This document shows, in pieces, positions 1 through 64,000 of a DNA stretch of 64,000 nt. Positions within the stretch are counted from its first letter, which is position 1; every line of letters starts with the position of its first letter. The stretch comes from Rhizobiales bacterium PAR1 (GTDB lineage: Bacteria; Pseudomonadota; Alphaproteobacteria; Rhizobiales; Beijerinckiaceae): contig NKIW01000006.1 in assembly GCA_002256205.1 (NCBI GenBank), forward strand, positions 62,001 to 126,000, given 5' to 3'. Below the pieces are notes generated by a model. The model worked only from the letters and a program-made list of their open reading frames with translations, ran no database searches and was not told the origin of the DNA. Made by a program: the position numbers and the translations under genes.

Positions 1-1393
1 CGAAGATCGCGGGGTGCTTGTAGAGAAGGTTCTCGACCTCGACGACCGGGATGTTCTCGCCGCCCCGGATGATGATGTCCTTCGAGCGCCCTGCGATGCG
101 GATGTAGCCTTCGGCATCCATGCGGGCGAGATCGCCGGTATCAAACCAGCCCTCGGCGTCCACCTGCGCGAGGGTCGGGCGCTTCATATAGCCGACGAAG
201 TTCGAACAGCCCCGGACCTGCAAGCTCCCCTCAACCCCTGCTGCGACCGGCTCACCGAGCGCATTGACGACCCGGACTTCCATACCCGGCAGGGCCACAC
301 CATCGGTGCCGGTGACCTTGTCCTCGGCATCATCGAGACAGGCGGTGGTCACGGCGCCATTCTCGCTCATGCCCCAGGCGGAGATGATCGCAGCGCCGAG
401 CGCATCCTTGGCTTTGACAACCAGCGGACGCGGGATCGGCGCACCGGCGGAGACAAAAATCCGCAAGGAAGGCGTCGCTGTGCCGGTCTTGATACAAAAA
501 TCCGAGAGATCATTCAGAAAAGGCGTCGCGCCCATGGTGAAGGTCGCGCCAAAGCCGGTGATCTGCGCCGCCATGGTTTCGGCGACGAAAATATCCTGCA
601 GAACAGCCGTTGAGCCCAACATCGCGGGCAGCACGAGCCCGTACATGAAGCCAAGCTGATGCGCCATTGGCGAAGGCATGTGGATCACATCCTCGCGGCC
701 GAGCTTCAGCCGTTCGGCAAAGGGCACGAGGTTCGAGAGCATGGTGTTGGAGGTATGGCTGACGCCTTTCGGCTCGCCCGTGGTCCCTGAGGTATAAAGA
801 AGCTGGATTACGGCATCGGGCGAGAGCTTTCTTGCCGCCAAGGTGGCGCGTTCGGCCGGCGAGGCATCCCGCGCGAAGAGCGTGTCGAAATCCTCCGCAC
901 CCGCGCCATCGATCACGAAGAGATGCTCCAACGACGGCACCGCTGCCTTGACGCCGAGGCCAATCGCCCGGTGATCGACGCCACGAAACATCGCCGGAAC
1001 GACGAGCACCTTGGATTGCGCAAGGCCGAGCATGAAGGTGAGTTCACGTTCGCGGAAAATGATCATCAGCGGGTTGGAAATCGCGCCGATCTTCAGTGCC
1101 GCGAGGTGCAGCACCGTGAATTGCCACCAGTTCGGGAGCTGGAACGAGACGACATCACCCTCGCCGACGCCGCGCCGGGAGAGGCCAATCGCGAGGTCAT
1201 CCGAGAGCCGATCCAGTTCGGCGAAGGTCAGGCGGGTCTCGATTCCCGTTTCCGCGCGCGGGGCGATGACCGCGGTTTTTCCCGGAAGCGCGGCGACCTG
1301 CGCGCGGAAATGATCAAGCAGGGTCTTGTCCTGCCAGAGGCCAGCTTCGACCATCGCGGCGCGGCGATGCGCGGGATCGAGAACATGCGTCAT
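1..1393 (-). CDS. Acyl-CoA ligase, cyclohexanecarboxylate-CoA ligase-like (3' end outside window)
   Basis: AMP-forming acyl-CoA synthetase that activates a carboxylic acid with ATP and CoA. The frame opens at an ATG (1393) and runs off the left edge, so only about 464 residues are seen. The AMP-binding P-loop YTSGTTGEPKG is at residues 200-210, and the adenylation hinge region (GWFDTGD, then GRSKDIIIRGGEN) lies close to the visible end. The N-terminal third (QLPNWWQF, NPLMIIFRERELTFML) has the look of the family annotated as cyclohexanecarboxylate-CoA ligases (AliA type); the family is recognised from memory, and the substrate is inferred. It lies 59 bp downstream of an acyl-CoA dehydrogenase on the same strand, as in aliB/aliA-type pairs. 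Confidence 0.85.
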   Translation of the reverse strand, partial: MTHVLDPAHRRAAMVEAGLWQDKTLLDHFRAQVAALPGKTAVIAPRAETGIETRLTFAELDRLSDDLAIGLSRRGVGEGDVVSFQLPNWWQFTVLHLAALKIGAISNPLMIIFRERELTFMLGLAQSKVLVVPAMFRGVDHRAIGLGVKAAVPSLEHLFVIDGAGAEDFDTLFARDASPAERATLAARKLSPDAVIQLLYTSGTTGEPKGVSHTSNTMLSNLVPFAERLKLGREDVIHMPSPMAHQLGFMYGLVLPAMLGSTAVLQDIFVAETMAAQITGFGATFTMGATPFLNDLSDFCIKTGTATPSLRIFVSAGAPIPRPLVVKAKDALGAAIISAWGMSENGAVTTACLDDAEDKVTGTDGVALPGMEVRVVNALGEPVAAGVEGSLQVRGCSNFVGYMKRPTLAQVDAEGWFDTGDLARMDAEGYIRIAGRSKDIIIRGGENIPVVEVENLLYKHPAIF

Positions 1394-1452
1394 GGGTCCG
1401 TCTCCTCGAAGATGAGCGGATTGTTCCGCTTCGTATGGCCAGTTTCTTATGG

Positions 1453-2634
1453 TCAATTTCTCGCGGCCTTCAGCGCTTCGCGGGCGATGATCAGCTTCAT
1501 GATCTGCGCCGTGCCATCGCCGATCTGGAGGCCAAACACGTCGCGTAGACGCTGCTCGAAGGGCAGATCGACGCTCCAGCCAGCGTGGCCGTGCATCAGC
1601 AGGCAAGTCTGGACGACCTCGAACGCAAGCTTCGGCGCCCACCACTTGCACATCGCGGCCTCGGAGGTATGCGGCGCGCCCGCATCCTTCGCCGCCAGCG
1701 TGCGATAGCAAAGAAGCCGTGCTGCCGTGACCATGGTTTCCGCCTCGGCCAACGGAAAGGTCACGCCCTGATTATCAGCAAGCGGCTTGCCGAACGCCTT
1801 GCGCTCGCTGATGTATTTCCATGTCTCCGCCAGTGAGACGCGCGCCACCGCGAGGCATTGCAGCCCGATCAACGCGCGCGAGAAATCAAACCCCTGCATT
1901 ACCTGCACGAAGCCGGACCCTTCCGTACCAAGGCGATTGGCCGCCGGAACACGGACCTTGTCGAAGAAAATCGAACCGCGCCCCACCGCATGCTGTCCAA
2001 GATCGGAAAAGCGGGTGCGCGAAATACCGGGGGCGCTCATCTCGACCAGAAAGGCCGAGACGCCATGCGCGCGCTCCGCCACGGTTCCGGTACGGGCGAA
2101 AACCACCGCGAGATCGGCCTGATCGGCCATCGAAATCGAGGTTTTCTCGCCATCGAGAATATAGTCGTCGCCGTCGCGCGTGGCCTTGAGCACCAGCGAG
2201 GCGGCATCCGATCCACCCTGCGGCTCGGTCAACGCCAGTGCGATCAAGCTATCGCCGGAGACAACACGAGGCAGCACGCGCGCTGCGATCTCCCGTGACG
2301 CGTGCCGCGCGACAATCGCGCCGCAGAGCGATCCCAGAAGCTGGATGTAGCCGACGTTGAAATCGCCTTCCGAAATCGCCTCCAGCACGACACCCGAGGT
2401 GACATGATCGACACCAAGCCCTCCGTATTGTTCGGGAAATTCAACGCCGATGAGCCCTAACGCGCCCATCCGCTGACGCAGAGACAGCGGGATAAAACCG
2501 CCCTTCTCGGTCGCCTTGTAGCTCGGCGCGAGAACATCAGCGGCGAAGCGCATGGCCGTTTCGCGAAAGCTTGCCTGCTCCGGCGTCCAGCCGAGAAGCG
2601 TGGCGGTCGCGGCGGCATCCGTCGAGATCGTCAT
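1453..2634 (-). CDS. Acyl-CoA dehydrogenase
   Basis: FAD-dependent acyl-CoA dehydrogenase of 393 aa, the usual family length. The ATG at 2634 is chosen because GAGGGAGG lies just upstream; an in-frame start 18 bp further out lacks this. The FAD/substrate segment LALTEPQGGSDAASL and the C-terminal GDGTAQIMKLIIARE segment are clear. At the position where medium-chain enzymes carry the catalytic Glu of the YEGTSQIQ motif, this protein has Asp (about residue 373). It heads a leftward operon with the acyl-CoA ligase. The promoter region holds two palindromes probably bound by the divergent TetR protein. Likely role: alpha,beta-dehydrogenation of the acyl-CoA made by the neighbouring ligase. Confidence 0.9.
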   Translation of the reverse strand: MTISTDAAATATLLGWTPEQASFRETAMRFAADVLAPSYKATEKGGFIPLSLRQRMGALGLIGVEFPEQYGGLGVDHVTSGVVLEAISEGDFNVGYIQLLGSLCGAIVARHASREIAARVLPRVVSGDSLIALALTEPQGGSDAASLVLKATRDGDDYILDGEKTSISMADQADLAVVFARTGTVAERAHGVSAFLVEMSAPGISRTRFSDLGQHAVGRGSIFFDKVRVPAANRLGTEGSGFVQVMQGFDFSRALIGLQCLAVARVSLAETWKYISERKAFGKPLADNQGVTFPLAEAETMVTAARLLCYRTLAAKDAGAPHTSEAAMCKWWAPKLAFEVVQTCLLMHGHAGWSVDLPFEQRLRDVFGLQIGDGTAQIMKLIIAREALKAARN

Positions 2635-2660
2635 GCGGCCTCCCTCACCCATCGGTGATT

Positions 2661-2680
2661 TATAGCAATATATTGTTATA
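2661..2680. promoter_or_regulatory. Palindromic operator 1 (candidate TetR site)
   Basis: Twenty-base near-perfect palindrome (core CAATATATTG, arms TATAGC/GTTATA, one mismatched pair) between the TetR gene and the divergent acyl-CoA dehydrogenase gene. It lies downstream of the candidate -10 for the dehydrogenase, where a bound repressor would block initiation or early elongation. A second copy starts 49 bp away. Confidence 0.6.
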
Positions 2681-2688
2681 TCTGCGCG

Positions 2689-2717
2689 AACCTAGTCCTT
2701 TCGCCTATTCGTGTCAA
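2689..2717 (-). promoter_or_regulatory. Candidate sigma70 promoter for acyl-CoA dehydrogenase/ligase operon
   Basis: Reading the minus strand, TTGACA (2717-2712) is followed after 17 bp by TAGGTT (2694-2689), a consensus -35 with a moderate -10. The -35 lies inside the second palindrome. Transcription would start near 2682 and reach the ATG at 2634. Confidence 0.5.
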
Positions 2718-2733
2718 TACATTGCTATATCTG
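2712..2733. promoter_or_regulatory. Palindromic operator 2 (candidate TetR site)
   Basis: Second copy of the operator: CAATACATTGCTATATCTG (2715-2733) matches CAATATATTGTTATATCTG at 2666-2684 in 17 of 19 positions. It overlaps the candidate -35 hexamer of the leftward promoter. Two matched sites next to a TetR gene suggest autoregulation plus control of the divergent operon. Confidence 0.6.
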
Positions 2734-2822
2734 ACGCAACGCCAATCCAATTCCGCGTGTGGTCTCAGGGTCTTGACAATCCATCCTGATTGAACGACCG
2801 CTCATATTCGCGGGAGAGCAGC

Positions 2823-3482
2823 ATGACATATCAGGTCAAGAGCACAGTCGAGGATACGGATCTGGTGGAGAAGCGCCGCGGCCAGATCGTCACGGCCGCG
2901 ACCAAGCTTTTTGCGACCAACGGCTTCTTCCGTACCACGATCAAGGATATCGCCGGCCTTGCCGGGATCAGTCAGGGGCTGATCTACCAGTATGTCACCG
3001 ACAAGGAGGACGTGCTGCTGCTGGTGCTGCTCGATGTGCTTGATGGCTATGCGCGCGAGCTTCCAGCCGCCTTCGAGGGCATTGCCGACCCCTTTGGCCG
3101 CGCGATTGCGGCCATTCGCGCCTATGCCCGTGTGGTCGATCGCCGCCGGAAGGCGACAATTCTCGCCTATCGCTCGACGCAATCGCTCTCGGAAAACCGC
3201 CGCGCGATCATCCAGAACCGCGAGCTGGAAACCAACCAGATCCTCGGCACCTTGCTCTCGGAATGCCTCACGGAAGGTGTGATCCGGGCGGTGAACGTCG
3301 ATATTCTGACTTACCAGATCGTGATGATGGCCCATAGCTGGGCGCTCAAGCACTGGTATTTCAAGTCACGCTTCACGCTGGAGCAATACGTCGAACATAA
3401 TCTCGATCTGCTGTTCCACGGCGTCTTGACCGAAACCGGCAAAGCGCGCTGGGAAGGCCTGCGCAAGCCTCTCCTGCCTTGA
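2823..3482 (+). CDS. TetR/AcrR family transcriptional regulator
   Basis: 219-aa one-component regulator. The N-terminal helix-turn-helix (about residues 20-70) has the TetR pattern: RRGQIVTAATKLFATNGF, then TTIKDIAGLAGISQGLIYQYV. The all-helical ligand domain follows. The ATG at 2823 is chosen for the GGGAGAG ribosome site; a start 33 bp upstream lacks one. It is divergent from the acyl-CoA dehydrogenase/ligase operon, with two matching palindromes between them, and convergent with the CoA-transferase gene. Regulators of this type at beta-oxidation-like loci usually derepress on binding an acyl-CoA; the ligand here is unknown. Confidence 0.9.
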   Translation: MTYQVKSTVEDTDLVEKRRGQIVTAATKLFATNGFFRTTIKDIAGLAGISQGLIYQYVTDKEDVLLLVLLDVLDGYARELPAAFEGIADPFGRAIAAIRAYARVVDRRRKATILAYRSTQSLSENRRAIIQNRELETNQILGTLLSECLTEGVIRAVNVDILTYQIVMMAHSWALKHWYFKSRFTLEQYVEHNLDLLFHGVLTETGKARWEGLRKPLLP

Positions 3483-3494
3483 AATCCTGCCCGA

Positions 3495-5021
3495 TCAAGA
3501 AAAGCACGCAGCCAGCATCCGGTTGAGGTTGGCGGAGATTTTCGGCTTAAAACCCATGCAGGCGAGCACGTCGCGTTCGAGATCAACGCCGGGCGCGATC
3601 TCGATGAGTTCTACGCCCGCAGCCGTCAGCCGGAAGACCGCGCGTTCGGTGACGTAGACGACTTCCTGCCCCTGCTTGAGCGCCTGTGCACCGGAGAAGG
3701 TGATCTGATCCACTGTTGGGACAAGCTTCCGGATCGCGCCGGGCTTCGTGACCGTGAGGCGTCCTCCGCCCACCACAATTTCCGTGCCTTTGGCATCAAA
3801 GGTGCCACAAAACACCACCTTGCGCGCGTTTTGGGCGATGTCGATGAAGCCGCCCGGCCCGACTGCCATGCCGCCGAGCTTCGAGGCATTGACGTTGCCC
3901 GCCGCATCGATCTGGCCAAAACCGAGAAAGGCGATATCGAGCCCACCGCCGGAATAGAAATCGAACTGGGTCGGCGCATCGATCATCGCGCTGGCATTGC
4001 GCGAGAAGCCGAAGACGTGCCCGGTGAGGAGTTCGCCGCCGTAAATCCCATGCTCGATGGTCTGGGTATAGCGGCCTGCACGGACATCGTCCGCGACCAG
4101 CGCCGCCACCGCATCGGGAATGCCGAAGCCGAAATTGACAACCTGCCCATCTGCCAGCTCCTGCCGGGCGCGGCGCGCGACCACCTGCCGCTCATCAAGC
4201 GGTTGCGACACCAGCGGATGCGGCGGGCGGCGCTCCATGCCCGCCATCGCGGGATCGAGCGCGACATCATAGGTCATCATCTGATCGGGATCGACGACGA
4301 TGGCATCGACCCAGGCGCCGGGAATGAGGATCGAATGCGCCGGCAGGGTGCCGTCTCTGACCTTCTCGCGTACCTGCACGATGACCTTGCCGCCGGAATT
4401 GCGCGCGGCGAGCGCAGCGGCCTGAATGTCAAGATTAGCGGCTTCCTCCGCCATCGAGATATTGCCGCCCTCATCAGCGAAGGTGCCGCGCAGCAACGCG
4501 ACATGCACCGGAAAGCTCTTGTAGAGCAGGAATTCCTCGCCGCCGATCTCCATCACCTCGGCAGGCGAGCCCTTCGCGGCCTCGTTCATCCGCCCGCCAT
4601 CAAGGCGCGGATCGACGAAGGTGCCGAGGCCAACTTTCGAGAACAGGCCGGGGCGTTTGGCGCCGATCTCGCGGTAGAGTTGCATCGCGACGCCGCCGGG
4701 AACCACATAGGCCTCGATCTTGTTCGTGCGCGCGAGTTCCTGCATGCGCGGCGACCAGACCCAGTGGCCGCCGGTCACTTTCCGCACCAAGCCTTCATGG
4801 GCGAAGTGATTGACGCCACGTGTCTTTCTGTCGCCCACACCAAGGGAATGGTGGAGCGCAAGGTTGCGCGGCGTGCCCGTCGCCAGAAAGCGCCGCTCGA
4901 CTGCCGCGAGGAGGCAGGCAGCTTCCATCAAGCCGCCGCCGCCGCCGACAATCGCCACCGTATCGCCATCGCGGATGAAGCCGATGGCCTCGTCCGCGCT
5001 CATGAAAGCTGCTCTGGTCAT
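3495..5021 (-). CDS. Acyl-CoA:carboxylate CoA-transferase (fused alpha/beta)
   Basis: 508-aa family I CoA-transferase with both subunits in one chain, the length of YdiF/propionate-CoA-transferase-like enzymes. The N-terminal half opens with a Gly-rich CoA-binding region (VAIVGGGGGLMEA). The C-terminal half carries TIEHGIYGGE, in which Glu323 is the probable catalytic residue forming the glutamyl-CoA thioester. It would move CoA from a donor such as succinyl-CoA or acetyl-CoA to a pathway acid, or recover CoA from a product. It is the last gene of the long leftward operon, 24 bp after an acyl-CoA dehydrogenase. No strong ribosome site precedes the start; Met at 5003 is an alternative. Confidence 0.88.
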   Translation of the reverse strand: MTRAAFMSADEAIGFIRDGDTVAIVGGGGGLMEAACLLAAVERRFLATGTPRNLALHHSLGVGDRKTRGVNHFAHEGLVRKVTGGHWVWSPRMQELARTNKIEAYVVPGGVAMQLYREIGAKRPGLFSKVGLGTFVDPRLDGGRMNEAAKGSPAEVMEIGGEEFLLYKSFPVHVALLRGTFADEGGNISMAEEAANLDIQAAALAARNSGGKVIVQVREKVRDGTLPAHSILIPGAWVDAIVVDPDQMMTYDVALDPAMAGMERRPPHPLVSQPLDERQVVARRARQELADGQVVNFGFGIPDAVAALVADDVRAGRYTQTIEHGIYGGELLTGHVFGFSRNASAMIDAPTQFDFYSGGGLDIAFLGFGQIDAAGNVNASKLGGMAVGPGGFIDIAQNARKVVFCGTFDAKGTEIVVGGGRLTVTKPGAIRKLVPTVDQITFSGAQALKQGQEVVYVTERAVFRLTAAGVELIEIAPGVDLERDVLACMGFKPKISANLNRMLAACFS

Positions 5022-5045
5022 ATTCGTTCTTCGTCGTCCGGAGAT

Positions 5046-6218
5046 TTAGGCGCCGATATCAAACAGCTCTGCGCCGAGCTTGAGCGTGTTGCGCGCGATA
5101 GTGTGCCGATGGATTTCCGATGCGCCGTCGAAAATCCGGTAAATGCGGGCATCGCGGTAGTACTTCTCGATCGGCAGATCCTTGCAGAAGCCCATACCAC
5201 CGAAGATTTGCACGGCGCGGTCCACCACGCGCCCCAGGGTTTCGGCCGCATTGACCTTGACCATCGCGATATAATCGCGTCCGTCGCGGCCGGAATCGAG
5301 TTCAAAGGCTGCGCGATGCAACAGCAGGCGTGCGCAATTCACTTCGATGACGCTATCCGCGATCATCTGCTGCACCATCTGAAACTCGCCGAGCGCTTGA
5401 CCGAACTGCTTGCGCTCGCGGGCGTAGTTCACCATCAGATCGAGTACATGGGTCGCCTTTCCGACAGCGCGTGCACCGACTTGCGCGAGGCGGACACGCC
5501 CGAGCGTCGAAAGCGCGAGGCGCAGGCCCTGTCCCTCGTTTCCAAGAAGGGCAACGCCTTCGAGCGGCACGTTATCGAAGAAGAGTTCGACGTGGCTCGT
5601 GCCGCGGACGCCCATCATCGGCTGATCGCGCCCGATGGTGAAACCCGGGAGGCTCTTGTCGACAAGGAACATCGAGATGCCCTTGGCACCGGCGGCCGGA
5701 TCGGTCACGGCGGTGACGAGGAAGAAATCCGAGAAAAGCCCGTCTGAAATGAAGTGCTTGTTGCCCGAGAGGCGCCAGCCTGTGCCGTCCTTCACGGCGC
5801 GGGTTTTCACGCCGGCGGCGTCCGACCCGGCGCCAGGCTCGGTGATCGCGATGGAGGCGACGCGTTCACCGCGCACCGCCGGGAGGAGCCAACGCTCGAC
5901 CTGATCGCCTTGGCACTGGAGCAGCATCTCGTAGACATTGCCGAAGGCGCGGCGGATGAGAATATCGCTGGTATGGCCGAACTGCTCCTCGACCAGCATG
6001 TGATCCACTGCCGAAAGGCCGCCGCCGCCGAATTCCTCGGGGATGTTGAGCGCATAAAGGCCGAGCGCTTTCGCCTTTTCATGCACCTCTTTCGCGAGTT
6101 CGGGCCGAAGCACGCCAGTTGTCTCGATCTCGTCTTCGAGCGGAGCCAGTTCCTTCTTGATGAAGGCGCGAACGGTGTCGATGAGCATCCGCTGTTGCTC
6201 GTCGAGGGCGAAATCCAT
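5046..6218 (-). CDS. Acyl-CoA dehydrogenase
   Basis: 390-aa FAD acyl-CoA dehydrogenase. The ATG at 6218 is preferred: AGGAG lies 7 bp upstream and the protein then begins MDFALDEQQRMLIDTVRAF, typical of the family. The FAD-binding segment IAITEPGAGSDAAGVKT and the C-terminal FDGASEIHRHTIARN are present. As in the other acyl-CoA dehydrogenase of this window, Asp (about residue 364) replaces the usual catalytic Glu of that motif. It lies between a TIM-barrel protein and the CoA-transferase, fitting a dehydrogenation step on a CoA thioester. Electrons would pass to ETF; no etf genes are in the window. Confidence 0.9.
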   Translation of the reverse strand: MDFALDEQQRMLIDTVRAFIKKELAPLEDEIETTGVLRPELAKEVHEKAKALGLYALNIPEEFGGGGLSAVDHMLVEEQFGHTSDILIRRAFGNVYEMLLQCQGDQVERWLLPAVRGERVASIAITEPGAGSDAAGVKTRAVKDGTGWRLSGNKHFISDGLFSDFFLVTAVTDPAAGAKGISMFLVDKSLPGFTIGRDQPMMGVRGTSHVELFFDNVPLEGVALLGNEGQGLRLALSTLGRVRLAQVGARAVGKATHVLDLMVNYARERKQFGQALGEFQMVQQMIADSVIEVNCARLLLHRAAFELDSGRDGRDYIAMVKVNAAETLGRVVDRAVQIFGGMGFCKDLPIEKYYRDARIYRIFDGASEIHRHTIARNTLKLGAELFDIGA

Positions 6219-6276
6219 GGTCATTCTCCTGTAAAAGAGACCGCCAGTCTTCGCAGCGGTCAAAATTGTCGTGAAA

Positions 6277-7104
6277 TCAGAGGGCACGCAGAGCGTCAGA
6301 TTTGGCGATGCTGGCCTTGGAGGTCGCAAGGCACCGGCGCGCCCATTCCTCCTGCCCGACTTGCGCCAAGCGCACATCGTGCGGCACTTCGACGCTGATC
6401 GGCAGATCCGCCGGCAGCGCCGCGAAGATTGGAGGGAGATCGATGCCTCCTTCACCGGGCTGAAGACGGGCGCAGCGGGCGATAAAGATCATCTCCTCCA
6501 TCGTCGCCGGCATCTCCCCCGGACCATCGCAGATCTGGCCATAGCCGAGCATTTCGCGCGGAATGGCCCGGAGGTCATCGAGCGTTGTGCCGGAGCGCGC
6601 GATATGGAGCGAGTCAGGCAGGATGCGCCCATTCGGCTGCCCGGCTTCGCTGACAATACGGACCGCGGTGCGGGCATCCTTCACTTCGGAAAAGGGCATG
6701 AATTCGAGATCACAGGTAAGGCCACAGGGCAGAGCCGCTGCGCAAAGCGCCGCGAAATTCGCGATCAGGCGCGGCTCATCCGGATCGTCACAGGCGACGA
6801 GGATGGCTTTTGCGCGCAGGGCAGCGGCTGTTTCAAGGAAGGGCTTCCAGTCTGCGACGTTGAATTCCGGCTTCAATCGGATCATTTCGATGTCGAACAC
6901 CGGGATACCGGTATCATCAAGACGGCGCAGCGTTTCGGCGAGCATCGCCTTGTCCTTGATGAGGGGGGCGAAAATGCCGCCCGGCACCGAGGGTGCGAGG
7001 CGCACACCGATGGCATCGTAGCCAATCTTGCGCGCCATGACCGCCTGGTCTGGCGGCAGGAGCGTCGCATGGGTGAGGAACGAAATCGAGAATTTTCGGG
7101 TCAT
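6277..7104 (-). CDS. Sugar phosphate isomerase/epimerase family TIM-barrel protein
   Basis: 275-aa xylose-isomerase-like TIM barrel (AP endonuclease family 2 fold). Candidate metal ligands occur in the expected order: Glu in FDIEMIRL, Glu in CDLEFMPFS, Asp/His in LPDSLHIARSG and Glu in ISVEVPHD. This family isomerises, epimerises or dehydrates small hydroxylated compounds and is common in aromatic and polyol catabolic clusters. In the same operon as the flavoproteins and the AroE-like dehydrogenase it may rearrange a hydroxy- or oxo-ring intermediate. The exact reaction cannot be read from sequence. Confidence 0.8.
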   Translation of the reverse strand: MTRKFSISFLTHATLLPPDQAVMARKIGYDAIGVRLAPSVPGGIFAPLIKDKAMLAETLRRLDDTGIPVFDIEMIRLKPEFNVADWKPFLETAAALRAKAILVACDDPDEPRLIANFAALCAAALPCGLTCDLEFMPFSEVKDARTAVRIVSEAGQPNGRILPDSLHIARSGTTLDDLRAIPREMLGYGQICDGPGEMPATMEEMIFIARCARLQPGEGGIDLPPIFAALPADLPISVEVPHDVRLAQVGQEEWARRCLATSKASIAKSDALRAL

Positions 7105-7111
7105 TTCAACC

Positions 7112-7726
7112 TCAAGTCAGCGGAGAAATCGCGGCCGGCAGCGCCACGGTCGACCGCATGTCGCCGGTGAGCCAATCCGGCCCGCCCTTAGGTGGCCAGA
7201 TGCCCTTGGCAACAGACTCCGCGCGCGCGGCGATCCGTGCATCATGCCCCGGATAGGCCCAGATATGCGTGATGCGTGAGGGTCCGTCGATGGAGGACAT
7301 CGCTATGATCAAGGGCGAGATCTTCACCCGCTCCGGCACCGCTGCTTCCCACGCTGCAATTGTCGGCTGCAAACCGCCGTGCTTGAGGCGGTAAGTGCGG
7401 ATTTCATAGACCGGGCCAAATTTACCGGGCTTCACCGGCGGGCAGAAGGGGAACGGGACGTAGCTGTCAAAATCCATCTCCTTGATCGCCTCGCCCGCAT
7501 TAAACGGGTTCGTGGAGGTCCGCGCACGACAGCGCTCGGCTTCCAGCTCGGCCTGATCGGCGAAGGACCGGAAAACCGAGACCTGATTGAGCTGGCCCAC
7601 CTCGCTCATCCAGCAGCCGACGAGCGTGCCTTTGGCAGCGCTATCCTTCACCCAGGCGTCAATGCCGGCGACGGCCTTTGCTGCCGTGCCAAGACCGAGG
7701 GTGAGTGTGGCAATTTCATACCGCAT
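7112..7726 (-). CDS. NIPSNAP family protein, two tandem domains
   Basis: 204-aa protein made of two NIPSNAP-like ferredoxin-fold halves. The first starts MRYEIATLTLGLG and has the VGCWMSEVGQLNQV segment; the second starts VYEIRTYRLKHG and has the ITHIWAYPG segment. The ATG at 7726 follows AGGAAAAG; the first codons overlap the 3' end of the flavoprotein gene (stop at 7716), indicating translational coupling. NIPSNAP proteins have no agreed enzymatic role, but they recur beside oxidoreductases in bacterial catabolic operons. Function here is unknown; a small-molecule-binding or accessory role is inference. Confidence 0.8.
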   Translation of the reverse strand: MRYEIATLTLGLGTAAKAVAGIDAWVKDSAAKGTLVGCWMSEVGQLNQVSVFRSFADQAELEAERCRARTSTNPFNAGEAIKEMDFDSYVPFPFCPPVKPGKFGPVYEIRTYRLKHGGLQPTIAAWEAAVPERVKISPLIIAMSSIDGPSRITHIWAYPGHDARIAARAESVAKGIWPPKGGPDWLTGDMRSTVALPAAISPLT

Positions 7727-9464
7727 AGGGCTTTTCCTGCTGTCTGGTGACCCGGTTATTCTCGAGCGGAACCCCGCTCGCATGATGAGCAGCGATAAAG
7801 CCGAAGGTCATGCCCGGCCCCAGCGTAATCCCCCCGGCGGGATAATTCCCGCCCATGATCGAGGACATGTCATTTCCGACCGCGTAAAGGCCGGCAATCG
7901 GCGCCCGGGCGGCATCGAGTACGCGAGCATGGGCGTCGGTACGCAGGCCGGCGAAGGTGCCGAGGCTGCCGGCGATAATCTTCACCGCGTAGAACGGACC
8001 GTTCTCGATCGGGGCAACGCAAGGGTTCGGCTGCTGCTCGGCCTCGCCCTGAATACGGTTATAGGCGCTCGAACCGCGCCCGAATTCAGGGTCGCGCCCC
8101 TCGCGGGCATCGGCGTTGAAGCGAGAGATGGTGGCTTCGAGCGCCGCCGCATCGATTCCGCAGGCTTGCGCGAGGTCCGTTAGGGTTCGCCCGCGCTTGA
8201 GATAGCCGCTCTTGAGCACGCCGCCGAGCGGAAACGGGCGCGGACGGGCGTACCCAAGGCCATAGCGCCGCTGGAACGCATGATCGCAGATCAGCCACGC
8301 CTCGGCAGGCTCGCCCGGCTCCAGCGTGGCAAAGAGAGCGCCCATCATGTCGTGATAGGAATTCGCCTCATTGGCGAAACGCCGGCCATTCTTGCGAACC
8401 GCGATCAACCCCGGCTTGGCGCGCTCAATCAGATGCGGGAACCGCCCGGTGCTGCCATCGGTTCGCGGCACCAGGCTAACGGGTGCCCAGGCACCGTCAT
8501 GCGCCAGGTCAGCGCGAATCTCGCCGCCGACAGCTTCACCAAGGCGTAAACCATCGCCAGTATTGCTCTCTGGCGCGGCGGAATGATGCTCGCGACCGCT
8601 CGGCGCATGGGGGAAACGCTCGGCCTTGCGCGCTGGGTCATGCGGAAAGCCGCCGCAGGCGAGCACAACACCGCGTCGGGCATGGATGATCTGCTGTCCC
8701 CGCGCTGTGTCGACCCGCGCGCCGGTGACCATGCCAGCCTCTTGCGTGAGCGTGCTGACAGGCGCGCCGGTGATGAGTCGGACGCCGAGGTCATCTGCGG
8801 ATTTCAAAAGCCTTGCGACCAGCGCATTGCCGGCGACGAGGTGCATACCGCGCCCGTGCAGGAGCTGATCACGCCAATGGGTAAGGATACGCTTCGCCGC
8901 ATGAAGAAAAGACGCGGGTTTGCGTGTCGCGTTGAGGAAATGCCGAAGGTCCGCCCCCGAAGCGATGCCCATGCCGAAGGGCGAGACAAGATCGAGCGGC
9001 GGCTTCAGATCCCGGATGCGCGCACCCAACTCCCGCCCGTCGAACGGTGCGGCGCAAACAGAGCGCCCACCGGTCCCCGCCGCTTCGGAGGTGTCGTGAA
9101 AATCCGGGATCGCGTTCCCGTCGATAAAGGCGAGCCGTGTATGCTCGCGAAAAAAGCTGATCATGCGCGGGGCCTGTTCGAGAAACATCCCGACCATGGC
9201 AGCATCATATTGCGCCCCAAGTTCCGCCTTGAGGTAGCGCCGCGGCGCCTCGATATCCTCGACCAGACCCGCCTCGACCGCGAGCGGGTTGCGCGGCACC
9301 CACATCCAACCGCCGGACCAAGCGCTGGTGCCCCCGATCTGGTGGTCCTTCTCGGCAACGATGACATCCAGCCCCAACCAGGCAGCCGTCACCGCTGCCG
9401 AAAGCCCGGAAGCACCGGAGCCGACAACGAGAAGATCGCAGGTGAGGTCTGCGGGCGCAGTCAT
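7716..9464 (-). CDS. FAD-dependent oxidoreductase, KstD/fumarate reductase flavoprotein-like
   Basis: 582-aa flavoprotein. The N-terminal dinucleotide-binding motif VVGSGASGLSAA is followed by IGGTSAWSGG, and the C-terminal FAD-capping motif GGNYPAGGITLGPGMTFG is typical of 3-ketosteroid-delta1-dehydrogenase-like enzymes. The conserved SYH triplet (EANSYHDMM) is present. The start at 9464 overlaps the stop of the upstream paralog by ATGA. Such enzymes introduce or reduce a C=C bond next to a carbonyl in a ring. A steroid substrate is not implied because no other steroid genes are present; a cyclic ketone intermediate is more plausible. Confidence 0.88.
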   Translation of the reverse strand: MTAPADLTCDLLVVGSGASGLSAAVTAAWLGLDVIVAEKDHQIGGTSAWSGGWMWVPRNPLAVEAGLVEDIEAPRRYLKAELGAQYDAAMVGMFLEQAPRMISFFREHTRLAFIDGNAIPDFHDTSEAAGTGGRSVCAAPFDGRELGARIRDLKPPLDLVSPFGMGIASGADLRHFLNATRKPASFLHAAKRILTHWRDQLLHGRGMHLVAGNALVARLLKSADDLGVRLITGAPVSTLTQEAGMVTGARVDTARGQQIIHARRGVVLACGGFPHDPARKAERFPHAPSGREHHSAAPESNTGDGLRLGEAVGGEIRADLAHDGAWAPVSLVPRTDGSTGRFPHLIERAKPGLIAVRKNGRRFANEANSYHDMMGALFATLEPGEPAEAWLICDHAFQRRYGLGYARPRPFPLGGVLKSGYLKRGRTLTDLAQACGIDAAALEATISRFNADAREGRDPEFGRGSSAYNRIQGEAEQQPNPCVAPIENGPFYAVKIIAGSLGTFAGLRTDAHARVLDAARAPIAGLYAVGNDMSSIMGGNYPAGGITLGPGMTFGFIAAHHASGVPLENNRVTRQQEKPYAV

Positions 9465-11176
9465 TTTGCTGCGCCGATGGCGTGCTGAACCGCCCGCCAA
9501 GCGAAGGTGATCGCCGGGCCGATGGTGATGCCGGGGCCGGGATAAGTGCCGCCCATGATTGACTGCGCTTCGTTGCCGCAAGCATAGAGCCGCCCGATCG
9601 GGCGCTCTTCCGCACCGAGCACCTGCGCCCATTCATCGGTCGCAAGGCCGGTGGCTGCGCCGATATCGCCGGGAAAGAGCTTTACGGCATAGTAGGGCGC
9701 TGTCGCGATGGGGCCAAGGTTAGGATTCTTGCCGCCTGCGGTCGCGTCTCCATTGGCGCGGTGATAGCCGGTCGATCCACGCCCGAATTCAAGATCAACC
9801 CCGGTTTCGGCGTAGCGGTTCATATCGGCGACGGTGGCTTCGAGCGCCGCCACACCAACGCCGAGCTTGGCGGCGAGTTCGGGAATATTCGCGCCTTCGA
9901 TGAGGTAACCATCATCAAGGTAGGGCTTCAGGTTCTTGGTGCCGAGACGGACCATTCCGAGGCCGTATTTCTGCAAGGCGATCGCATCGGCGATGATATA
10001 GGCCGGGATGCACGGGCTTTGCCCGTTCGTGTCGTACATTGTCCGGACGAAATTGTGATAGGAGGTCGCCTCGTTGACGAAGCGGCGGCCCGCCTGATTG
10101 ACACAGACCGTGCCGGGCTTGCCGCGATCCATCACGAAATGCGGGAAAACCGCCGTCGTGCCATCGGCGCGCTTCCGGGTCGAGACCGGTGCCCAGAAGG
10201 CATTGTCGCGGCTTCCCGTGCCGTAATGCGCGCCGAGGTCCAGCGCGAGATCCTGCATCGCGCCGGTATGGCCCGGTGCGGCGGGGGAGAGCATCGAGAC
10301 CGGCTGATGCAGCATTTCCGCCCGCTTGGCGGGCGAACGATTGAAGCCACCCGCAGCGGAAATCACGGCGAGGCGAGCATTGATGCGCCGCGTCTGACCG
10401 TCACGGACAAGGGTCAGCCCGGTGATGCCGCTCGAATCCTTGAGAAGCCCAGTGACCTCGGTTTTCACGAGAATATCGACATCACGCTTGAGGAGCGAGG
10501 CGAGTAGCCGTCCGATCAGCGCGTTGCCCATCACAAGACGGGTGCCGCGCTTCTTTGTCAGCCGATCAAGCCCGTAGCGCCCGAGAATGCCGACAGCGTG
10601 GCGGAAAGAGGCGAGGCCCTTCTTCAGCCCGAGCAGGTGACCGATATCGGTTCGATCCACCATCATGCCGCCGAAAATCGTGAATTCCGGGATCGGCGGG
10701 CGGAGGAGATCGAAGGCAGCGCCTAATTTGCGCCCATCGAAGGGCAGCGGTTCGAGCGCGCGGCCGCGCAAGGTCGCGCCTTCGGCCTCCTGCTCGTAAT
10801 CCGGATGCGTGGCATAGGGCCGGAAATGGACATCCGAATGGTCCTCGAGCGTATCGATGGCCATCGGGCCACTTTCGAGGAATGCCTGCCGCATCTCGCG
10901 GCGGCCGTAATTCCCGACGACGCGATCAAGAAACAGCGTCGCCCTTTCAGGGCTGTCGTCCTGCGACACCTTGGTGGCGTGGCGCGAATTCGGGATCCAG
11001 GTCGTCGCGGCAGAAAGAGCCGTTGTGCCCCCGAGATATTCCGTCCGCTCGACGAGCAGCACCGATTTTTCGGCGATCGCAGCAAAAAGTGCTGCGGCCA
11101 TGCCCGCACCACCCGCACCGACAATGACGAAGTCGTATGTCACCCCGTCCGAAATCGAGGAAAGCTCGCGGATCAT
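9461..11176 (-). CDS. FAD-dependent oxidoreductase, KstD-like (paralog of next gene)
   Basis: About 571 aa if the ATG at 11176 is used; an in-frame ATG at 11200 would overlap the upstream gene and adds 8 residues, and neither has a strong ribosome site. FAD motif FVIVGAGGAGMAAALFAA lies near the N-terminus, then LGGTTALS, SYHNF, and the C-terminal GGTYPGPGITIGPAITF. It shares the architecture and motifs of the following gene, so the pair looks like an old tandem duplication. It either acts on a different intermediate or forms a heteromer with its paralog. It is translationally coupled to that gene by an ATGA overlap. Confidence 0.87.
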   Translation of the reverse strand: MIRELSSISDGVTYDFVIVGAGGAGMAAALFAAIAEKSVLLVERTEYLGGTTALSAATTWIPNSRHATKVSQDDSPERATLFLDRVVGNYGRREMRQAFLESGPMAIDTLEDHSDVHFRPYATHPDYEQEAEGATLRGRALEPLPFDGRKLGAAFDLLRPPIPEFTIFGGMMVDRTDIGHLLGLKKGLASFRHAVGILGRYGLDRLTKKRGTRLVMGNALIGRLLASLLKRDVDILVKTEVTGLLKDSSGITGLTLVRDGQTRRINARLAVISAAGGFNRSPAKRAEMLHQPVSMLSPAAPGHTGAMQDLALDLGAHYGTGSRDNAFWAPVSTRKRADGTTAVFPHFVMDRGKPGTVCVNQAGRRFVNEATSYHNFVRTMYDTNGQSPCIPAYIIADAIALQKYGLGMVRLGTKNLKPYLDDGYLIEGANIPELAAKLGVGVAALEATVADMNRYAETGVDLEFGRGSTGYHRANGDATAGGKNPNLGPIATAPYYAVKLFPGDIGAATGLATDEWAQVLGAEERPIGRLYACGNEAQSIMGGTYPGPGITIGPAITFAWRAVQHAIGAAK

Positions 11177-11189
11177 GCCTTGGCGCTCA

Positions 11190-11993
11190 TCACTTGGCAT
11201 CCGCAAACAGGAGGAAATCGAGCATCGCGCTTTGCAGCGACTGATACATTTCCGTGCCCGTGGAGGTGGAACAGCCGAGCTTGCGCGCAGCTTCAATGAG
11301 AGGCGTCACTGGCGGAGCGGTAACGACGCAGCCGACGAAAGTTCTGGCAGAAAGCTTCCCAATTTCAATGGGGTAGGGATCGCCCGGCTTCATACCCATC
11401 GGGGTCGCGTTGGCAATAAGATCGAACCCGGTCGGGTCGGGCGAACCCGCGCTCACCTTGCCCTTGCCGAGCTTGTTGAGGCGAGCGATGAGGTCATCGC
11501 GCCGCGCGGCATCGGCATCATGGAGCGCGAGCTCGGTGACGCCAGCGTCGATCAGCGCCAGCGCAATGGCGGAGCCCGCGCCACCCGCGCCGATCTGCAG
11601 CGCGCGCTTGCCGTTCGGTTCAAAACCGTTCTTCCTCACCGCACCGACAAAGCCGAGACCATCGACCATCTCGCCGTGCCAGCCCCCCTCGGGACGGCGA
11701 CGCATGATGTTGACCGCGCCGATGAACGCGCCGCGCGGCGTCGCGCTCTGGCAATATTTGAAACAGGAGAACTTGTGCGGGACAGTGACGATAATGCCGT
11801 CGAGGTTCCTCAGCTTCGTCGCCGTATCGAGAAATTCCTGCAGATCATCGACAGAAACCTGCGCCGGCACCACGATTCCGTCATGCCCGCGCGCGGCAAA
11901 GGCCGCGGTCATACCACCCGGCGATTTCACCTGCGCGATGGGATCGCCGACGATGACATTAAGGCGGGTTGCCCCGGTAAGGGTAATCGTCAC
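11190..11993 (-). CDS. Shikimate/quinate dehydrogenase family protein (AroE-like, catabolic paralog)
   Basis: 267-aa AroE-fold oxidoreductase. Catalytic Lys74 (TVPHK), Asp111 (MVDGLG) and the nucleotide loop GAGGAG (135-140) are present. Two substrate-site motifs deviate from biosynthetic AroE: the SxSP carboxylate clamp reads QVKSP, and NTDG reads MVDG. A normal aroE exists elsewhere in the window (44706-45566), so this copy is probably not biosynthetic. Placed between the ABC importer and two KstD-like flavoproteins, it likely oxidises a ring hydroxyl of the imported compound with NAD(P)+. Substrate unknown. Confidence 0.82.
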   Translation of the reverse strand: MTITLTGATRLNVIVGDPIAQVKSPGGMTAAFAARGHDGIVVPAQVSVDDLQEFLDTATKLRNLDGIIVTVPHKFSCFKYCQSATPRGAFIGAVNIMRRRPEGGWHGEMVDGLGFVGAVRKNGFEPNGKRALQIGAGGAGSAIALALIDAGVTELALHDADAARRDDLIARLNKLGKGKVSAGSPDPTGFDLIANATPMGMKPGDPYPIEIGKLSARTFVGCVVTAPPVTPLIEAARKLGCSTSTGTEMYQSLQSAMLDFLLFADAK

Positions 11994-12023
11994 GTTCTCT
12001 TGCTCCGTTTTGAATGCCGGCGG

Positions 12024-14546
12024 TCACGCCGCCGGCAAATCTTCCGCATGCACCACACCGAGGAGGCGCGCCTGCAAGGCGTGGTCATTCTCCAGCACTG
12101 CGGCATCGCCCTCGAAGGCCACGGTGCCGTTGACCAGCACATAGGCCCTATCCGCGATCGGCAGCACGGTCTCGGCGTGATGCTCGACGATGATCATCGC
12201 GACCTTGCCCCTGAGCTTGACCAGCGCTTCCATCACCTCGTTGACGACCGCCGGGGCGAGACCTTCAAAGGGTTCATCCAGCAGGATCAGCTTGCTCGGC
12301 ACCATCAGGGCGCGGGCGATGGCAACCATCTGGCGTTCGCCGCCCGAGAGGTTTTCGGCCTTGGCCTTCTGCCGCGTCCGGAGGCGCGGGAAGAGTTCGA
12401 AAGCCTCCTCGATGCTGATGCCGCCGGGGCGCATCGCGAGTTGCAGATTTTCCGTCACGGTGAGGTTCGGGAAGAGCCGCCGCCCTTCCGGCACATGCGA
12501 AATGCCGAGACGGTTGATCTCGTAGGGCTTGAGCGCGTCGATCCGCGTGCCGGCAAAGCTCATGGTGCCTTCGCTGAGCGGCAGCGTGCCGCACAGCGCC
12601 CGCAACGCCGTCGATTTGCCGACGCCATTGCGCCCCAGCAGTGCCACTGCCTCGCCCTCATGGACGAGAAGATTGACGCCGTTGAGCACGGTCGAGCCGC
12701 CGTAGCCGACGCGAATGTTCTTCGCGTCCAGCAGGGGTTTGGCCTGCGCGTGCGCCATACGCTCCGCCACCGGCGGAGCGGCGCGCTCGCCATCCTTTGC
12801 CGCGCCGAGATAGGCCGCGATGACCTCCGGGTTAGTGCCGACATCCGCCGGCTTGCCATCGGCGATGATCCGGCCCTGATGGAGCACCGAGATCCGGTCC
12901 GAAATCGCCAGGACACGGTCGATATCGTGCTCGATGAGCAGCACGGCGTGCTTTTCCGAGAGCTTCTTGATCAGCGCGGCGACGATCCGGCGATCCGCTT
13001 CGGCGAGACCGGCGAGCGGTTCGTCGAGGAGCAGGAGTTTCGAATCAATCGCCAGCGTCACCGCAAGTTCGAGCAGGCGTTTCGCACCATGCGGGAGGTT
13101 GGTGCAGGGCTCGGCGGCTCTATCCGCAAGCCCCACTGCATCGAGGATCGACCAGGTGCGATCATTGATCGCCTCCAGCCCGTGCGCATCGGCGATGAGA
13201 CCGCTGACGCCATGACGCTGAGCCTGCACCGCAACGCGGACATTCTCGAACACCGAGAGGTTCGGGAAAATCGAGAGAATCTGGAACGAGCGCGAGATGC
13301 CAAGCCGCGCGCGGGCATGGATCGGCAGATGCGTGATGTTCTGCCCCTGATAAAAGATTTCACCCGCACTCACCGGGAGAACACCGGTCAGCATGTTGTA
13401 GAAGGTCGTCTTGCCGGCACCATTCGGCCCGATGATCGAATGGAGGACGTTCGGATAGACCTCGAAGTCGATATCGCGCGCGGTCACCAGACTGCCGAAG
13501 CTCTTGGAGAGCTTCTTCGTTGTCAGGATCGGCTTTTTGGGGTCGAGATTGGCGGCCACGCTCTCGTAGGGCTTGATCACCGCCGGGCGGGCGGGAATGG
13601 CATCGCGCGTCAGCGTCCAGCGCTCACGGCGCAGGAGCTTCATCGCGAGGCCCTGAATGCCCTCGGGGGAGAGCAGCGCGAAGAGAATGAGAATCGGTGC
13701 GAAAATCAGCCACCAGTTCTCGGTCAGCGCCGAGAGGCGATTTTCCATCACGATGAAGGCAATCGCGCCCCAGAGCGGGCCAAGGAAATGGTGCACGCCG
13801 CCGAGCACGGCCATCAGCAGGCTGTCGCCCGCGTGCTGCCACGAGAGGTTGTTGGCATAAACGCCCTGAAGCATCAGTGTCAGCAAAGCGCCAGCATAGC
13901 CGACGATGCCGGCCATCAGCGTGAAGGAGCCGAGGCGGATGAGATAAGTGTTATACCCCAAGCTCATCGCGCGCTGTTCGTTGTCGCGCGAGGCCTGCAG
14001 CGCCCGGCCGAAGGGTGAATGCGCGATGCGCCACAAGAACCACATCCCGACGATGAGCGAGGCCACCGCGAAAAAATGGAAACTCCAGTCCGAACTGAAG
14101 GTCGTGCGCTCGACACCCTGAAGGCCGTTTTCACCGCCCGTGACAGCGGTCCACTTAAAGGCAACCTCAAAGGCGATCTGCGAGAAGGCGAGCGTCAGCA
14201 GCGAGAAGTAGAGGCCCTTGCGCCTCAAGATGATCGCGCCGATCACCAGCGCCAAAGCCATCGAGAAGGCGACCGAAAGCGGCAAGGACACCATGTCGTT
14301 GCCCATGCCGCCGAGCACGAAGAAGGCCGCGGCGTAACTCGCACACCCGAAGAACACCGAAGCGCCAAAGGGTACGAGCCCGGTATAGCCGACGAGCAGG
14401 TTCACGCCTGCGCCATAGAGCGTATAGATCGCGATCTGCGTGATGAGGCCAATTGGCGCGCCGAGGGCATACCAGATGGCACTCAGAGCGCCGAGAACCA
14501 GCGCGACCCAGAGAACGGGATGGGAAAGGAGGGACCGGATATTCAT
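12024..14546 (-). CDS. Branched-chain amino acid-type ABC transporter: fused LivM permease-LivG ATPase-LivF ATPase
   Basis: 840-aa single polypeptide combining three usually separate subunits. Residues about 1-300 form the LivM-type permease with many hydrophobic helices. Residues about 340-585 form the first ATPase: Walker A GPNGAGKTT (373-381), signature LPHGAKRLLEL (484-494), Walker B LLLLDEP. Residues about 605-840 form the second: Walker A GRNGVGKST (638-646), signature LSGGERQ, Walker B LILLDEP. The ATG at 14546 overlaps the livH stop by ATGA, and no stop breaks the frame. It works with the adjacent LivH-type permease and binding protein to import a small carboxylate; this family often transports aromatic and alicyclic acids. 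Confidence 0.92.
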   Translation of the reverse strand: MNIRSLLSHPVLWVALVLGALSAIWYALGAPIGLITQIAIYTLYGAGVNLLVGYTGLVPFGASVFFGCASYAAAFFVLGGMGNDMVSLPLSVAFSMALALVIGAIILRRKGLYFSLLTLAFSQIAFEVAFKWTAVTGGENGLQGVERTTFSSDWSFHFFAVASLIVGMWFLWRIAHSPFGRALQASRDNEQRAMSLGYNTYLIRLGSFTLMAGIVGYAGALLTLMLQGVYANNLSWQHAGDSLLMAVLGGVHHFLGPLWGAIAFIVMENRLSALTENWWLIFAPILILFALLSPEGIQGLAMKLLRRERWTLTRDAIPARPAVIKPYESVAANLDPKKPILTTKKLSKSFGSLVTARDIDFEVYPNVLHSIIGPNGAGKTTFYNMLTGVLPVSAGEIFYQGQNITHLPIHARARLGISRSFQILSIFPNLSVFENVRVAVQAQRHGVSGLIADAHGLEAINDRTWSILDAVGLADRAAEPCTNLPHGAKRLLELAVTLAIDSKLLLLDEPLAGLAEADRRIVAALIKKLSEKHAVLLIEHDIDRVLAISDRISVLHQGRIIADGKPADVGTNPEVIAAYLGAAKDGERAAPPVAERMAHAQAKPLLDAKNIRVGYGGSTVLNGVNLLVHEGEAVALLGRNGVGKSTALRALCGTLPLSEGTMSFAGTRIDALKPYEINRLGISHVPEGRRLFPNLTVTENLQLAMRPGGISIEEAFELFPRLRTRQKAKAENLSGGERQMVAIARALMVPSKLILLDEPFEGLAPAVVNEVMEALVKLRGKVAMIIVEHHAETVLPIADRAYVLVNGTVAFEGDAAVLENDHALQARLLGVVHAEDLPAA

Positions 14547-15412
14547 TCGAAACGCTCCCACTTTTCACCGAAGAGACCGCGCGGGCGCACCAGCAGGATG
14601 GCTGCCATCAGGACATACATCGCCGCACCCGCCCATTCCGGGTAGAACTGGATCGTCATGGCGGTCGTAATGCCAACGAGAAGGCCGGCGATGATCGCGC
14701 CGACATAGGAGCCGAGACCGCCGATTGTCACCACGACGAAGGCCGGCATGATCGCGCCAGCGGCCATCGAGGGCTGCACGGTCCAGAGCGGGGCAGCGAG
14801 CATACCCGCGAGCCCCGCGAGCAGACAGCCGATGCCGAACACGCCGCTCAGCACGATGGGGAGGTTGATGCCCAAGAGGCCGACCATCTCCGCATCGCGC
14901 GAGCCGGCGCGGATGATGCGTCCGAACGGCGTGTAGGCCAGAAACGCCCAGAAGGCGACGAGCGCAAGAACCGTCACCGCCAGCACGAACATGCGGTATT
15001 TCGTGATGAGAATCGGCCCATACTCGACAAAACCGGCGAGAAATTTCGGCGCCGTGAAGGGCACGGGCGCGCCGCCAAACATCATCCGGAGGATAGCTTC
15101 AAAGAGCAGCGCCAGTGCGAAGGTGAGGATCAGCCCGAGCAGCGGCTCCTTGCCGTAGAGACGCCGGATCAGCAGCATTTCAACGGCAACACCCACCGCA
15201 CCGGTTGCGATCGGCGCCAGAAGCGCGGCGAACCAGCCGAATTCGCGGTTCAGCACCAGCGCGAAATAGGCACCGATGGCGAAAAAAGCGCCATGCGCGA
15301 AATTGACGATACCGAGCATCCCGAAAATGATCGAGAGCCCCACCGCGATCAGCACGTAAAGAAAACCGAGCACCAAACCATTCACGGCCTGGGACAGAAT
15401 CATGTCGAGCAT
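14543..15412 (-). CDS. Branched-chain amino acid-type ABC transporter permease (LivH family)
   Basis: 289-aa inner-membrane permease starting MLDMILSQAVNGLVLGFLYVL, with several hydrophobic segments and the family sequence EMLLIRRLYGKEPLLGLILTF. GGGGGAGG six bases before the ATG at 15412 supports this start. It would pair with the permease domain of the fused downstream protein to form the channel. The gene is separated from the upstream binding-protein gene by 135 bp holding a strong hairpin, while its 3' end overlaps the next gene by ATGA. Confidence 0.9.
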   Translation of the reverse strand: MLDMILSQAVNGLVLGFLYVLIAVGLSIIFGMLGIVNFAHGAFFAIGAYFALVLNREFGWFAALLAPIATGAVGVAVEMLLIRRLYGKEPLLGLILTFALALLFEAILRMMFGGAPVPFTAPKFLAGFVEYGPILITKYRMFVLAVTVLALVAFWAFLAYTPFGRIIRAGSRDAEMVGLLGINLPIVLSGVFGIGCLLAGLAGMLAAPLWTVQPSMAAGAIMPAFVVVTIGGLGSYVGAIIAGLLVGITTAMTIQFYPEWAGAAMYVLMAAILLVRPRGLFGEKWERFE

Positions 15413-15440
15413 GAAACACCTCCCCCTGTTGAAGCGCTGT

Positions 15441-15465
15441 CATCCCCGGCGAGAAACCGGGGATG
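15441..15465. promoter_or_regulatory. Intercistronic hairpin between binding-protein and permease genes
   Basis: Perfect inverted repeat CATCCCCGG/CCGGGGATG with a 7-base loop, in the 135-bp gap after the binding-protein stop. No T-run follows on the minus strand. Position suggests an mRNA 3'-end stabiliser or partial attenuator giving more binding protein than permease. It could also be a copy of a dispersed palindromic repeat. Confidence 0.6.
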
Positions 15466-15547
15466 CGCACTTTCTTGTCGTCTTTTTGAACCTTCAGAAC
15501 GGCTGCGCGAGTGCCAAAAGTCCCGCGCAGCGTCTGAATGTCCGGGA

Positions 15548-16807
15548 TCAGAGCGAGTCCATCTTGCAGGCGGAGTTGGCCTTCGAGCCAAAGGCCTTCT
15601 CGATGCCAGCTTCGTCGGCAGGGAGTTCGGCTCTCACGTCGAAGTAGTCCCATTTGTCGGTGATTTTCGGCTTGATGCCGGCGACGAGGAGGCTGTTGGT
15701 CATCTGGTGGTCAAAATCGCGATAGCCCGCCGTAATCGCTCCGCGCTTCATGTTCCATTTCTCGAGTGCGCCGACGATGGCGGCAGCATCGGTGGATTTG
15801 GCAGCCTCGATCGAATCGAGCAGCGCCTTCATGCCCATCCAGCCCATCCAGGTCTTGTCGGCAGCGGGGCGGTTGTATTTCTTGGCGTAGGCGGCAGCCA
15901 TCGCCTTTTCTTCCGGCGGGTTGTTCGGGTTCTGATAGTACCAGGTCAGGGTGAAGAGCCCGTCCGCCGCCTCGGGACCGACGCCCCAGAGATCGGTATT
16001 GCCGACGGCGATTTCCGCGAAGGGAATCTTGCCGCGCATACCCAGCTCGTTCCACTGCTTGAGGAACGTGGTCAGATCGGAGGCCGCGATACCGCCGATG
16101 ACCACATCGGGCTTTGCCGCGCGGATCTTCAGGATGAACGAGGAATAATCCGGCGTGCCGACCGGCACTTCATCCGCACCGACAACCTGACCACCATTGG
16201 CGGTGATGTAATCAGTGAAGGACTTCTTGATGTCCTGCCCGAAGGCGTAGGCCGCCGTGAGCACGTACCACTTCTTGCCGATCGACGCGCAATAAGGGGC
16301 AAGAACGTTGGTATGGACATCGACCGGAGGCTGCAGGCGGAAGGTGTACTTGTTGCATGACGAGCCGGTCAGCGCACCTGCGGCGGCGTTCGCGGCAATG
16401 AACGGCACCTTGGCCTTTTTCGCCACGGCGGAAATCGCCAGCGCGAAGGACGAGAGCGCACCACCGACGATGCCGACAACCTTGTGTTCGCCAACGAGGC
16501 GTTCCGCGTTCTGCTGCGCACCTTGCGGGTTCGGCTCGTCGAGCCAGACGATCTCCGCCGGACGGCCCAGAAGGGTGTTGTTGCGCTGCTCCAGCGCCAG
16601 CATCGAGCCTTGCGCGAGGTATTCCGCCTGATCGACGATCGAGCCCGTCTTGGCCCAGATCATGCCGATCTTGATCGGCTCGGCGGCGGCGGCATTGCCG
16701 ATGTAGGGCATCGGCAGCCGGGACGCGGCCAGTGCGCCGGCACCCAGAAGCAGGCCACGACGACCGATGGTGCCGAATTTGGAACGGTTGATTGAATGAT
16801 CGTTCAT
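15548..16807 (-). CDS. ABC transporter substrate-binding protein (LivK/type 1 periplasmic family)
   Basis: 419-aa periplasmic binding protein. The N-terminus has a twin-arginine-type signal (GRRGLLLGAGALAASRLPM, then AAAAEP), after which the mature domain begins IKIGMIWAKTGS, typical of amide/urea/branched-chain amino acid binding proteins. GGAGG lies 5 bp before the ATG at 16807; an ATG at 16819 is an alternative with its own GAGGA. It is the first gene of the ten-gene operon and captures the substrate for the Liv-type importer. Two IclR-type operators lie about 115-160 bp upstream. Secretion through Tat would be unusual but is known for some proteins of this family. Confidence 0.9.
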   Translation of the reverse strand: MNDHSINRSKFGTIGRRGLLLGAGALAASRLPMPYIGNAAAAEPIKIGMIWAKTGSIVDQAEYLAQGSMLALEQRNNTLLGRPAEIVWLDEPNPQGAQQNAERLVGEHKVVGIVGGALSSFALAISAVAKKAKVPFIAANAAAGALTGSSCNKYTFRLQPPVDVHTNVLAPYCASIGKKWYVLTAAYAFGQDIKKSFTDYITANGGQVVGADEVPVGTPDYSSFILKIRAAKPDVVIGGIAASDLTTFLKQWNELGMRGKIPFAEIAVGNTDLWGVGPEAADGLFTLTWYYQNPNNPPEEKAMAAAYAKKYNRPAADKTWMGWMGMKALLDSIEAAKSTDAAAIVGALEKWNMKRGAITAGYRDFDHQMTNSLLVAGIKPKITDKWDYFDVRAELPADEAGIEKAFGSKANSACKMDSL

Positions 16808-16922
16808 CTCATCCTCCATGAGAATTCCTCGGAGAGCGCCTTGATCGGCGTCTGATTTTCATGAACCGGGCGCATGAGCGGAACCCACAATCCGGATCAG
16901 GACGGAAGGTCGATATCATGAC

Positions 16923-16937
16923 TGGAATGGCATTCCA
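16923..16937. promoter_or_regulatory. IclR-type operator, perfect half-sites
   Basis: TGGAAT-GGC-ATTCCA, a 15-bp perfect inverted repeat of the same layout as the E. coli IclR consensus (TGGAAATNATTTCCA). It lies between the divergent binding-protein and IclR genes. Confidence 0.65.
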
Positions 16938-16953
16938 ATTCTTTTTTCGAAAC

Positions 16954-16968
16954 TGGAATTTGATTCTG
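16954..16968. promoter_or_regulatory. IclR-type operator, second weaker site
   Basis: TGGAAT-TTG-ATTCTG, matching the first site except for two bases in one half. Both sites begin ACTGGAAT and are 31 bp apart, about three helical turns, so two IclR dimers could bind on the same DNA face. Confidence 0.55.
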
Positions 16969-17193
16969 ATTGGGCTTGACCTCCCTGTCAGTTCGGGTGC
17001 ACCTTCGGGGGGAAAAGAGAGGGTCCGACGCAGCCCGGCTGCCTCGGTGATCCATCTGGAGAGACAATTGCAGAGCGCGGTGCTGATCCTTATCAAGACA
17101 GGATTCGGCCACGGCGCCAAAGCATGAGCTGCGGCGTCACTCAGGCAAACTCCGCCCGAACTGACGTCGGATTGATCTATTTCTGCGCAACGG

Positions 17194-18072
17194 ATGACAG
17201 GTATGCCCAATACTCTCGCGAATGATGCGGCGGACGGCGGCACCGGACCGAGCGGCTTGCTGGAGCGTACGCTCGGCGTTCTCGAGCTGCTCTCGACCCA
17301 TGCCCATGGCTTGCAGCTCTTTGAGGTGGCGGAGTATCTGCATATTCCGCGCAGTGCGACGCACCGCGTCCTGACCAGCCTTGTCGAGCATGGTTATGTG
17401 CGGCAGGAGCGCCATCAGGGCGCCTATCAGCTCACCGCAAAGATCGCCTCGCTCGCCTTCACCTTCCTTGCAGGCTCGGGCATCACGGACATGGCCCAGC
17501 CGATCCTCGACCGGCTGGCGCGCGACACCGGCGAACTTGTCCGCCTCGCGATGGTCGACGGCAAGAAGCTGATCTGGGTCGCCAAATCGCAGGGCGCGCA
17601 GTTCGGCCTGCGCTATGATCCGGATATGGGTCAGGAGGCACGCCTTTCCTGCGCCGCCAGCGGCATCGCCTGGCTCTCCTGCCTGCCGGAGGAAGAGGCG
17701 CTTCAGCTGGTCGAAAGGCAGGGTTATGGATCCCGCTCGGAATATGGCCCCAAGGCGCCGCAGACGCCCGCCGCGCTGTTGAAATACCTCCGGGCAGCCA
17801 AAAAGCGGGGTTACGCGCTGGTTGAGCAGACCTATTCGCCGTGGATGAACACCATCGCAGCACCGATCCGCAGCCCCGCGACCGGCGAGATTACCGGTAC
17901 GGTCAATGTGGCGGGTCCGCATGTCCGGCTCACGGAAGCGCGCATGCTCGAATGCGTGCCGCTGCTGCTCGATGCCGCGCGCGAGCTTTCAACCGCGACC
18001 GTGACGTCTCCGGCCTTTGCCCGACGCAAAAGCGGCGGCGGTACCAATTTCTTCATTAACTCGGCAACCTGA
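17194..18072 (+). CDS. IclR family transcriptional regulator
   Basis: 292-aa regulator. The N-terminal winged helix-turn-helix (about residues 20-85) shows the IclR pattern LLERTLGVLELLS, then FEVAEYLHIPRSATHRVLTSLVEHGYV. The C-terminal effector domain (about 100-265) contains LSCAASGIAWLS and MNTIAAPIRSPATGEI. It is divergent from the transport/catabolic operon with two IclR-type operators in between, and 3 bp upstream of a TIM-barrel gene, so it probably controls both directions in response to a pathway compound. Met at 17203 is an alternative start. Confidence 0.9.
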   Translation: MTGMPNTLANDAADGGTGPSGLLERTLGVLELLSTHAHGLQLFEVAEYLHIPRSATHRVLTSLVEHGYVRQERHQGAYQLTAKIASLAFTFLAGSGITDMAQPILDRLARDTGELVRLAMVDGKKLIWVAKSQGAQFGLRYDPDMGQEARLSCAASGIAWLSCLPEEEALQLVERQGYGSRSEYGPKAPQTPAALLKYLRAAKKRGYALVEQTYSPWMNTIAAPIRSPATGEITGTVNVAGPHVRLTEARMLECVPLLLDAARELSTATVTSPAFARRKSGGGTNFFINSAT

Positions 18073-18075
18073 GGC

Positions 18076-18891
18076 ATGGTCGCTCCGCGACAGCCTTTCG
18101 GCGCGCATACGTTTGGATTCGCCTTTGATTGCGACGCCGAAACCGCCTTTATGCGGCTGATCGAGCATGGTTTCACCACCCTCGAACTGATGGCGACGCC
18201 CCCGCATTTCAACCCGTGGTCCTCGCCGCCTGCGGTTCAGGCCCGGTTGCGGCGGAGGGTCGAGGACGCGGGCGGGCGTTTGCTGGCGCTCGATCTGGCG
18301 AGCAGCGACATCAATCTGGCGAGTCCTGCGCCGGAAGTGGTCGATTTTTCGGTTCATAGCTATGATGCGCTCGTGGATCGGGCGGTCGAACTCGGTGCTG
18401 AGGCGATTTGCGTCGGCTCAGGGCGGCGTCACATGCTGCTGCCGGATGTCAATGCGACGCTGATGCCGAGTTTTCAGGCCGCTTTCGAGCGCATCCACGT
18501 GCGGGCGCTCAAATCCGGGCTCAGGGTGCTGATCGAAAATCACCCGCAAGGGCTGCTCGCGAGCGCAGAGGCCATCCGCACTTTTATTGAGGACAACAGC
18601 TATCCCGATACCGGCGTGATCTATGATGTCGCCAATGCCCTGGCGATTGGTGAGGAAGCAACGGACGGGCTGACAACCCTTGGTGACCTGACCGCTATCG
18701 TCCACCTCTCGGATAGCCCGAGGGGGTCGTGGCGGCACGATGCCATCGGCACTGGGGATATTGATTTTGCCACGATCCTCACGCACCTCGGACACTCCGG
18801 TTTTCAGGGGCCTGTTGTGCTGGAAACGCTGGCGCCGGACCCCATGGCGGCACTGATGGAGGGTGCGTGCCGCCTCAAGGCGTTGGTTTAA
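18076..18891 (+). CDS. Sugar phosphate isomerase/epimerase family TIM-barrel protein
   Basis: 271-aa xylose-isomerase-like barrel, only distantly similar to the one at 6277-7104. Candidate metal ligands: Glu in TLELMATP, Glu in VLIENHPQG, Asp in VIYDVANA, His/Asp in VHLSDSP and GTGDIDF, Glu in VVLETLAP. It starts 3 bp after the IclR stop, so the two are co-transcribed. Related folds include 3-dehydroshikimate dehydratases and hydroxypyruvate isomerases. Given the AroE-like gene nearby, a dehydratase or isomerase acting on an oxidised ring is a reasonable but unproven guess. Confidence 0.8.
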   Translation: MVAPRQPFGAHTFGFAFDCDAETAFMRLIEHGFTTLELMATPPHFNPWSSPPAVQARLRRRVEDAGGRLLALDLASSDINLASPAPEVVDFSVHSYDALVDRAVELGAEAICVGSGRRHMLLPDVNATLMPSFQAAFERIHVRALKSGLRVLIENHPQGLLASAEAIRTFIEDNSYPDTGVIYDVANALAIGEEATDGLTTLGDLTAIVHLSDSPRGSWRHDAIGTGDIDFATILTHLGHSGFQGPVVLETLAPDPMAALMEGACRLKALV

Positions 18892-18944
18892 AGCGCCAAG
18901 CACCCGCGCCGTCGGACCAAACCTCATGAACCAAACTCTTGGAG

Positions 18945-18974
18945 CATGGCTCTTGAGGTACATGGCTCTTGAGG
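18945..18974. repeat. Short tandem duplication
   Basis: CATGGCTCTTGAGG occurs twice with a 16-bp period (18945-18958 and 18961-18974), preceded by a partial copy (CTCTTGGAG). It lies in the 191-bp gap between the TIM-barrel gene and the maiA-like gene. Function unknown: replication slippage or a duplicated regulator site. Confidence 0.7.
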
Positions 18975-19082
18975 CGAGATTTTTCAGGCCACGGCCCGAT
19001 CGTCGGTGATGCTCGCGGCGGATCACGCTGGTTGCGTCGCCCCCGTCCCGGATTTATCCCTTGAGATCACAAGAAACCCGCG

Positions 19083-19754
19083 ATGGGAGAAACGCCCGTG
19101 ACAACCAAGCTTCGCCTCTACAGCTATTTCCGTTCATCGACCTCCTATCGCGCGCGCATTGCTCTCCACCTCAAGGGTGTGCCCTTCGAAACCGTGCCGG
19201 TGCATCTCGTCAACAACGGCGGCGAGCACCGCAAGCCCGAATATCAGGCGGTGAACCCGCAGATGCGGCTGCCGTCGCTCGAACTTCTCGAGGGGACATC
19301 GCGGCGGGTGCTGATCCAGTCCCCCGCGATCCTGGAGTGGCTTGAAGAGCGCTACCCCACCCCGCGGCTCTTGCCCGAAAATCCGGAAGATCGCGCCGAT
19401 GTCCGCGCGCTTTGCGCGATTATCGGCTGCGATATCCATCCGGTGAACAATCTCACGACGTTGAAATATCTCAGGGCGCATTTCGGCGCGGATGAAGCGG
19501 CGACCAATGCCTGGTATGCGCATTGGGTCCATGAGGCCTTTGCGGTGATCGAGCAACTCGTCCGGCCCGGCCCTTACGCCTTCGGCGGTCAGCCAGGCAT
19601 GGCGGATATCTACCTCGTGCCGCAGGTCTCGAATGCACGACGCTTCAATGTCGATCTCGCGGCCTACCCGAAGATCGTGGCGATCGATGCGGCCTGCCGC
19701 GCACTCGCGGCCTTCAAGCTCGCAGCACCGGAAAATCAACCCGACGCAAGCTGA
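19083..19754 (+). CDS. maiA: Maleylacetoacetate isomerase / zeta-class glutathione S-transferase
   Basis: 223-aa zeta-class GST. The N-terminal thioredoxin fold has the signature SSTSYRARIALHLKGV (the SSCSWRVRIAL motif with Thr in place of Cys), and VNPQMRLPSLEL and QSPAILEWLEERYP follow. The family isomerises maleylacetoacetate to fumarylacetoacetate with glutathione in tyrosine or homogentisate catabolism, or acts on maleylpyruvate. No homogentisate genes (hmgA, fahA) are in view, so the in vivo substrate is open. A GTG at 19098 has a better ribosome site (GGGAGA) than the ATG used here. Its stop abuts the convergent corC stop. Confidence 0.85.
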   Translation: MGETPVTTKLRLYSYFRSSTSYRARIALHLKGVPFETVPVHLVNNGGEHRKPEYQAVNPQMRLPSLELLEGTSRRVLIQSPAILEWLEERYPTPRLLPENPEDRADVRALCAIIGCDIHPVNNLTTLKYLRAHFGADEAATNAWYAHWVHEAFAVIEQLVRPGPYAFGGQPGMADIYLVPQVSNARRFNVDLAAYPKIVAIDAACRALAAFKLAAPENQPDAS

Positions 19755-20678
19755 TCACGTCTCGTCGACCACGGGTGCCGGCGTGATGCGGACACGTTTG
19801 AGGCGGCGCGCATCGCCGTCGAGAATGGTGAAAGCCATACCGTTCGGCGCAGTAATCGTCTCGCCCTTGCCCGGAACGCGCCCGAGAAGCGCAGTCACAT
19901 AGCCGCCGATGGTGCCGACGTCGTGCTCGTCGCTCTCGGTTTCGAGATCGACGCTCATCAGCCGTGCGACCTCCTCGATGGTGGCGCTGGCATTGATGGC
20001 CAGCACACCATCGCTGAGCAATTCGACCGCGGAATCCTCGACGATATCGTGCTCGTCCTCGATCTCGCCGACGATGATTTCGAGGAGATCCTCCAGCGAG
20101 ACGAGACCGTCGGTCGCGCCATATTCGTCAATCACCAGGGCCATATGGATGCGCTTGGCCTGCATCTCGATCAGCAAGTCGAGCGCAGGCATCGATCCGG
20201 GAGCAAAAAGCACCGGGCGGATGAGGCCGATATCCGCGACCTTGGCATCCAGCGGAATCACATCCAGCCGGGCGAACATGTCGCGGATATGGATCATGCC
20301 CTTGGGGTCATCGAGCGTTTCGCCATACACCGGCACACGCGAATGCGCGGCTGTGGTGAACAGCGCGCGAAGCTCGGAGAACGGTGCATCGTCCGCGATC
20401 CCCACGATGGCACCGCGCGGCACCATCACATCCTGCACGCGAATATCCCGGGCGGTGAGGAGATTGCGCAGGATGCGCTTTTCCTCACGGGTGAAATCGT
20501 CCGTCGCGCTTTCCTCGGATTCCTCAAGCGCATCCTCAAGATCGTCGCGGATCGAAGCCGGAGCCTTCAGCCCCAGCGCGAGCTTGAAGCGCTCGATCCA
20601 GGAGTCGCGGGTATCCCTTGGCGGCTCCTTGCGGGCCTCCGGTGCCGCGGTGCGTTCGGGTAAACTGTCGTCGCTCAT
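19755..20678 (-). CDS. Hemolysin family/CorC-type CBS-domain protein
   Basis: 307-aa cytosolic protein with an acidic/charged N-terminus, two CBS domains (about residues 85-215; the signature DVMVPRGAIVGI opens the first) and the C-terminal CorC_HlyC domain ending near ITAPNGMAFTILDGDARRLKRV. The family is linked to Mg/Co efflux and membrane integrity. Its start overlaps the ybeY stop by ATGA, giving the conserved phoH-ybeY-corC order. Apolipoprotein N-acyltransferase, often next in this operon, is absent. Confidence 0.9.
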   Translation of the reverse strand: MSDDSLPERTAAPEARKEPPRDTRDSWIERFKLALGLKAPASIRDDLEDALEESEESATDDFTREEKRILRNLLTARDIRVQDVMVPRGAIVGIADDAPFSELRALFTTAAHSRVPVYGETLDDPKGMIHIRDMFARLDVIPLDAKVADIGLIRPVLFAPGSMPALDLLIEMQAKRIHMALVIDEYGATDGLVSLEDLLEIIVGEIEDEHDIVEDSAVELLSDGVLAINASATIEEVARLMSVDLETESDEHDVGTIGGYVTALLGRVPGKGETITAPNGMAFTILDGDARRLKRVRITPAPVVDET

Positions 20679-21163
20679 TCTGCGGCATCCCGATGGTCGG
20701 CGTAAGGGTCAGCGATACCGAGCGAAGCAAGCACCTCGGTTTCCAGCGCTTCCATCTCGTCGGCCTCTGCGTCGTCCTCGTGGTCGTAGCCCAGCAGGTG
20801 GAGCACCCCATGCACCACAAGATGGCTGAGATGATGGGCGAGTGGCTTTTCTTCATCCGCCGCCTCGCGGGCACAGGTCTCGTAAGCGAAGGCGATATCC
20901 CCAAGCGCCGGCGAAGGATCGCCCGGCATGTGAGGCGCCGGAAAAGAGAGCACATTCGTCGGCTTGTCGAGCTTGCGGAAATCAGCATTGAGCGTGCGAA
21001 TCGCCGCATCATCCGCCAGCAGCAACGATATATCGCCGGGTTCGTCCGTCGTTGCCAGCGCCGCCATCGCCGCGCGACGGATCACCGCCTCCAGCTCGGG
21101 CACGGTATGCCAACCCTCGGCCTCGACGAGAATCGCAATTTCGGGGGGAGGTGCCTCAGACAT
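20675..21163 (-). CDS. ybeY: Endoribonuclease YbeY, rRNA maturation factor
   Basis: 162-aa zinc-dependent endoribonuclease acting in 16S rRNA 3' processing and ribosome quality control. The metal-binding signature HGVLHLLGYDHEDD holds the three His ligands. The start at 21163 lies inside the last codons of phoH (8-bp overlap), so it is translationally coupled to that gene, and its stop overlaps the corC start. Confidence 0.95.
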   Translation of the reverse strand: MSEAPPPEIAILVEAEGWHTVPELEAVIRRAAMAALATTDEPGDISLLLADDAAIRTLNADFRKLDKPTNVLSFPAPHMPGDPSPALGDIAFAYETCAREAADEEKPLAHHLSHLVVHGVLHLLGYDHEDDAEADEMEALETEVLASLGIADPYADHRDAAE

Positions 21164-22235
21164 TGCCACGCCCCGATCCGGCAAACCCCGATCCTGGATG
21201 AGACGGTCCATTTTCCTCGTAGGCCTGCACGATGCGGCGCACGAGATCGTGCCGCACGACATGCTGATGGCCGAACTTGACGTGACCGATACCCTCGACG
21301 TTCTGCAATAGGTTGATGGCCTCGCCGAAACCGGATTTCTGGCCCGGCGGCAGATCAATCTGCGTTGGATCGCCGGTAATGATCATGCGCGAGCCTTCGC
21401 CGAGGCGGGTCAGGAACATCTTCATCTGCATTGAGGAGGCGTTCTGCGCCTCATCGAGGAGGATCAGCGCATTGGAAAGCGTGCGCCCGCGCATGAAGGC
21501 AAGTGGCGCGACCTCAATCACGTTGGTCTGAAGCGCACGCTCGACGAGGCGGCTCTCCATGAAATCATAAAGCGCATCGTAGATCGGGCGTAGGTAGGGA
21601 TCGACCTTGTCGCGCATGTCGCCGGGCAGGAAGCCGATCTTCTCGCCCGCCTCGACCGCCGGACGCGAAAGAATGAGCCGCTCGACATGGCCGGCTTCGA
21701 GCAGCTGCACCGCATGGCCGACGGCGAGCCAGGTCTTGCCGGTGCCAGCAGGACCTTCCGCGAAAACGAGTTCGTGGCGCGCAAGGACGCGGAGATAGGA
21801 ATCCTGCGCGGCGTTGCGGGCCTTCACCGGGCCTTTCTTGCGCGTCGAAACCTGCCCGAAGCCGGCGTAATTCTCCTTTACCGGCGTCTCGGGCGCGGCG
21901 CGTTCCGAGAACAGAGCACGCTGGAGCGCGGTTTCCTCGATGGCGCCGTCGACATCGCCGGGTCCGACGACCTTACCGCGCTTGACGGTGGCATAAAGGC
22001 TATCGAGAACCCTGCGGGCGTGATCAACCTGCTCGCGCGCGCCACGCAGCACGATCTGGTTGCCGTTGACATGGGCCACCACATTCAGCCTTCGCTCAAG
22101 GTGCGCGATATTCTGGTCGTAATTTCCGACAACAAGACTCGCAATGCGGTTGTCATCAAGCATGATGGCCTCCTCGACCCCTTCGAGGGAAGCCTGCACG
22201 GAGGCGGCGAGACGTGACGGCTCGCTAAGGCGCAT
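21156..22235 (-). CDS. phoH: PhoH family protein (YbeZ-like ATPase)
   Basis: 359-aa PhoH ATPase, probably an RNA-associated NTPase working with YbeY. Walker A GPAGTGKTWLAVG and Walker B ILLDEAQNASSMQM are clear, as is the family motif FLPGDMRDKVDPYLRPIYDAL. The N-terminal part has a KH-like segment. The ATG at 22235 is used, but a TTG at 22241 overlapping the miaB stop as TTGA and nearer to a GGGAGG site could be the real start. Confidence 0.93.
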   Translation of the reverse strand: MRLSEPSRLAASVQASLEGVEEAIMLDDNRIASLVVGNYDQNIAHLERRLNVVAHVNGNQIVLRGAREQVDHARRVLDSLYATVKRGKVVGPGDVDGAIEETALQRALFSERAAPETPVKENYAGFGQVSTRKKGPVKARNAAQDSYLRVLARHELVFAEGPAGTGKTWLAVGHAVQLLEAGHVERLILSRPAVEAGEKIGFLPGDMRDKVDPYLRPIYDALYDFMESRLVERALQTNVIEVAPLAFMRGRTLSNALILLDEAQNASSMQMKMFLTRLGEGSRMIITGDPTQIDLPPGQKSGFGEAINLLQNVEGIGHVKFGHQHVVRHDLVRRIVQAYEENGPSHPGSGFAGSGRGNV

Positions 22236-22237
22236 GG

Positions 22238-23689
22238 TCAAGCGGCTTTCCCTCCCAAATCAGCCGGGCGGCTGCCGACCAGCTTGCCGTGCAGCGAGTT
22301 CGATTTCAATTCCGTGATCTCGACATCGACAATGTGCCCGACAAATGTTGCAGCCGTATCCGGCGTCTCGAAATCGATGTGGACAGCCTGCAAATAAGGA
22401 GATTTTCCTGCAACCTGCCCGGCATGACGACCCGGCTTCTCGAACAACACCGGCAGGGTACGGCCCAAGGTCGCGGCGTTGAATGCGGTCTGCTGGTCGA
22501 GAATCAGCGCCTGAAGCGCGAGAAGCCGCTCGGTTTTGATCGATTCGGGTACGGAATCATCGCCCTCGGCCGCCTTGGTGCCGGGGCGCGGCGAATACTT
22601 GAACGAATAGGCCGCAGCGTAGCCGATTTCGCGGACAAGCCGCATCGTATCCTCGAAATCCGCATCGGATTCGCCCGGAAAGCCGACGATGAAATCCGAG
22701 GTCAGCGCAATATCCGGCCTCGCGGTGCGAACATCATCGAGAATGCGGCGATAAAAATCGCGCGTGTGCTTGCGGTTCATCGCCTTGAGCACCCGGTCCG
22801 AGCCGGATTGCACCGGCAGATGCAGATAAGGCATCACCTTGGGGTTATCGCGATGCGCGGCGATCAGCGCGGTGTTCATATCGCGCGGATGGCTCGTAGC
22901 GTAGCGCAGACGGGCGAGGCCGTCGATCTCCGACAGCGCGTCGAACAGGCGGGCCAGATCCGCCGCGCCGCCTTTACCGTCATCCCCGTGATAGGCGTTC
23001 ACATTCTGCCCAAGCAGCATGATCTCGCGCACGCCCGCATCGACCAGTGCGCGCGCCTCGTCGAGAATCGCCGCGACAGGGCGAGAGGTTTCCGCACCGC
23101 GCGTGAAAGGGACAACGCAGAACGAGCAGAACTTGTCGCAGCCTTCCTGCACCGTGAGGAACGCCGAAGGACCGCGCGCCAGCAGGCGCTTGCGGCCGGG
23201 CAGCGGCAGAAAGGCGAACTTATCTTCCTCAGGGAATTCGGTGTCGACAGCGCGAGCGCGCCCCGCTTGGGCCTTTTCGATCAGGCCGGGCAGGTGGTGA
23301 TAGCTCTGCGGGCCAACAACAATATCGACACTGCCCTGCCGGCGGATAATCTCCTCGCCTTCCGCCTGCGCGACGCAGCCAGCCACCGCGATCAGCGTCG
23401 ATTTGCCCTCGGCCGCGCGCGCATTTTTGGTGACGCGCAGACGCCCCAGTTCGGAATAGACCTTTTCGGAGGCCTTTTCGCGGATATGACAGGTGTTGAG
23501 GATGACGAGATCAGCATCTTCCGGCGAGTCAGCCGTAAGATAACCCTCACCACCGAGAATATCGGCCATCCGCTCGGCATCATGCACGTTCATCTGGCAG
23601 CCAAACGACTTGATATGCACGCGTCTGGGCGCGGAAGCGCCCTCGCCGGGCGCGTTGGTTTTTTGCTGTGTGATCGAGGTTTCGGTCAT
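22238..23689 (-). CDS. miaB: tRNA-2-methylthio-N6-dimethylallyladenosine synthase
   Basis: 483-aa radical-SAM methylthiotransferase acting on A37 of tRNAs reading UNN codons. The N-terminal UPF0004 domain has its three cluster cysteines (SFGCQMN, NTCHIRE, AGCVAQ). The radical SAM CxxxCxxC reads GCDKFCSFC. The C-terminal TRAM domain is near [10 protein letters not shown]. The ATG at 23689 is preceded by CAGGGA; an upstream in-frame start would add 22 residues with no family resemblance. Confidence 0.95.
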
Positions 23690-23761
23690 TCCCTGTTCTT
23701 TAACGGCCCCGGCGCGGTTCGCAAAGAGGCACGTGCGCTCCGGTGATCTTTCCAACGAATT

Positions 23762-24598
23762 TCATGCCAATTTGGCAGTATTTTCCGGTTGCGGTCCGGA
23801 CCGCCCGGTCAAGGTCGCGGCGTGACTGGCGCGAATCTCTGTCTCGATCTGCCGCGTCAGCGCCTTGCGGTCCGTTTGCGAGGTCACGACATGGGCCGGG
23901 AGAAACGCCACCTGACAATCGACATTGGGCAACGTGAGGAAATCCGAAAGATGCGGCAAGAGATCCATGTCGCCATACCAGCCGAGATGGGGATGGTTCA
24001 CCCGGCCAGTCGGCAGGCCGCCAATCCGCGGATAGGCGATATTCAGCGGCTGGAGATATGATGTCGTACCGGAGACGCCCGTCGCGGCTTGTGCAGCGCC
24101 GATCAGCGCCGAGCGGAAGGGGAGCACGCGCGTACCATCACTCGTCGTGCCTTCGGCAAAGAGGACGAGAGCATCACCCTCGTTCAGGCGCGAGGCGATC
24201 TTCTTGTTGACCTCGCCGGTCTTGCCGCGACGTTGGCGCTCGACGAAAATCGAGCGCTGCAGCCGCGCCAGCGTTCCGAACAGTGGCCATTCCCCAACCT
24301 CGCTCTTGGCGATGAAAGACACTGGAAGCAACGAGGAAATCACCAGAATATCGAGCCATGAGAGATGGTTCGAAACGATCAACACCGGTCTGCCAGGTTC
24401 GAGCGCGCCCACACGCGTGACCTTCACGCCCATCACGAACAGCACATAGCGATGGAAATAGACCGGCATCCAGCGGGATAGCGGCGGCGCCAGTTTGAGC
24501 GCCAGCCATTGCGCCGGCAGCCCGATGAGAAACGCCGGAACGAGCGCCGCAATCTTGGTGGCGATGCTGATCTTGCGTGAAAGGCCCTGTGCGATCAC
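23762..24598 (-). CDS. plsC: 1-acyl-sn-glycerol-3-phosphate acyltransferase (PlsC family)
   Basis: 278-aa membrane-associated acyltransferase making phosphatidic acid from lysophosphatidic acid. The HX4D motif is NHLSWLD and the glycerophosphate-binding motif is FAEGTTSDGTR. An N-terminal hydrophobic segment (ALVPAFLIGLPAQWLAL) anchors it. The GTG start at 24598 is chosen because it overlaps the fur stop as GTGA; a longer frame from 24649 would lie entirely within fur. Confidence 0.88.
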   Translation of the reverse strand: MIAQGLSRKISIATKIAALVPAFLIGLPAQWLALKLAPPLSRWMPVYFHRYVLFVMGVKVTRVGALEPGRPVLIVSNHLSWLDILVISSLLPVSFIAKSEVGEWPLFGTLARLQRSIFVERQRRGKTGEVNKKIASRLNEGDALVLFAEGTTSDGTRVLPFRSALIGAAQAATGVSGTTSYLQPLNIAYPRIGGLPTGRVNHPHLGWYGDMDLLPHLSDFLTLPNVDCQVAFLPAHVVTSQTDRKALTRQIETEIRASHAATLTGRSGPQPENTAKLA

Positions 24599-25050
24599 GG
24601 CGCGCGCTTCGGTTTGGCGGGACGCACCGTCTCTTCCAGCGGCAGGCAAAAGAGCTGGAGGCGATGACCTGTGATGCGATAGCCGAGTTCAGCGGCAATC
24701 TTCGCCTGTAACACCTCGATTTCAGGCGAATGAAACTCGATGACCCTGCCGGACCGGAGATCGATCAGGTGATCATGGTGCTCATGGTCCGCAGTCTCAT
24801 AGCGCGCGCGGCCGTCTGTGAACTCGTGCCGTTCAACGATACCTGCTTCCGATAACAGACGTACGGTGCGGTATACGGTAGAAAGCGCGATCTTGGGATC
24901 GATGGCGATGGCCCGGCGATGGAGCTCCTCGACATCGGGATGATCCGCCGCTTCTTCGAGAATCCGGGTGATGATCTTGCGCTGACCGGTGAGGCGCAGG
25001 CCCTGCGCCCGGACGCGGTCCGCGATGGTGGTCAAGCCCTGCGCCGTCAT
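24595..25050 (-). CDS. fur: Fur family metal-responsive regulator (Fur/Mur)
   Basis: 151-aa Fur-family repressor. The winged helix-turn-helix is about residues 15-85 (PDVEELHRRA, ALSTVYRTVRLL). The metal-site cluster HEHHDHLID follows in the hinge/dimerisation domain. No CxxC zinc motif is present near the C-terminus. In Hyphomicrobiales the Fur orthologue at this conserved rimI-fur-plsC-miaB position usually senses manganese (Mur), iron being handled by Irr/RirA; this is by analogy. ATG at 25050 is used, immediately after a GTG. Confidence 0.9.
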   Translation of the reverse strand: MTAQGLTTIADRVRAQGLRLTGQRKIITRILEEAADHPDVEELHRRAIAIDPKIALSTVYRTVRLLSEAGIVERHEFTDGRARYETADHEHHDHLIDLRSGRVIEFHSPEIEVLQAKIAAELGYRITGHRLQLFCLPLEETVRPAKPKRAP

Positions 25051-25227
25051 CACCCCGTCCCTTCAGAACGTCGAAGTTCGAGCACGTTTTGACGCCATCA
25101 AACCCGAGCCCGGTTTTCTTGCTTTATCGCATTTTCACCAATCAACCAGCGTGCCGTTGATCTGAAAATGCTCTGTGTGCCGGAATATCAAGGCTGGGCA
25201 GCGAAGGAAAGCCAAACCGTCCGGGCG

Positions 25228-25770
25228 TCACCAGGCGCGCGGGGTGGGGTCGAGATGGGCGATATCCCAGCGCATTGTCAGCGCATCGCGGCGGGCGTCG
25301 CCGGGGCCTTTCGAGGCCGGATAGTATCCCTTGCGGCGACCGATTTCCTGCATCCCGAGTCCGCGATAAAGCGCCAGAGCCGGCGCGTTATCCGCCGCAA
25401 CCTCGAGAAACAGACTTTCCGCGCCCGCGCGGCGTACCCGTTCGGCATGCCGTTTGAGCAAACTCGTGGAATAGCCGCGTCCGCGCACCTCAGGATCGAG
25501 TGCGATGCTCAGCAGCTCAGCCTCATCAAGAACCACGCGGCTGATCGCGAACCCGGTGACGATTTCACCAAAAACCGCCTGCGAGACGAGAACATCCGCA
25601 ACATCGCCTTCAAGCACCATGCGCTCGATCTCGCTGCGATCCCAGCCGACAGCAAAGCCTTCGGCGTGAATCGCGGCCATCCGGGAGGAATCGACCATGG
25701 AAGCCGAGCGAATGGTGGTTCCGCTCGCTCCCATGCGCATCCAGGGCATCACCCAGAACCAGAGCGACAT
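25228..25770 (-). CDS. rimI: Ribosomal protein S18 alanine N-acetyltransferase (RimI-like GNAT)
   Basis: 180-aa GNAT acetyltransferase. The acetyl-CoA loop is LDPEVRGRGYSTSLLKRHAERV (read as R-G-R-G-Y), followed by LEVAADNAPALALYRGLGMQEIGRRKGYY, the RimI-type C-terminal signature. It lies 2 bp downstream of tsaB, a common pairing. The ATG at 25770 is the first after the tsaB stop. Confidence 0.88.
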   Translation of the reverse strand: MSLWFWVMPWMRMGASGTTIRSASMVDSSRMAAIHAEGFAVGWDRSEIERMVLEGDVADVLVSQAVFGEIVTGFAISRVVLDEAELLSIALDPEVRGRGYSTSLLKRHAERVRRAGAESLFLEVAADNAPALALYRGLGMQEIGRRKGYYPASKGPGDARRDALTMRWDIAHLDPTPRAW

Positions 25771-25772
25771 CG

Positions 25773-26462
25773 TTAGGCCCGCTGAAGCCGGGCGCGATCG
25801 CCGACGGTGACATTCGCTTCGCGAAGGTAGAGCGGCTTGGCGGGCGCTGCGGCAGGGTCCGCCACGCCGCCGAGGCGCGCAACCCAACTGATCTCCGGCG
25901 CGGGGAGCGTGGTCACGGCACCGTTTCGATAATCTGTCGTTGTGCCCTTGCGCGCCAACGCCAGCTTTTCGGCGGCATTGCCGACAAAAGCAACCATGCC
26001 ATCGCCGATCTTGCGGGCGGCATCTTCGAGCGAAAACAGGCCAGGCCCGGCAATCGTGCGACCACCCATCGCAAAGGCCTGAAAGAAGACCATGCCGTGG
26101 CGCGCATCAATGGCGGCGGCGACGGGACGGCGATCCTCGCCAAACAGCAGCGGCGCGGCAAAGGCCGCGAGTGTCGAGACGCCGACGGCAGGCTTGTTAT
26201 GCACCAACGCGAAACCACGTGCGGCGGCGATACCAATCCGGAGGCCGGTAAAGCTCCCCGGTCCGGTGGTCACGGCGAAGCGATCAATCTGAGAAAAAGC
26301 CTTGCCCGAATGATCCAGCACGCGCCGAACCATCGGCATCAGCGCCTCGGAATGGCCGCGCTCCATGGGCTCGCTTTCAGAAGCGAGGACGTTGCCGCTC
26401 CCCGCCTCGACCAGCGCGGCGGAGGTGGCGCCAAGCGCGGTATCGAGAGCGAGGACAAGCAC
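25773..26462 (-). CDS. tsaB: tRNA threonylcarbamoyladenosine biosynthesis protein TsaB
   Basis: 229-aa ASKHA-fold protein that partners TsaD/TsaE in making t6A37 in tRNA. It begins MLVLALDTALGATSAAL, with MPMVRRVLDHSGKAFSQIDRFAVTTGPGSFTGLRIGI, the diagnostic TsaB segment. The start is GTG (26462) with AAGGA seven bases upstream. It is followed closely by rimI. Confidence 0.95.
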   Translation of the reverse strand: MLVLALDTALGATSAALVEAGSGNVLASESEPMERGHSEALMPMVRRVLDHSGKAFSQIDRFAVTTGPGSFTGLRIGIAAARGFALVHNKPAVGVSTLAAFAAPLLFGEDRRPVAAAIDARHGMVFFQAFAMGGRTIAGPGLFSLEDAARKIGDGMVAFVGNAAEKLALARKGTTTDYRNGAVTTLPAPEISWVARLGGVADPAAAPAKPLYLREANVTVGDRARLQRA

Positions 26463-26482
26463 GTTTAATTCCTTGAAGGCAA

Positions 26483-27040
26483 TCAGGCGGCTTCGACCGA
26501 TTGAACATCCGGCAGGAAGTGGCGCAGGAGGTTCTGGATGCCGTGCTTGAGCGTCGCGGTCGAGGAGGGGCAGCCCGAGCAGGCGCCCTTCATGGTAAGA
26601 TATACGACACCCTCGCGGAAGCCTTTAAAGGTGATATCGCCGCCATCGCCCGCCACCGCAGGGCGGATGCGGGTTTCAAGGAGTTCTTTGATAGTCGCGA
26701 CGGTATCGGCATCTTCCGGCGCGAAGAATTCTTCGCCAGTGACTTCCGCAGCGGCATTGACGGCCAAGATAGGCACGCCGGAGAGGTAATGCTCCATGAT
26801 CGCACCGAGAATCGCCGGCTTGAGATGCTGCCATTCGCCCGCAGACTTGGTGACAGTCACGAAATCGGAGCCGAAAAACACGCCGGTGACGCCGGGAATG
26901 CCAAAGAGCGCCTGAGCGAGCGGCGAAGCGCCGGCATCGGCAGAAGAGCGGAATTCGCGCGTTCCATCGCCCAGAACGGTTTTTCCGGGTAGGAATTTCA
27001 AGGTGGCAGGGTTTGGCGTCGCTTCGGTCTGGATAAACAT
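26483..27040 (-). CDS. NifU-type iron-sulfur scaffold protein (Nfu)
   Basis: 185-aa Nfu protein. The N-terminal Nfu domain begins MFIQTEATPNPATLKFLPG and includes LAQALFGIPGVTGVFFGSDFVTVTK. The C-terminal NifU domain has the Fe-S CxxC motif CSGCPSS. It assembles or delivers [4Fe-4S] clusters. The ATG at 27040 is preceded by GAGG. An upstream start at 27076 gives a low-similarity extension and is rejected. Confidence 0.93.
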   Translation of the reverse strand: MFIQTEATPNPATLKFLPGKTVLGDGTREFRSSADAGASPLAQALFGIPGVTGVFFGSDFVTVTKSAGEWQHLKPAILGAIMEHYLSGVPILAVNAAAEVTGEEFFAPEDADTVATIKELLETRIRPAVAGDGGDITFKGFREGVVYLTMKGACSGCPSSTATLKHGIQNLLRHFLPDVQSVEAA

Positions 27041-27157
27041 GGGAGCCTCATCGCGCGGCGTGGCAGCCGGGGTCAAGGGTCCGGTGGGCCGCTTCCGACT
27101 ACATAAACCCGCTTTGGGGCGGGGAAAAGGCCCGTTGGATCAAAAGGTCGCGCAAGG

Positions 27158-27652
27158 TTACGCCAGCGCCTCGAAATCGGCATCCGCCAGACCGCCCGGA
27201 ACAATCGTCACCGGAACCGGGAAGCTCGCGGCAACGCGACCCGCGATCAGCGAGACCAGCGGCCCCGGCCCTTCCTTACCCGTTCCTGCGGCGAGCACCA
27301 GCACGGCGATATCCTCGTCGCTCTCGATGAAGCGCATGACCTCATCGGAAGGCGCGCCGGTGCGAATCACGCGTTCCGGCTCGAAACCGGCCTCGCGACG
27401 CGCGATTTCCGCCGCTTTGTCGAGCCGGGCGTTGGCCTCGGCCTCGGCTTCAGCCTGCATGAGATCGCCAACGCCGAGCCATGGTTGGCCTTCTTCCGGC
27501 ACGATGATCGCCAGCATCACGAGGTTGGCGCCCGAGCGCCGCACACGTCGGGCGGCAAACAGCACCGCGCGTTCGCATTCGGGCGTATCATCGACGATGA
27601 TCAGGATCTTGGGCCGGTGACCCGGCTCATAGGCGCGTCTTCTGAACGCCAT
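27158..27652 (-). CDS. Universal stress protein (UspA family)
   Basis: 164-aa Usp-fold protein beginning with a basic leader and then ILIIVDDTPECERAVLFAARR. The nucleotide-binding glycine region is degenerate: VLVLAAGTGKEGPGPLVSLIAGRVAASFPVPVTIVPGG has only part of the GxxGxnxxxS motif. ATP binding is therefore uncertain. It stands between nfu and trpS as a separate small gene. Confidence 0.88.
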   Translation of the reverse strand: MAFRRRAYEPGHRPKILIIVDDTPECERAVLFAARRVRRSGANLVMLAIIVPEEGQPWLGVGDLMQAEAEAEANARLDKAAEIARREAGFEPERVIRTGAPSDEVMRFIESDEDIAVLVLAAGTGKEGPGPLVSLIAGRVAASFPVPVTIVPGGLADADFEALA

Positions 27653-27743
27653 TCACATCCCCAATGCCGTTGGGTGCCGAACCCACTGCCCGAAAGCGAG
27701 CTAGCCATGCTGCCAAAGGCCGGCGCACTGCGCAAGCGGAGGA

Positions 27744-28802
27744 TCAGCCCTGAATGAAGCCGAGGATGCCGCGAACATCGCGCATCACCGGTTCGGCGAT
27801 CGCGCGGGCGCGCTCGGCGCCATCCTTCAGCACCGCGTCGATCATCGCCGGATCACCAGTCAGACGGCGCATTTCAGCACCGATCGGCGAGAGTTTCTCG
27901 ACCGAAAGCTCGACAAGCGCGTTCTTGAAGGTCGAGAACTGGCCACCACCGAATTCGGAGAGAATCGTGGCAGGCTCACGGCCCGAAAGCGCGGCAAAGA
28001 TCGTCACGAGGTTTTCCGCCTCGGGACGGCCCTTGAGACCTTCGGCTTCACCTGGCAGCGGCTCGGGATCGGTCTTGGCCTTGCGGATCTTCTGCGCGAT
28101 GGCATCGGCATCATCCGTCAGGTTGAGACGCGAATTGTCCGAGGCGTCGGACTTCGACATTTTCTTGGTGCCGTCGCGCAAGGACATCACGCGCGGTGCG
28201 GGACCGGCGATCAGCGGTTCCGGCTGCGGGAAATAATCGCCCGATTCGAGGCCAAGCGCGCGGATGCGGTCACCGAAATCGAAGTTGAACTTCTGGGCGA
28301 TATCGCGCGTCAACTCGAGATGCTGCTTCTGGTCTTCGCCCACCGGCACATGCGTGGCGCGGTAGACGAGAATGTCCGCTGCCATCAATGTCGGGTAGGC
28401 AAAAAGGCCGATGGAGGCATTCTCGCGATCCTTGCCGGCCTTTTCCTTGAACTGCGTCATGCGGTTCAGCCAGCCCATGCGGGCGATGCAGTTGAATACC
28501 CAGGCGAGTTCGGCGTGGCCGGCCACCTGGCTCTGGTTGAAGACGATATGCTTTTTGGCGTCGATCCCGGCGGCAAGGAAGGCGGCGGTGACTTCGCGCG
28601 TGGCGCGGGTGAGTTCCACCGGATCCTGCGGCATGGTGATCGCGTGCATATCGACGACGCAATAGATGCAGTCGTGCCCATCCTGAAGCTCGGCGAAGCG
28701 CTTGATCGCACCGAGATAATTGCCAAGATGCAGGTTTCCGGTCGGTTGCACGCCCGAAAACACGCGGGGCTGATAAGGCTTCAGGGTCACGGACTGGGTC
28801 AC
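27744..28802 (-). CDS. trpS: Tryptophan--tRNA ligase
   Basis: 352-aa class I aminoacyl-tRNA synthetase. The HIGH-type motif is [13 protein letters not shown] near residue 25 and the KMSKS loop is [10 protein letters not shown]. The GTG at 28802 is chosen because GGAAA lies six bases upstream and the protein then matches family length; an upstream in-frame start at 28865 would add 21 residues. It lies 84 bp downstream of murJ on the same strand. Confidence 0.95.
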
Positions 28803-28886
28803 GGCGCGTTTCCATCGGGCAAGAAGAGACCGCAGCGCTCTATCAATCCCGGACGGGAAGAACAAGCGGTCCGATGATGGATAGGC

Positions 28887-30461
28887 TTATTCGGCGCCCT
28901 TTTGGCCGATCCGACGCAGCCGACGGAAGGTAAATGCGCCGAGAAGGCGCGCGGCGGCGGCATAAATCGCAAGGCCCGCGAGACAGATCAGCGCCAAAAC
29001 CGACCCTTTCTCGTAGAACGCGCGTTCGGCGGCCATCCAGTCCTTGGCTTCGAGCGCAAGCCAGCCGATGCAGAAGCCCATCACGCCCGCCGCGAGAAGC
29101 GCCGCGAAGGCCCGCGCCCAGGCGCGCGGCAGGATCGACATCCGCCCCTGCGCGGCAAAGGCCAGCACGAGCGCGTTGACCCAGACGCCGATGGCCACGC
29201 CAGCCGCCGGCGCAATGGCACGCTCGATATCGCGAAACAGCGCGGCTCCGGCGATATTCGCCGCAAGACCGAGTCCCACCGCGATCAGCGGCGGGCGCAT
29301 CTCTTCCCGCGCCAGAAACGTCGGCAGGATCACCTTGATCAGCACAAAGGCCGGCAGCGCGAGCGCCAGAACCTTCAGAAGCGCCGCTGTCGCGCGCGCA
29401 TCCTCGGCAAGAAAGGCGCCGCGCTGGAACAAGACCGCCGTAATCGGCTTGGCGAGGACAAAAAGCGCAACCGTTGCCGGCAAGATGAGCAGCGAGGCGA
29501 AAACAAGGGATTCCGATTGCGCTTCCGCCATCGCCTCTCCGTCGCCCTGATGAAAGGCACGTGCGAGGCGCGGCAACAGCACAACCCCCACCGCCGAGGC
29601 AACAAAGCCGACCGGAAGCTGGAAGAGCCGGTCAGCGAAATAGAGCCACGAGATCGCGCGCGGCTCGAGCGAGGCGAACTGGCTCGCGACAATCATCTGC
29701 ACATGGCCCGAGCCTGCGATCACCATGCCTGGAAGTGCCAGCAAAAGCAGCGTCTTTGCAGAAGGATCGACGCGCCCCATCAGCGCGTCGCCAAGGCGCG
29801 GGCGGACGTCAAACCCTTCCCGCGCGGCGGAAATCCAGAGAATCACGAGTTGGAAAAATCCGGCGACCAGCACGGTCGAGACCAGCACGAGGCCCGCCTG
29901 CCGCTGGCCCCCGGGCAGGATAAAAACCAGCGCCAGCAGTACCCCGATCATCAGGATATTGAGCACCAGCGGCACCAGTGCCGCGATCGCATAGCGCTCG
30001 ACCGCGTTGAGCACGGCGGACATCACCGCCACGACGAGAATGAAGCCGACGAAAGGAAAGGCGATCCGTCCGAATAGCACGGCATCGGCGAACTTAGCCT
30101 CATCGACCCGGAAGCCATAGGCCAGAACCGCCATAATTTGCGGCATCGCGAATTCGGCCACCGCAACGAGCACGATCAGCACGACACAAAGGAGCGAGAG
30201 AAGATCATCCGAGAAACCACGTGCGGCCTGCACGCCACCCTCCCGTTCAAGCCGGGCAAGGCGCGGCACAATCGCCGCATTGAGCGCGCCCTCGCTCATC
30301 ATCTTGCGAAAAAGGTTCGGGATGAGAAAGGCCGCGACGTAGACATCTGCCACCGGCCCGGTCCCCAGAACGGCCGCGATCAGGATATCGCGGATAAACC
30401 CGGTGATGCGGGAGGCAAGCGTCGCCGATCCGACGATCGTGAACTGGAGGGCGAGCGACAT
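28887..30461 (-). CDS. murJ: Lipid II flippase MurJ
   Basis: 524-aa integral membrane protein of the MOP superfamily with about 14 hydrophobic helices. It opens with SATLASRITGFIRDILIAAVLGTGPVADVYVAAFLIPNLFRKMMSEGA, whose pattern of Arg residues and FRKMMSEGA is diagnostic for MurJ/MviN. It translocates lipid II to the periplasm for peptidoglycan synthesis. Likely transcribed with trpS. Confidence 0.95.
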   Translation of the reverse strand: MSLALQFTIVGSATLASRITGFIRDILIAAVLGTGPVADVYVAAFLIPNLFRKMMSEGALNAAIVPRLARLEREGGVQAARGFSDDLLSLLCVVLIVLVAVAEFAMPQIMAVLAYGFRVDEAKFADAVLFGRIAFPFVGFILVVAVMSAVLNAVERYAIAALVPLVLNILMIGVLLALVFILPGGQRQAGLVLVSTVLVAGFFQLVILWISAAREGFDVRPRLGDALMGRVDPSAKTLLLLALPGMVIAGSGHVQMIVASQFASLEPRAISWLYFADRLFQLPVGFVASAVGVVLLPRLARAFHQGDGEAMAEAQSESLVFASLLILPATVALFVLAKPITAVLFQRGAFLAEDARATAALLKVLALALPAFVLIKVILPTFLAREEMRPPLIAVGLGLAANIAGAALFRDIERAIAPAAGVAIGVWVNALVLAFAAQGRMSILPRAWARAFAALLAAGVMGFCIGWLALEAKDWMAAERAFYEKGSVLALICLAGLAIYAAAARLLGAFTFRRLRRIGQKGAE

Positions 30462-30518
30462 GAAACCGAGCCTCCCCTACGCGCCACGCTTCGTCAAGCC
30501 GGCAGGTTGGCGGCGACG

Positions 30519-31283
30519 TCAGGATCGCAAAAGGATATCTGCGGGCATGAACCCGGTGCGCAGGGCATGCGCCCATTCCGGCCGACCGTTATCATCGGCT
30601 CGGCGCGCGGCCCGCTCAAAGTCGTAACTCACGGCACGAAAAGTGATATCCGGCATCGATTCGGAACTGGAAAGATCGAGAATGGCATAGCGCGCGTGCG
30701 GTATTCCTGCCTCAGAAACATGCTTTTGGCCCGTGGTATCATCATAACCCGGATCGCCAACACTGCCGGGATTGACGAGAAACGTGCCTTTCGGCAAGCG
30801 AACCACATCGGCGCGATGGCTATGGCCCATCAGGACGATGCGCGCTGAAACCGGCCCGAGCCGACGCATGATCTTGTCCAGCGGCGCGCGGACAAGACGA
30901 CCCTCAGCAATCTCATCGAGTACATAGCGATCATCATGGTTGGGTGTGGCGTGAAAACCAATTACGCCCGGCAGGAACTCCCGCTGGAACGGCAAGGCCG
31001 CCAGCCGCGTGCGATCCGCCGATCCCAGCGCATCACAGGCAAAGGCGTCCGAAGGGCCAAGGTCAGCGCGAAGCCCTTCTCCAACGAGGCGATCATGATT
31101 GCCGCGCACGGTCGGCGCGTTGAGTGCTTTCAGGCGCTCGAAGGTTTCTTTCGGCCACAAGGGTCCCGAAACGCAGTCTCCAAGATCGACGATAAGATCA
31201 ATTCGCTGCCGTTCCAGATCGGCCAGCACCGCCTCCAGCGCGAGGATATTGCCATGAATATCGGCGATAACGGCGATGCGCAT
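30519..31283 (-). CDS. Metallophosphoesterase family protein
   Basis: 254-aa calcineurin-like phosphoesterase. Metal-binding motifs are in order: IADIHGNILAL (D-x-H), DLGDCVSGP (GD), RGNHD (GNHD), GFHATPNHD, and MGHSHRAD (GHxH). It resembles YfcE-type cytosolic phosphodiesterases. AGGGG upstream of the ATG at 31283 supports the start. Substrate cannot be predicted. It lies 9 bp after hslU on the same strand. Confidence 0.88.
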   Translation of the reverse strand: MRIAVIADIHGNILALEAVLADLERQRIDLIVDLGDCVSGPLWPKETFERLKALNAPTVRGNHDRLVGEGLRADLGPSDAFACDALGSADRTRLAALPFQREFLPGVIGFHATPNHDDRYVLDEIAEGRLVRAPLDKIMRRLGPVSARIVLMGHSHRADVVRLPKGTFLVNPGSVGDPGYDDTTGQKHVSEAGIPHARYAILDLSSSESMPDITFRAVSYDFERAARRADDNGRPEWAHALRTGFMPADILLRS

Positions 31284-31292
31284 CGAAAACCC

Positions 31293-32603
31293 CTAGAGAA
31301 TGAAGCGCGAGAGATCCGCGTTGCGCGAGAGCCCGCCAACCTCGCGCTCGACCATCGCGCCATCAACCGCGATGGATTCGCCAGCACGATCGGTTGCCGT
31401 GAAGCTCACCTCGTCAAGGACGCGTTCCAGTACGGTTTGCAGCCGCCGCGCGCCAATATTCTCGACGTTGGAATTCACCTCGAAAGCCGCCCGCGCAACC
31501 GCAAGGATGGCGTCATCGGTAAAGGAAAGCGTCACGCCTTCGGTCGCCATCAGTGCGATATATTGCTTGATGAGCGAAGCCTCGGTTTCCGTGAGAATGC
31601 GCCTGAAATCATCCTCGCCCAGCGGCTTCAACTCGACCCGGATCGGCAGGCGACCCTGCAACTCAGGCAGCAGGTCCGAAGGCTTCGAGACATGGAAGGC
31701 GCCGGAGGCGATGAAAAGCACGTGATCCGTCTTCACCGGGCCATGCTTGGTGGCCACCGTCGTGCCTTCAATCAAAGGCAGGAGATCGCGCTGGACGCCC
31801 TCGCGGCTGACATCGCCACCAGAGCGACCTTCCCGCACGGAAATTTTGTCGATCTCGTCGAGAAAGACAATTCCGTTCTCTTCCACCGATCGAATCGCGT
31901 CCGAAATGATACGATCCTGATCAACGAGCTTGTCACTTTCCTCGGCAATCAGCGGCTCATACGCGTCTTTGACGGTCAAGCGGCGCGGTTTACCCTTATT
32001 CCCGAAGGCCTTGCCGAGCATATCGCCGAGCGAAACCGCTCCAATCTGTCCGCCGGGCATGCCGGGGATTTCGAACATCGGCATACCCCCGCTTCCGGGC
32101 GCCTGAATCTCGATCTCGATTTCCTTTTCGGCCAGTTCACCCGCGCGGAGCTTCTTGCGGAAGGATTCGCGGGTAGCCGGCGAGGCGGTGGCGCCGACCA
32201 GGGCATCGAGCACGCGCTCTTCTGCCGCGACCTGAGCCTTTGCGACCACATCCTTACGGCGCGCTTCACGCTGGAGCGCGATGCCGATTTCGACAAGATC
32301 GCGGATGATCTGCTCGACATCGCGGCCGACATAGCCGACTTCGGTGAATTTCGTCGCCTCTACCTTCAAAAAGGGTGCCCCAGCCAGCTTGGCGAGGCGG
32401 CGAGCGATCTCGGTCTTGCCGCAGCCGGTCGGGCCGATCATCAGGATGTTCTTGGGCAGAACCTCCTCGCGCATTGGCCCTTCAAGCTGCTGGCGACGCC
32501 AGCGGTTGCGCAAGGCAATCGCCACGGCGCGCTTGGCATCCTTCTGGCCGACGATGAAACGATCGAGTTCAGAGACGATCTCGCGGGGAGAAAAGGTGGT
32601 CAT
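31293..32603 (-). CDS. hslU: ATP-dependent protease ATPase subunit HslU
   Basis: 436-aa AAA+ unfoldase that feeds substrates to HslV. Walker A GPTGCGKT is at residues 57-64 and Walker B is [10 protein letters not shown]; the family-specific start is [20 protein letters not shown] and the C-terminus is LSRFIL, the tail that docks into HslV. The ATG at 32603 comes two bases after the hslV stop, with GAGG in the hslV 3' end as its ribosome site. Confidence 0.97.
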
Positions 32604-32604
32604 T

Positions 32605-33156
32605 TCAGGCCTCAATCTTCTCGATCACGACGTTTTCGTTGGTGTAGACGCAGATTTCGCCCGCGATCTTCATGGCGCGACGAACAATCGATTCGGCATC
32701 GAAATCAGTGTCGATCAGCGCCCGTGCGGCCGCGAGGGCGTACATCCCGCCTGACCCGATCCCCATGACGCCACCTTCGGGTTCGAGCACATCGCCCGTG
32801 CCGGAGAGGACGAGGCCGGTGGTTTTATCGGCGACCAGCATCATCGCTTCCAGACGGCGGAGATAGCGATCCGTGCGCCAGTCCTTGGCGAGTTCGACGC
32901 AGGCGCGCGTCAACTGCCCCGGATATTGCTCGATTTTCGCTTCGAGACGCTCGAACAGCGTGAAGGCATCGGCCGTCGCGCCCGCAAAGCCTGCGATAAC
33001 ATCCCCCTTGCCAAGACGGCGGACCTTTTTCGCATTGCCCTTGATGATCGTCTGGCCAAGGCTGACCTGCCCGTCACCGCCGATCACGGTCTGGCCGCCT
33101 TTCCGGACCATCAGAATGGTCGTTGCGTGCCAACTTTGCGGGGATTGCTCGGACAA
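32605..33156 (-). CDS. hslV: ATP-dependent protease proteolytic subunit HslV
   Basis: 183-aa threonine protease of the proteasome-like HslVU complex. A short propeptide ([11 protein letters not shown]) precedes the catalytic Thr of [33 protein letters not shown] is typical of the family. First gene of the hslVU operon; a candidate sigma32-type promoter lies about 30-60 bp upstream. Confidence 0.97.
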
Positions 33157-33188
33157 GGGAATGCTCCGGTTCGGATTTTGGTTCTCTT

Positions 33189-33218
33189 ATGTAGGGGTTC
33201 GCAAGGCGGCTTGCCAAG
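33189..33218 (-). promoter_or_regulatory. Candidate RpoH (heat-shock) promoter of hslVU
   Basis: On the minus strand, CTTGGCA (33218-33212) is followed after 14 bp by CCCCTACAT (33197-33189). This resembles the sigma32 pattern CTTG(AAA)-N13-15-CCCCATNT, with an extra base in the -10. Start of transcription would be near 33182, giving a leader of about 25 bases before the hslV ATG. Confidence 0.45.
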
Positions 33219-33360
33219 GTGGACAAAATGCGCCTCCCCCGAAAGGCGCTTAACCCCTTAGACGTTCTTGAATTGCCGTGGATCGGCTTTTTCGTTAAAG
33301 GCGGGGCTTCTTTCTTTCCACGAGCTTCGGTTCTGCCGAAGACAGCCAAGGATCAGACCG

Positions 33361-33954
33361 ATGCGCCGCGCGGAAATCAGGCGGGAAACCGGTGAAACCA
33401 AGATCGAGGTCGCCATCGATCTTGACGGCATGGGCCGCGCGGATATCGCGACCGGCGTCGGTTTTCTCGATCACATGCTGCATCTGCTCGCGCGCCACTC
33501 GATGATCGACATGCTGGTGCGCGCAGAGGGGGATCTCCACGTGGATGATCACCACACCACGGAAGATGTCGCCATCGCGCTCGGACAGGCTTTTGCAAAG
33601 GCCCTCGGCGACAAGAAGGGCATCACCCGTTACGCCGATTGCCTGATGCCGATGGACGAGACGCTCTCCCGCGTCGCGCTCGACATCTCGGGCCGGGCGT
33701 TTCTGGTGTTCCGCGTCGAATTCCCGACCGAGAAGATCGGCGCCTTCGATACCGAACTCGTGCGCGAGTGGTTTCAGGCCTTTGCCTCGAATGCCGGTGT
33801 GACGCTACACGCGGAATGCCTCTATGGCCTCAACAGTCACCATATCGCCGAGAGCCTGTTCAAGGGTCTCGCCCGCGTGCTGCGCCATGCCACCGAACGC
33901 GATGCGCGCGCTGCGGATCGTGTGCCTTCCACCAAAGGGACGTTGTCGATCTGA
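33361..33954 (+). CDS. hisB: Imidazoleglycerol-phosphate dehydratase
   Basis: 197-aa monofunctional dehydratase of histidine biosynthesis (step 6). Manganese-binding motifs DDHHTTED and LNSHHIAES are intact, and [15 protein letters not shown] is conserved. The ATG at 33361 follows AAGGA; an upstream in-frame start at 33268 adds a non-homologous stretch. First gene of a tightly overlapping his operon. Confidence 0.96.
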
Positions 33955-34439
33955 TGGCCCGCTATACGGTCCATGCGCCGGTTCAGTCTGAAACCCGTTC
34001 GGAAGCGCTCGAACGGGCGGTTTTCGTGCGCGATGGCTGGAACTGGGCGGCCTTCGCTTTCGGCCCGTTCTGGCTGCTCTGGCATCGCCACTGGGTGACG
34101 GGGCTGCTCGGCATTGTGGCTTTTGCTGGCATTGTCGGTGGCATCACGGTTCTGCCGGCTGCGCCTCTCGCGAAATCCATTGCAACCTCGCTGCTCTCTA
34201 TCCTTTGGGGACTCGAAGGGGCTTCCTTGCGGCGGTTTGCGTTAAGGCGTGCCGGATTCGTGGAAGAGGGCGTCATCGTCGGGAACAACATCGATGAACT
34301 CGAGCAACGCTATTTTGCCGAGTCCAGCGGGAATGTGCCTGAAACACTGCCCGCGACATCGCCTGTCGCCTCTCATCCGGCCGGTCTCTGGTCGCAGCCG
34401 GTCATCGGGCTCTTCCCGGATGCGAGGAAGCATCCATGA
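33954..34439 (+). CDS. DUF2628 domain membrane protein in his operon
   Basis: 161-aa protein. A short hydrophilic start ([10 protein letters not shown]) is followed by [19 protein letters not shown], the hallmark of DUF2628, then hydrophobic stretches at about residues 45-75 and 78-88 suggesting a small inner-membrane protein. It overlaps the hisB stop by one base (TGATG) and the hisH start by ATGA, so it is co-translated with the pathway. No function is known; the same insertion in other alphaproteobacterial his operons is from memory. Confidence 0.85.
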
Positions 34440-35086
34440 AAATCGCTCTTATTGATTATGGCGCCGGCAATCTCCACTCCGCCGGCAAGGCGCTCGAACG
34501 CGCGATGATCGAGGCCGGGGTTTCCGGCCACATTGTGCTCGGCGCCAACCCGGATGATATCGCGGAAGCCGATCGCATCGTGCTGCCGGGCGATGGTGCT
34601 TATCGCGATTGCCGCGAAAATCTTAGCCTCGTCGATGGGCTCGAAGAAGTGCTGACCGAGCAGGTTCGCGTCAAGGGTCGCCCATTTCTCGGCATCTGCG
34701 TCGGGATGCAGCTCCTCAGCGATATCGGCGAGGAACGCGGTGAAACGCAGGGTCTGGGCTGGATTCCGGGCCGTGTTGTGGCGCTGGACCCGAAAGCGCG
34801 GTATCTCAAGGTGCCACACATGGGCTGGAACACGCTAGAGCGGCGCGGCGAGCACCCGGTGCTTGACGGCCTGACCTTCGGCGAGGGCGGGCTGCACGCC
34901 TATTTTCTGCATTCCTATCATCTGCTTCCTACCTATGCGGCTGATCTGCTGGCGACCGCCGATTACGGCGGACCTGTTTCGGCCATCGTCGGGCGCGATA
35001 CGGTGATCGGGACGCAGTTCCACCCGGAAAAAAGTCAGGCGCTGGGCATCAAGCTTCTCGCCAATTTCGTGAAATGGTCGCCATGA
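34436..35086 (+). CDS. hisH: Imidazole glycerol phosphate synthase, glutaminase subunit
   Basis: 216-aa class I glutamine amidotransferase supplying ammonia to HisF. The nucleophile Cys is in [11 protein letters not shown] and the His/Glu pair in TQFHPEKSQ. Both ends overlap neighbours by ATGA, indicating coupled translation within the operon. Confidence 0.97.
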
Positions 35087-35835
35087 AGCCGGCAAGCATG
35101 ATCCTCTATCCCGCCATCGATCTGAAAGGCGGCCAGTGCGTGCGCCTCAAGCAGGGCGACATGGCGCAGGCGACCGTTTTCAACGACGATCCTGCCGCTC
35201 AGGCCGCCAGCTTCGAGACGCAAGGTTTTGAGGCGCTGCATGTCGTCGATCTCGATGGCGCTTTTGCCGGTGAGGCGGTCAACGGGTCGGCGGTCGAGGG
35301 AATTCTCGCGCGCGTGAAATTCCCGGTTCAGCTCGGCGGCGGCATCCGCCGGATGGATCAGGTCGAGGGCTGGGTGAAGCGCGGCATTTCGCGCGTTATC
35401 ATCGGTACCGCCGCGCTGCGCGACCCCGATTTCGTGAAAACCGCTGCGAAGGCCTTTCCCGAAAGGATCGCGGTCGGCATCGACGCGCGGGATGGCAAGG
35501 TCGCGGTCGAAGGCTGGGCGGAAACCTCGGATATGCTGGCCGTGGATCTCGGCAAACGCTTCGAGGATGCCGGCGTTTCGGCGATCATCTACACCAATAT
35601 CGCGCGCGACGGCATGCTCTCCGGCCTCGATTTCGAGGGCACGATCAGCCTCGGCAAGGCACTCTCGATTCCGGTGATTGCCTCCGGCGGGCTGGCCTCA
35701 ATGGCCGATATCGAGCGCCTGATGCAGCCGGATTGCGCGCATCTCGCGGGTGCAATCACAGGGCGCGCGCTTTATGACGGGCGGCTCGACCCGGCGGCAG
35801 CGCTGGCGTTGATCAACGGAAAGCGTGCCGCATGA
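35083..35835 (+). CDS. hisA: ProFAR isomerase (phosphoribosylformimino-5-aminoimidazole carboxamide ribotide isomerase)
   Basis: 250-aa (beta/alpha)8 isomerase. The catalytic Asp residues lie in YPAIDLKGG and [13 protein letters not shown]. Phosphate loops are QLGGGIR and IASGGLAS. The ATG at 35083 overlaps the hisH stop (ATGA); Met at 35098 is an alternative. Confidence 0.96.
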
Positions 35836-36608
35836 CGCTGAAAACCCGCATCATTCCTTGCCTCGACGTCAAGAACGGACGCGTCGTCAAGGGCATCAAC
35901 TTTCTCGATCTCGCCGATGTCGGCGATCCCGTGGAAAGCGCGAAAGCCTACGACGCGGCGGGCGCGGACGAGCTTTGCTTCCTCGACATCACCGCTTCCC
36001 ATGAAAATCGCGGCACAATCCTTGATGTCGTCCGGCGCACGGCGGAAAACTGCTTCATGCCGGTGACAGTGGGCGGCGGCGTGCGCGAAGTCGAAGATGT
36101 GCGCGCGCTGATGCTCGCGGGCGCGGACAAGGTTTCGATCAACACCGCTGCCGTGAAGGATCGTTCGATTGTCGGGCGCGCGGCGGAAAAATTCGGCGCG
36201 CAGGCCATTGTTGTCGCCATTGATGCCAAGCGCGTGAATGCGCCGGGTGAAGCGGATCGCTGGGAGATTTTCACCCATGGTGGACGCAATCCGACCGGGA
36301 TCGACGCCATCGAGTACGCCCAAGCGGTTGCAGATCTCGGCGCAGGGGAGATCCTACTGACGTCCATGGATCGCGATGGCACCAAGGCCGGGTTTGACCT
36401 CGCGTTGACGCGCGCGATTTCCGAGGCCGTGACCATTCCCGTTGTGGCTTCGGGTGGTGTCGGAACGCTCGATCACCTTGTCGAAGGCGTCACACTTGGC
36501 AAGGCCAGCGCGGTCCTGGCCGCATCGATCTTCCATTACGGCACCTATTCCATCGCCGAGGCGAAAGCACACATGGCGAAGGCGGGCATTCCGATGAGGT
36601 TGGCATGA
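35832..36608 (+). CDS. hisF: Imidazole glycerol phosphate synthase, cyclase subunit
   Basis: 258-aa barrel enzyme closing the imidazole ring with HisH-derived ammonia. It begins [16 protein letters not shown] with the catalytic Asp; the second catalytic Asp is in [21 protein letters not shown] is the phosphate-binding loop. ATGA overlaps on both sides. Confidence 0.97.
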
Positions 36609-36931
36609 GCGCCACTTTCACCCTGCTCGACCTCGAGAAAATCGTTGCGGAACGCGCGAATGCCGATCCGGCACACTCCTATACCGCCAAACTCAAGGCG
36701 GGCGGGATGCCGCGCGCGACGAAAAAGCTCGGCGAAGAGGCCGTGGAAGCCGTGATCGCCGCCATGACGGGCGACAAAACCGAGCTGACCAAGGAAAGCG
36801 CGGACATTTTTTATCATCTCTTGGTCGTGCTTCACATGGCCGGGGTGGGCGTGCAGGATGTTCTTGACGAACTTTCGCGCCGCACGGCGCAAACCGGCCT
36901 TCAGGAGAAGGCCGGGCGTAAGACAGACTAA
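36605..36931 (+). CDS. hisE: Phosphoribosyl-ATP pyrophosphatase
   Basis: 108-aa stand-alone HisE (not fused to HisI), catalysing step 2 of histidine biosynthesis. It has the MazG-like metal motif [14 protein letters not shown] and [13 protein letters not shown]. Starts within the hisF stop (ATGA). hisG, hisD, hisC and hisI are not in the window, so the pathway is split. Confidence 0.96.
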
Positions 36932-36975
36932 CGATTAGAGCCTGACCAACAGTGCCGGCGTAAGGAGAGATTCCG

Positions 36976-37944
36976 ATGGATGCTCAGACCTCGAAGCTCT
37001 CGCCGGACGTTGATCTCTCCCCGTTCCGGGTTTTCAGCCGTTCCGAGTGGTCCGGCTTGCGCGCGGATACCCCGCTGACCCTAACGCTGGACGAGCTTCG
37101 CCGCCTGCAATCGCTTAATGATCGGCTCTCGGTCGAGGAAGTCGTCGATATCTATCTGCCGCTCTCGCGCCTGCTCGCGCTGTATGTCGCGGCGACGCAG
37201 GGCCTGTTCAAGGCGACGCAGCGCTTCCTCAAGGCAGGCGATGGCAAGGCACCCTACATCATCGGTGTCGCGGGTTCGGTGGCGGTGGGCAAATCCACCA
37301 CCGCGCGCGTGCTTGAAGCGCTGCTGGCGCGCTGGCCGAACACGCCGAAGGTCAGTCTTGTGACGACCGATGGCTTCCTGCTGCCGAATGCGGAACTCAA
37401 TCGCCTCGGCTTCATGGAACGCAAGGGCTTTCCCGAGAGCTATGACACCGCCGCGCTGCTGCGCTTTCTCGCGCGGGTGAAAGCGGGGGAGCGCAATGTC
37501 GCCGCGCCGCTTTATTCGCATCTCGTCTACGACGTGTTGCCCGGCGAGCAGACCGTGATCGACCGGCCGGATATTCTCATCGTCGAGGGGCTCAACGTGC
37601 TCCAGCCGCCGCGGCTGCCGCGCGACGCCCGCCCGGTGCCCTTCGTTTCCGATTATTTCGATTTCTCGGTTTATATCGACGCGGACGAGGACTTGCTCCG
37701 CAAATGGTATGTCGACCGCTTCATGGCGCTGCGTCAGACCGCGTTCCGCAAGCCCGAGAGCTTCTTCCGGCGCTATGCGGAGACGCCAGAAGATGAGGCG
37801 CTCAAGATCGCCAATGGTCTCTGGGACCGGATCAACCTGCCGAACCTGCGCGAGAACATCTTCCCGACCCGCCCGCGCGCGGACCTCATCCTGCGCAAGG
37901 GTGAGAGCCACATGATCGAAGAAGTGGCGCTCAGGAAGCTGTAA
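36976..37944 (+). CDS. coaA: Type I pantothenate kinase
   Basis: 322-aa CoaA catalysing the first step of CoA synthesis. The P-loop is [14 protein letters not shown], with [12 protein letters not shown] and [22 protein letters not shown] typical of the family. AAGGAGAG lies before the ATG at 36976. It is 44 bp after hisE and probably transcribed with the his operon. An abrupt fall in GC content follows its stop. Confidence 0.97.
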
Positions 37945-38362
37945 ATTATAATAACATCATTAGTCATTGATATATTTGTATTTATTATTATAATTGAAAT
38001 ACTCATGACTAAAATAGTATTTTAGAAATTCGATAGCATCTTCCCAGTTATCGAATTTGTTTAAATTCACTATTCTTTCAATAAATTCATAAATATTCTT
38101 TGGTTCATATTTTTCAACAATAAATCTTTGTGACAAAAACGAGCCTTTTATAATTGAATGAAGCCGTAATAAGCTTGTTACGGTCAAATAAAACAGCATT
38201 GTTTCGTTGGTACCATCGAGACCAATTTCAATGTCGACACAAAATTCGAAATCTCTTTCATTTTCCGGAGACCACTCATCCAACGAACGAAAGCCTACTT
38301 CTATGTCGTGGATGAGAAGCTGCTTTTCCATTAATCGACCTCGTAGGCTCATATCATTTAGG
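37945..38362. other. AT-rich island between coaA and the adenosine kinase gene
   Basis: Composition changes sharply at the coaA stop (37944) and returns to normal at the adenosine kinase stop (38363). Most of the segment is A/T (for example TTTATTATTATAATTG), unlike anything else in the window. It contains one minus-strand gene. No tRNA, direct repeat or integrase is visible at its edges. Confidence 0.8.
37960..38331 (-). CDS. Imm8-like immunity protein (orphan, AT-rich)
   Basis: 123 aa from the ATG at 38331, which has GAGG seven bases upstream; an ATG at 38352 lacks a ribosome site. The layout resembles Imm8 immunity proteins: W-S-P then acidic residues and FEFCVDIEIGLDGTNE, a FYLTVTS strand, FIVEKYEPKNIYEFIERIV, then NWEDAIEFLKYYF and EYFNY at the end. 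Imm8 proteins protect against polymorphic toxins; no toxin gene is adjacent. Codon use (ATT, TTT, AAT, AAA rich) is foreign to this genome, indicating recent acquisition. The family call is from pattern recall and is tentative; the existence of the gene is well supported. Confidence 0.6.
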   Translation of the reverse strand: MEKQLLIHDIEVGFRSLDEWSPENERDFEFCVDIEIGLDGTNETMLFYLTVTSLLRLHSIIKGSFLSQRFIVEKYEPKNIYEFIERIVNLNKFDNWEDAIEFLKYYFSHEYFNYNNKYKYIND

Positions 38363-39358
38363 TTACATCAGCCCGTTTTCCTGCGCCAAATCCTTCAGCG
38401 GTGGCGCCGGGCGAGCGCCGATCTTCTGGATGACATGGCTCGCGGCCAAGGCGCCAAGGCGGCCCGCTTTCTCGTAACCCATGCCGTTGGTGTAGCCGAA
38501 AAGGAAACCGGCGGCATAGGCATCGCCCGCGCCTGTGGCATCGACGAGGCTTTCGATCGGGAACGCCGGCACCGCGATAGTGATCTTCCCCTCAATGATG
38601 ACCGCACCCTTTTCCGAGCGGGTCACAGCGGCCCGCTTGGCCTCTCCGCGCAGCGCTTCGAGGGCGGCATCGAAATCCGCCGTCTCGTAGAGCGCCTTCA
38701 GCTCGTGTTCGTTGGCGAAAACGAGATCAACGGTGCCGGATTTGATCAGCTCCCGGAATTCAGCGCGATAACGATCGACACAGAAGGAATCCGACAGGGT
38801 CAGCGCGACTTCACGCCCCGCCTGATGGGCAATCGTCGCAGCCTTGCGGAATGCAGCCTTGGCCTGCGGCGGATCCCAGAGGTAGCCTTCAAGATAGGTC
38901 ACCTTGGCGCGGGAGACGGTTGCGGGGTCGATATCCGCTTCCGAGAGGTTCTGGCAAGCGCCGAGATAGGTGTTCATCGTGCGCTCGCCATCGGGCGTGA
39001 CGAGGATGAAACTGCGTGCCGTAGCAGGGCCATCGCTCGCGGCGGGGGTGCCGAAGGCAACGCCGGATTTCACGATATCATGCGCGAAAACATCGCCCAC
39101 GGCATCCGCCTTCACGCGTCCCACAAACGCGCATTTACCGCCGAAGGAGGCTGCACCGACAACGGTATTCGCCGCTGAACCACCGGAAATGATCGTCGCC
39201 GGGCCCATAGCGGCATAGAGTTTTTCCGCTTGCGCCTCGTCGATCAGCGTCATTGAGCCCTTGGCGACACCCTGAGCGACCAGAAAATCGTCCTCTGCGC
39301 GGGCGATCACGTCCACGATTGCATTGCCGAGGGCGAGGACATCGAGTTCTGTCGTCAT
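38363..39358 (-). CDS. PfkB-family adenosine kinase-like carbohydrate kinase
   Basis: 331-aa ribokinase-fold kinase. It begins LDVLALGNAIVDVIARAED; PfkB signature 2 is SLVDATGAGDAYAAGFLFGY, whose Asp is the catalytic base, and SGGSAANTVVGAASFGG is the N-terminal substrate motif. The sequence type is that annotated as adenosine kinase in alphaproteobacteria. AGGAGAAG precedes the ATG at 39358; a longer frame to 39523 is rejected. Confidence 0.88.
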   Translation of the reverse strand: MTTELDVLALGNAIVDVIARAEDDFLVAQGVAKGSMTLIDEAQAEKLYAAMGPATIISGGSAANTVVGAASFGGKCAFVGRVKADAVGDVFAHDIVKSGVAFGTPAASDGPATARSFILVTPDGERTMNTYLGACQNLSEADIDPATVSRAKVTYLEGYLWDPPQAKAAFRKAATIAHQAGREVALTLSDSFCVDRYRAEFRELIKSGTVDLVFANEHELKALYETADFDAALEALRGEAKRAAVTRSEKGAVIIEGKITIAVPAFPIESLVDATGAGDAYAAGFLFGYTNGMGYEKAGRLGALAASHVIQKIGARPAPPLKDLAQENGLM

Positions 39359-39440
39359 AAGTGTCTTCTCCTGAAAAGGGCGTGGCTTCGCATGGCCGAG
39401 AAGCCCGGCGAGGTCAAGGCAAGGCATGATCAACGTCGGC

Positions 39441-40064
39441 TTATTCGGCTTCGCGGCGACGGCGGATGCGTACGTAAAGCGCGCCCTCGCCACCGTGCCC
39501 GCGTGCAGCGCTATCAAAGCCAATCACGAGCCGGCGCAGCACCGGATCAGCGAGCCAATGCGGCACCATGCGGCGGAGAACACCGCGCTCCTCTCCCTGG
39601 GCATCGAATCCGCCGCCTTTGCCGGTGATCACCAGCACGAGCTTGGCGCCGGCGTTGTGGGCGCGATGGATGAAACCATTGAGCGCAGCATGGGCCTCCG
39701 CCTGCCGCATGCCGTGAAGGTCGATGCGGGCATCAATCGCACGGTGGCCTCGCGACACCTCCCTGATCATGCGCTTTTCGACCCCCGCAAGTGGTGGCAT
39801 CGAGCGGATGCGCGGGGCGGGCGCGGCCAGCGCGAGCGCCATGGGGTGCTGCGGTGCCGGTTCGGGGACGGGTTTGGCGTGATCCTCGGGGAGTTCGACG
39901 GCCTTGCGTCCCGGCAGCGGTTTGGCGGTTTTCGCGACTTCCGCCCAGACAGCATGATCCTCAGCTGAAATATCGGACCTCTTGCGACGCCTTTTGACCG
40001 GTTCCACCACTTTTTCCGGCTTGGTGGATTTCCGCCCGGTGATCAGGGTTTTGATCCAGACCAT
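39441..40064 (-). CDS. Smr/MutS2 C-terminal domain protein
   Basis: 207-aa protein with a basic, low-complexity first half (KRRRKRSD, then a Pro/Ala-rich stretch) and a C-terminal Smr domain (about residues 115-200) showing the DLHGMRQAEAH and ITGKGG motifs. Smr domains are nucleases or nucleic acid binders; stand-alone forms in proteobacteria act on RNA or branched DNA. One base separates it from the mltA stop, so it is the second gene of a short operon. Confidence 0.9.
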   Translation of the reverse strand: MVWIKTLITGRKSTKPEKVVEPVKRRRKRSDISAEDHAVWAEVAKTAKPLPGRKAVELPEDHAKPVPEPAPQHPMALALAAPAPRIRSMPPLAGVEKRMIREVSRGHRAIDARIDLHGMRQAEAHAALNGFIHRAHNAGAKLVLVITGKGGGFDAQGEERGVLRRMVPHWLADPVLRRLVIGFDSAARGHGGEGALYVRIRRRREAE

Positions 40065-40065
40065 G

Positions 40066-41304
40066 TCAGGGTATCCGCGGCTTCAGGATCACGAAGCGCA
40101 TGGCATCCCGAACAAGCCCGGCACGTGCGCCCGCTTCCTCCCCGGAGCCCATGAAATAATCGCCGCGCGCTGCGCCTACGATGGCCGAGCCGGTATCCTG
40201 CGCAATCATCAGCCGCCGAATCGTGCGGCGTGGCCCTTCCGGAGTCAGCGGCTCGACCTCGATAAACACGGGCAAGCCATAAGGCCAGATCGTGCGATCC
40301 ACCGCGAGCGAGCGCCCTTCGGTGAGCGGAACGCCCGCACCGCCAATCGGCCCGCGATCCTGCGGCGCAATGTCATCGCGCGCAAAGAAGACGTAGGAGC
40401 GGTTCTCTTCCATCAACGCCCGCCCGCGCGCGGGATCGGCTCGAAGCCAGGCCATCAGCTTAGCGAGGGTCATGTCCTCAAGGCGCATTTCGCCCCGTTC
40501 GACGATTTTCTTGCCGATGGAGGTGTAGGGATGACCGTTGCGCCCGGCATAGACGAGGCGGGTCTTCCGGCCATCCGGCAGGCGGAGACGCGCGGAACCT
40601 TGTACCTGCGTGATGAATAACTCGGCCTCATCGCGAAGCCAGGCGATTTCGAGCCCCTGACCTGCCAGTGCACCAGCCCAGATCGCCGCGCGATCCGGAT
40701 ACACGACCAACCCGTCTGCGGTCTGACGCCCGGCCTGATAACCTTCGGGAATGCCGGAGCGGGTCTCGCCTTGCTTGAGCGTCACGAGATCAGCCGGGCG
40801 GCCGAGAACCGGGATCGGAAACCCGGCGGTCCTGATCAGTGAGGCCTCGATTTCCGGCTCGTAATAGGCGGTGAGAAAACCCGCACTGCCCTTGGGGCGG
40901 ATATCGAGCAGGGTAAAATACTGCTCGAAAAACACCCGCGCCGTGGTTGCTGTCACGGCGCCGCCAGTGGCGAGGTGCCGGGCGGCACGGCACGCTTGGA
41001 TCAACCCCGGTGGTGGCGGGAGGGCGTCGCGCAGGGCGGAGAGCCCGTCGAGAACTGGCGCGCAGGTCTCCAAGAGTGCGGCAAAGGCACCGGCGTGATC
41101 ATCCTCCGCCCAGCCCTTGAGATCAGCGAAGGCGAGCGGGTGGACTTCCGTCTCCGCCGGCAGCTTTTCAAGCAGGGTATCGGTCGGTGGTCCGGACATC
41201 GGCGTCTCGCTGAGCGCGCGATCGGGGCCCGAAGTCATCGCCAGCACGACAAGCACGCCGGCGATCCTACGGAACCAACCGTTATTGCGCGGATTCGGTG
41301 GCAA
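40066..41304 (-). CDS. mltA: Membrane-bound lytic murein transglycosylase A
   Basis: 412-aa peptidoglycan lytic transglycosylase with a signal-like N-terminus (RRIAGVLVVLAMTSGPDRALS). The MltA domain includes FLTAYYEPEIEAS and the 3D-domain end QDTGSAIVGAARGDYFMGSG with the catalytic Asp. No lipobox Cys is evident, so it may be soluble periplasmic. The start appears to be TTG at 41304, inside the preceding gene's 3' end (22-bp overlap); no better ATG leaves the signal peptide intact. Confidence 0.9.
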   Translation of the reverse strand: MPPNPRNNGWFRRIAGVLVVLAMTSGPDRALSETPMSGPPTDTLLEKLPAETEVHPLAFADLKGWAEDDHAGAFAALLETCAPVLDGLSALRDALPPPPGLIQACRAARHLATGGAVTATTARVFFEQYFTLLDIRPKGSAGFLTAYYEPEIEASLIRTAGFPIPVLGRPADLVTLKQGETRSGIPEGYQAGRQTADGLVVYPDRAAIWAGALAGQGLEIAWLRDEAELFITQVQGSARLRLPDGRKTRLVYAGRNGHPYTSIGKKIVERGEMRLEDMTLAKLMAWLRADPARGRALMEENRSYVFFARDDIAPQDRGPIGGAGVPLTEGRSLAVDRTIWPYGLPVFIEVEPLTPEGPRRTIRRLMIAQDTGSAIVGAARGDYFMGSGEEAGARAGLVRDAMRFVILKPRIP

Positions 41305-42001
41305 TCAGGCGCCAGTTCGGGTCACGCGAGGAAACATCGCGCGAGAAGGTCCAGATATCGACCACATCGAGCACCTTTTCGGCATTGCCATCGATCACCG
41401 TGCCAGCGGCATCGCGTGTCGCGGTGATCAGCTTCGAGAGGAAGCGCACCGTGACCTGCGCGTTGCGCGCAACAAGGCCGGCATCGGAAATCTCGGCCTT
41501 GTCAATCGAGACGAACTGCGTCTGGACCTTCTCGTTACGGGTTTCGCGATCCCGAATGGCGGTATCGAAACCTTCAAAGACCTCTTTCGAAAGCAAGTCT
41601 TTCAATGTCTTGCGGTCGCCATTGGCGAAAGCAAGCACGATCATCTCGTATGCGGCCTTGGCGCCGCCGAGAAATTCGGTTGGGTCAAACCCCGGATCAT
41701 CGGTCATGATCTTGACGAGGCCGGGATAGGCGGGCGCCTCCTTGGCCATCACACCCTCAAGCCGTGCCTCCGCAGTTGCCGGTACGGGGGGCGCTTCGCG
41801 GCGATTCGGCATCGGGACCACGTTGCTCGCGCCATTCGCCATCGGGGCATCGCTGGCCGCATCGGCCGGGGGGCGTCGGTCGAACATGTCCTGTGGCGGT
41901 TTTTCCGTGCCGGTCCGGGTGCCGAGCACGGAACGCAGCTTGTAGATCACAAAAATCGCAAGACCGAGAAAGACGAGAGTCAGGGGGTCGAAATTCTGCA
42001 T
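41282..42001 (-). CDS. Tim44/TimA family adaptor protein
   Basis: 239-aa membrane-anchored protein. The N-terminal helix (DPLTLVFLGLAIFVIYKLRSVLG) is followed by a Pro-rich linker and a C-terminal Tim44-like domain (about residues 95-235, from FLGGAKAAYEMIVLAFANGD to DVVDIWTFSRDVSSRDPNWRLIAT). The bacterial relatives were named TimA and are conserved in alphaproteobacteria as relatives of the mitochondrial import factor. Start at 42001. Confidence 0.9.
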   Translation of the reverse strand: MQNFDPLTLVFLGLAIFVIYKLRSVLGTRTGTEKPPQDMFDRRPPADAASDAPMANGASNVVPMPNRREAPPVPATAEARLEGVMAKEAPAYPGLVKIMTDDPGFDPTEFLGGAKAAYEMIVLAFANGDRKTLKDLLSKEVFEGFDTAIRDRETRNEKVQTQFVSIDKAEISDAGLVARNAQVTVRFLSKLITATRDAAGTVIDGNAEKVLDVVDIWTFSRDVSSRDPNWRLIATESAQ

Positions 42002-42176
42002 TGGTAAATTCCCGGCGTGTTCGCCTTCGCGCGAGCGGATGACGTCGAATGCGGATAGGCCCGCGCTCTTCATATAGGGCCTGTTCCAAAGCTTCGCTAT
42101 CCTCTAGATGGCAGAAGTCGCAATGCCGAGGACAAAAGGCGCGACGCGATACTTCTATCAAGGACCAAGGGGACTG

Positions 42177-42677
42177 ATGGTCACGACGTTTTCGATTTCC
42201 GGGCGGGCTATCCGGGCAGGGTTTATCCTGCTTGCGGGCTGGTTTGTGCTCGAAATCGCGCTGATGCAGCTCGTTGCGGCCCGGATCGGCTGGGGGGCAA
42301 CTCTGGCGCTTCTGAGCATCAAGGGTGGTCTCGGACTTCTGATCATCGGCATCATGACCGTGCGCGGCTTTCGCCGGTTGAAGTCGATCTCCGAATTCAA
42401 GGCCGGCGCGACGAGTTTTCGCACCGTTTTCGGACTGGTCAGCGGCATTCTCATCACGTTGCCGGGCCTCATTCCGCCGCTGATTGGCATCGCGCTGTTC
42501 ACCCCCAGCCTGCAAAACTGGGTGCTCCGGCGGATGATTGCGGGCAGAGCCGAGGCAGGACCGAACAAGGATATTGACTTGCCTGAGCACGAATGGCGGG
42601 AGATTCGCCGTAAAAAGCTTGCTACGAAAGCCCGTAGCCGGAAAGCATCGCTTGAGGCGAAGCCGCCATCCGTGTAA
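42177..42677 (+). CDS. fxsA: FxsA family membrane protein
   Basis: 166-aa protein with several hydrophobic helices in the first 115 residues (FILLAGWFVLEIALMQLVAARIG, then GLVSGILITLPGLIPPLIGIAL) and a basic cytoplasmic tail. The pattern E-I-A near the first helix and PGLIPPLIG match FxsA. AGGGG lies before the ATG at 42177. Divergent from the Tim44-like gene and upstream of secB, the usual alphaproteobacterial arrangement. Confidence 0.88.
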   Translation: MVTTFSISGRAIRAGFILLAGWFVLEIALMQLVAARIGWGATLALLSIKGGLGLLIIGIMTVRGFRRLKSISEFKAGATSFRTVFGLVSGILITLPGLIPPLIGIALFTPSLQNWVLRRMIAGRAEAGPNKDIDLPEHEWREIRRKKLATKARSRKASLEAKPPSV

Positions 42678-42756
42678 GCGAGGCTCGCAAATTCGGGTCT
42701 GAAGGCCCGGACCGGCGCGCCCACCCTCGGGTCGCCTTTCAGGACAGGAACAGAAC

Positions 42757-43218
42757 ATGGCCGATGGCAATGGCGGCGGGATGCCGCAACTCGAAGCGCT
42801 CGCGCAGTATGTGAAGGATCTTTCCTTCGAGAACCCCAATGCGCCGCGCTCGCTCGGCCCGCAGGAGACGCCGCCGAACATTTCGATTCAGGTCAATGTC
42901 AACGCCAAGCCGATGGGCCCGAACGAGTTCGAAGTTGAACTCATGCTTGAGGGCAAGGCGGGCGAGGGTGAAAGCCTGCTCTTCAGCTTCGATCTCAACT
43001 TTGCCGGCGTGTTCCACCTCGAGAATATTCCCGAGAATCACGTGCATCAGGTGCTGATGATCGAATGCCCGCGCCTGCTGTTCCCGTTCGCGCGCGCAGT
43101 GCTCGCGAATGCCGTGCGCGACGGCGGCTTCCCGCCCTTCCTGCTGCAGCCGATCGATTTCGGTCAGCTTTATCAGGCACGTACGGCGGAGGCCGGCCAG
43201 CAGAATATGAACAGCTGA
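42757..43218 (+). CDS. secB: Protein-export chaperone SecB
   Basis: 153-aa cytosolic chaperone passing preproteins to SecA. Conserved segments: YVKDLSFENPNAP, FSFDLNFAGVFHLENIP and the Cys-containing IECPRLLFPFARAVLANAVRDGGFPPFLLQPIDF. Convergent with dnaQ; a perfect hairpin lies between the two stops. Confidence 0.97.
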   Translation: MADGNGGGMPQLEALAQYVKDLSFENPNAPRSLGPQETPPNISIQVNVNAKPMGPNEFEVELMLEGKAGEGESLLFSFDLNFAGVFHLENIPENHVHQVLMIECPRLLFPFARAVLANAVRDGGFPPFLLQPIDFGQLYQARTAEAGQQNMNS

Positions 43219-43234
43219 GATTGCGCTCCGGCCG

Positions 43235-43259
43235 GCCTGACGCGATCTGCGCGTCAGGC
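43235..43259. terminator. Bidirectional terminator-like hairpin secB/dnaQ
   Basis: Perfect 10-bp stem GCCTGACGCG/CGCGTCAGGC with a 5-base loop between the convergent genes. The right arm includes the dnaQ stop codon. There is no long U-tract in either direction, so it may work as a weak intrinsic terminator or a 3'-end stabiliser. Confidence 0.55.
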
Positions 43260-43973
43260 TTCCGATTCGGAAGCGAAATAAACATTCCAGAGCGCCTTGT
43301 CGCCCATTTCGGCGATGAAGGCGCGATGCTTCTTGATTTCCACATCGGAAATCAGATGAATTTCCGGCAAAATGCGCGCTTCCTGCCGCGCCTGGGCGCT
43401 CAGGCCAGAGCTGCCGGAACTTTCACCCTCGGAACCAAACGAACCAAGCCCGAGACTCGACTGCTTGCCGCCGGTCAGCTCCGCGTAAACTTCCGCCAGA
43501 ATTTCCGAGTCGAGCAAGGCGCCGTGTTTGGTGCGGCGGGAATTGTCGATGCCATAGCGATTGCAAAGAGCATCCAGTGAATTCTGCTGGCCGGGGTGAC
43601 GGCGCCGCGCCAGTGTCAAGGTATCGACCACGCGGGACTGGGCAATGGGCCCTTTGCCAAGACGCTTCAGCTCATGATTGAGGAAGCCGATATCGAACGA
43701 GGCGTTGTGGATCACGAGGGTATCCTCGGCGATGAACGCGAGGAATTCGTCAGCAATATCCTTGAAAACAGGTTTGTCCGCGAGAAACGCCTCGGAGAGA
43801 CCGTGAACGTTGAAGGCCTCGATTGGCATTGAGCGCTGCGGATTGATGTATTGGTGATAAACTCGGCCCGTCAGAAAGCGGTTGACGATTTCGACACAGC
43901 CGATTTCTACGAGGCGATCGCCGCGGGCGGGATCAAGGCCGGTCGTTTCAGTATCGAGGACGATTTCGCGCAT
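43254..43973 (-). CDS. dnaQ: DNA polymerase III epsilon subunit (3'-5' proofreading exonuclease)
   Basis: 239-aa DnaQ-type exonuclease. Exo I is VLDTETTGLDP, Exo II is IHNASFDIGFLNHEL and Exo III is KHGALLDSEILAEVY with the catalytic His and Asp. The C-terminal tail for polymerase binding is present. First of the leftward set coaE-dnaQ after ppsR, maf and aroE. Confidence 0.96.
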   Translation of the reverse strand: MREIVLDTETTGLDPARGDRLVEIGCVEIVNRFLTGRVYHQYINPQRSMPIEAFNVHGLSEAFLADKPVFKDIADEFLAFIAEDTLVIHNASFDIGFLNHELKRLGKGPIAQSRVVDTLTLARRRHPGQQNSLDALCNRYGIDNSRRTKHGALLDSEILAEVYAELTGGKQSSLGLGSFGSEGESSGSSGLSAQARQEARILPEIHLISDVEIKKHRAFIAEMGDKALWNVYFASESEA

Positions 43974-44033
43974 TATTACAGGCTTCTATCAGGTCGATTT
44001 TTCGCGGCTAGAACGGTTTTGGATCTGAATTAA

Positions 44034-44702
44034 TCAGGTCAGCCGCTCCCTCATTTTATTTTTTTTCGCATTTTCCGGCCGATCGGTCTGCCCCTGGCCG
44101 GAAATCGCTCTGGCGCGTAGCTTTGGTGCCAGATCATCGAGTAATTTGCGGATTTCCACCCGTGCCGCATCAATGCCATGACCTGTATCGAGTATCGCAT
44201 GGGCGCGGCGGCGTTTCTCCTCCATCGGCATCTGCCGGGCGAGAATGGCGTGGAAAAGCGCCTCGTTCATACCGGGACGGGCCAGCACGCGGCGTTTCTG
44301 CTCCTCCGGATCGACCACCGTTACGAGGATTTCATCGCAGCGGCCCTCGGCCCCGGTTTCGAACAGCAGCGGAATATCGAGCACGATGAGATCAGCACCG
44401 TTTCGTTTCGCTTCAGCCATGGCGGCCTCTTCCTTCGCCCGGACGAGGGGGTGGACGATGGCTTCAAGCGTCTTGAAACGCTCGGGCTGGCCGGTCACGA
44501 GCGCACCGAGCGCCTTGCGATCCACCACGCCATCGCGCGTCGTGCCGGGGAAGGCCGCCTCAATCGGGGCCACGGCCTCGCCCTCATAGAGCGCATGGAC
44601 GGCTGCATCGGCATCATACACCGGGATACCGAATTCGCGGAAAATCGCGGCGGTGGTTGATTTTCCGGTGCCGATAGAGCCGGTGAGACCAAGACGAAAC
44701 AT
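44034..44702 (-). CDS. coaE: Dephospho-CoA kinase
   Basis: 222-aa P-loop kinase for the last step of CoA synthesis. Walker A is GLTGSIGTGKSTTA; VYDADAAVHALYEGEAV and DIPLLFETG are family motifs. It lies 3 bp after aroE. A basic C-terminal extension (KNKMRERLT) is somewhat longer than in E. coli. Confidence 0.96.
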   Translation of the reverse strand: MFRLGLTGSIGTGKSTTAAIFREFGIPVYDADAAVHALYEGEAVAPIEAAFPGTTRDGVVDRKALGALVTGQPERFKTLEAIVHPLVRAKEEAAMAEAKRNGADLIVLDIPLLFETGAEGRCDEILVTVVDPEEQKRRVLARPGMNEALFHAILARQMPMEEKRRRAHAILDTGHGIDAARVEIRKLLDDLAPKLRARAISGQGQTDRPENAKKNKMRERLT

Positions 44703-44705
44703 GGC

Positions 44706-45566
44706 TCAGGCCGTCTTCGGCTGGAGGTCGGCGAGGATGTGCGCGCGGAGCGCTTCGGTCACCGCCGGTTTGACACCGAACCAGCGCTCGAAACCCGGCA
44801 CGGCCTGATGCAGCAACATGCCAAGGCCGTCGAGAGTCCGCAGGCCACGTGCGTGCGCAGCGGCGAGAAGCGGAGTCTCCAGCGGAATATAAACGATGTC
44901 TGCAACAATCGCGGTCGACGGGAGGTTCGAGAGATCCAGTTCCAGCGCAGGCTGGCCGTTCATCCCAAGGCTGGTCGTATTGATCAGGAGATCGGCCTCA
45001 GTGAGAGCTTTCTCGCGCTGATCCCAAGGGATCACACGAAGATCGGCCTCCGGACGCGCCAAACGGATATCTTCGGCGAGTTTCTGCGCCCGCTCTTCTG
45101 ACCGATTCGTCACCGTAATGGATTTTGGCGCTCGTTCGAGCAGCGGAACTATCAGTCCGCGTGCTGCTCCGCCCGATCCCAGCAGCAGAATGCGGGGGTG
45201 ATCATGGTCCCAGCCGGGGTGCGTCTGATCAAGATGGGCGACAAAGCCGCTTCCATCGGTGTTGTCCCCGCAAAGCTGGCCATCCTCGAACCAGAGCGTG
45301 TTCACAGCTTTGACAGCGCGAGCGACCTCGCTGAGGCGGTCGCAAGCGAGGAATGCCTCTTCCTTATGGGGGACGGTGACATTGCCTCCGACATAGCCGC
45401 CGGAGGGCAGTTCGCGCAGCACGGCGGAGACTGCCCCCGGCATCACATCCTGCCGATCATAGGCGCCGGGAATGCCAAGCTTTTCGAGCCAATAGGCATG
45501 AATGAGTGGCGAGCGGGCGTGCTTGACGGGGCGGCCAATGATCAGGGCTTTGGGCGGATTCGACAT
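44706..45566 (-). CDS. aroE: Shikimate dehydrogenase (biosynthetic)
   Basis: 286-aa NADP-dependent enzyme of chorismate synthesis. Catalytic Lys is in VTVPHKEEAF and the catalytic Asp in DNTDGSGFV; the nucleotide loop is LLGSGGAARG. The intact NTDG motif and its place between maf and coaE mark it as the housekeeping copy, in contrast to the AroE-like gene at 11190. ATG at 45566 is used; a GTG nine bases upstream is possible. Confidence 0.95.
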   Translation of the reverse strand: MSNPPKALIIGRPVKHARSPLIHAYWLEKLGIPGAYDRQDVMPGAVSAVLRELPSGGYVGGNVTVPHKEEAFLACDRLSEVARAVKAVNTLWFEDGQLCGDNTDGSGFVAHLDQTHPGWDHDHPRILLLGSGGAARGLIVPLLERAPKSITVTNRSEERAQKLAEDIRLARPEADLRVIPWDQREKALTEADLLINTTSLGMNGQPALELDLSNLPSTAIVADIVYIPLETPLLAAAHARGLRTLDGLGMLLHQAVPGFERWFGVKPAVTEALRAHILADLQPKTA

Positions 45567-45650
45567 GAGTAACACTCGGATTTCAACGCTGCGGTTAAAG
45601 CGCAGGCGCGTGAAGGCCGCAAGTAGTCCTTCACTTCCTCGGATTGTGCA

Positions 45651-46277
45651 TCACGCCATCAGATACCCGAGATCTCGCAAGGCATGAAGCACGGGGGTCA
45701 ACGGCAGACCGAGAATGGTCGAATGATCGCCTTCGATGTCCTCGAAGAGATGGGCGCCCAGCGCTTCGAGTTGATAACCACCGACGGTCTCGCAAATCGT
45801 CGGCCCCATTTTGTCGAGATAGGCTTCAAGGAAGGCATCGGAGAAAGGGCGCATGGTCAATGCCGCAGAGGAAACACCGGACCAGAGAACGGTGTCTCCT
45901 TGCCGGAGCACGACTGCGGAATGCAAATAATGGGTTTTACCGCGCAGGCACACAAGTTGCCGGCGGGCGTGATCACGGTCCACCGGCTTCATCATGAGGC
46001 TCCCGGCGTGATCAAGCGTCTGATCGGCGGCGAGAAGCGGCCGATCGGGTGCTTTTCGCGAAGCCGCCTCAGCTTTGGCATGCGCAAGCGCGATGGCAAT
46101 CTCACGCGGTGGCGTGCGCTCCTCCAGCAGGGTCGCCGCGATAGCCTTTTCATCGACCGATGCCTTGAGAACTTCAACCGGAAGTCCCGCACTTTCGAGA
46201 AGGGCGCGGCGCGTCACGCTGCCCGAAGCGAGAAGCAACGGCTTTGGCGCCATCCAGAAAGGCGGGAGGCTCGTCAT
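45651..46277 (-). CDS. maf: Maf/YceF/YhdE family nucleoside triphosphate pyrophosphatase
   Basis: 208-aa house-cleaning NTP pyrophosphatase. It begins [20 protein letters not shown], with the catalytic region SVDEKA and [27 protein letters not shown] is the C-terminal family motif. Its start overlaps the ppsR stop by ATGA. Confidence 0.95.
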
Positions 46278-47107
46278 TGTGCGAGAAGGCCGAGGCGGTG
46301 GGTGCGGTAGAGATCAATGATCGCTGCCGCGGTTTCCTCGATCGAGCGCCGTGTCACATCGATCACCGGCCAGTTGTAGCGATCGAAAAGGCGACGCGCC
46401 TGGGCAATTTCCTCCGTCACGGCCTGACGATCGATGTAGGTTGAATCCTTGTTTTCGGCGTTGAGCGCGAGAAGGCGGTTCTGGCGGATCTGAACGATAC
46501 GCTCTGGCGACGCCACCAGTCCGATCACCAAAGGCTTGGTGAGCTGATCCATGTTGGGCGGCAGAGGCACATTCGGAACTAGCGGCACATTCGCGGTCTT
46601 GATGCCACGATTGGCGAGGTAAATGCTCGTCGGAGTCTTGGAGGTTCGGCTCACACCAACCAGCACCACATCGGCCTGATCGAGATTTTCTGTCATCTGG
46701 CCGTCATCGTGGATCATGGTGAAGTTCAGCGCGTCGATCCGGCGGAAATATTCCGCGTTCAGCACATGCTGCGCGCCCGCCTTGGGCGTCGTTGCGACGC
46801 CGAGATAGGATTGGAACATGTTATGGACAGGTTCGAGCACTGAAAGGCTGGGGCAACCCTGCTCCTCGCAGGAGAGTTTCAGCCGATCCGCCAAAGTCTG
46901 GTCGACCATCGTGTAGAGAACAATACCGGGCTCGTTCTCGATTTCGGTGATCACCCGGTCGAGCTGACGCGCTGTTCGCACCAGAGGATAGACGTGTTCG
47001 ATCGGGGAAATCCCGGAATAGAGCGCGGTTGCCGCGCGTGCGACGGTAATCAATGTCTCGCCGGTCGAGTCCGAGACGAGGTGAAGATGGAAGAAATTAC
47101 GGCCCAT
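46274..47107 (-). CDS. ppsR: Pyruvate, phosphate dikinase regulatory protein (kinase/pyrophosphorylase, DUF299)
   Basis: 277-aa bifunctional regulator that phosphorylates or dephosphorylates PPDK or PEP synthase. It begins [22 protein letters not shown]; the P-loop-like [21 protein letters not shown] is diagnostic. It is the first gene leftward of the candidate origin; the orthologous position next to hemE is the origin in Caulobacter and is predicted for other alphaproteobacteria. Confidence 0.95.
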
Positions 47108-47516
47108 GATATTCCGATCTCACGAATTTTCCTCTTTTCGCAGTTTTCAACCGGTTTGCCCACAGGGCTGTGATCAAGTTTGGACAACACCCCGATATTC
47201 CCGGTCTGAGGCCTGATTTTGCCGATGGGCAGACGAGGGGTGTGGAAAAGACCGTCTTTTGCCCACAGACCAGCGAGCGGGAAAGACAGGCTGTGAAAAA
47301 CGGGAATAACGGGCATGATTCGGATATGAAACGAATCCGAACATCCGAAATTTATGACAAATCAATTTGATAGCGCGGGAAATTTCGCTATCTGGCGGGC
47401 GTATCAAGTCCGGTGTTTGTGTGAGGTGCTGGGGAAAGCCAGCGAATTTCACAAACCCGTGGTCTAGAAGAAAACGAAAAAAGAAAGAATCCTCTTTTCT
47501 TTAATTTGGAGCCTGC
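47108..47516. other. Candidate chromosomal replication origin (oriC, Cori-type)
   Basis: 409-bp non-coding gap between divergent ppsR and hemE, the location of the Caulobacter origin. DnaA-box-like nonamers: TTTTCCACA on the minus strand (47241-47249; one mismatch to TTATCCACA), TTGCCCACA at 47156-47164 and 47259-47267 (two mismatches each) and TTTTTCACA on the minus strand (47292-47300). Inverted repeats: TTCGGAT/ATCCGAA (47319-47341, with a further ATCCGAA at 47343) and GATAGCG/CGCTATC (47369-47392) beside a more AT-rich stretch (47341-47370). GANTC methylation sites lie at 47317, 47333 and 47487. Genes on both sides point away, and parS and parAB lie within 9 kb. Confidence 0.75.
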
Positions 47517-48542
47517 ATGTCCGCCAAGCCCTTCCTTGATGTCTTTCATGCAGCACCCGCCGAAAGATCTCCGATCTGGATGATGCGGCAAGCCGGACGT
47601 TATCTGGCCGAATATCGCGCCATCCGGGCGAAAGCCGCGAGCTTTCTCGATTTCTGCTACACACCGGAACTAGCGATCGAGGCGACGCTTCAACCGATCC
47701 GCCGGTTCGGCTTTGATGCGGCGATTATCTTTTCGGATATTCTCGTCATTCCCGATGCTCTTGGGCAAGGCGTGCGTTTTGTCGAGGGTGAGGGACCACG
47801 GCTCGACGTGCTTGAAGATCGCATGGCGATTGAGAACCTTGCTTCCCGTCTTGATCTTGAACGGCTGGCACCGGTCTATGCGGCCTTGCGCGGCGTCCGG
47901 GCTATGCTGCCCGCCGAGACCGCGCTAATTGGCTTCTGTGGGGCTCCCTGGACCTTGGCGACCTATATGATCGGCGGGCGAGGTACGCCGGACCAGGCAC
48001 CCGCTCGCCAGTTCGCCTATCGCGACCCTGAGGCGTTTTCGCTTCTGATCAACAGGCTTGTCGAAGCTTGTATCGAGCACCTGATCTTGCAGATCGAAGC
48101 GGGTGCTGAAGCGGTTCAGATTTTTGACTCCTGGGCTGGCAATCTGCCGGAAGCAGAGTTTCTGCGCTGGAGCCAGGAGTCGATTGCGCGTATTATCGCC
48201 GGCGTGAGGGCGAAATATCCCGATGTGCCGGTGATCGCCTTCCCACGTGGCATTTCCGGTGGCTTTGCGCGTTTTGTGCAAGCTACCAAGGCCGATGCGA
48301 TCAGCCTTGATACGGCAACCTTTCTTGCTGAAGCCCGCGCTTCGCTGCCTGCCAAGGTGGTTACGCAAGGCAATCTCGATCCGCTCGTGCTGATCGCGGG
48401 TGGTGATGCTCTTGATCGGGCGATCGATGACATTCTCGAAGCAACCCAAGGTACCCGACATATTTTCAATCTGGGTCACGGCATTCTGCCACAAACCCCG
48501 ATTGCTCATGTCGAGCGTCTGATCGAGAAGGTGCGCGGATGA
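47517..48542 (+). CDS. hemE: Uroporphyrinogen decarboxylase
   Basis: 341-aa haem-biosynthesis enzyme. The signature ERSPIWMMRQAGRYLAEY is near the N-terminus, followed by IIFSDILVIPDALG, IGFCGAPWTLATYMIGG and FPRGISGG. GGAG lies 5 bp before the ATG. It directly flanks the candidate origin. The stop overlaps the next gene, another haem enzyme, by ATGA. Confidence 0.96.
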   Translation: MSAKPFLDVFHAAPAERSPIWMMRQAGRYLAEYRAIRAKAASFLDFCYTPELAIEATLQPIRRFGFDAAIIFSDILVIPDALGQGVRFVEGEGPRLDVLEDRMAIENLASRLDLERLAPVYAALRGVRAMLPAETALIGFCGAPWTLATYMIGGRGTPDQAPARQFAYRDPEAFSLLINRLVEACIEHLILQIEAGAEAVQIFDSWAGNLPEAEFLRWSQESIARIIAGVRAKYPDVPVIAFPRGISGGFARFVQATKADAISLDTATFLAEARASLPAKVVTQGNLDPLVLIAGGDALDRAIDDILEATQGTRHIFNLGHGILPQTPIAHVERLIEKVRG

Positions 48543-48964
48543 TCGATCTCTGGATCAAGGCGCTACATGTTGTCGCGGTGATCTCCTGGATGGCGGGGCT
48601 GCTCTATCTGCCACGTCTCTTTGTTTATCACGCGAGTGAACCTGTCGGTTCCGAGACCAGCGAACGATTCAAGGTGATGGAGCGAAAATTGTTTCGTTTC
48701 ATCATGCGGCCGGCCATGACCGTTTCCTGGATTGCGGGCCTGTGGCTTTCCTGGTCAAGTTTTGGTTTCAAGGGCGGCTGGCTTCATGCCAAACTGGCTC
48801 TTGTGGTGCTCCTGACGGTCCATCATGTCTTTCAGGGCGGCTGGCTTAGGGAATTTGCGGAAGATCAACGTCAACGCAGCCATCGCTTCTATCGTTTCCA
48901 GAACGAGGTGCCGACCTTGCTGATGATTGGCATTGTCATTTTCGTCATCGTCAAGCCGTTCTGA
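48539..48964 (+). CDS. hemJ: Protoporphyrinogen IX oxidase HemJ (UPF0093)
   Basis: 141-aa four-helix membrane protein: IKALHVVAVISWMAGLLYLPRLFVYHA, MRPAMTVSWIAGLWL, HAKLALVVLLTVHHVFQGGWL, and a C-terminal helix. The conserved His in ALHVVAVISWMAG is the presumed haem ligand. It oxidises protoporphyrinogen IX and is co-translated with hemE. Confidence 0.92.
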   Translation: MIDLWIKALHVVAVISWMAGLLYLPRLFVYHASEPVGSETSERFKVMERKLFRFIMRPAMTVSWIAGLWLSWSSFGFKGGWLHAKLALVVLLTVHHVFQGGWLREFAEDQRQRSHRFYRFQNEVPTLLMIGIVIFVIVKPF

Positions 48965-49183
48965 GCGAGACTTTCTGTTCAGCCACAGCAGGCTTGCCGA
49001 AACACTCAAAAGGCGCTAACGACGCAAGCGTTCGAGGGTTCCCCCTTTCTGCGGAGCTTTCGATACACGCCGACCGCCTTTTCCGGTCGAGCCGCATGCC
49101 GGGCTAAAGTGTAACAGCCCCGCTGGCGTTCATCCCTCCTGTACTCCCGCCGGCGTCTGTCGGCTCTCTTTAAGGTATTTCCC
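48965..49183 (+). promoter_or_regulatory. rho leader region
   Basis: 219-bp gap before rho containing small GC-rich inverted repeats (for example around TTTTCCGG/CCGGGC at 49079-49107). In many bacteria rho autoregulates through its leader; the length here is compatible, but I see no definite attenuator and did not resolve a promoter. Confidence 0.35.
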
Positions 49184-50449
49184 ATGCCGGAAATCAAACT
49201 TCACGATCTCAAACGCAAATCCCCGACTGAACTTCTCAGCTTTGCCGAGGAACTCGAAGTCGAGGGCGCCAGCACCATGCGCAAGCAGGAGCTGATGTTC
49301 GCTATTCTCAAGCAACTCGCGGCCAACGATACCGAAATCATCGGTGAGGGCGTCGTCGAAGTGCTTCAGGACGGTTTCGGTTTTCTGCGCTCTCCTGACG
49401 CAAACTACCTCGCTGGTCCTGACGATATTTACGTCTCACCGGCACAGATCCGCCGTTTCTCGCTGCGCACGGGTGATACGGTTGAAGGCCTTATCCGCTC
49501 TCCGCGGGATGGCGAACGGTATTTTGCGCTCCTCAAGGTCAACACCATCAATTTCGAGGATCCGGAAAAGACCCGTCACAAGGTCCATTTCGATAACCTC
49601 ACCCCGCTCTATCCGGATCAGCGTCTCAAGCTCGAGCACGGCGATCCGACCCGCAAAGATATGTCCTCGCGCGTCATCGATATTGTCTCGCCGATCGGCA
49701 AAGGCCAGCGCGCGCTGATCGTAGCGCCGCCGCGCACCGGCAAGACCGTGCTGCTGCAGAACATCGCGCAGTCGATCACCACCAATCATCCCGAGTGCTA
49801 TCTCATCGTTCTGCTGATCGACGAACGTCCGGAAGAAGTGACGGATATGCAGCGCTCGGTCCGCGGCGAAGTCGTTTCCTCAACCTTCGATGAACCGGCG
49901 ACGCGCCACGTTCAGGTCGCGGAAATGGTGATCGAAAAGGCCAAGCGCCTCGTCGAGCATGGTCGCGATGTCGTTATTCTGCTCGATTCGATCACGCGTC
50001 TTGGCCGCGCCTACAACACTGTCGTTCCGTCTTCTGGCAAGGTGCTGACCGGCGGTGTCGATGCCAACGCCCTTCAGCGCCCGAAGCGCTTCTTCGGCGC
50101 GGCGCGTAACATCGAGGAAGGTGGTTCGCTCACGATCATCGCAACGGCACTGATCGATACCGGCAGCCGCATGGACGAAGTGATCTTCGAAGAGTTCAAG
50201 GGCACCGGCAACTCGGAAATCGTGCTTGACCGTAAGGTTGCTGACAAGCGTGTCTTCCCGGCGCTGGATATTCTCAAGTCGGGTACCCGTAAGGAAGAGC
50301 TCATCACGCCGCGCGAACAGCTTCAGAAGACCTATGTTCTGCGCCGCATTCTTAACCCGATGGGTCCGCAGGATGCGATCGAGTTCCTGCTCGACAAGCT
50401 CCGGCAGACCAAGCAGAACAGCGACTTCTTCGAGTCGATGAACACCTGA
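49184..50449 (+). CDS. rho: Transcription termination factor Rho
   Basis: 421-aa hexameric RNA helicase. The N-terminal Rho_N segment is [24 protein letters not shown]; the RNA-binding cold-shock-like domain includes [24 protein letters not shown]. Walker A is [15 protein letters not shown], Walker B is [16 protein letters not shown], and the secondary RNA site contains [15 protein letters not shown]. Standard length. Confidence 0.97.
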
Positions 50450-50479
50450 TTTTCAGGAAAGACGACCGGAGCCTTTGGG

Positions 50480-51787
50480 ATGGCGGACGATACCATCTTC
50501 GCACTCAGCACGGGCTCCGGCGCCTCCGGCATTGCCATTATCAGGGTTTCCGGCCGTCAATCCTGCCGGGCTCTGTTGGCCCTGTGTGGTGACTTGCCGC
50601 CACCGCGTCATGCAGCACTCAGGACGATCCGTGATCCGGCAGACGGGCACGAAATCGATTCGGGTGTGATCCTATTTTTTCCCGGGCCTGCGAGCTTTAC
50701 CGGCGAGGATCTTGTCGAGTTTCAAGTTCATGGCAGCATTGCAGTGGTTCGCCACCTGATGCGCTGTCTGTCCGAATTGGGATTGCGCGCGGCAGAGGCC
50801 GGCGAGTTCTCGCAGCGGGCCTTCTTTCACGGGAAGATGGATCTGGTTGACATCGAAGCGCTCGGCGATCTTCTCCGCGCGGAAACCGAGGCGCAGGCGC
50901 GGTTGAGTCAGGTGTATCGCCGCAATCTCCAGACATCTGCAAAGGTGTGGCGCCAGGCCCTCGTCGACATTTCGGCTTTGACAGAAGCTTATATCGACTT
51001 CTCGGATGAGGGGGATGTTGCGGCTTCTGTTGATTCGCAGACGGAACAAGAGATACGTGCGCTCGCCGTTGATATTGAACGGGCTCTCAGCACTTTGGAT
51101 CAAGGCGAGCGGATACGCCGGGGTTGCCGCATTGTTATTGCAGGCCCACCGAATGCGGGTAAGTCCAGTTTGATAAATGCCCTCGCGGCACGGGACGTTG
51201 CGATCACGTCTCCGATTCCAGGTACGACACGCGACACGATCGAGGTCCATCTTGATCTTAAAGGCTTTCCTGTCGTGTTGATTGATACTGCTGGCTTGCG
51301 CGAAAGTGTCGATCCGATTGAGAATCTCGGCATTCAGAGGGCGCTCTCAGCCGCCGCTTCGGCGGACCTCGTACTATGGCTTTCACCGTCTGATCACCTG
51401 ACAACGCCAGCGATTGATGGCGCCTTGATTGTCCAAACCAAAATCGATCTGATTGATTCACTCCCGGAACATAACAAAAACCACCTTGCCGTTTCGACTA
51501 CAACGGGACGTGGTCTTGAGGACTTGATTGAAGTGTTGGGTCGACATGCGCGGTCGGTGCTTGAACGAGGCGCCGATAATGTTCTGGTTGCGCACGAACG
51601 TCAGGCTTCCGAGTTGCGGCATGCCGCAGGGGCGCTCTATCGCGCGCTAGCCGTTTCATCCGAGGCGTTGGAAATTCGTGCGGAGGAGCTTCGTATCGTC
51701 GGGCGCTACCTCGATCGACTGACCGGCCGTATCGAATATGACGAGGTGCTCGGGACCATTTTCTCGCGCTTCTGTATTGGAAAATAG
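50480..51787 (+). CDS. mnmE: tRNA modification GTPase MnmE
   Basis: 435-aa GTPase working with MnmG to modify U34 of tRNAs. The N-terminal folate-binding domain begins DTIFALSTGSGASGIAIIRVSG. G1 is GPPNAGKSSLINAL, G2/G3 include PGTTRDT and DTAGLRE. The C-terminus ends FCIGK, carrying the essential Cys. The N-terminus is followed by rather A/T-ending codons compared with genes further left. A parS site starts nine bases after the stop. Confidence 0.96.
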   Translation: MADDTIFALSTGSGASGIAIIRVSGRQSCRALLALCGDLPPPRHAALRTIRDPADGHEIDSGVILFFPGPASFTGEDLVEFQVHGSIAVVRHLMRCLSELGLRAAEAGEFSQRAFFHGKMDLVDIEALGDLLRAETEAQARLSQVYRRNLQTSAKVWRQALVDISALTEAYIDFSDEGDVAASVDSQTEQEIRALAVDIERALSTLDQGERIRRGCRIVIAGPPNAGKSSLINALAARDVAITSPIPGTTRDTIEVHLDLKGFPVVLIDTAGLRESVDPIENLGIQRALSAAASADLVLWLSPSDHLTTPAIDGALIVQTKIDLIDSLPEHNKNHLAVSTTTGRGLEDLIEVLGRHARSVLERGADNVLVAHERQASELRHAAGALYRALAVSSEALEIRAEELRIVGRYLDRLTGRIEYDEVLGTIFSRFCIGK

Positions 51788-51795
51788 GGACGCGG

Positions 51796-51811
51796 TGTTT
51801 CACGTGAAACA
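51796..51811. promoter_or_regulatory. parS centromere site 1
   Basis: TGTTTCACGTGAAACA, identical over 16 bases to the bacterial chromosomal parS consensus. It lies between mnmE and mnmG. ParB (55209-56108) is expected to bind here and load onto flanking DNA. Confidence 0.95.
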
Positions 51812-51829
51812 TTTTGTAGGAACGGAATC

Positions 51830-53698
51830 ATGATCGCCACGAACTATGATGTCATTGTCGTTGGCGGTGGCCATGCAGGCACCGAAGCTGCCGCAGTGGC
51901 CGCTCGCATGGGGACCCGCGTTGCGTTGGTGACACATTCCAAGAGCACAATCGGCGTTATGTCTTGCAACCCGGCCATCGGCGGGCTCGGCAAAGGTCAC
52001 CTTGTCCGCGAGATCGACGCGCTCGATGGAATCATGGCACGCGCTATTGATCGGGGCGGAATTCATTTCAAACTCCTGAACCGCAGCAAAGGGCCCGCTG
52101 TGCGTGGTCCGCGCGCGCAGGCTGATCGATCGCTTTACCGGCAGGCTGTGCAAGACCTGCTCGCGGAACAAGGCGATATCTCGATCATCGAAGGAGAAGT
52201 TATCGACATCGATTGCGCTGATGGCATTGTCCAGGGCGTCGAGGTTGAGGGGCATGGCAGGCTCGCCTGCCGATCGGTTGTTTTGACGACCGGCACCTTT
52301 CTTCGTGGCGTTATTCATGTCGGACATGATCAAACGCCCGGCGGTCGCATTGGAGAGAAGCCGGCTTCCAAGTTGAGCCATCGTCTTCTGGCTCTAGGTT
52401 TGCGCGTCGGGCGCCTGAAAACCGGTACTCCGGCTCGTCTTGATGGACGGACGATCGATTGGGCGGCTTGCGATCAACAGCCTGGTGATTCGCCCCCGGA
52501 ACCATTTTCGACGTTGACGGAACGGATCGAGAATCGGCAGATTTCCTGCGGAATTACGCATACCAATGCCAAGACGCATCAGGTGGTTTTGGATAATCTC
52601 GCGCTTTCTGCCATGTACTCAGGCAATATCGAGGGTCGCGGCCCGCGCTACTGCCCTTCGATTGAAGATAAGGTTGTTCGATTTGCAGATCGCTCGGCTC
52701 ATCAGATTTTCCTCGAACCGGAGGGTCTAGATGACCCCACTGTCTATCCCAATGGACTTTCGACCTCTCTGCCGAACTTCGTTCAGGACGCGATGATCGC
52801 GTCCATACCCGGCCTCGAACGCGCTCGGATTCTTCGATACGGCTACGCGATCGAGTACGATTTTGTTGACCCTCGCGAGCTGCAACCGACGCTTGAATTG
52901 AAGCATGTAAAGGGCCTGTTTTTAGCTGGCCAGATCAATGGGACAACAGGCTATGAGGAAGCTGGCGGCCAGGGACTTGTGGCCGGTCTCAATGCCGCCC
53001 GCTTGGCTGGAGGGTTGGCCTGCATAGAGTTCTCTCGCGCAGAATCCTATATCGGCGTCATGATTGACGACCTTACTCGGTGGGGTGTCAGTGAGCCCTA
53101 TCGCATGTTTACATCGCGGGCTGAATTCCGACTGTCGCTTCGGGCGGATAATGCCGATCAACGACTAACCCAGCGGGGAATTGGTCTGGGGTGCGTCGGT
53201 TCGATTCGTCAGCGTTCCTACACAGCGAAAAGGCAAGTTCTCGAGCGCTATTCTGCTATATTGAGGAGCATGGCTGTCAGTCGACAGCAAGGTGCGGAAG
53301 CACTGATTCCCATCAATCAGGACGGCATTCGACGGGACGGATTTACTCTTCTGTCGTTACCGGATGTCCAATTCGACCAATTGATTCGGCTCAACAATGA
53401 TCTTGCAGAATGCCCTGGATGGGCACAGGAGGCCTTGACGATCGAGGCCCGGTATCAGGTTTATCTCGATCGCCAGAAGCAGGATGTCGCGCGTCTTGAG
53501 AGAGATCGGTTGATCGCGGTTCCCGAGGATTTCGACTTCGGGGATATTTCTGGGCTTTCCAACGAGGTGAAGATGAAGCTGTCTTCGGCGCGCCCGCGAA
53601 CTCTTGCGGAAGCAGCGACGATTGAGGGCATGACACCCTCGGCTCTTGTTTTGCTTGCTGCTCGGCTGCGAAAGGTCTCTCATCATGTCGCCATCTAG
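51830..53698 (+). CDS. mnmG: tRNA uridine-5-carboxymethylaminomethyl modification enzyme MnmG (GidA)
   Basis: 622-aa FAD enzyme partnering MnmE. The dinucleotide fold [21 protein letters not shown] opens the protein; signature 1 [17 protein letters not shown] and signature 2 [17 protein letters not shown] are intact. The ATG at 51830 is 18 bp after parS site 1. Its 3' end overlaps rsmG by 14 bp. Confidence 0.97.
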
Positions 53699-54314
53699 AG
53701 CAGCGCCGAACAGGCCTTCACCAAGTAATCTCGGTGTTTCACGTGAAACATTCGAGCGACTGGAGGCCTATGTCGCGCTCCTGCTGCAATGGCAAGGGCA
53801 CATCAATCTGATCGCGCCTTCAACCATTCCCGAGATCTGGACCCGACATATACAAGATTCCGTGCAGCTCCATCGGTTGAAGCCCGAGGCCCGACTTTGG
53901 GTGGATCTGGGTTCGGGCGGAGGATTGCCGGGTCTTGTCTTGGCGTCGATCCTGGTCGAAACGCCGGGCAGTGCCATTCACCTCGTCGAGAGCAATGGCA
54001 AAAAGGCGTCCTTTCTCCGGCATGTTGCCACCGAACTTCAATTGCCGGCGATTGTTCATTCTCAGCGGATCGAAGATGCGATTCCTGCTTTGCCGACCCC
54101 CGATGTCGTGACAGCCAGAGCCCTTTCGTCCCTTACCGACCTGATTGGCTATTCCAATCTCCTGTTGAAAAGCGGTGCTGTCGGGCTCTTTCCGAAGGGG
54201 CGAGACGCAGGAGAGGAATTGACCGAGGCCCAAAAAAGCTGGCACTTCACATATGCGCTTCATGAAAGCACGACTGACGCAGCGGCAAAAATTGTCGAAC
54301 TGCGTCTGACGTAG
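53685..54314 (+). CDS. rsmG: 16S rRNA (guanine-527-N7)-methyltransferase RsmG (GidB)
   Basis: 209-aa SAM methyltransferase. The SAM motif is [16 protein letters not shown], with [12 protein letters not shown] following. ATG at 53685 lies in the mnmG 3' end with AAAGG upstream. Codons about 17-22 (GVSRETF) are spelled by a perfect parS site, so the coding and centromere functions share the sequence. Confidence 0.94.
53735..53750. promoter_or_regulatory. parS centromere site 2 (inside rsmG)
   Basis: Second perfect TGTTTCACGTGAAACA, 1939 bp from site 1 and within the rsmG reading frame. The flanking bases (GG before, TT after) also agree with site 1. Confidence 0.95.
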
Positions 54315-54393
54315 GCTTCTCTGGCGTCATCGTTCTCGAAGAAACGATGGAATTCCGCACTAACGCATTGAATTTGCGAGGGAGTTACCGAGC

Positions 54394-55194
54394 ATGGCGC
54401 CGCGAGTTCTAACCATTGCCAACCAAAAGGGCGGGGTGGGCAAGACGACGACCGCGATCAACCTGGGCACAGCGCTTGCCGCGATCGGCGAACGGGTTCT
54501 TCTTGTTGATCTCGATCCTCAAGGGAATGCCTCGACGGGCCTGGGCGTTGAGATGCGTGCACGCAAGCTCTCAACCTACGACGTTCTTCTTGGCGACGCG
54601 GCCATTGCCGATGCTGCTGTTCCGACGGATGTTCCCCGCGTCTCGATTGTGCCGGCGACGATGGATCTTCTCGGCGCGGAAATTACGCTCGCGGCTCAGA
54701 AGGACCGGACACACCGGCTGAAGAACGCCATTCTTGCGATGACCGATGCGCAAGGCAACTCGCCTTATACCTATGTTCTGATTGATTGCCCGCCCTCCCT
54801 CAATCTGCTGACGATCAACGCGATGGCTGCGGCGGATGGTGTGCTGGTTCCGCTTCAGTGTGAATTCTTTGCACTTGAAGGATTGAGCCAACTCCTCAAG
54901 ACGGTTGAGCAGGTTCGCGCTGGCGTGAATCCGGACCTTGAGATCCATGGTGTCGTCCTGACGATGTTCGATCCGCGGAACAATCTCGCCAATCAAGTCA
55001 TCCGGGATGTGCGCCAGTTTCTGGGCCCAAAAGTCTTCGAGACCGTTATTCCGCGGAATGTACGCGTTTCGGAGGCGCCGTCGTACGGTAAGCCAGTACT
55101 GCTTTATGATCTCAAGTGTGCGGGCAGTCAGGCTTATCTCAAGCTGGCATCCGAGATTATCCAGCGCGAGCGCTTGCTTCAGGCAGCTGAATAA
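54394..55194 (+). CDS. parA: Chromosome partitioning protein ParA
   Basis: 266-aa deviant Walker ATPase. KGGVGKTTTAINLG carries the signature Lys of the ParA class; the switch DLDPQGNASTGLG and IDCPPSLNLLT follow. It drives origin segregation with ParB-parS. 79 bp downstream of rsmG and 14 bp before parB. Confidence 0.97.
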   Translation: MAPRVLTIANQKGGVGKTTTAINLGTALAAIGERVLLVDLDPQGNASTGLGVEMRARKLSTYDVLLGDAAIADAAVPTDVPRVSIVPATMDLLGAEITLAAQKDRTHRLKNAILAMTDAQGNSPYTYVLIDCPPSLNLLTINAMAAADGVLVPLQCEFFALEGLSQLLKTVEQVRAGVNPDLEIHGVVLTMFDPRNNLANQVIRDVRQFLGPKVFETVIPRNVRVSEAPSYGKPVLLYDLKCAGSQAYLKLASEIIQRERLLQAAE

Positions 55195-55208
55195 GAAAGG
55201 GGAGGCAC

Positions 55209-56108
55209 ATGGCTGAAGAAAATCCAAGGATGCGCCTCGGGCGCGGCCTCGCTGCCCTTCTGGGGGACGTCGGGAACGAGGAGGCAGCGGAGAACCGCAA
55301 CCGTGCGCAACGGCGCGTGCCGATTGAATTTCTGCGTGCCAATCCGCTGAATCCGCGTCAGACTTTTCCGGAAGCCGAACTTGAGGAACTCACGGCTTCG
55401 ATTCGAGAACGTGACATTATTCAGCCGATTATCGTTCGCGGTGTTACTGGTGTCGCTGATGCCTTCGAAATCATTGCCGGTGAGCGACGCTGGCGCGCGG
55501 CGCAGCGTGCTGGCCTCCGGGACGTTCCGGTCGTTATTGTCGAAGCTGACGATAGGCAAGCGCTCGAATTCGCAATCATCGAAAATATTCAGCGTGCCGA
55601 CCTCAACCCGCTCGATGAAGCGCGTGGCTATGAAAACCTTGTCGCACAGTTCGGGTATACCCAGAACGACCTTGCGAAGGTGATGGGCAAGAGCCGGAGC
55701 CATGTCGCCAATACTCTGAGGCTTTCGCGTTTACCAGATGGGGTCAAGGAGAAGGTGGCCGCCGGTGCTCTGTCGGCGGGCCATGCACGCGCTTTGCTCG
55801 CGGTGTCCGATCCGGACCTTGTGGCACGCCGGGTTGTTGATCAGGGCCTCACGGTTCGTGATGTCGAACGGATTGCTCAACGCGAAGCGGAAGCCCCTGA
55901 TGAGGCCTTGGCGAAGCCGAAGAAGCCCGCGATCAGGGATGCGGACACGATTGCGCTTGAGCGCCGGCTGTCTGAGATTCTTGGCTTGGAAGTCTCCGTC
56001 GAACACAAGGGCGACAAGGGTGGCACGGTCCGGATCAAATATCGGACACTGGAGCAGCTTGAAGCCTTGAGCCATCAACTCGCGCAGGCTGGCTCAACGG
56101 CGGCGTGA
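55209..56108 (+). CDS. parB: Chromosome partitioning protein ParB
   Basis: 299-aa CTP-dependent DNA clamp. The N-terminal ParA-interacting segment LGRGLAALLGD is typical; the CTP-binding ParB boxes are NPLNPRQTF and GERRWRAAQRAGL, the helix-turn-helix is around YTQNDLAKVMGKSRSHVANTLRL, and the C-terminal dimer domain ends the protein. AAAGGGGAGG is its ribosome site. Its last 15 bp overlap the convergent holA 3' end. Confidence 0.97.
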   Translation: MAEENPRMRLGRGLAALLGDVGNEEAAENRNRAQRRVPIEFLRANPLNPRQTFPEAELEELTASIRERDIIQPIIVRGVTGVADAFEIIAGERRWRAAQRAGLRDVPVVIVEADDRQALEFAIIENIQRADLNPLDEARGYENLVAQFGYTQNDLAKVMGKSRSHVANTLRLSRLPDGVKEKVAAGALSAGHARALLAVSDPDLVARRVVDQGLTVRDVERIAQREAEAPDEALAKPKKPAIRDADTIALERRLSEILGLEVSVEHKGDKGGTVRIKYRTLEQLEALSHQLAQAGSTAA

Positions 56109-57110
56109 GGCCAACGCAATAGACCAAAGGGCCCGCACGGCAACTGTCTCTTCGAGAGCAGGGGTTCTGCGGGTCTGTTCCTGAGCTGTCGCCAGTGTAT
56201 CGATGGCTTTTAGCAGCATGGGCAACTCCCAACGCGACACCTGACTACGTATCCGGTCTTGCCGTCGAAAAAAGATTCGCTCGTTACGCATGGCAGTATC
56301 GAGTGAACCATTCTGCTTTGATAAAGCCAGTCGTTTCAGAAGGATAGCGTGATTCAAAGCAAGGGCAACGAGACCTGACGCATTGATTCCTTCCCGAAAC
56401 GATCGCAGAGCCACCGCTTCGATTTCCTCGAGTTTACCCTCGAACGCCCGATCGATCGGTTCGCTACCGGCTTGATCGGAAGAATCCATGATCATGGCAT
56501 CAATATCGGCGACATCGATCGCGATCTGGCCACGGCAATAGAGAATGAGTTTCTCGATTTCCATTTCCGAGAGCGCGAAGTCGGCGCCCAGAAGATCAGC
56601 GAGATAGGCCCGTGCAACCGGCGTGATTGACAGTCCGGCTGCCTTGGCCTGGCTGTCGATCAGATCCTGCAAGTCTTGTCGTGATGGCGGATAGCAGGCG
56701 ATCGCAGCGCCATGGCTGGACTGTTCGAGCGCGACACGCAAGGGTGATGTCTTGGCAAGGTCGTCCGCCTGAAAAATGACGGTGGAATCGAGTGGCGGAA
56801 CTTCAAGGAGCGGCTGCCATGCGGCCTTTTGCAGTTTACCGGCATGCGAGACCAGAATCACCCGTTTGCCGCCGAACATCGCGATAGCGTTGGCTTCATC
56901 CAGCAGTCGACCCGGATCGGCGTTGATCGTCTCGGCTTCCAGATCAAGCAGGCTCAAGCTGTCCGCATCCGGTCCCAGCAAGGTTGCCGCCATGGCACGG
57001 ACGCGCGTGCGGATGGACCCTTCATCTGGTCCGTGAACCAGAATCAGCGGCGTCGTCTTGCAGCCTGAGGCCACGAAGCGCGTGATATCGCCGGGCCGAA
57101 TTGTCGCCAT
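56094..57110 (-). CDS. holA: DNA polymerase III delta subunit
   Basis: 338-aa clamp-loader subunit that opens the beta clamp. Recognised by LILVHGPDEGSIRTRVRAM at the N-terminus, SLLDLEAETINADPGRLLDEANAIAMFGGKRVILV, and the domain III segment GSEPIDRAFEGKLEEIEAV. It overlaps parB tail-to-tail and follows lptE by 12 bp. Confidence 0.9.
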   Translation of the reverse strand: MATIRPGDITRFVASGCKTTPLILVHGPDEGSIRTRVRAMAATLLGPDADSLSLLDLEAETINADPGRLLDEANAIAMFGGKRVILVSHAGKLQKAAWQPLLEVPPLDSTVIFQADDLAKTSPLRVALEQSSHGAAIACYPPSRQDLQDLIDSQAKAAGLSITPVARAYLADLLGADFALSEMEIEKLILYCRGQIAIDVADIDAMIMDSSDQAGSEPIDRAFEGKLEEIEAVALRSFREGINASGLVALALNHAILLKRLALSKQNGSLDTAMRNERIFFRRQDRIRSQVSRWELPMLLKAIDTLATAQEQTRRTPALEETVAVRALWSIALASRRR

Positions 57111-57122
57111 CGGCGTGCCGGA

Positions 57123-57725
57123 TCAGTTTTCGTCGCCGGGTTCGCGGGCCGGAGCATCAGGATCAGGGGCTGAAAGCTCAGGCACGCCCGCCGCGCCGGA
57201 GGCGGCTTCGCGCGCGAGGGCGGTGGTCACAATGATTCGCAGGCGTTCCGCGAGAGATTTTGCGACACGTTCCTCGGCGTCGCGCTCGGCGCGCAGGGTC
57301 GCAAAACGCATCTGTGAACGATCGAACGATGCGGAGGCGAAGGTCTTGCCTGAGGTCTTGATCTTACCACCCTGCTGCTGATCGACCAGCACGTAAACAG
57401 CCTCAATCTGAAGCGTGGCGATTTGCGCGCGACCTGTCGAAGCATCGATGATGCTGGATGCCTTCGATTGCTGCGTCTTGATCTTGAGGAGATAGCGGCT
57501 GTTGCGAACCGGCGCGGCGCCGCCGGTCAGCAGGAAATCCAGCTCGGACTTCAATTGATAGCCGAGGTAGCCCTCGATGCGATCAACGGTGACTTCGCCC
57601 AGCTGTGCCGAGGTCGCGCTTTGGCCATTGGCAAGACGCGGCCCATGAACCGGCTGCAGGCAGCCCCCGAGGAAGCCAGTCACAAGAGCGGCTCCTGCCA
57701 GGCGGATTAGCGTCGATCCGATCAT
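57123..57725 (-). CDS. lptE: LPS assembly lipoprotein LptE
   Basis: 200-aa outer-membrane lipoprotein. The signal peptide ends in lipobox LGGC (LVTGFLGGC), giving a lipidated Cys at about residue 22. The rest fits the LptE/RlpB fold, and the leuS-lptE-holA order is conserved in proteobacteria. It plugs LptD. A Pro/Glu/Asp-rich tail (PELSAPDPDAPAREPGDEN) is a lineage-specific feature. Start at 57725. Confidence 0.88.
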   Translation of the reverse strand: MIGSTLIRLAGAALVTGFLGGCLQPVHGPRLANGQSATSAQLGEVTVDRIEGYLGYQLKSELDFLLTGGAAPVRNSRYLLKIKTQQSKASSIIDASTGRAQIATLQIEAVYVLVDQQQGGKIKTSGKTFASASFDRSQMRFATLRAERDAEERVAKSLAERLRIIVTTALAREAASGAAGVPELSAPDPDAPAREPGDEN

Positions 57726-57800
57726 ACCCGGTTCCCTCTGGTTCCCTGCGACACGGCGCGGGGTCTTCTGTTCTTGCGCGACGGTTTGCACCGGGGCGCT

Positions 57801-60425
57801 TCAGACGACAATATTGACGATCCGCTTGGGGACCACAATCACCTTGCGGATCTCCTTGCCCTCGAGAAGCGCCGTGACCTTGGCATCAGCGCGAACCAGC
57901 GCTTCTACCTCGGCAGGATTCGCATCGGTCGGCACATCGATGTCACCGCGCTTCTTGCCGTTGATCTGGATCGGCAGGGAGATCGACGCCTCGACGACCA
58001 GCGCCGGATCGGCCACTGGCCAATCCGCGTTGGCGATGAGACCGGTGCACCCGAGTTCAGTCCAGCATTCCTCGGCCAGATGCGGCATCATCGGCGCAAA
58101 GAGCTGCACCATAACGCGTACGGCATCGCGGATCGCAGGGCCCGCGCTCGCGTCCTTCAGCAAATCGGCGAGTGAAGCGGAAATCACGTTCGAGAGGTCG
58201 TGAATATGCGCGATACAGCGATTGAATCGGAGGCGTTCCAAATCGTCGCCTACCGCCATGATCGCCTTGTGGGCCGCTTTGGTGACCGGATGCACCGTCG
58301 AACCGAGTGGTCCATCCGGCAACTCCGCAGCCTCGCCGACAAGACGCCAGACCTTCTGCACAAAACGCGACGCACCTTGAACACCGTCCTCGGACCAGAT
58401 GACGTCACGTTCGGGGGGCGAATCCGACAGCATGAACCAGCGGGCGGTATCCGCACCATAGCTCTCGATGATGTCATCGGGGTCAACGACGTTCTTCTTC
58501 GACTTCGACATTTTCTCGATCGAGCCGATGGCAGCGGGCGCTCCGGTCGCGATTTCAACCGCCTTGCGCTCGCCGTCGGTGCTGTCAATGCGCACCTCGA
58601 CCGGCGCGAGCCATGCACCGCTGCCGGACTTGTAGGTCTCGTGCACGACCATGCCTTGCGTGAAGAGGCCGGCGAAGGGCTCCTTCAGCGACGCGTGGCC
58701 GGTGATCGTCATCGCGCGGGTGAAGAAGCGCGAATAGAGCAGGTGCAGAATCGCGTGCTCGATGCCGCCGATGTACTGATCCACCGGCAGCCATTTCGCG
58801 ATGGCGGCAGGTGTTGTCGGGTCTTCGGTGTTGAACGGGTCCGTGAAGCGGGCGAAATACCACGAGGAATCGACGAAGGTGTCCATCGTATCGGTTTCAC
58901 GACGCGCCTTCTTACCGCAGGACGGGCAGTTCACGTGCTTCCAGGTTGGATGGCGATCCAGCGGATTGCCTGGCACATCAAAAGTCACATCTTCCGGCAG
59001 AACGACCGGCAGATCCTGCTTCGGTACCGGAACGGTGCCACAGTCATCACAATGAATGACCGGGATCGGGCAGCCCCAATAGCGCTGACGTGAAACACCC
59101 CAATCGCGCAGGCGGAAGTTCACCTTACGCTGCCCAACTGGCTTGTTCCCCAACGATTCGGCTTCGAAACGCTTGGCCATGGCTTCCTTGGCGGCATCCA
59201 CCGTGAGGCCATCGAGGAAGCCGGAGTTGAACAGCACGCCGTCATCCACCGTTGGTGGGTTCTTGCGGTCGAAGGCGGCATTGGCCTCGGCGTCGCTCTG
59301 GTTTGTCGGGCGGACCACCGGGATGATTGGCAGGTCATAGGCGATCGCGAAATCATAGTCGCGCTGGTCATGCGCCGGGCAGCCGAAGATCGCGCCGGTG
59401 CCGTAATCCATGAGGATGAAGTTCGCGACATAAACCGGGACTTCGCGGTTCGGGTCCAGCGGGTGCTTCGCGCGGATACCGGTATCATAGCCCTTCTTCT
59501 CCGCCGTATCGACGGTGGCCTGCGAGGTACCCATGCGGCGGCATTCGTCGAGGAACGCAGCAAGCTTGGCGTCCTTCGCCCCGGCGGCCTTTGCCAGCGG
59601 ATGATCTGCCGCGACCGCCATGAAGCTCGCGCCGAAGAGCGTATCCGGGCGGGTCGTGTAGATCTCGAGCTCCGAGAAGCCTTCCGGCGCCGTGGCGGTG
59701 TTGAGCTGCCAGCGCAGCATCAGACCTTCCGAGCGGCCGATCCAGTTCGCCTGCATCAGGCGCACTTTTTCCGGCCAGCGGGTGAGGCTGTCGAGCGCCG
59801 AGAGCAGCTCGTCGGAGTAATCTGAAATTTTCAGGAACCACTGCGTCAATTCGCGCTGTTCAACGAGCGCGCCGGAGCGCCAGCCGCGCCCGTCGATGAC
59901 CTGCTCGTTGGCGAGCACAGTATGATCGACTGGGTCCCAGTTGACCTTGGAGGTCTTGCGCGTGACGAGCCCGGCCTTGAGGAAGTCGAGGAACATCCGC
60001 TGCTGGTGCTTGTAGTACTTCGGATCGCAGGTCGCGAATTCGCGCGCCCAATCGAGGCTGAGGCCCATCGACTTGAGCTGGGTTTTCATCGTCGCGATGT
60101 TGGCGTAGGTCCAGGTGCCGGGGTGGCTCTTCTTTTCCATCGCCGCGTTTTCCGCCGGCATGCCGAAGGCGTCCCAACCCATGGGGTGAAGCACAGCGTG
60201 GCCCTTGGCGCGGCGATAGCGGGCGACGACATCACCCATCGCGTAGTTGCGCACATGGCCCATGTGGATGCGGCCCGAGGGATAGGGGAACATCTCGAGG
60301 ACATAGTATTTCGGGCGCGGATCATCCGTTTTCGTTTCGAAGACTTTCCCCGTCTCCCACACCTTTTGCCAGCGTGTCTCAGCTTCGCGGAAATTGTAAC
60401 GGCGAGTCGGGGTGTTGTCGCGCAT
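57801..60425 (-). CDS. leuS: Leucine--tRNA ligase
   Basis: 874-aa class I synthetase of standard length. HIGH motif: [33 protein letters not shown]; editing domain includes [12 protein letters not shown]; zinc-site cysteines in [10 protein letters not shown] and [11 protein letters not shown]. It begins [24 protein letters not shown]. Confidence 0.97.
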
Positions 60426-60666
60426 GGGACTATCGGTCTCGGTGTAGAATCGGGCGCCAGCTGGCGCATCAATTGCAGGATTTGGGCTTCGGAAAATCTA
60501 TGCCGTCACCGTGCCGGCAAATCACCGGCCTGCCACGGCAAATTCGTTTGGGTATGGACATCATTCCGCCTTGGCGGTCAACGGAGATTCATGTCTAAGA
60601 CCAGACCAATGCGGCGGTTGAGCGGCAAATTCTGGCGTATCGGCGGGAATTAGGCAGGAGAGCACC
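60426..60666. other. Intergenic region between leuS and the YggS-type gene
   Basis: 241 bp between divergent genes. It contains the 14-bp palindrome GCGCCAGCTGGCGC (60454-60467) close to the leuS start and an imperfect stem (CCGTGCCGG/CCGGCC, about 60509-60530). No confident promoter was resolved. Confidence 0.4.
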
Positions 60667-61371
60667 ATGAGCGAGCAGATCACCAGCGCGAAGGACGTGG
60701 CGGAAAACCTCGCTGAGGTGCGCGCCAGCATTGCCCGCTCGGAGGCAGATTATGGCCGCAAGGTGGGCTCGGTGACCCTGGTGGCTGTTTCCAAAACCAA
60801 GTCTGCCGAAGAAATCGCTCCGGCGCTCGACTCGGGACAGCGGATTTTCGGTGAGAACCGCGTGCAGGAGGCTGGCGAGAAATGGCCTGGGCTTCGTGCG
60901 CGGTTTGACGGCGTCGAACTGCACCTCATTGGCCCGCTCCAGACCAACAAGGTCAAGGAGGCGGTAGCACTCTTCGACGTGATCGAGACGGTGGATCGCG
61001 AGTCGCTCGTGGTCGCGCTGGCGAAGGAGATTACAAAGATCGGCAAACACCCGCGCCTTTTCGTGCAGGTCAATACCGGCGCAGAACCGCAGAAAGCTGG
61101 TATCCTGTCGGAGGAAGCCGACGCCTTCATCCGCCTTTGTCGTGAGACTCACGGCCTGACGATTTCTGGCCTGATGTGCATCCCGCCGGTCGAGGAGCCG
61201 CCCTCGGCGCATTTCGCGTTGCTTGGCAAGATCGCGCGGCGCAACGGGATCGACGTGCTCTCCATGGGTATGAGCGCGGATTACGATGAAGCGATCCAGC
61301 TCGGCGCAACGCATGTGCGCATTGGTTCAGCGATCTTTGGAGCGCGCCCGGCGCATCGGGCACACGGTTGA
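60667..61371 (+). CDS. YggS family pyridoxal phosphate homeostasis protein
   Basis: 234-aa PLP-binding TIM-barrel protein (PLPBP). The PLP Lys is in LVAVSKTKSAEE; FGENRVQEAGEKW, LHLIGPLQTNKVKEAV and SMGMSADYDEAIQLGATHVRIGSAIFGAR are family signatures. AGGAGAG precedes the ATG. It regulates free PLP and amino-acid metabolism; no catalysis is established. Confidence 0.94.
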   Translation: MSEQITSAKDVAENLAEVRASIARSEADYGRKVGSVTLVAVSKTKSAEEIAPALDSGQRIFGENRVQEAGEKWPGLRARFDGVELHLIGPLQTNKVKEAVALFDVIETVDRESLVVALAKEITKIGKHPRLFVQVNTGAEPQKAGILSEEADAFIRLCRETHGLTISGLMCIPPVEEPPSAHFALLGKIARRNGIDVLSMGMSADYDEAIQLGATHVRIGSAIFGARPAHRAHG

Positions 61372-61377
61372 CCGAAT

Positions 61378-61920
61378 TTAGCGCACGATAATCCGCGTTT
61401 TTGGCGAGAGCTTTGCCAGAATAAAGCCGATTCTTCGCTTTTCGACCGCGATACAACCCGCGGTGGGACCGAGGTTTTCGCGCGTCAGATGGAAGAAGAT
61501 CGCGCTGCCGCGACCCTGCCGGCGCGGCACGCGATTCCAGTCGAGTTCGAGCACGATGTCGTAGAGGTGATCCTCGCGCATCATGTCCTCGTGGCTCGCG
61601 GCATAGGGCTTCCTGACGAGCCGGTTGTAGTTCCGGTCGCCGGGGACTTCGCACCAGCCATCGCCCTTGCGGATCGGGCGAAGCGGGATGCCTGTGATCG
61701 GTGGAAGATGGCGATCCCGCCGCCAGAAGCCACGCACGGCGCGCATCGTTCCTGCTGGCGTACCCCCGTCGCCTTCGCGTTTTCCATGAACGACGCCGCT
61801 GCGGCCGATCCGGCAGGGCACGCTGACCATGCCAAACCGCAGACGCGCGTGATGTGGAATACGCCCATTCGCCCCAAAGCCGGTCCGATCGACATGCAGG
61901 ATGGTGAGACTCTGTCGCAT
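61378..61920 (-). CDS. L,D-transpeptidase (YkuD) family protein
   Basis: 180-aa protein with the YkuD catalytic segment HLTRENLGPTAGCIAVEKR, where Cys is the nucleophile. No clear signal peptide is visible from the ATG at 61920 (GAGAGG four bases upstream), though the family usually acts in the periplasm on peptidoglycan; a longer frame to 61974 does not add one. Convergent with the YggS-type gene. Confidence 0.82.
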   Translation of the reverse strand: MRQSLTILHVDRTGFGANGRIPHHARLRFGMVSVPCRIGRSGVVHGKREGDGGTPAGTMRAVRGFWRRDRHLPPITGIPLRPIRKGDGWCEVPGDRNYNRLVRKPYAASHEDMMREDHLYDIVLELDWNRVPRRQGRGSAIFFHLTRENLGPTAGCIAVEKRRIGFILAKLSPKTRIIVR

Positions 61921-62104
61921 CGATCCTCTCCAACCCTCAAGCGCATAACACAATACTGTGAGAGAGGGCGCCAAGCCCTTTCAAACCCGGATGGAGCTTG
62001 CCATTTTCCCGCGATTCGGCGCAACCTGAACTTCTCTTGCTGCTTGGTGCAGGAAGCGTTTATGGCGTAGCCTGCGGCCCGACAGCGTAAGAACGGAACG
62101 ATCC

Positions 62105-62791
62105 ATGAGCAATGTCCGGAAGATTCTCGTCTGTGACGACGATAGCGAATTGCGTAGCGCGCTCGTCGAGCAGCTCCGGCTCTACGACGAGTTCCAGATC
62201 AAGGAGGCGGAAGCCGCAACACCTGCGATCCAGCTTGCCAAGAACGATCATTTCGATCTCCTGATCATGGACGTCGGCCTGCCCGATATTGATGGCCGCG
62301 AGGCCGTGAAAATCCTGCGCAAAAGCGGTTTCCGCAGCCCGGTCATCATGCTCACAGCGCAGGATGGCGAGGCGGATACGATCCTCGGCCTTGAAGCCGG
62401 CGCAAATGATTACGTGACAAAGCCCTTCCGCTTTGCCGTGTTGCTGGCGCGTATCCGGGCGCACCTGAGACAGCATGAAGCGAGCGATGACGCGATTTTC
62501 ACCATTGGCCCCTACAGCTTCCGCCCCGGCGCCAAGCTGCTGGTGACCGATAAGGGTTCGAAAATCCGCCTGACCGAAAAGGAAACCGCGATCCTGCGTT
62601 TTCTCTACCGGGCCGGACAGCGCGTCATCGGTCGCGATGTCCTGTTGCAGGAGGTCTGGGGTTATAATTCGAACGTCACCACGCACACGCTCGAAACGCA
62701 TATCTATCGCCTGCGCCAGAAGATCGAGGTTGATCCGGGCCGCGCGAAAATTCTTGTCACCGAGAGCGGTGGTTATAAGCTCATTCCATAG
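62105..62791 (+). CDS. cenR: OmpR-family response regulator (CenR-like)
   Basis: 228-aa response regulator. The receiver domain (about residues 5-120) begins ILVCDDDSELRSAL; the phospho-acceptor Asp is in LLIMDVGLPD, with Thr in MLTAQDG and Lys in YVTKPFRF. The winged-helix output domain (about 130-228) has LTEKETAILRFLYRAG and THTLETHIYRLRQKIE. The sequence type and the neighbouring xthA resemble CenR, an envelope regulator in alphaproteobacteria; the partner kinase CenK is not in view. The symbol is by resemblance. Confidence 0.78.
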   Translation: MSNVRKILVCDDDSELRSALVEQLRLYDEFQIKEAEAATPAIQLAKNDHFDLLIMDVGLPDIDGREAVKILRKSGFRSPVIMLTAQDGEADTILGLEAGANDYVTKPFRFAVLLARIRAHLRQHEASDDAIFTIGPYSFRPGAKLLVTDKGSKIRLTEKETAILRFLYRAGQRVIGRDVLLQEVWGYNSNVTTHTLETHIYRLRQKIEVDPGRAKILVTESGGYKLIP

Positions 62792-62828
62792 GGTATCGCC
62801 GAAAGGCGCGGGGGGAATTCTGACAGTC

Positions 62829-63272
62829 ATGCGGCTCGATGATGTCATCGATCTTCTCAGGGCGTTGCCGCTTTTCCGGAATGTCGATCCGGAAGCCCTG
62901 CGGTTGCTTGCCTTCTCCGCCGTGCGCCGGCAGCTTCGCGCGGGCGATATCCTGTTCCGACGCGGGGATGCCGCCGAGGGCGGTTATCTCGTGATTTCCG
63001 GCGAGATCGTGCTCGATCAGGGGGACAATGGTGCGCCCTCGTCGCTGGTTTTCGGGCCGGGGACACTCATCGGGCAGATGGCGCTGTTCACGCTGCTTCA
63101 GCGCCCCGCGACGGCGATTGCGCGCGATGCCTCGGCGGTGCTGGTGTTCACGCGCGAGCTGATGCTGAAGGTTCTCGACGCGCATCCCCGCGCTGCCGTT
63201 CAACTGAAGGAAGCGCTGGCCCGCGAGGTCCGCGATTTTGCCGACAGGACGCGTCGCGCCGCTTCCAATTAA
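62829..63272 (+). CDS. Cyclic nucleotide-binding domain protein (no DNA-binding domain)
   Basis: 147-aa Crp/Fnr-type cNMP-binding barrel: LPLFRNVDPEALRLLAFSA, LFRRGDAAEGGYLVISGEIVL and FGPGTLIGQMALFTLLQRPATAIARDASAVLVFTREL. The glycine/Glu pattern of the phosphate cassette is altered (IGQMALF...RPATAIA), so cNMP binding is doubtful. It ends before any helix-turn-helix. It follows the CenR-like gene by 37 bp and may act with it. The ribosome site is weak for ATG 62829; a CTG at 62820 is possible. The stop overlaps the convergent xthA stop. Confidence 0.8.
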   Translation: MRLDDVIDLLRALPLFRNVDPEALRLLAFSAVRRQLRAGDILFRRGDAAEGGYLVISGEIVLDQGDNGAPSSLVFGPGTLIGQMALFTLLQRPATAIARDASAVLVFTRELMLKVLDAHPRAAVQLKEALAREVRDFADRTRRAASN

Positions 63273-64000
63273 TCGATCTCGAGCGTGACCATCACCGGGA
63301 CATGGTCGGAAGGCCGCTCCCAACCGCGCGTCTCGCGGAAAATCTGACCGGTCTTGAGCCCTTGGCCAAGATCCTTCCCGAGCCAGACGTGATCGAGCCG
63401 GCGACCGAGATCGCGTGTTTCCCAATCCGGCGAGCGGTAGCTCCACCAGGAATAGACCTTCTCCGGCTCGGGCTTGAGCACGCGCATCGCGTCCACCCAG
63501 TCGCCTTCTGAAATGACCTCCAGCAGGCCCTTGGTCTCGATGGGCGTATGGCTCACGACATCGAGCAGTTTCTTGTGGCTCCAGACATCGTGTTCCAGCG
63601 GCGCGATGTTGAGATCGCCAACGAGGATGGCGCGGGGGTCTTCTTTCCGCGCGAGGTTCGAGAACTGCTTCAGCTCCTCCACGAAGGCGAGTTTGTGCGC
63701 AAACTTCGGGTTTTCCTCAGGGTCGGCGACATCACCGCCAGCAGGGACGTAGAAGTTATGGATGGTTACGGCCTTTGCGCCAGCACCGATCTTGGCTGCG
63801 ATATGCCGGGCATCCGGCTTGCCGCACATGTCACGCGTGGAATGGGCCTCCAGCGGTTTCTTCGATAGGATCGCGACGCCGTTGTAGCCCTTGATACCAC
63901 TGATCACGCGATGCCTGTAGCCCGCCTTTTCGAAGGCGGCGTGCGGGAAAACATCATTGGGGCACTTGGTTTCCTGCAAGCACAGCACATCCGGCGCCTG
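63269..64000 (-). CDS. xthA: Exodeoxyribonuclease III (5' end outside window)
   Basis: ExoIII-family AP endonuclease. The visible 243 codons run from PDVLCLQETKCPND (catalytic Glu) through HNFYVPAGGD, LVGDLNIAPLEHDV (Asp/Asn) and RRLDHVWL to SDHVPVMVTLEID (catalytic Asp/His). The N-terminal 25-30 residues lie beyond the right edge. It is convergent with the preceding gene. Confidence 0.93.
   Translation of the reverse strand, partial: QAPDVLCLQETKCPNDVFPHAAFEKAGYRHRVISGIKGYNGVAILSKKPLEAHSTRDMCGKPDARHIAAKIGAGAKAVTIHNFYVPAGGDVADPEENPKFAHKLAFVEELKQFSNLARKEDPRAILVGDLNIAPLEHDVWSHKKLLDVVSHTPIETKGLLEVISEGDWVDAMRVLKPEPEKVYSWWSYRSPDWETRDLGRRLDHVWLGKDLGQGLKTGQIFRETRGWERPSDHVPVMVTLEID

Follow-up and report, generated by a model that had tools for sequence, protein, structure and literature searches.

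The chromosome of this alphaproteobacterium very probably has its replication origin in the 409-bp gap between ppsR and hemE at positions 47108-47516, this being the explanation that best accounts, as a whole, for what can be read from its DNA. The locus is well supported as an ordinary hemE-linked origin, and the new detail is a GANTC palindrome anchored to the gap. Four lines of evidence agree on the origin reading: the place of the gap, the GC skew, the segregation genes and sites, and conservation. An origin had been proposed here in the preliminary description, and the proposal is upheld by flanks like those of the Caulobacter origin Cori, by a cluster of DnaA boxes, by the skew of contig C23 and of a related chromosome (G041), and by parS and parAB. 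The features of a hemE-linked origin were found together: a gap between hemE and a COG1806 gene, boxes above background, a higher AT content, a sign change of the skew and an IHF consensus. The window, i.e. the whole stretch of 64,000 nucleotides that was analysed, covers positions 62001-126000 of contig C23 (318,246 bp) in a draft genome of 4.2 Mb and 25 contigs; coordinates refer to the window unless a contig is named.

As previously described, the gap is 409 bp long and its neighbours point outward, with ppsR to the left (46274-47107, minus strand) and hemE to the right (47517-48542, plus strand). The latter encodes uroporphyrinogen decarboxylase (TIGR01464, 390.8 bits, above the cut-off; PF01208) and is directly followed by hemJ (UPF0093; 48539-48964, plus strand; PF03653, E 1e-55). 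The gene ppsR, a counterpart of the Cori-flanking gene, is matched by NCBIfam PRK05339 above the cut-off and by Pfam PF03618 (Kinase-PPPase, E 5e-91), a family that we take to be the same as DUF299. DUF299 is contained in COG1806 (PMC1914354). The dnaA gene is located on contig C21, not on C23. Separately, a 149-aa open frame of genome G000 (C18:50326-50478) matches the C-terminal, DNA-binding domain of DnaA with 38 bits, and a normal dnaA is also present there. Elsewhere in the window, where GC is lower, an ORF of 130 aa (37960-38352, minus strand) matches Imm8, a polymorphic-toxin immunity protein (Pfam E 2e-11). Outside the window, about 30-40 kb to the right of the origin, GC falls to 48% at 140-150 kb of C23; this stretch, which carries a second DNA methyltransferase gene (L207), is possibly a mobile island.

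Four DnaA-box-like nonamers had been reported in the gap. The cluster stands, and the count has to be raised to five when up to two mismatches to TTATCCACA are allowed, against a mean of 0.97 in 1000 dinucleotide shuffles of the gap, none of which reached five. Windows of 409 bp with at least five such nonamers make up 0.1% of C23 and all overlap the gap; the maximum on the contig is six, the sixth nonamer falling within the ppsR reading frame. Box 1, TTGCCCACA (47156-47164, plus strand), is replaced by TTCTCCACA or TTGTCCACA at the same columns in many congeners. It is followed by TTGTCCAAA (47179-47187, minus strand, two mismatches), by TTTTCCACA (47241-47249, minus strand, one mismatch; TGTGGRAA-like in many congeners), by a second TTGCCCACA (47259-47267, plus strand), with which TTCACA, TCCACA or TCCCCA is aligned in many congeners, and by TTTTTCACA (47292-47300, minus strand, two mismatches). 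Box strength is therefore low, four of the five nonamers having two mismatches. Our genus alignment comprised 15 species, namely that of the window and 14 of 16 congeners, the other two having no HemE match at the threshold. Its first aligned block consists of box 1 and its right neighbour (TTCTCCACAGGGCTGTTGTCAAG in several species); the others are TGTGGRAA, a TTCACA/TCCACA/CCCACA box followed in many by GCGGGA, a GGGGATAA-like block, a TGTGGAT/TGTGGAC box and a purine/pyrimidine palindrome at hemE. Compared with its relatives, the window often has weaker versions of these elements, with TTGCCCACA as box 1 and, at 47428-47438, GCTGGGGAAAG as the degenerate counterpart of the TGTGGAT/TGTGGAC box in the alignment. 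The spacer between the boxes and hemE cannot be aligned within the genus.

The CtrA sites of a Caulobacter-type, CtrA-controlled origin were not found: the gap holds no TTAA-N7-TTAA consensus within one mismatch and a single match at two. Likewise, TGATCCACA, which we take to be the G-box sequence, has no match in the gap within one mismatch. The AT-richer character that had been noted was readily confirmed, the gap having 47.9% GC and 52.1% AT vs 61.0% GC and 39.0% AT in the window. Among 40-mers sampled every 20 bp, the AT-richest (47468-47507, 78% AT) is a candidate unwinding stretch. The sole match in the gap to the IHF consensus WATCAN5WTR (PMC1914354) is AATCAATTTGATA at 47360-47372 on the plus strand. 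A search of 46800-47800 against Rfam gave no family at the gathering score, and the hemE-proximal 107-nt strand, folded as DNA, folds better than its own shuffles (z -2.6).

Mean GC skew on C23 is -0.004 to the left of the gap and +0.030 to its right. The preliminary description had expected the skew minimum at the gap; on C23 the cumulative minimum does fall nearby, at 95.1 kb of the contig vs 109.3 kb for the gap, i.e. 14 kb to the left, but contig C21, which carries dnaA, shows a weak skew with several sign changes. One of these, where negative skew at 293-333 kb gives way to positive skew farther on, lies 50-60 kb from dnaA. For the genome itself, these values come from 15 pieces of C21 and from C23 except for 2 kb. 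In G041, a single-contig chromosome of 4.24 Mb from the same family, of which 20 stretches of 20 kb were sampled, hemE is located at 703.8 kb; the stretch before it (683-703 kb) has a skew of -0.012 and the one after it (705-725 kb) a skew of +0.027. Skew is positive in every stretch sampled from there up to 2.72 Mb and negative in the remaining ten, so that the return switch, at 2.7-3.0 Mb, is near the antipode (2.82 Mb). In G003, from the same genus, the stretches immediately left of hemE are negative and the three to its right positive; farther to the left, both signs occur.

The suggestion that parS and parAB lie near the origin also holds. Two exact parS sites, TGTTTCACGTGAAACA at 51796-51811 (with two mismatches allowed, 0.03 would be expected) and another at 53735-53750, are the only exact ones in the whole draft, and together with parAB they are located 4-9 kb from the gap. 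The parB gene (55209-56108, plus strand) is matched by TIGR00180 with 179.8 bits, above the cut-off. Upstream of it, a parA-like gene (54394-55194, plus strand) encodes a partition ATPase of the ParA/MinD superfamily, for which the 25 listed of 29 matches are all below the curated cut-offs. A published origin prediction in Oligotropha is based on four 'DnaA boxes' of sequence tgtttcacg (PMC3091675). This is the left nonamer of the palindromic parS TGTTTCACGTGAAACA, and two parS read on both strands would yield four such boxes.

The arrangement is conserved well beyond the genus. Our order sample, drawn evenly, contained 111 genomes, of which 18 had no ppsR match and three (G332, G339, G380) were left out of the other 93; among the 90 analysed, 85 have the ppsR-gap-hemE layout, with gaps of 361-629 bp. 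Boxes with up to two mismatches average 5.4 per gap vs 1.1 after shuffling. A second set, picked by HemE similarity and thus heavy in Rhizobiaceae, holds 94 distinct gaps having both genes. In two members of a genus of the same family (G101 and G170; genus g49), ppsR and hemE are on separate contigs (L224, L225, L138, L139), and neither gene has beside it a cluster of boxes with one mismatch or none (one box in L138, none in L224, L225 and L139); the origin may have moved in these two genomes. G319 carries two distinct hemE-like genes (L028, L229), one at the ppsR origin gap and the other elsewhere.

The preliminary description had also singled out two inverted repeats as possible binding sites for something new. 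Both are present, TTCGGAT N9 ATCCGAA at 47319-47341 (with a third half-site at 47343-47349) and GATAGCG N10 CGCTATC at 47369-47392, and each occurs once in the genome. Exact 7+7 repeats whose loops measure 3-10 bp number three in the gap, vs a shuffle mean of 0.31 (P 0.024 for at least three). Yet in none of the 14 congener gaps was either inverted repeat found as an exact 7+7 repeat with a 3-10-bp loop, and the region is unalignable, which argues against the proposed binding sites and rules out the two repeats as conserved features. Allowing N5-13 between the arms, the first was seen in 7 of 21 genomes and the second in 3 of 21, the genome of the window included in both counts. Matches in congeners lie on contigs other than those with the origin gaps, and two matches come from the same order (G026 and G028), with no ppsR or hemE match in the 3 kb around that of G026. 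Judged from the letters of these genomes, the two repeats may be due to chance or be lineage-specific. The three GANTC sites that had been pointed out do exist, at 47317, 47333 and 47487, but so many are to be expected by chance (shuffles average 2.3, P 0.40). Two of them form a pair 16 bp apart at the first inverted repeat, starting 2 bp ahead of its left arm; as a conserved feature, this pair finds no support in the genus alignment.

The situation is different for the GANTC at 47487. It lies within the third 7+7 repeat, not listed in the preliminary description, which is the conserved purine/pyrimidine palindrome AAAGAAAGAATCCTCTTTTCTTT at 47480-47502; a 7+7 repeat is present at the same place in 7 of 14 congeners. 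After exclusion of the 193-bp gap L036 from the second set, GANTC occurs within 100 bp of hemE in 83 of 93 gaps, vs 27.6 in shuffles (maximum 39). Its density in these gaps is 17.5 per kb at the hemE end vs 5.8 per kb elsewhere, and it is the most frequent there of the 16 palindromic N-centred 5-mers. In 54 loci of the second set, each spanning 12 kb or more, the hemE end has 18.2 sites per kb and the ppsR side 2.0, vs 4.0 per kb in front of the 361 other genes called in these same loci. The order sample gives the same picture: 67 of 85 gaps have GANTC no farther than 100 bp from hemE, vs 24.7 in shuffles (maximum 37), or 59 of 74 once similar tails are collapsed. It is missing from this interval in the other 18 of 85, and no GANTC was found there in two loci labelled Rhodospirillales (L060, L061). 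The hemE-proximal 160 bp also lack GANTC in congeners L121 and L122, the latter still having the palindrome, with GGTTC at the place of GANTC.

Loci in which hemE has left the gap help to see what the cluster follows. In eight gaps, representing few lineages (three from the order sample and five picked for a detached hemE), hemJ stands in place of hemE. All eight hold one to five GANTC at 280-435 bp from ppsR, 24 in total, vs 3.5 of 8 gaps and 4.5 sites (largest 11) in 500 shuffles; among hemE-linked gaps, 69 of 85 have a site in this interval. The hemJ-linked gaps also have two to seven boxes with up to two mismatches, vs 0.4-1.7 expected. Conversely, 20 hemE loci have no detected ppsR. Two were set aside because the upstream part is missing (L012, L134), as were three origin-like ones with five or six boxes upstream (L017, L041, L053) and one with two boxes (L075). 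This left 14 loci, 13 of them distinct (L011 and L136 represent a single stretch) and L138 having one box. GANTC occurs within 100 bp of hemE in 2 of the 14, which is about the rate of other genes (106/361). This suggests that the cluster is no property of hemE itself; it tracks the gap, since hemJ-linked gaps keep their sites and detached hemE genes mostly lack them. The 280-435-bp interval taken alone is nevertheless unspecific and weak evidence, since six of seven ppsR loci with neither hemE nor hemJ beside them also have GANTC there (two each in L218, L226 and L272, whose contig ends after 378 bp; one each in L223, L225 and L297; none in L224).

The hemE-proximal GANTC could still be a promoter element of the rightward genes (hemE-hemJ and beyond), regulated by CcrM and GcrA and having no role in initiation, and we are inclined to think, with modest confidence, that this is so. 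The sites lie mostly 20-80 bp ahead of the first gene, and since they stay in the gap where hemE leaves and hemJ follows, what they mark may be the operon and not the origin. The genome encodes gcrA and a ccrM-like gene; the latter scores 593 bits with NF050803, below the model cut-off of 830, has a RAMA domain above the cut-off and, by our reading, a mutY-like neighbour. In G344, a complete genome of the hemJ class, the gap keeps its GANTC sites, and 20 sampled stretches show no skew switch there, the skew turning positive only between 2.0 and 2.7 Mb. On the other hand, the eight hemJ-linked gaps hold the distance of the sites from ppsR, and just four of the eight have one within 100 bp of hemJ. 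In addition, operon and origin are not separated in this class, since the boxes are retained and the two exact parS of G344 are found 4 kb away from its gap, hemE being about 1.9 Mb off round the circle. In Caulobacter, a promoter of the origin region is itself reported to be essential for chromosome replication (PMC4287350), and a non-coding RNA, CcnA, is transcribed from that origin (PMC8959179).

Alternatively, the palindrome could be an origin element within the unwinding stretch, its methylation state modulating opening or re-firing. This we hold to be unlikely, even though the palindrome falls in the stretch of highest AT content among those sampled in the gap, 54 of 85 order-sample gaps have the centre of their AT-richest 40-mer no more than 110 bp from hemE, and the position of GANTC relative to ppsR is kept. 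Besides the gaps without a hemE-proximal GANTC noted above (18 of 85, and L060 and L061), experiments in two species argue against it. The Caulobacter origin has several GANTC motifs, and CcrM was found not to be required for initiation control; the same paper also mentions that extra chromosomes accumulate in cells over-expressing CcrM (PMC3973325). At Agrobacterium ori1, depletion or excess of CcrM had no significant effect (PMC11514494). These results also speak for the promoter element and make it unlikely that CcrM methylation times initiation, which had been suggested as a possibility. Methylation that regulates transcription at the edge of the origin is more economical. Quite improbable in our view is a more novel scheme: a conserved GANTC cluster at the AT-rich end of Hyphomicrobiales origins, keeping its distance from ppsR, would become hemi-methylated on firing, switch transcription across the unwinding stretch via CcrM/GcrA and be kept after hemE moves. 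If true, a methylation read-out of firing would be built into the origin itself.

That the gap is an ordinary divergent promoter region of ppsR and hemE, with the true origin elsewhere, e.g. at dnaA, is highly improbable: both genes must have promoters, box strength is low and dnaA is on another contig with weak skew sign changes of its own, but this is the sole box cluster of such size on C23, the skew minimum is nearby and G041 switches at hemE, parS is close by and the layout is conserved order-wide. The same points that trouble the origin reading were met above, namely a skew minimum 14 kb off, a left-side skew near zero, the sign changes on C21, weak boxes, the degenerate counterpart of the congeners' TGTGGAT box and the lack of a CtrA consensus.

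At a hemE-linked origin of this kind, DnaA would bind cooperatively to the weak boxes on the ppsR side (47156-47300) and would open AT-rich DNA on the hemE side, at about 47340-47370 and/or 47468-47507, possibly with the use of IHF. Two forks would depart from the gap, and ParB bound to the two parS 4-6 kb away would segregate the new origins. The GANTC palindrome at the hemE end would then be a CcrM-methylated element that sets hemE-hemJ transcription rather than a timer of firing. In the open literature searched, we found no account of a conserved GANTC cluster at the hemE end for bacteria other than Caulobacter; PMC7987155 does not use the terms hemE, Cori or origin of replication, and the part of PMC3885167 that was available has nothing on GANTC in Cori. 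Since global changes of CcrM are reported to be without effect on DnaA-dependent initiation in two species, the GANTC cluster at the origin end offers a concrete site for asking what CcrM methylation does at alphaproteobacterial origins. The probable origin is placed for this genus, its conserved parts being the box cluster, the layout and the GANTC palindrome, and its unconserved ones the inverted repeats of the spacer.

Among known systems, Sinorhizobium oriC and Agrobacterium ori1 are hemE-linked as well. The latter is DnaA-dependent (PMC11514494). With regard to Hyphomicrobiales hemE-linked origins in general, the layout of PAR1 is common to 85 of 90 order-sample gaps, and its two inverted repeats are absent from the congener gaps. 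Both Caulobacter Cori and the Rickettsia origin lie between hemE and COG1806 (PMC1914354). The origin of Rickettsia prowazekii (hemE/RP001) has the same flanking pair and is similar in length (384 bp), but it is much AT-richer (82.6%; PMC1914354). Unlike Cori, the PAR1 gap is without a TTAA-N7-TTAA CtrA site and without TGATCCACA at up to one mismatch. In other respects the Caulobacter crescentus origin (hemE/CC0001, i.e. COG1806) is close to that of PAR1: the flanking gene pair is the same, the lengths are 404 bp (PMC1914354, Table 1) and 409 bp, the boxes of Cori, known as G- and W-boxes, are also weak as a rule (PMC4468827), and both regions combine weak DnaA boxes with an IHF site, an AT-rich region and several GANTC.
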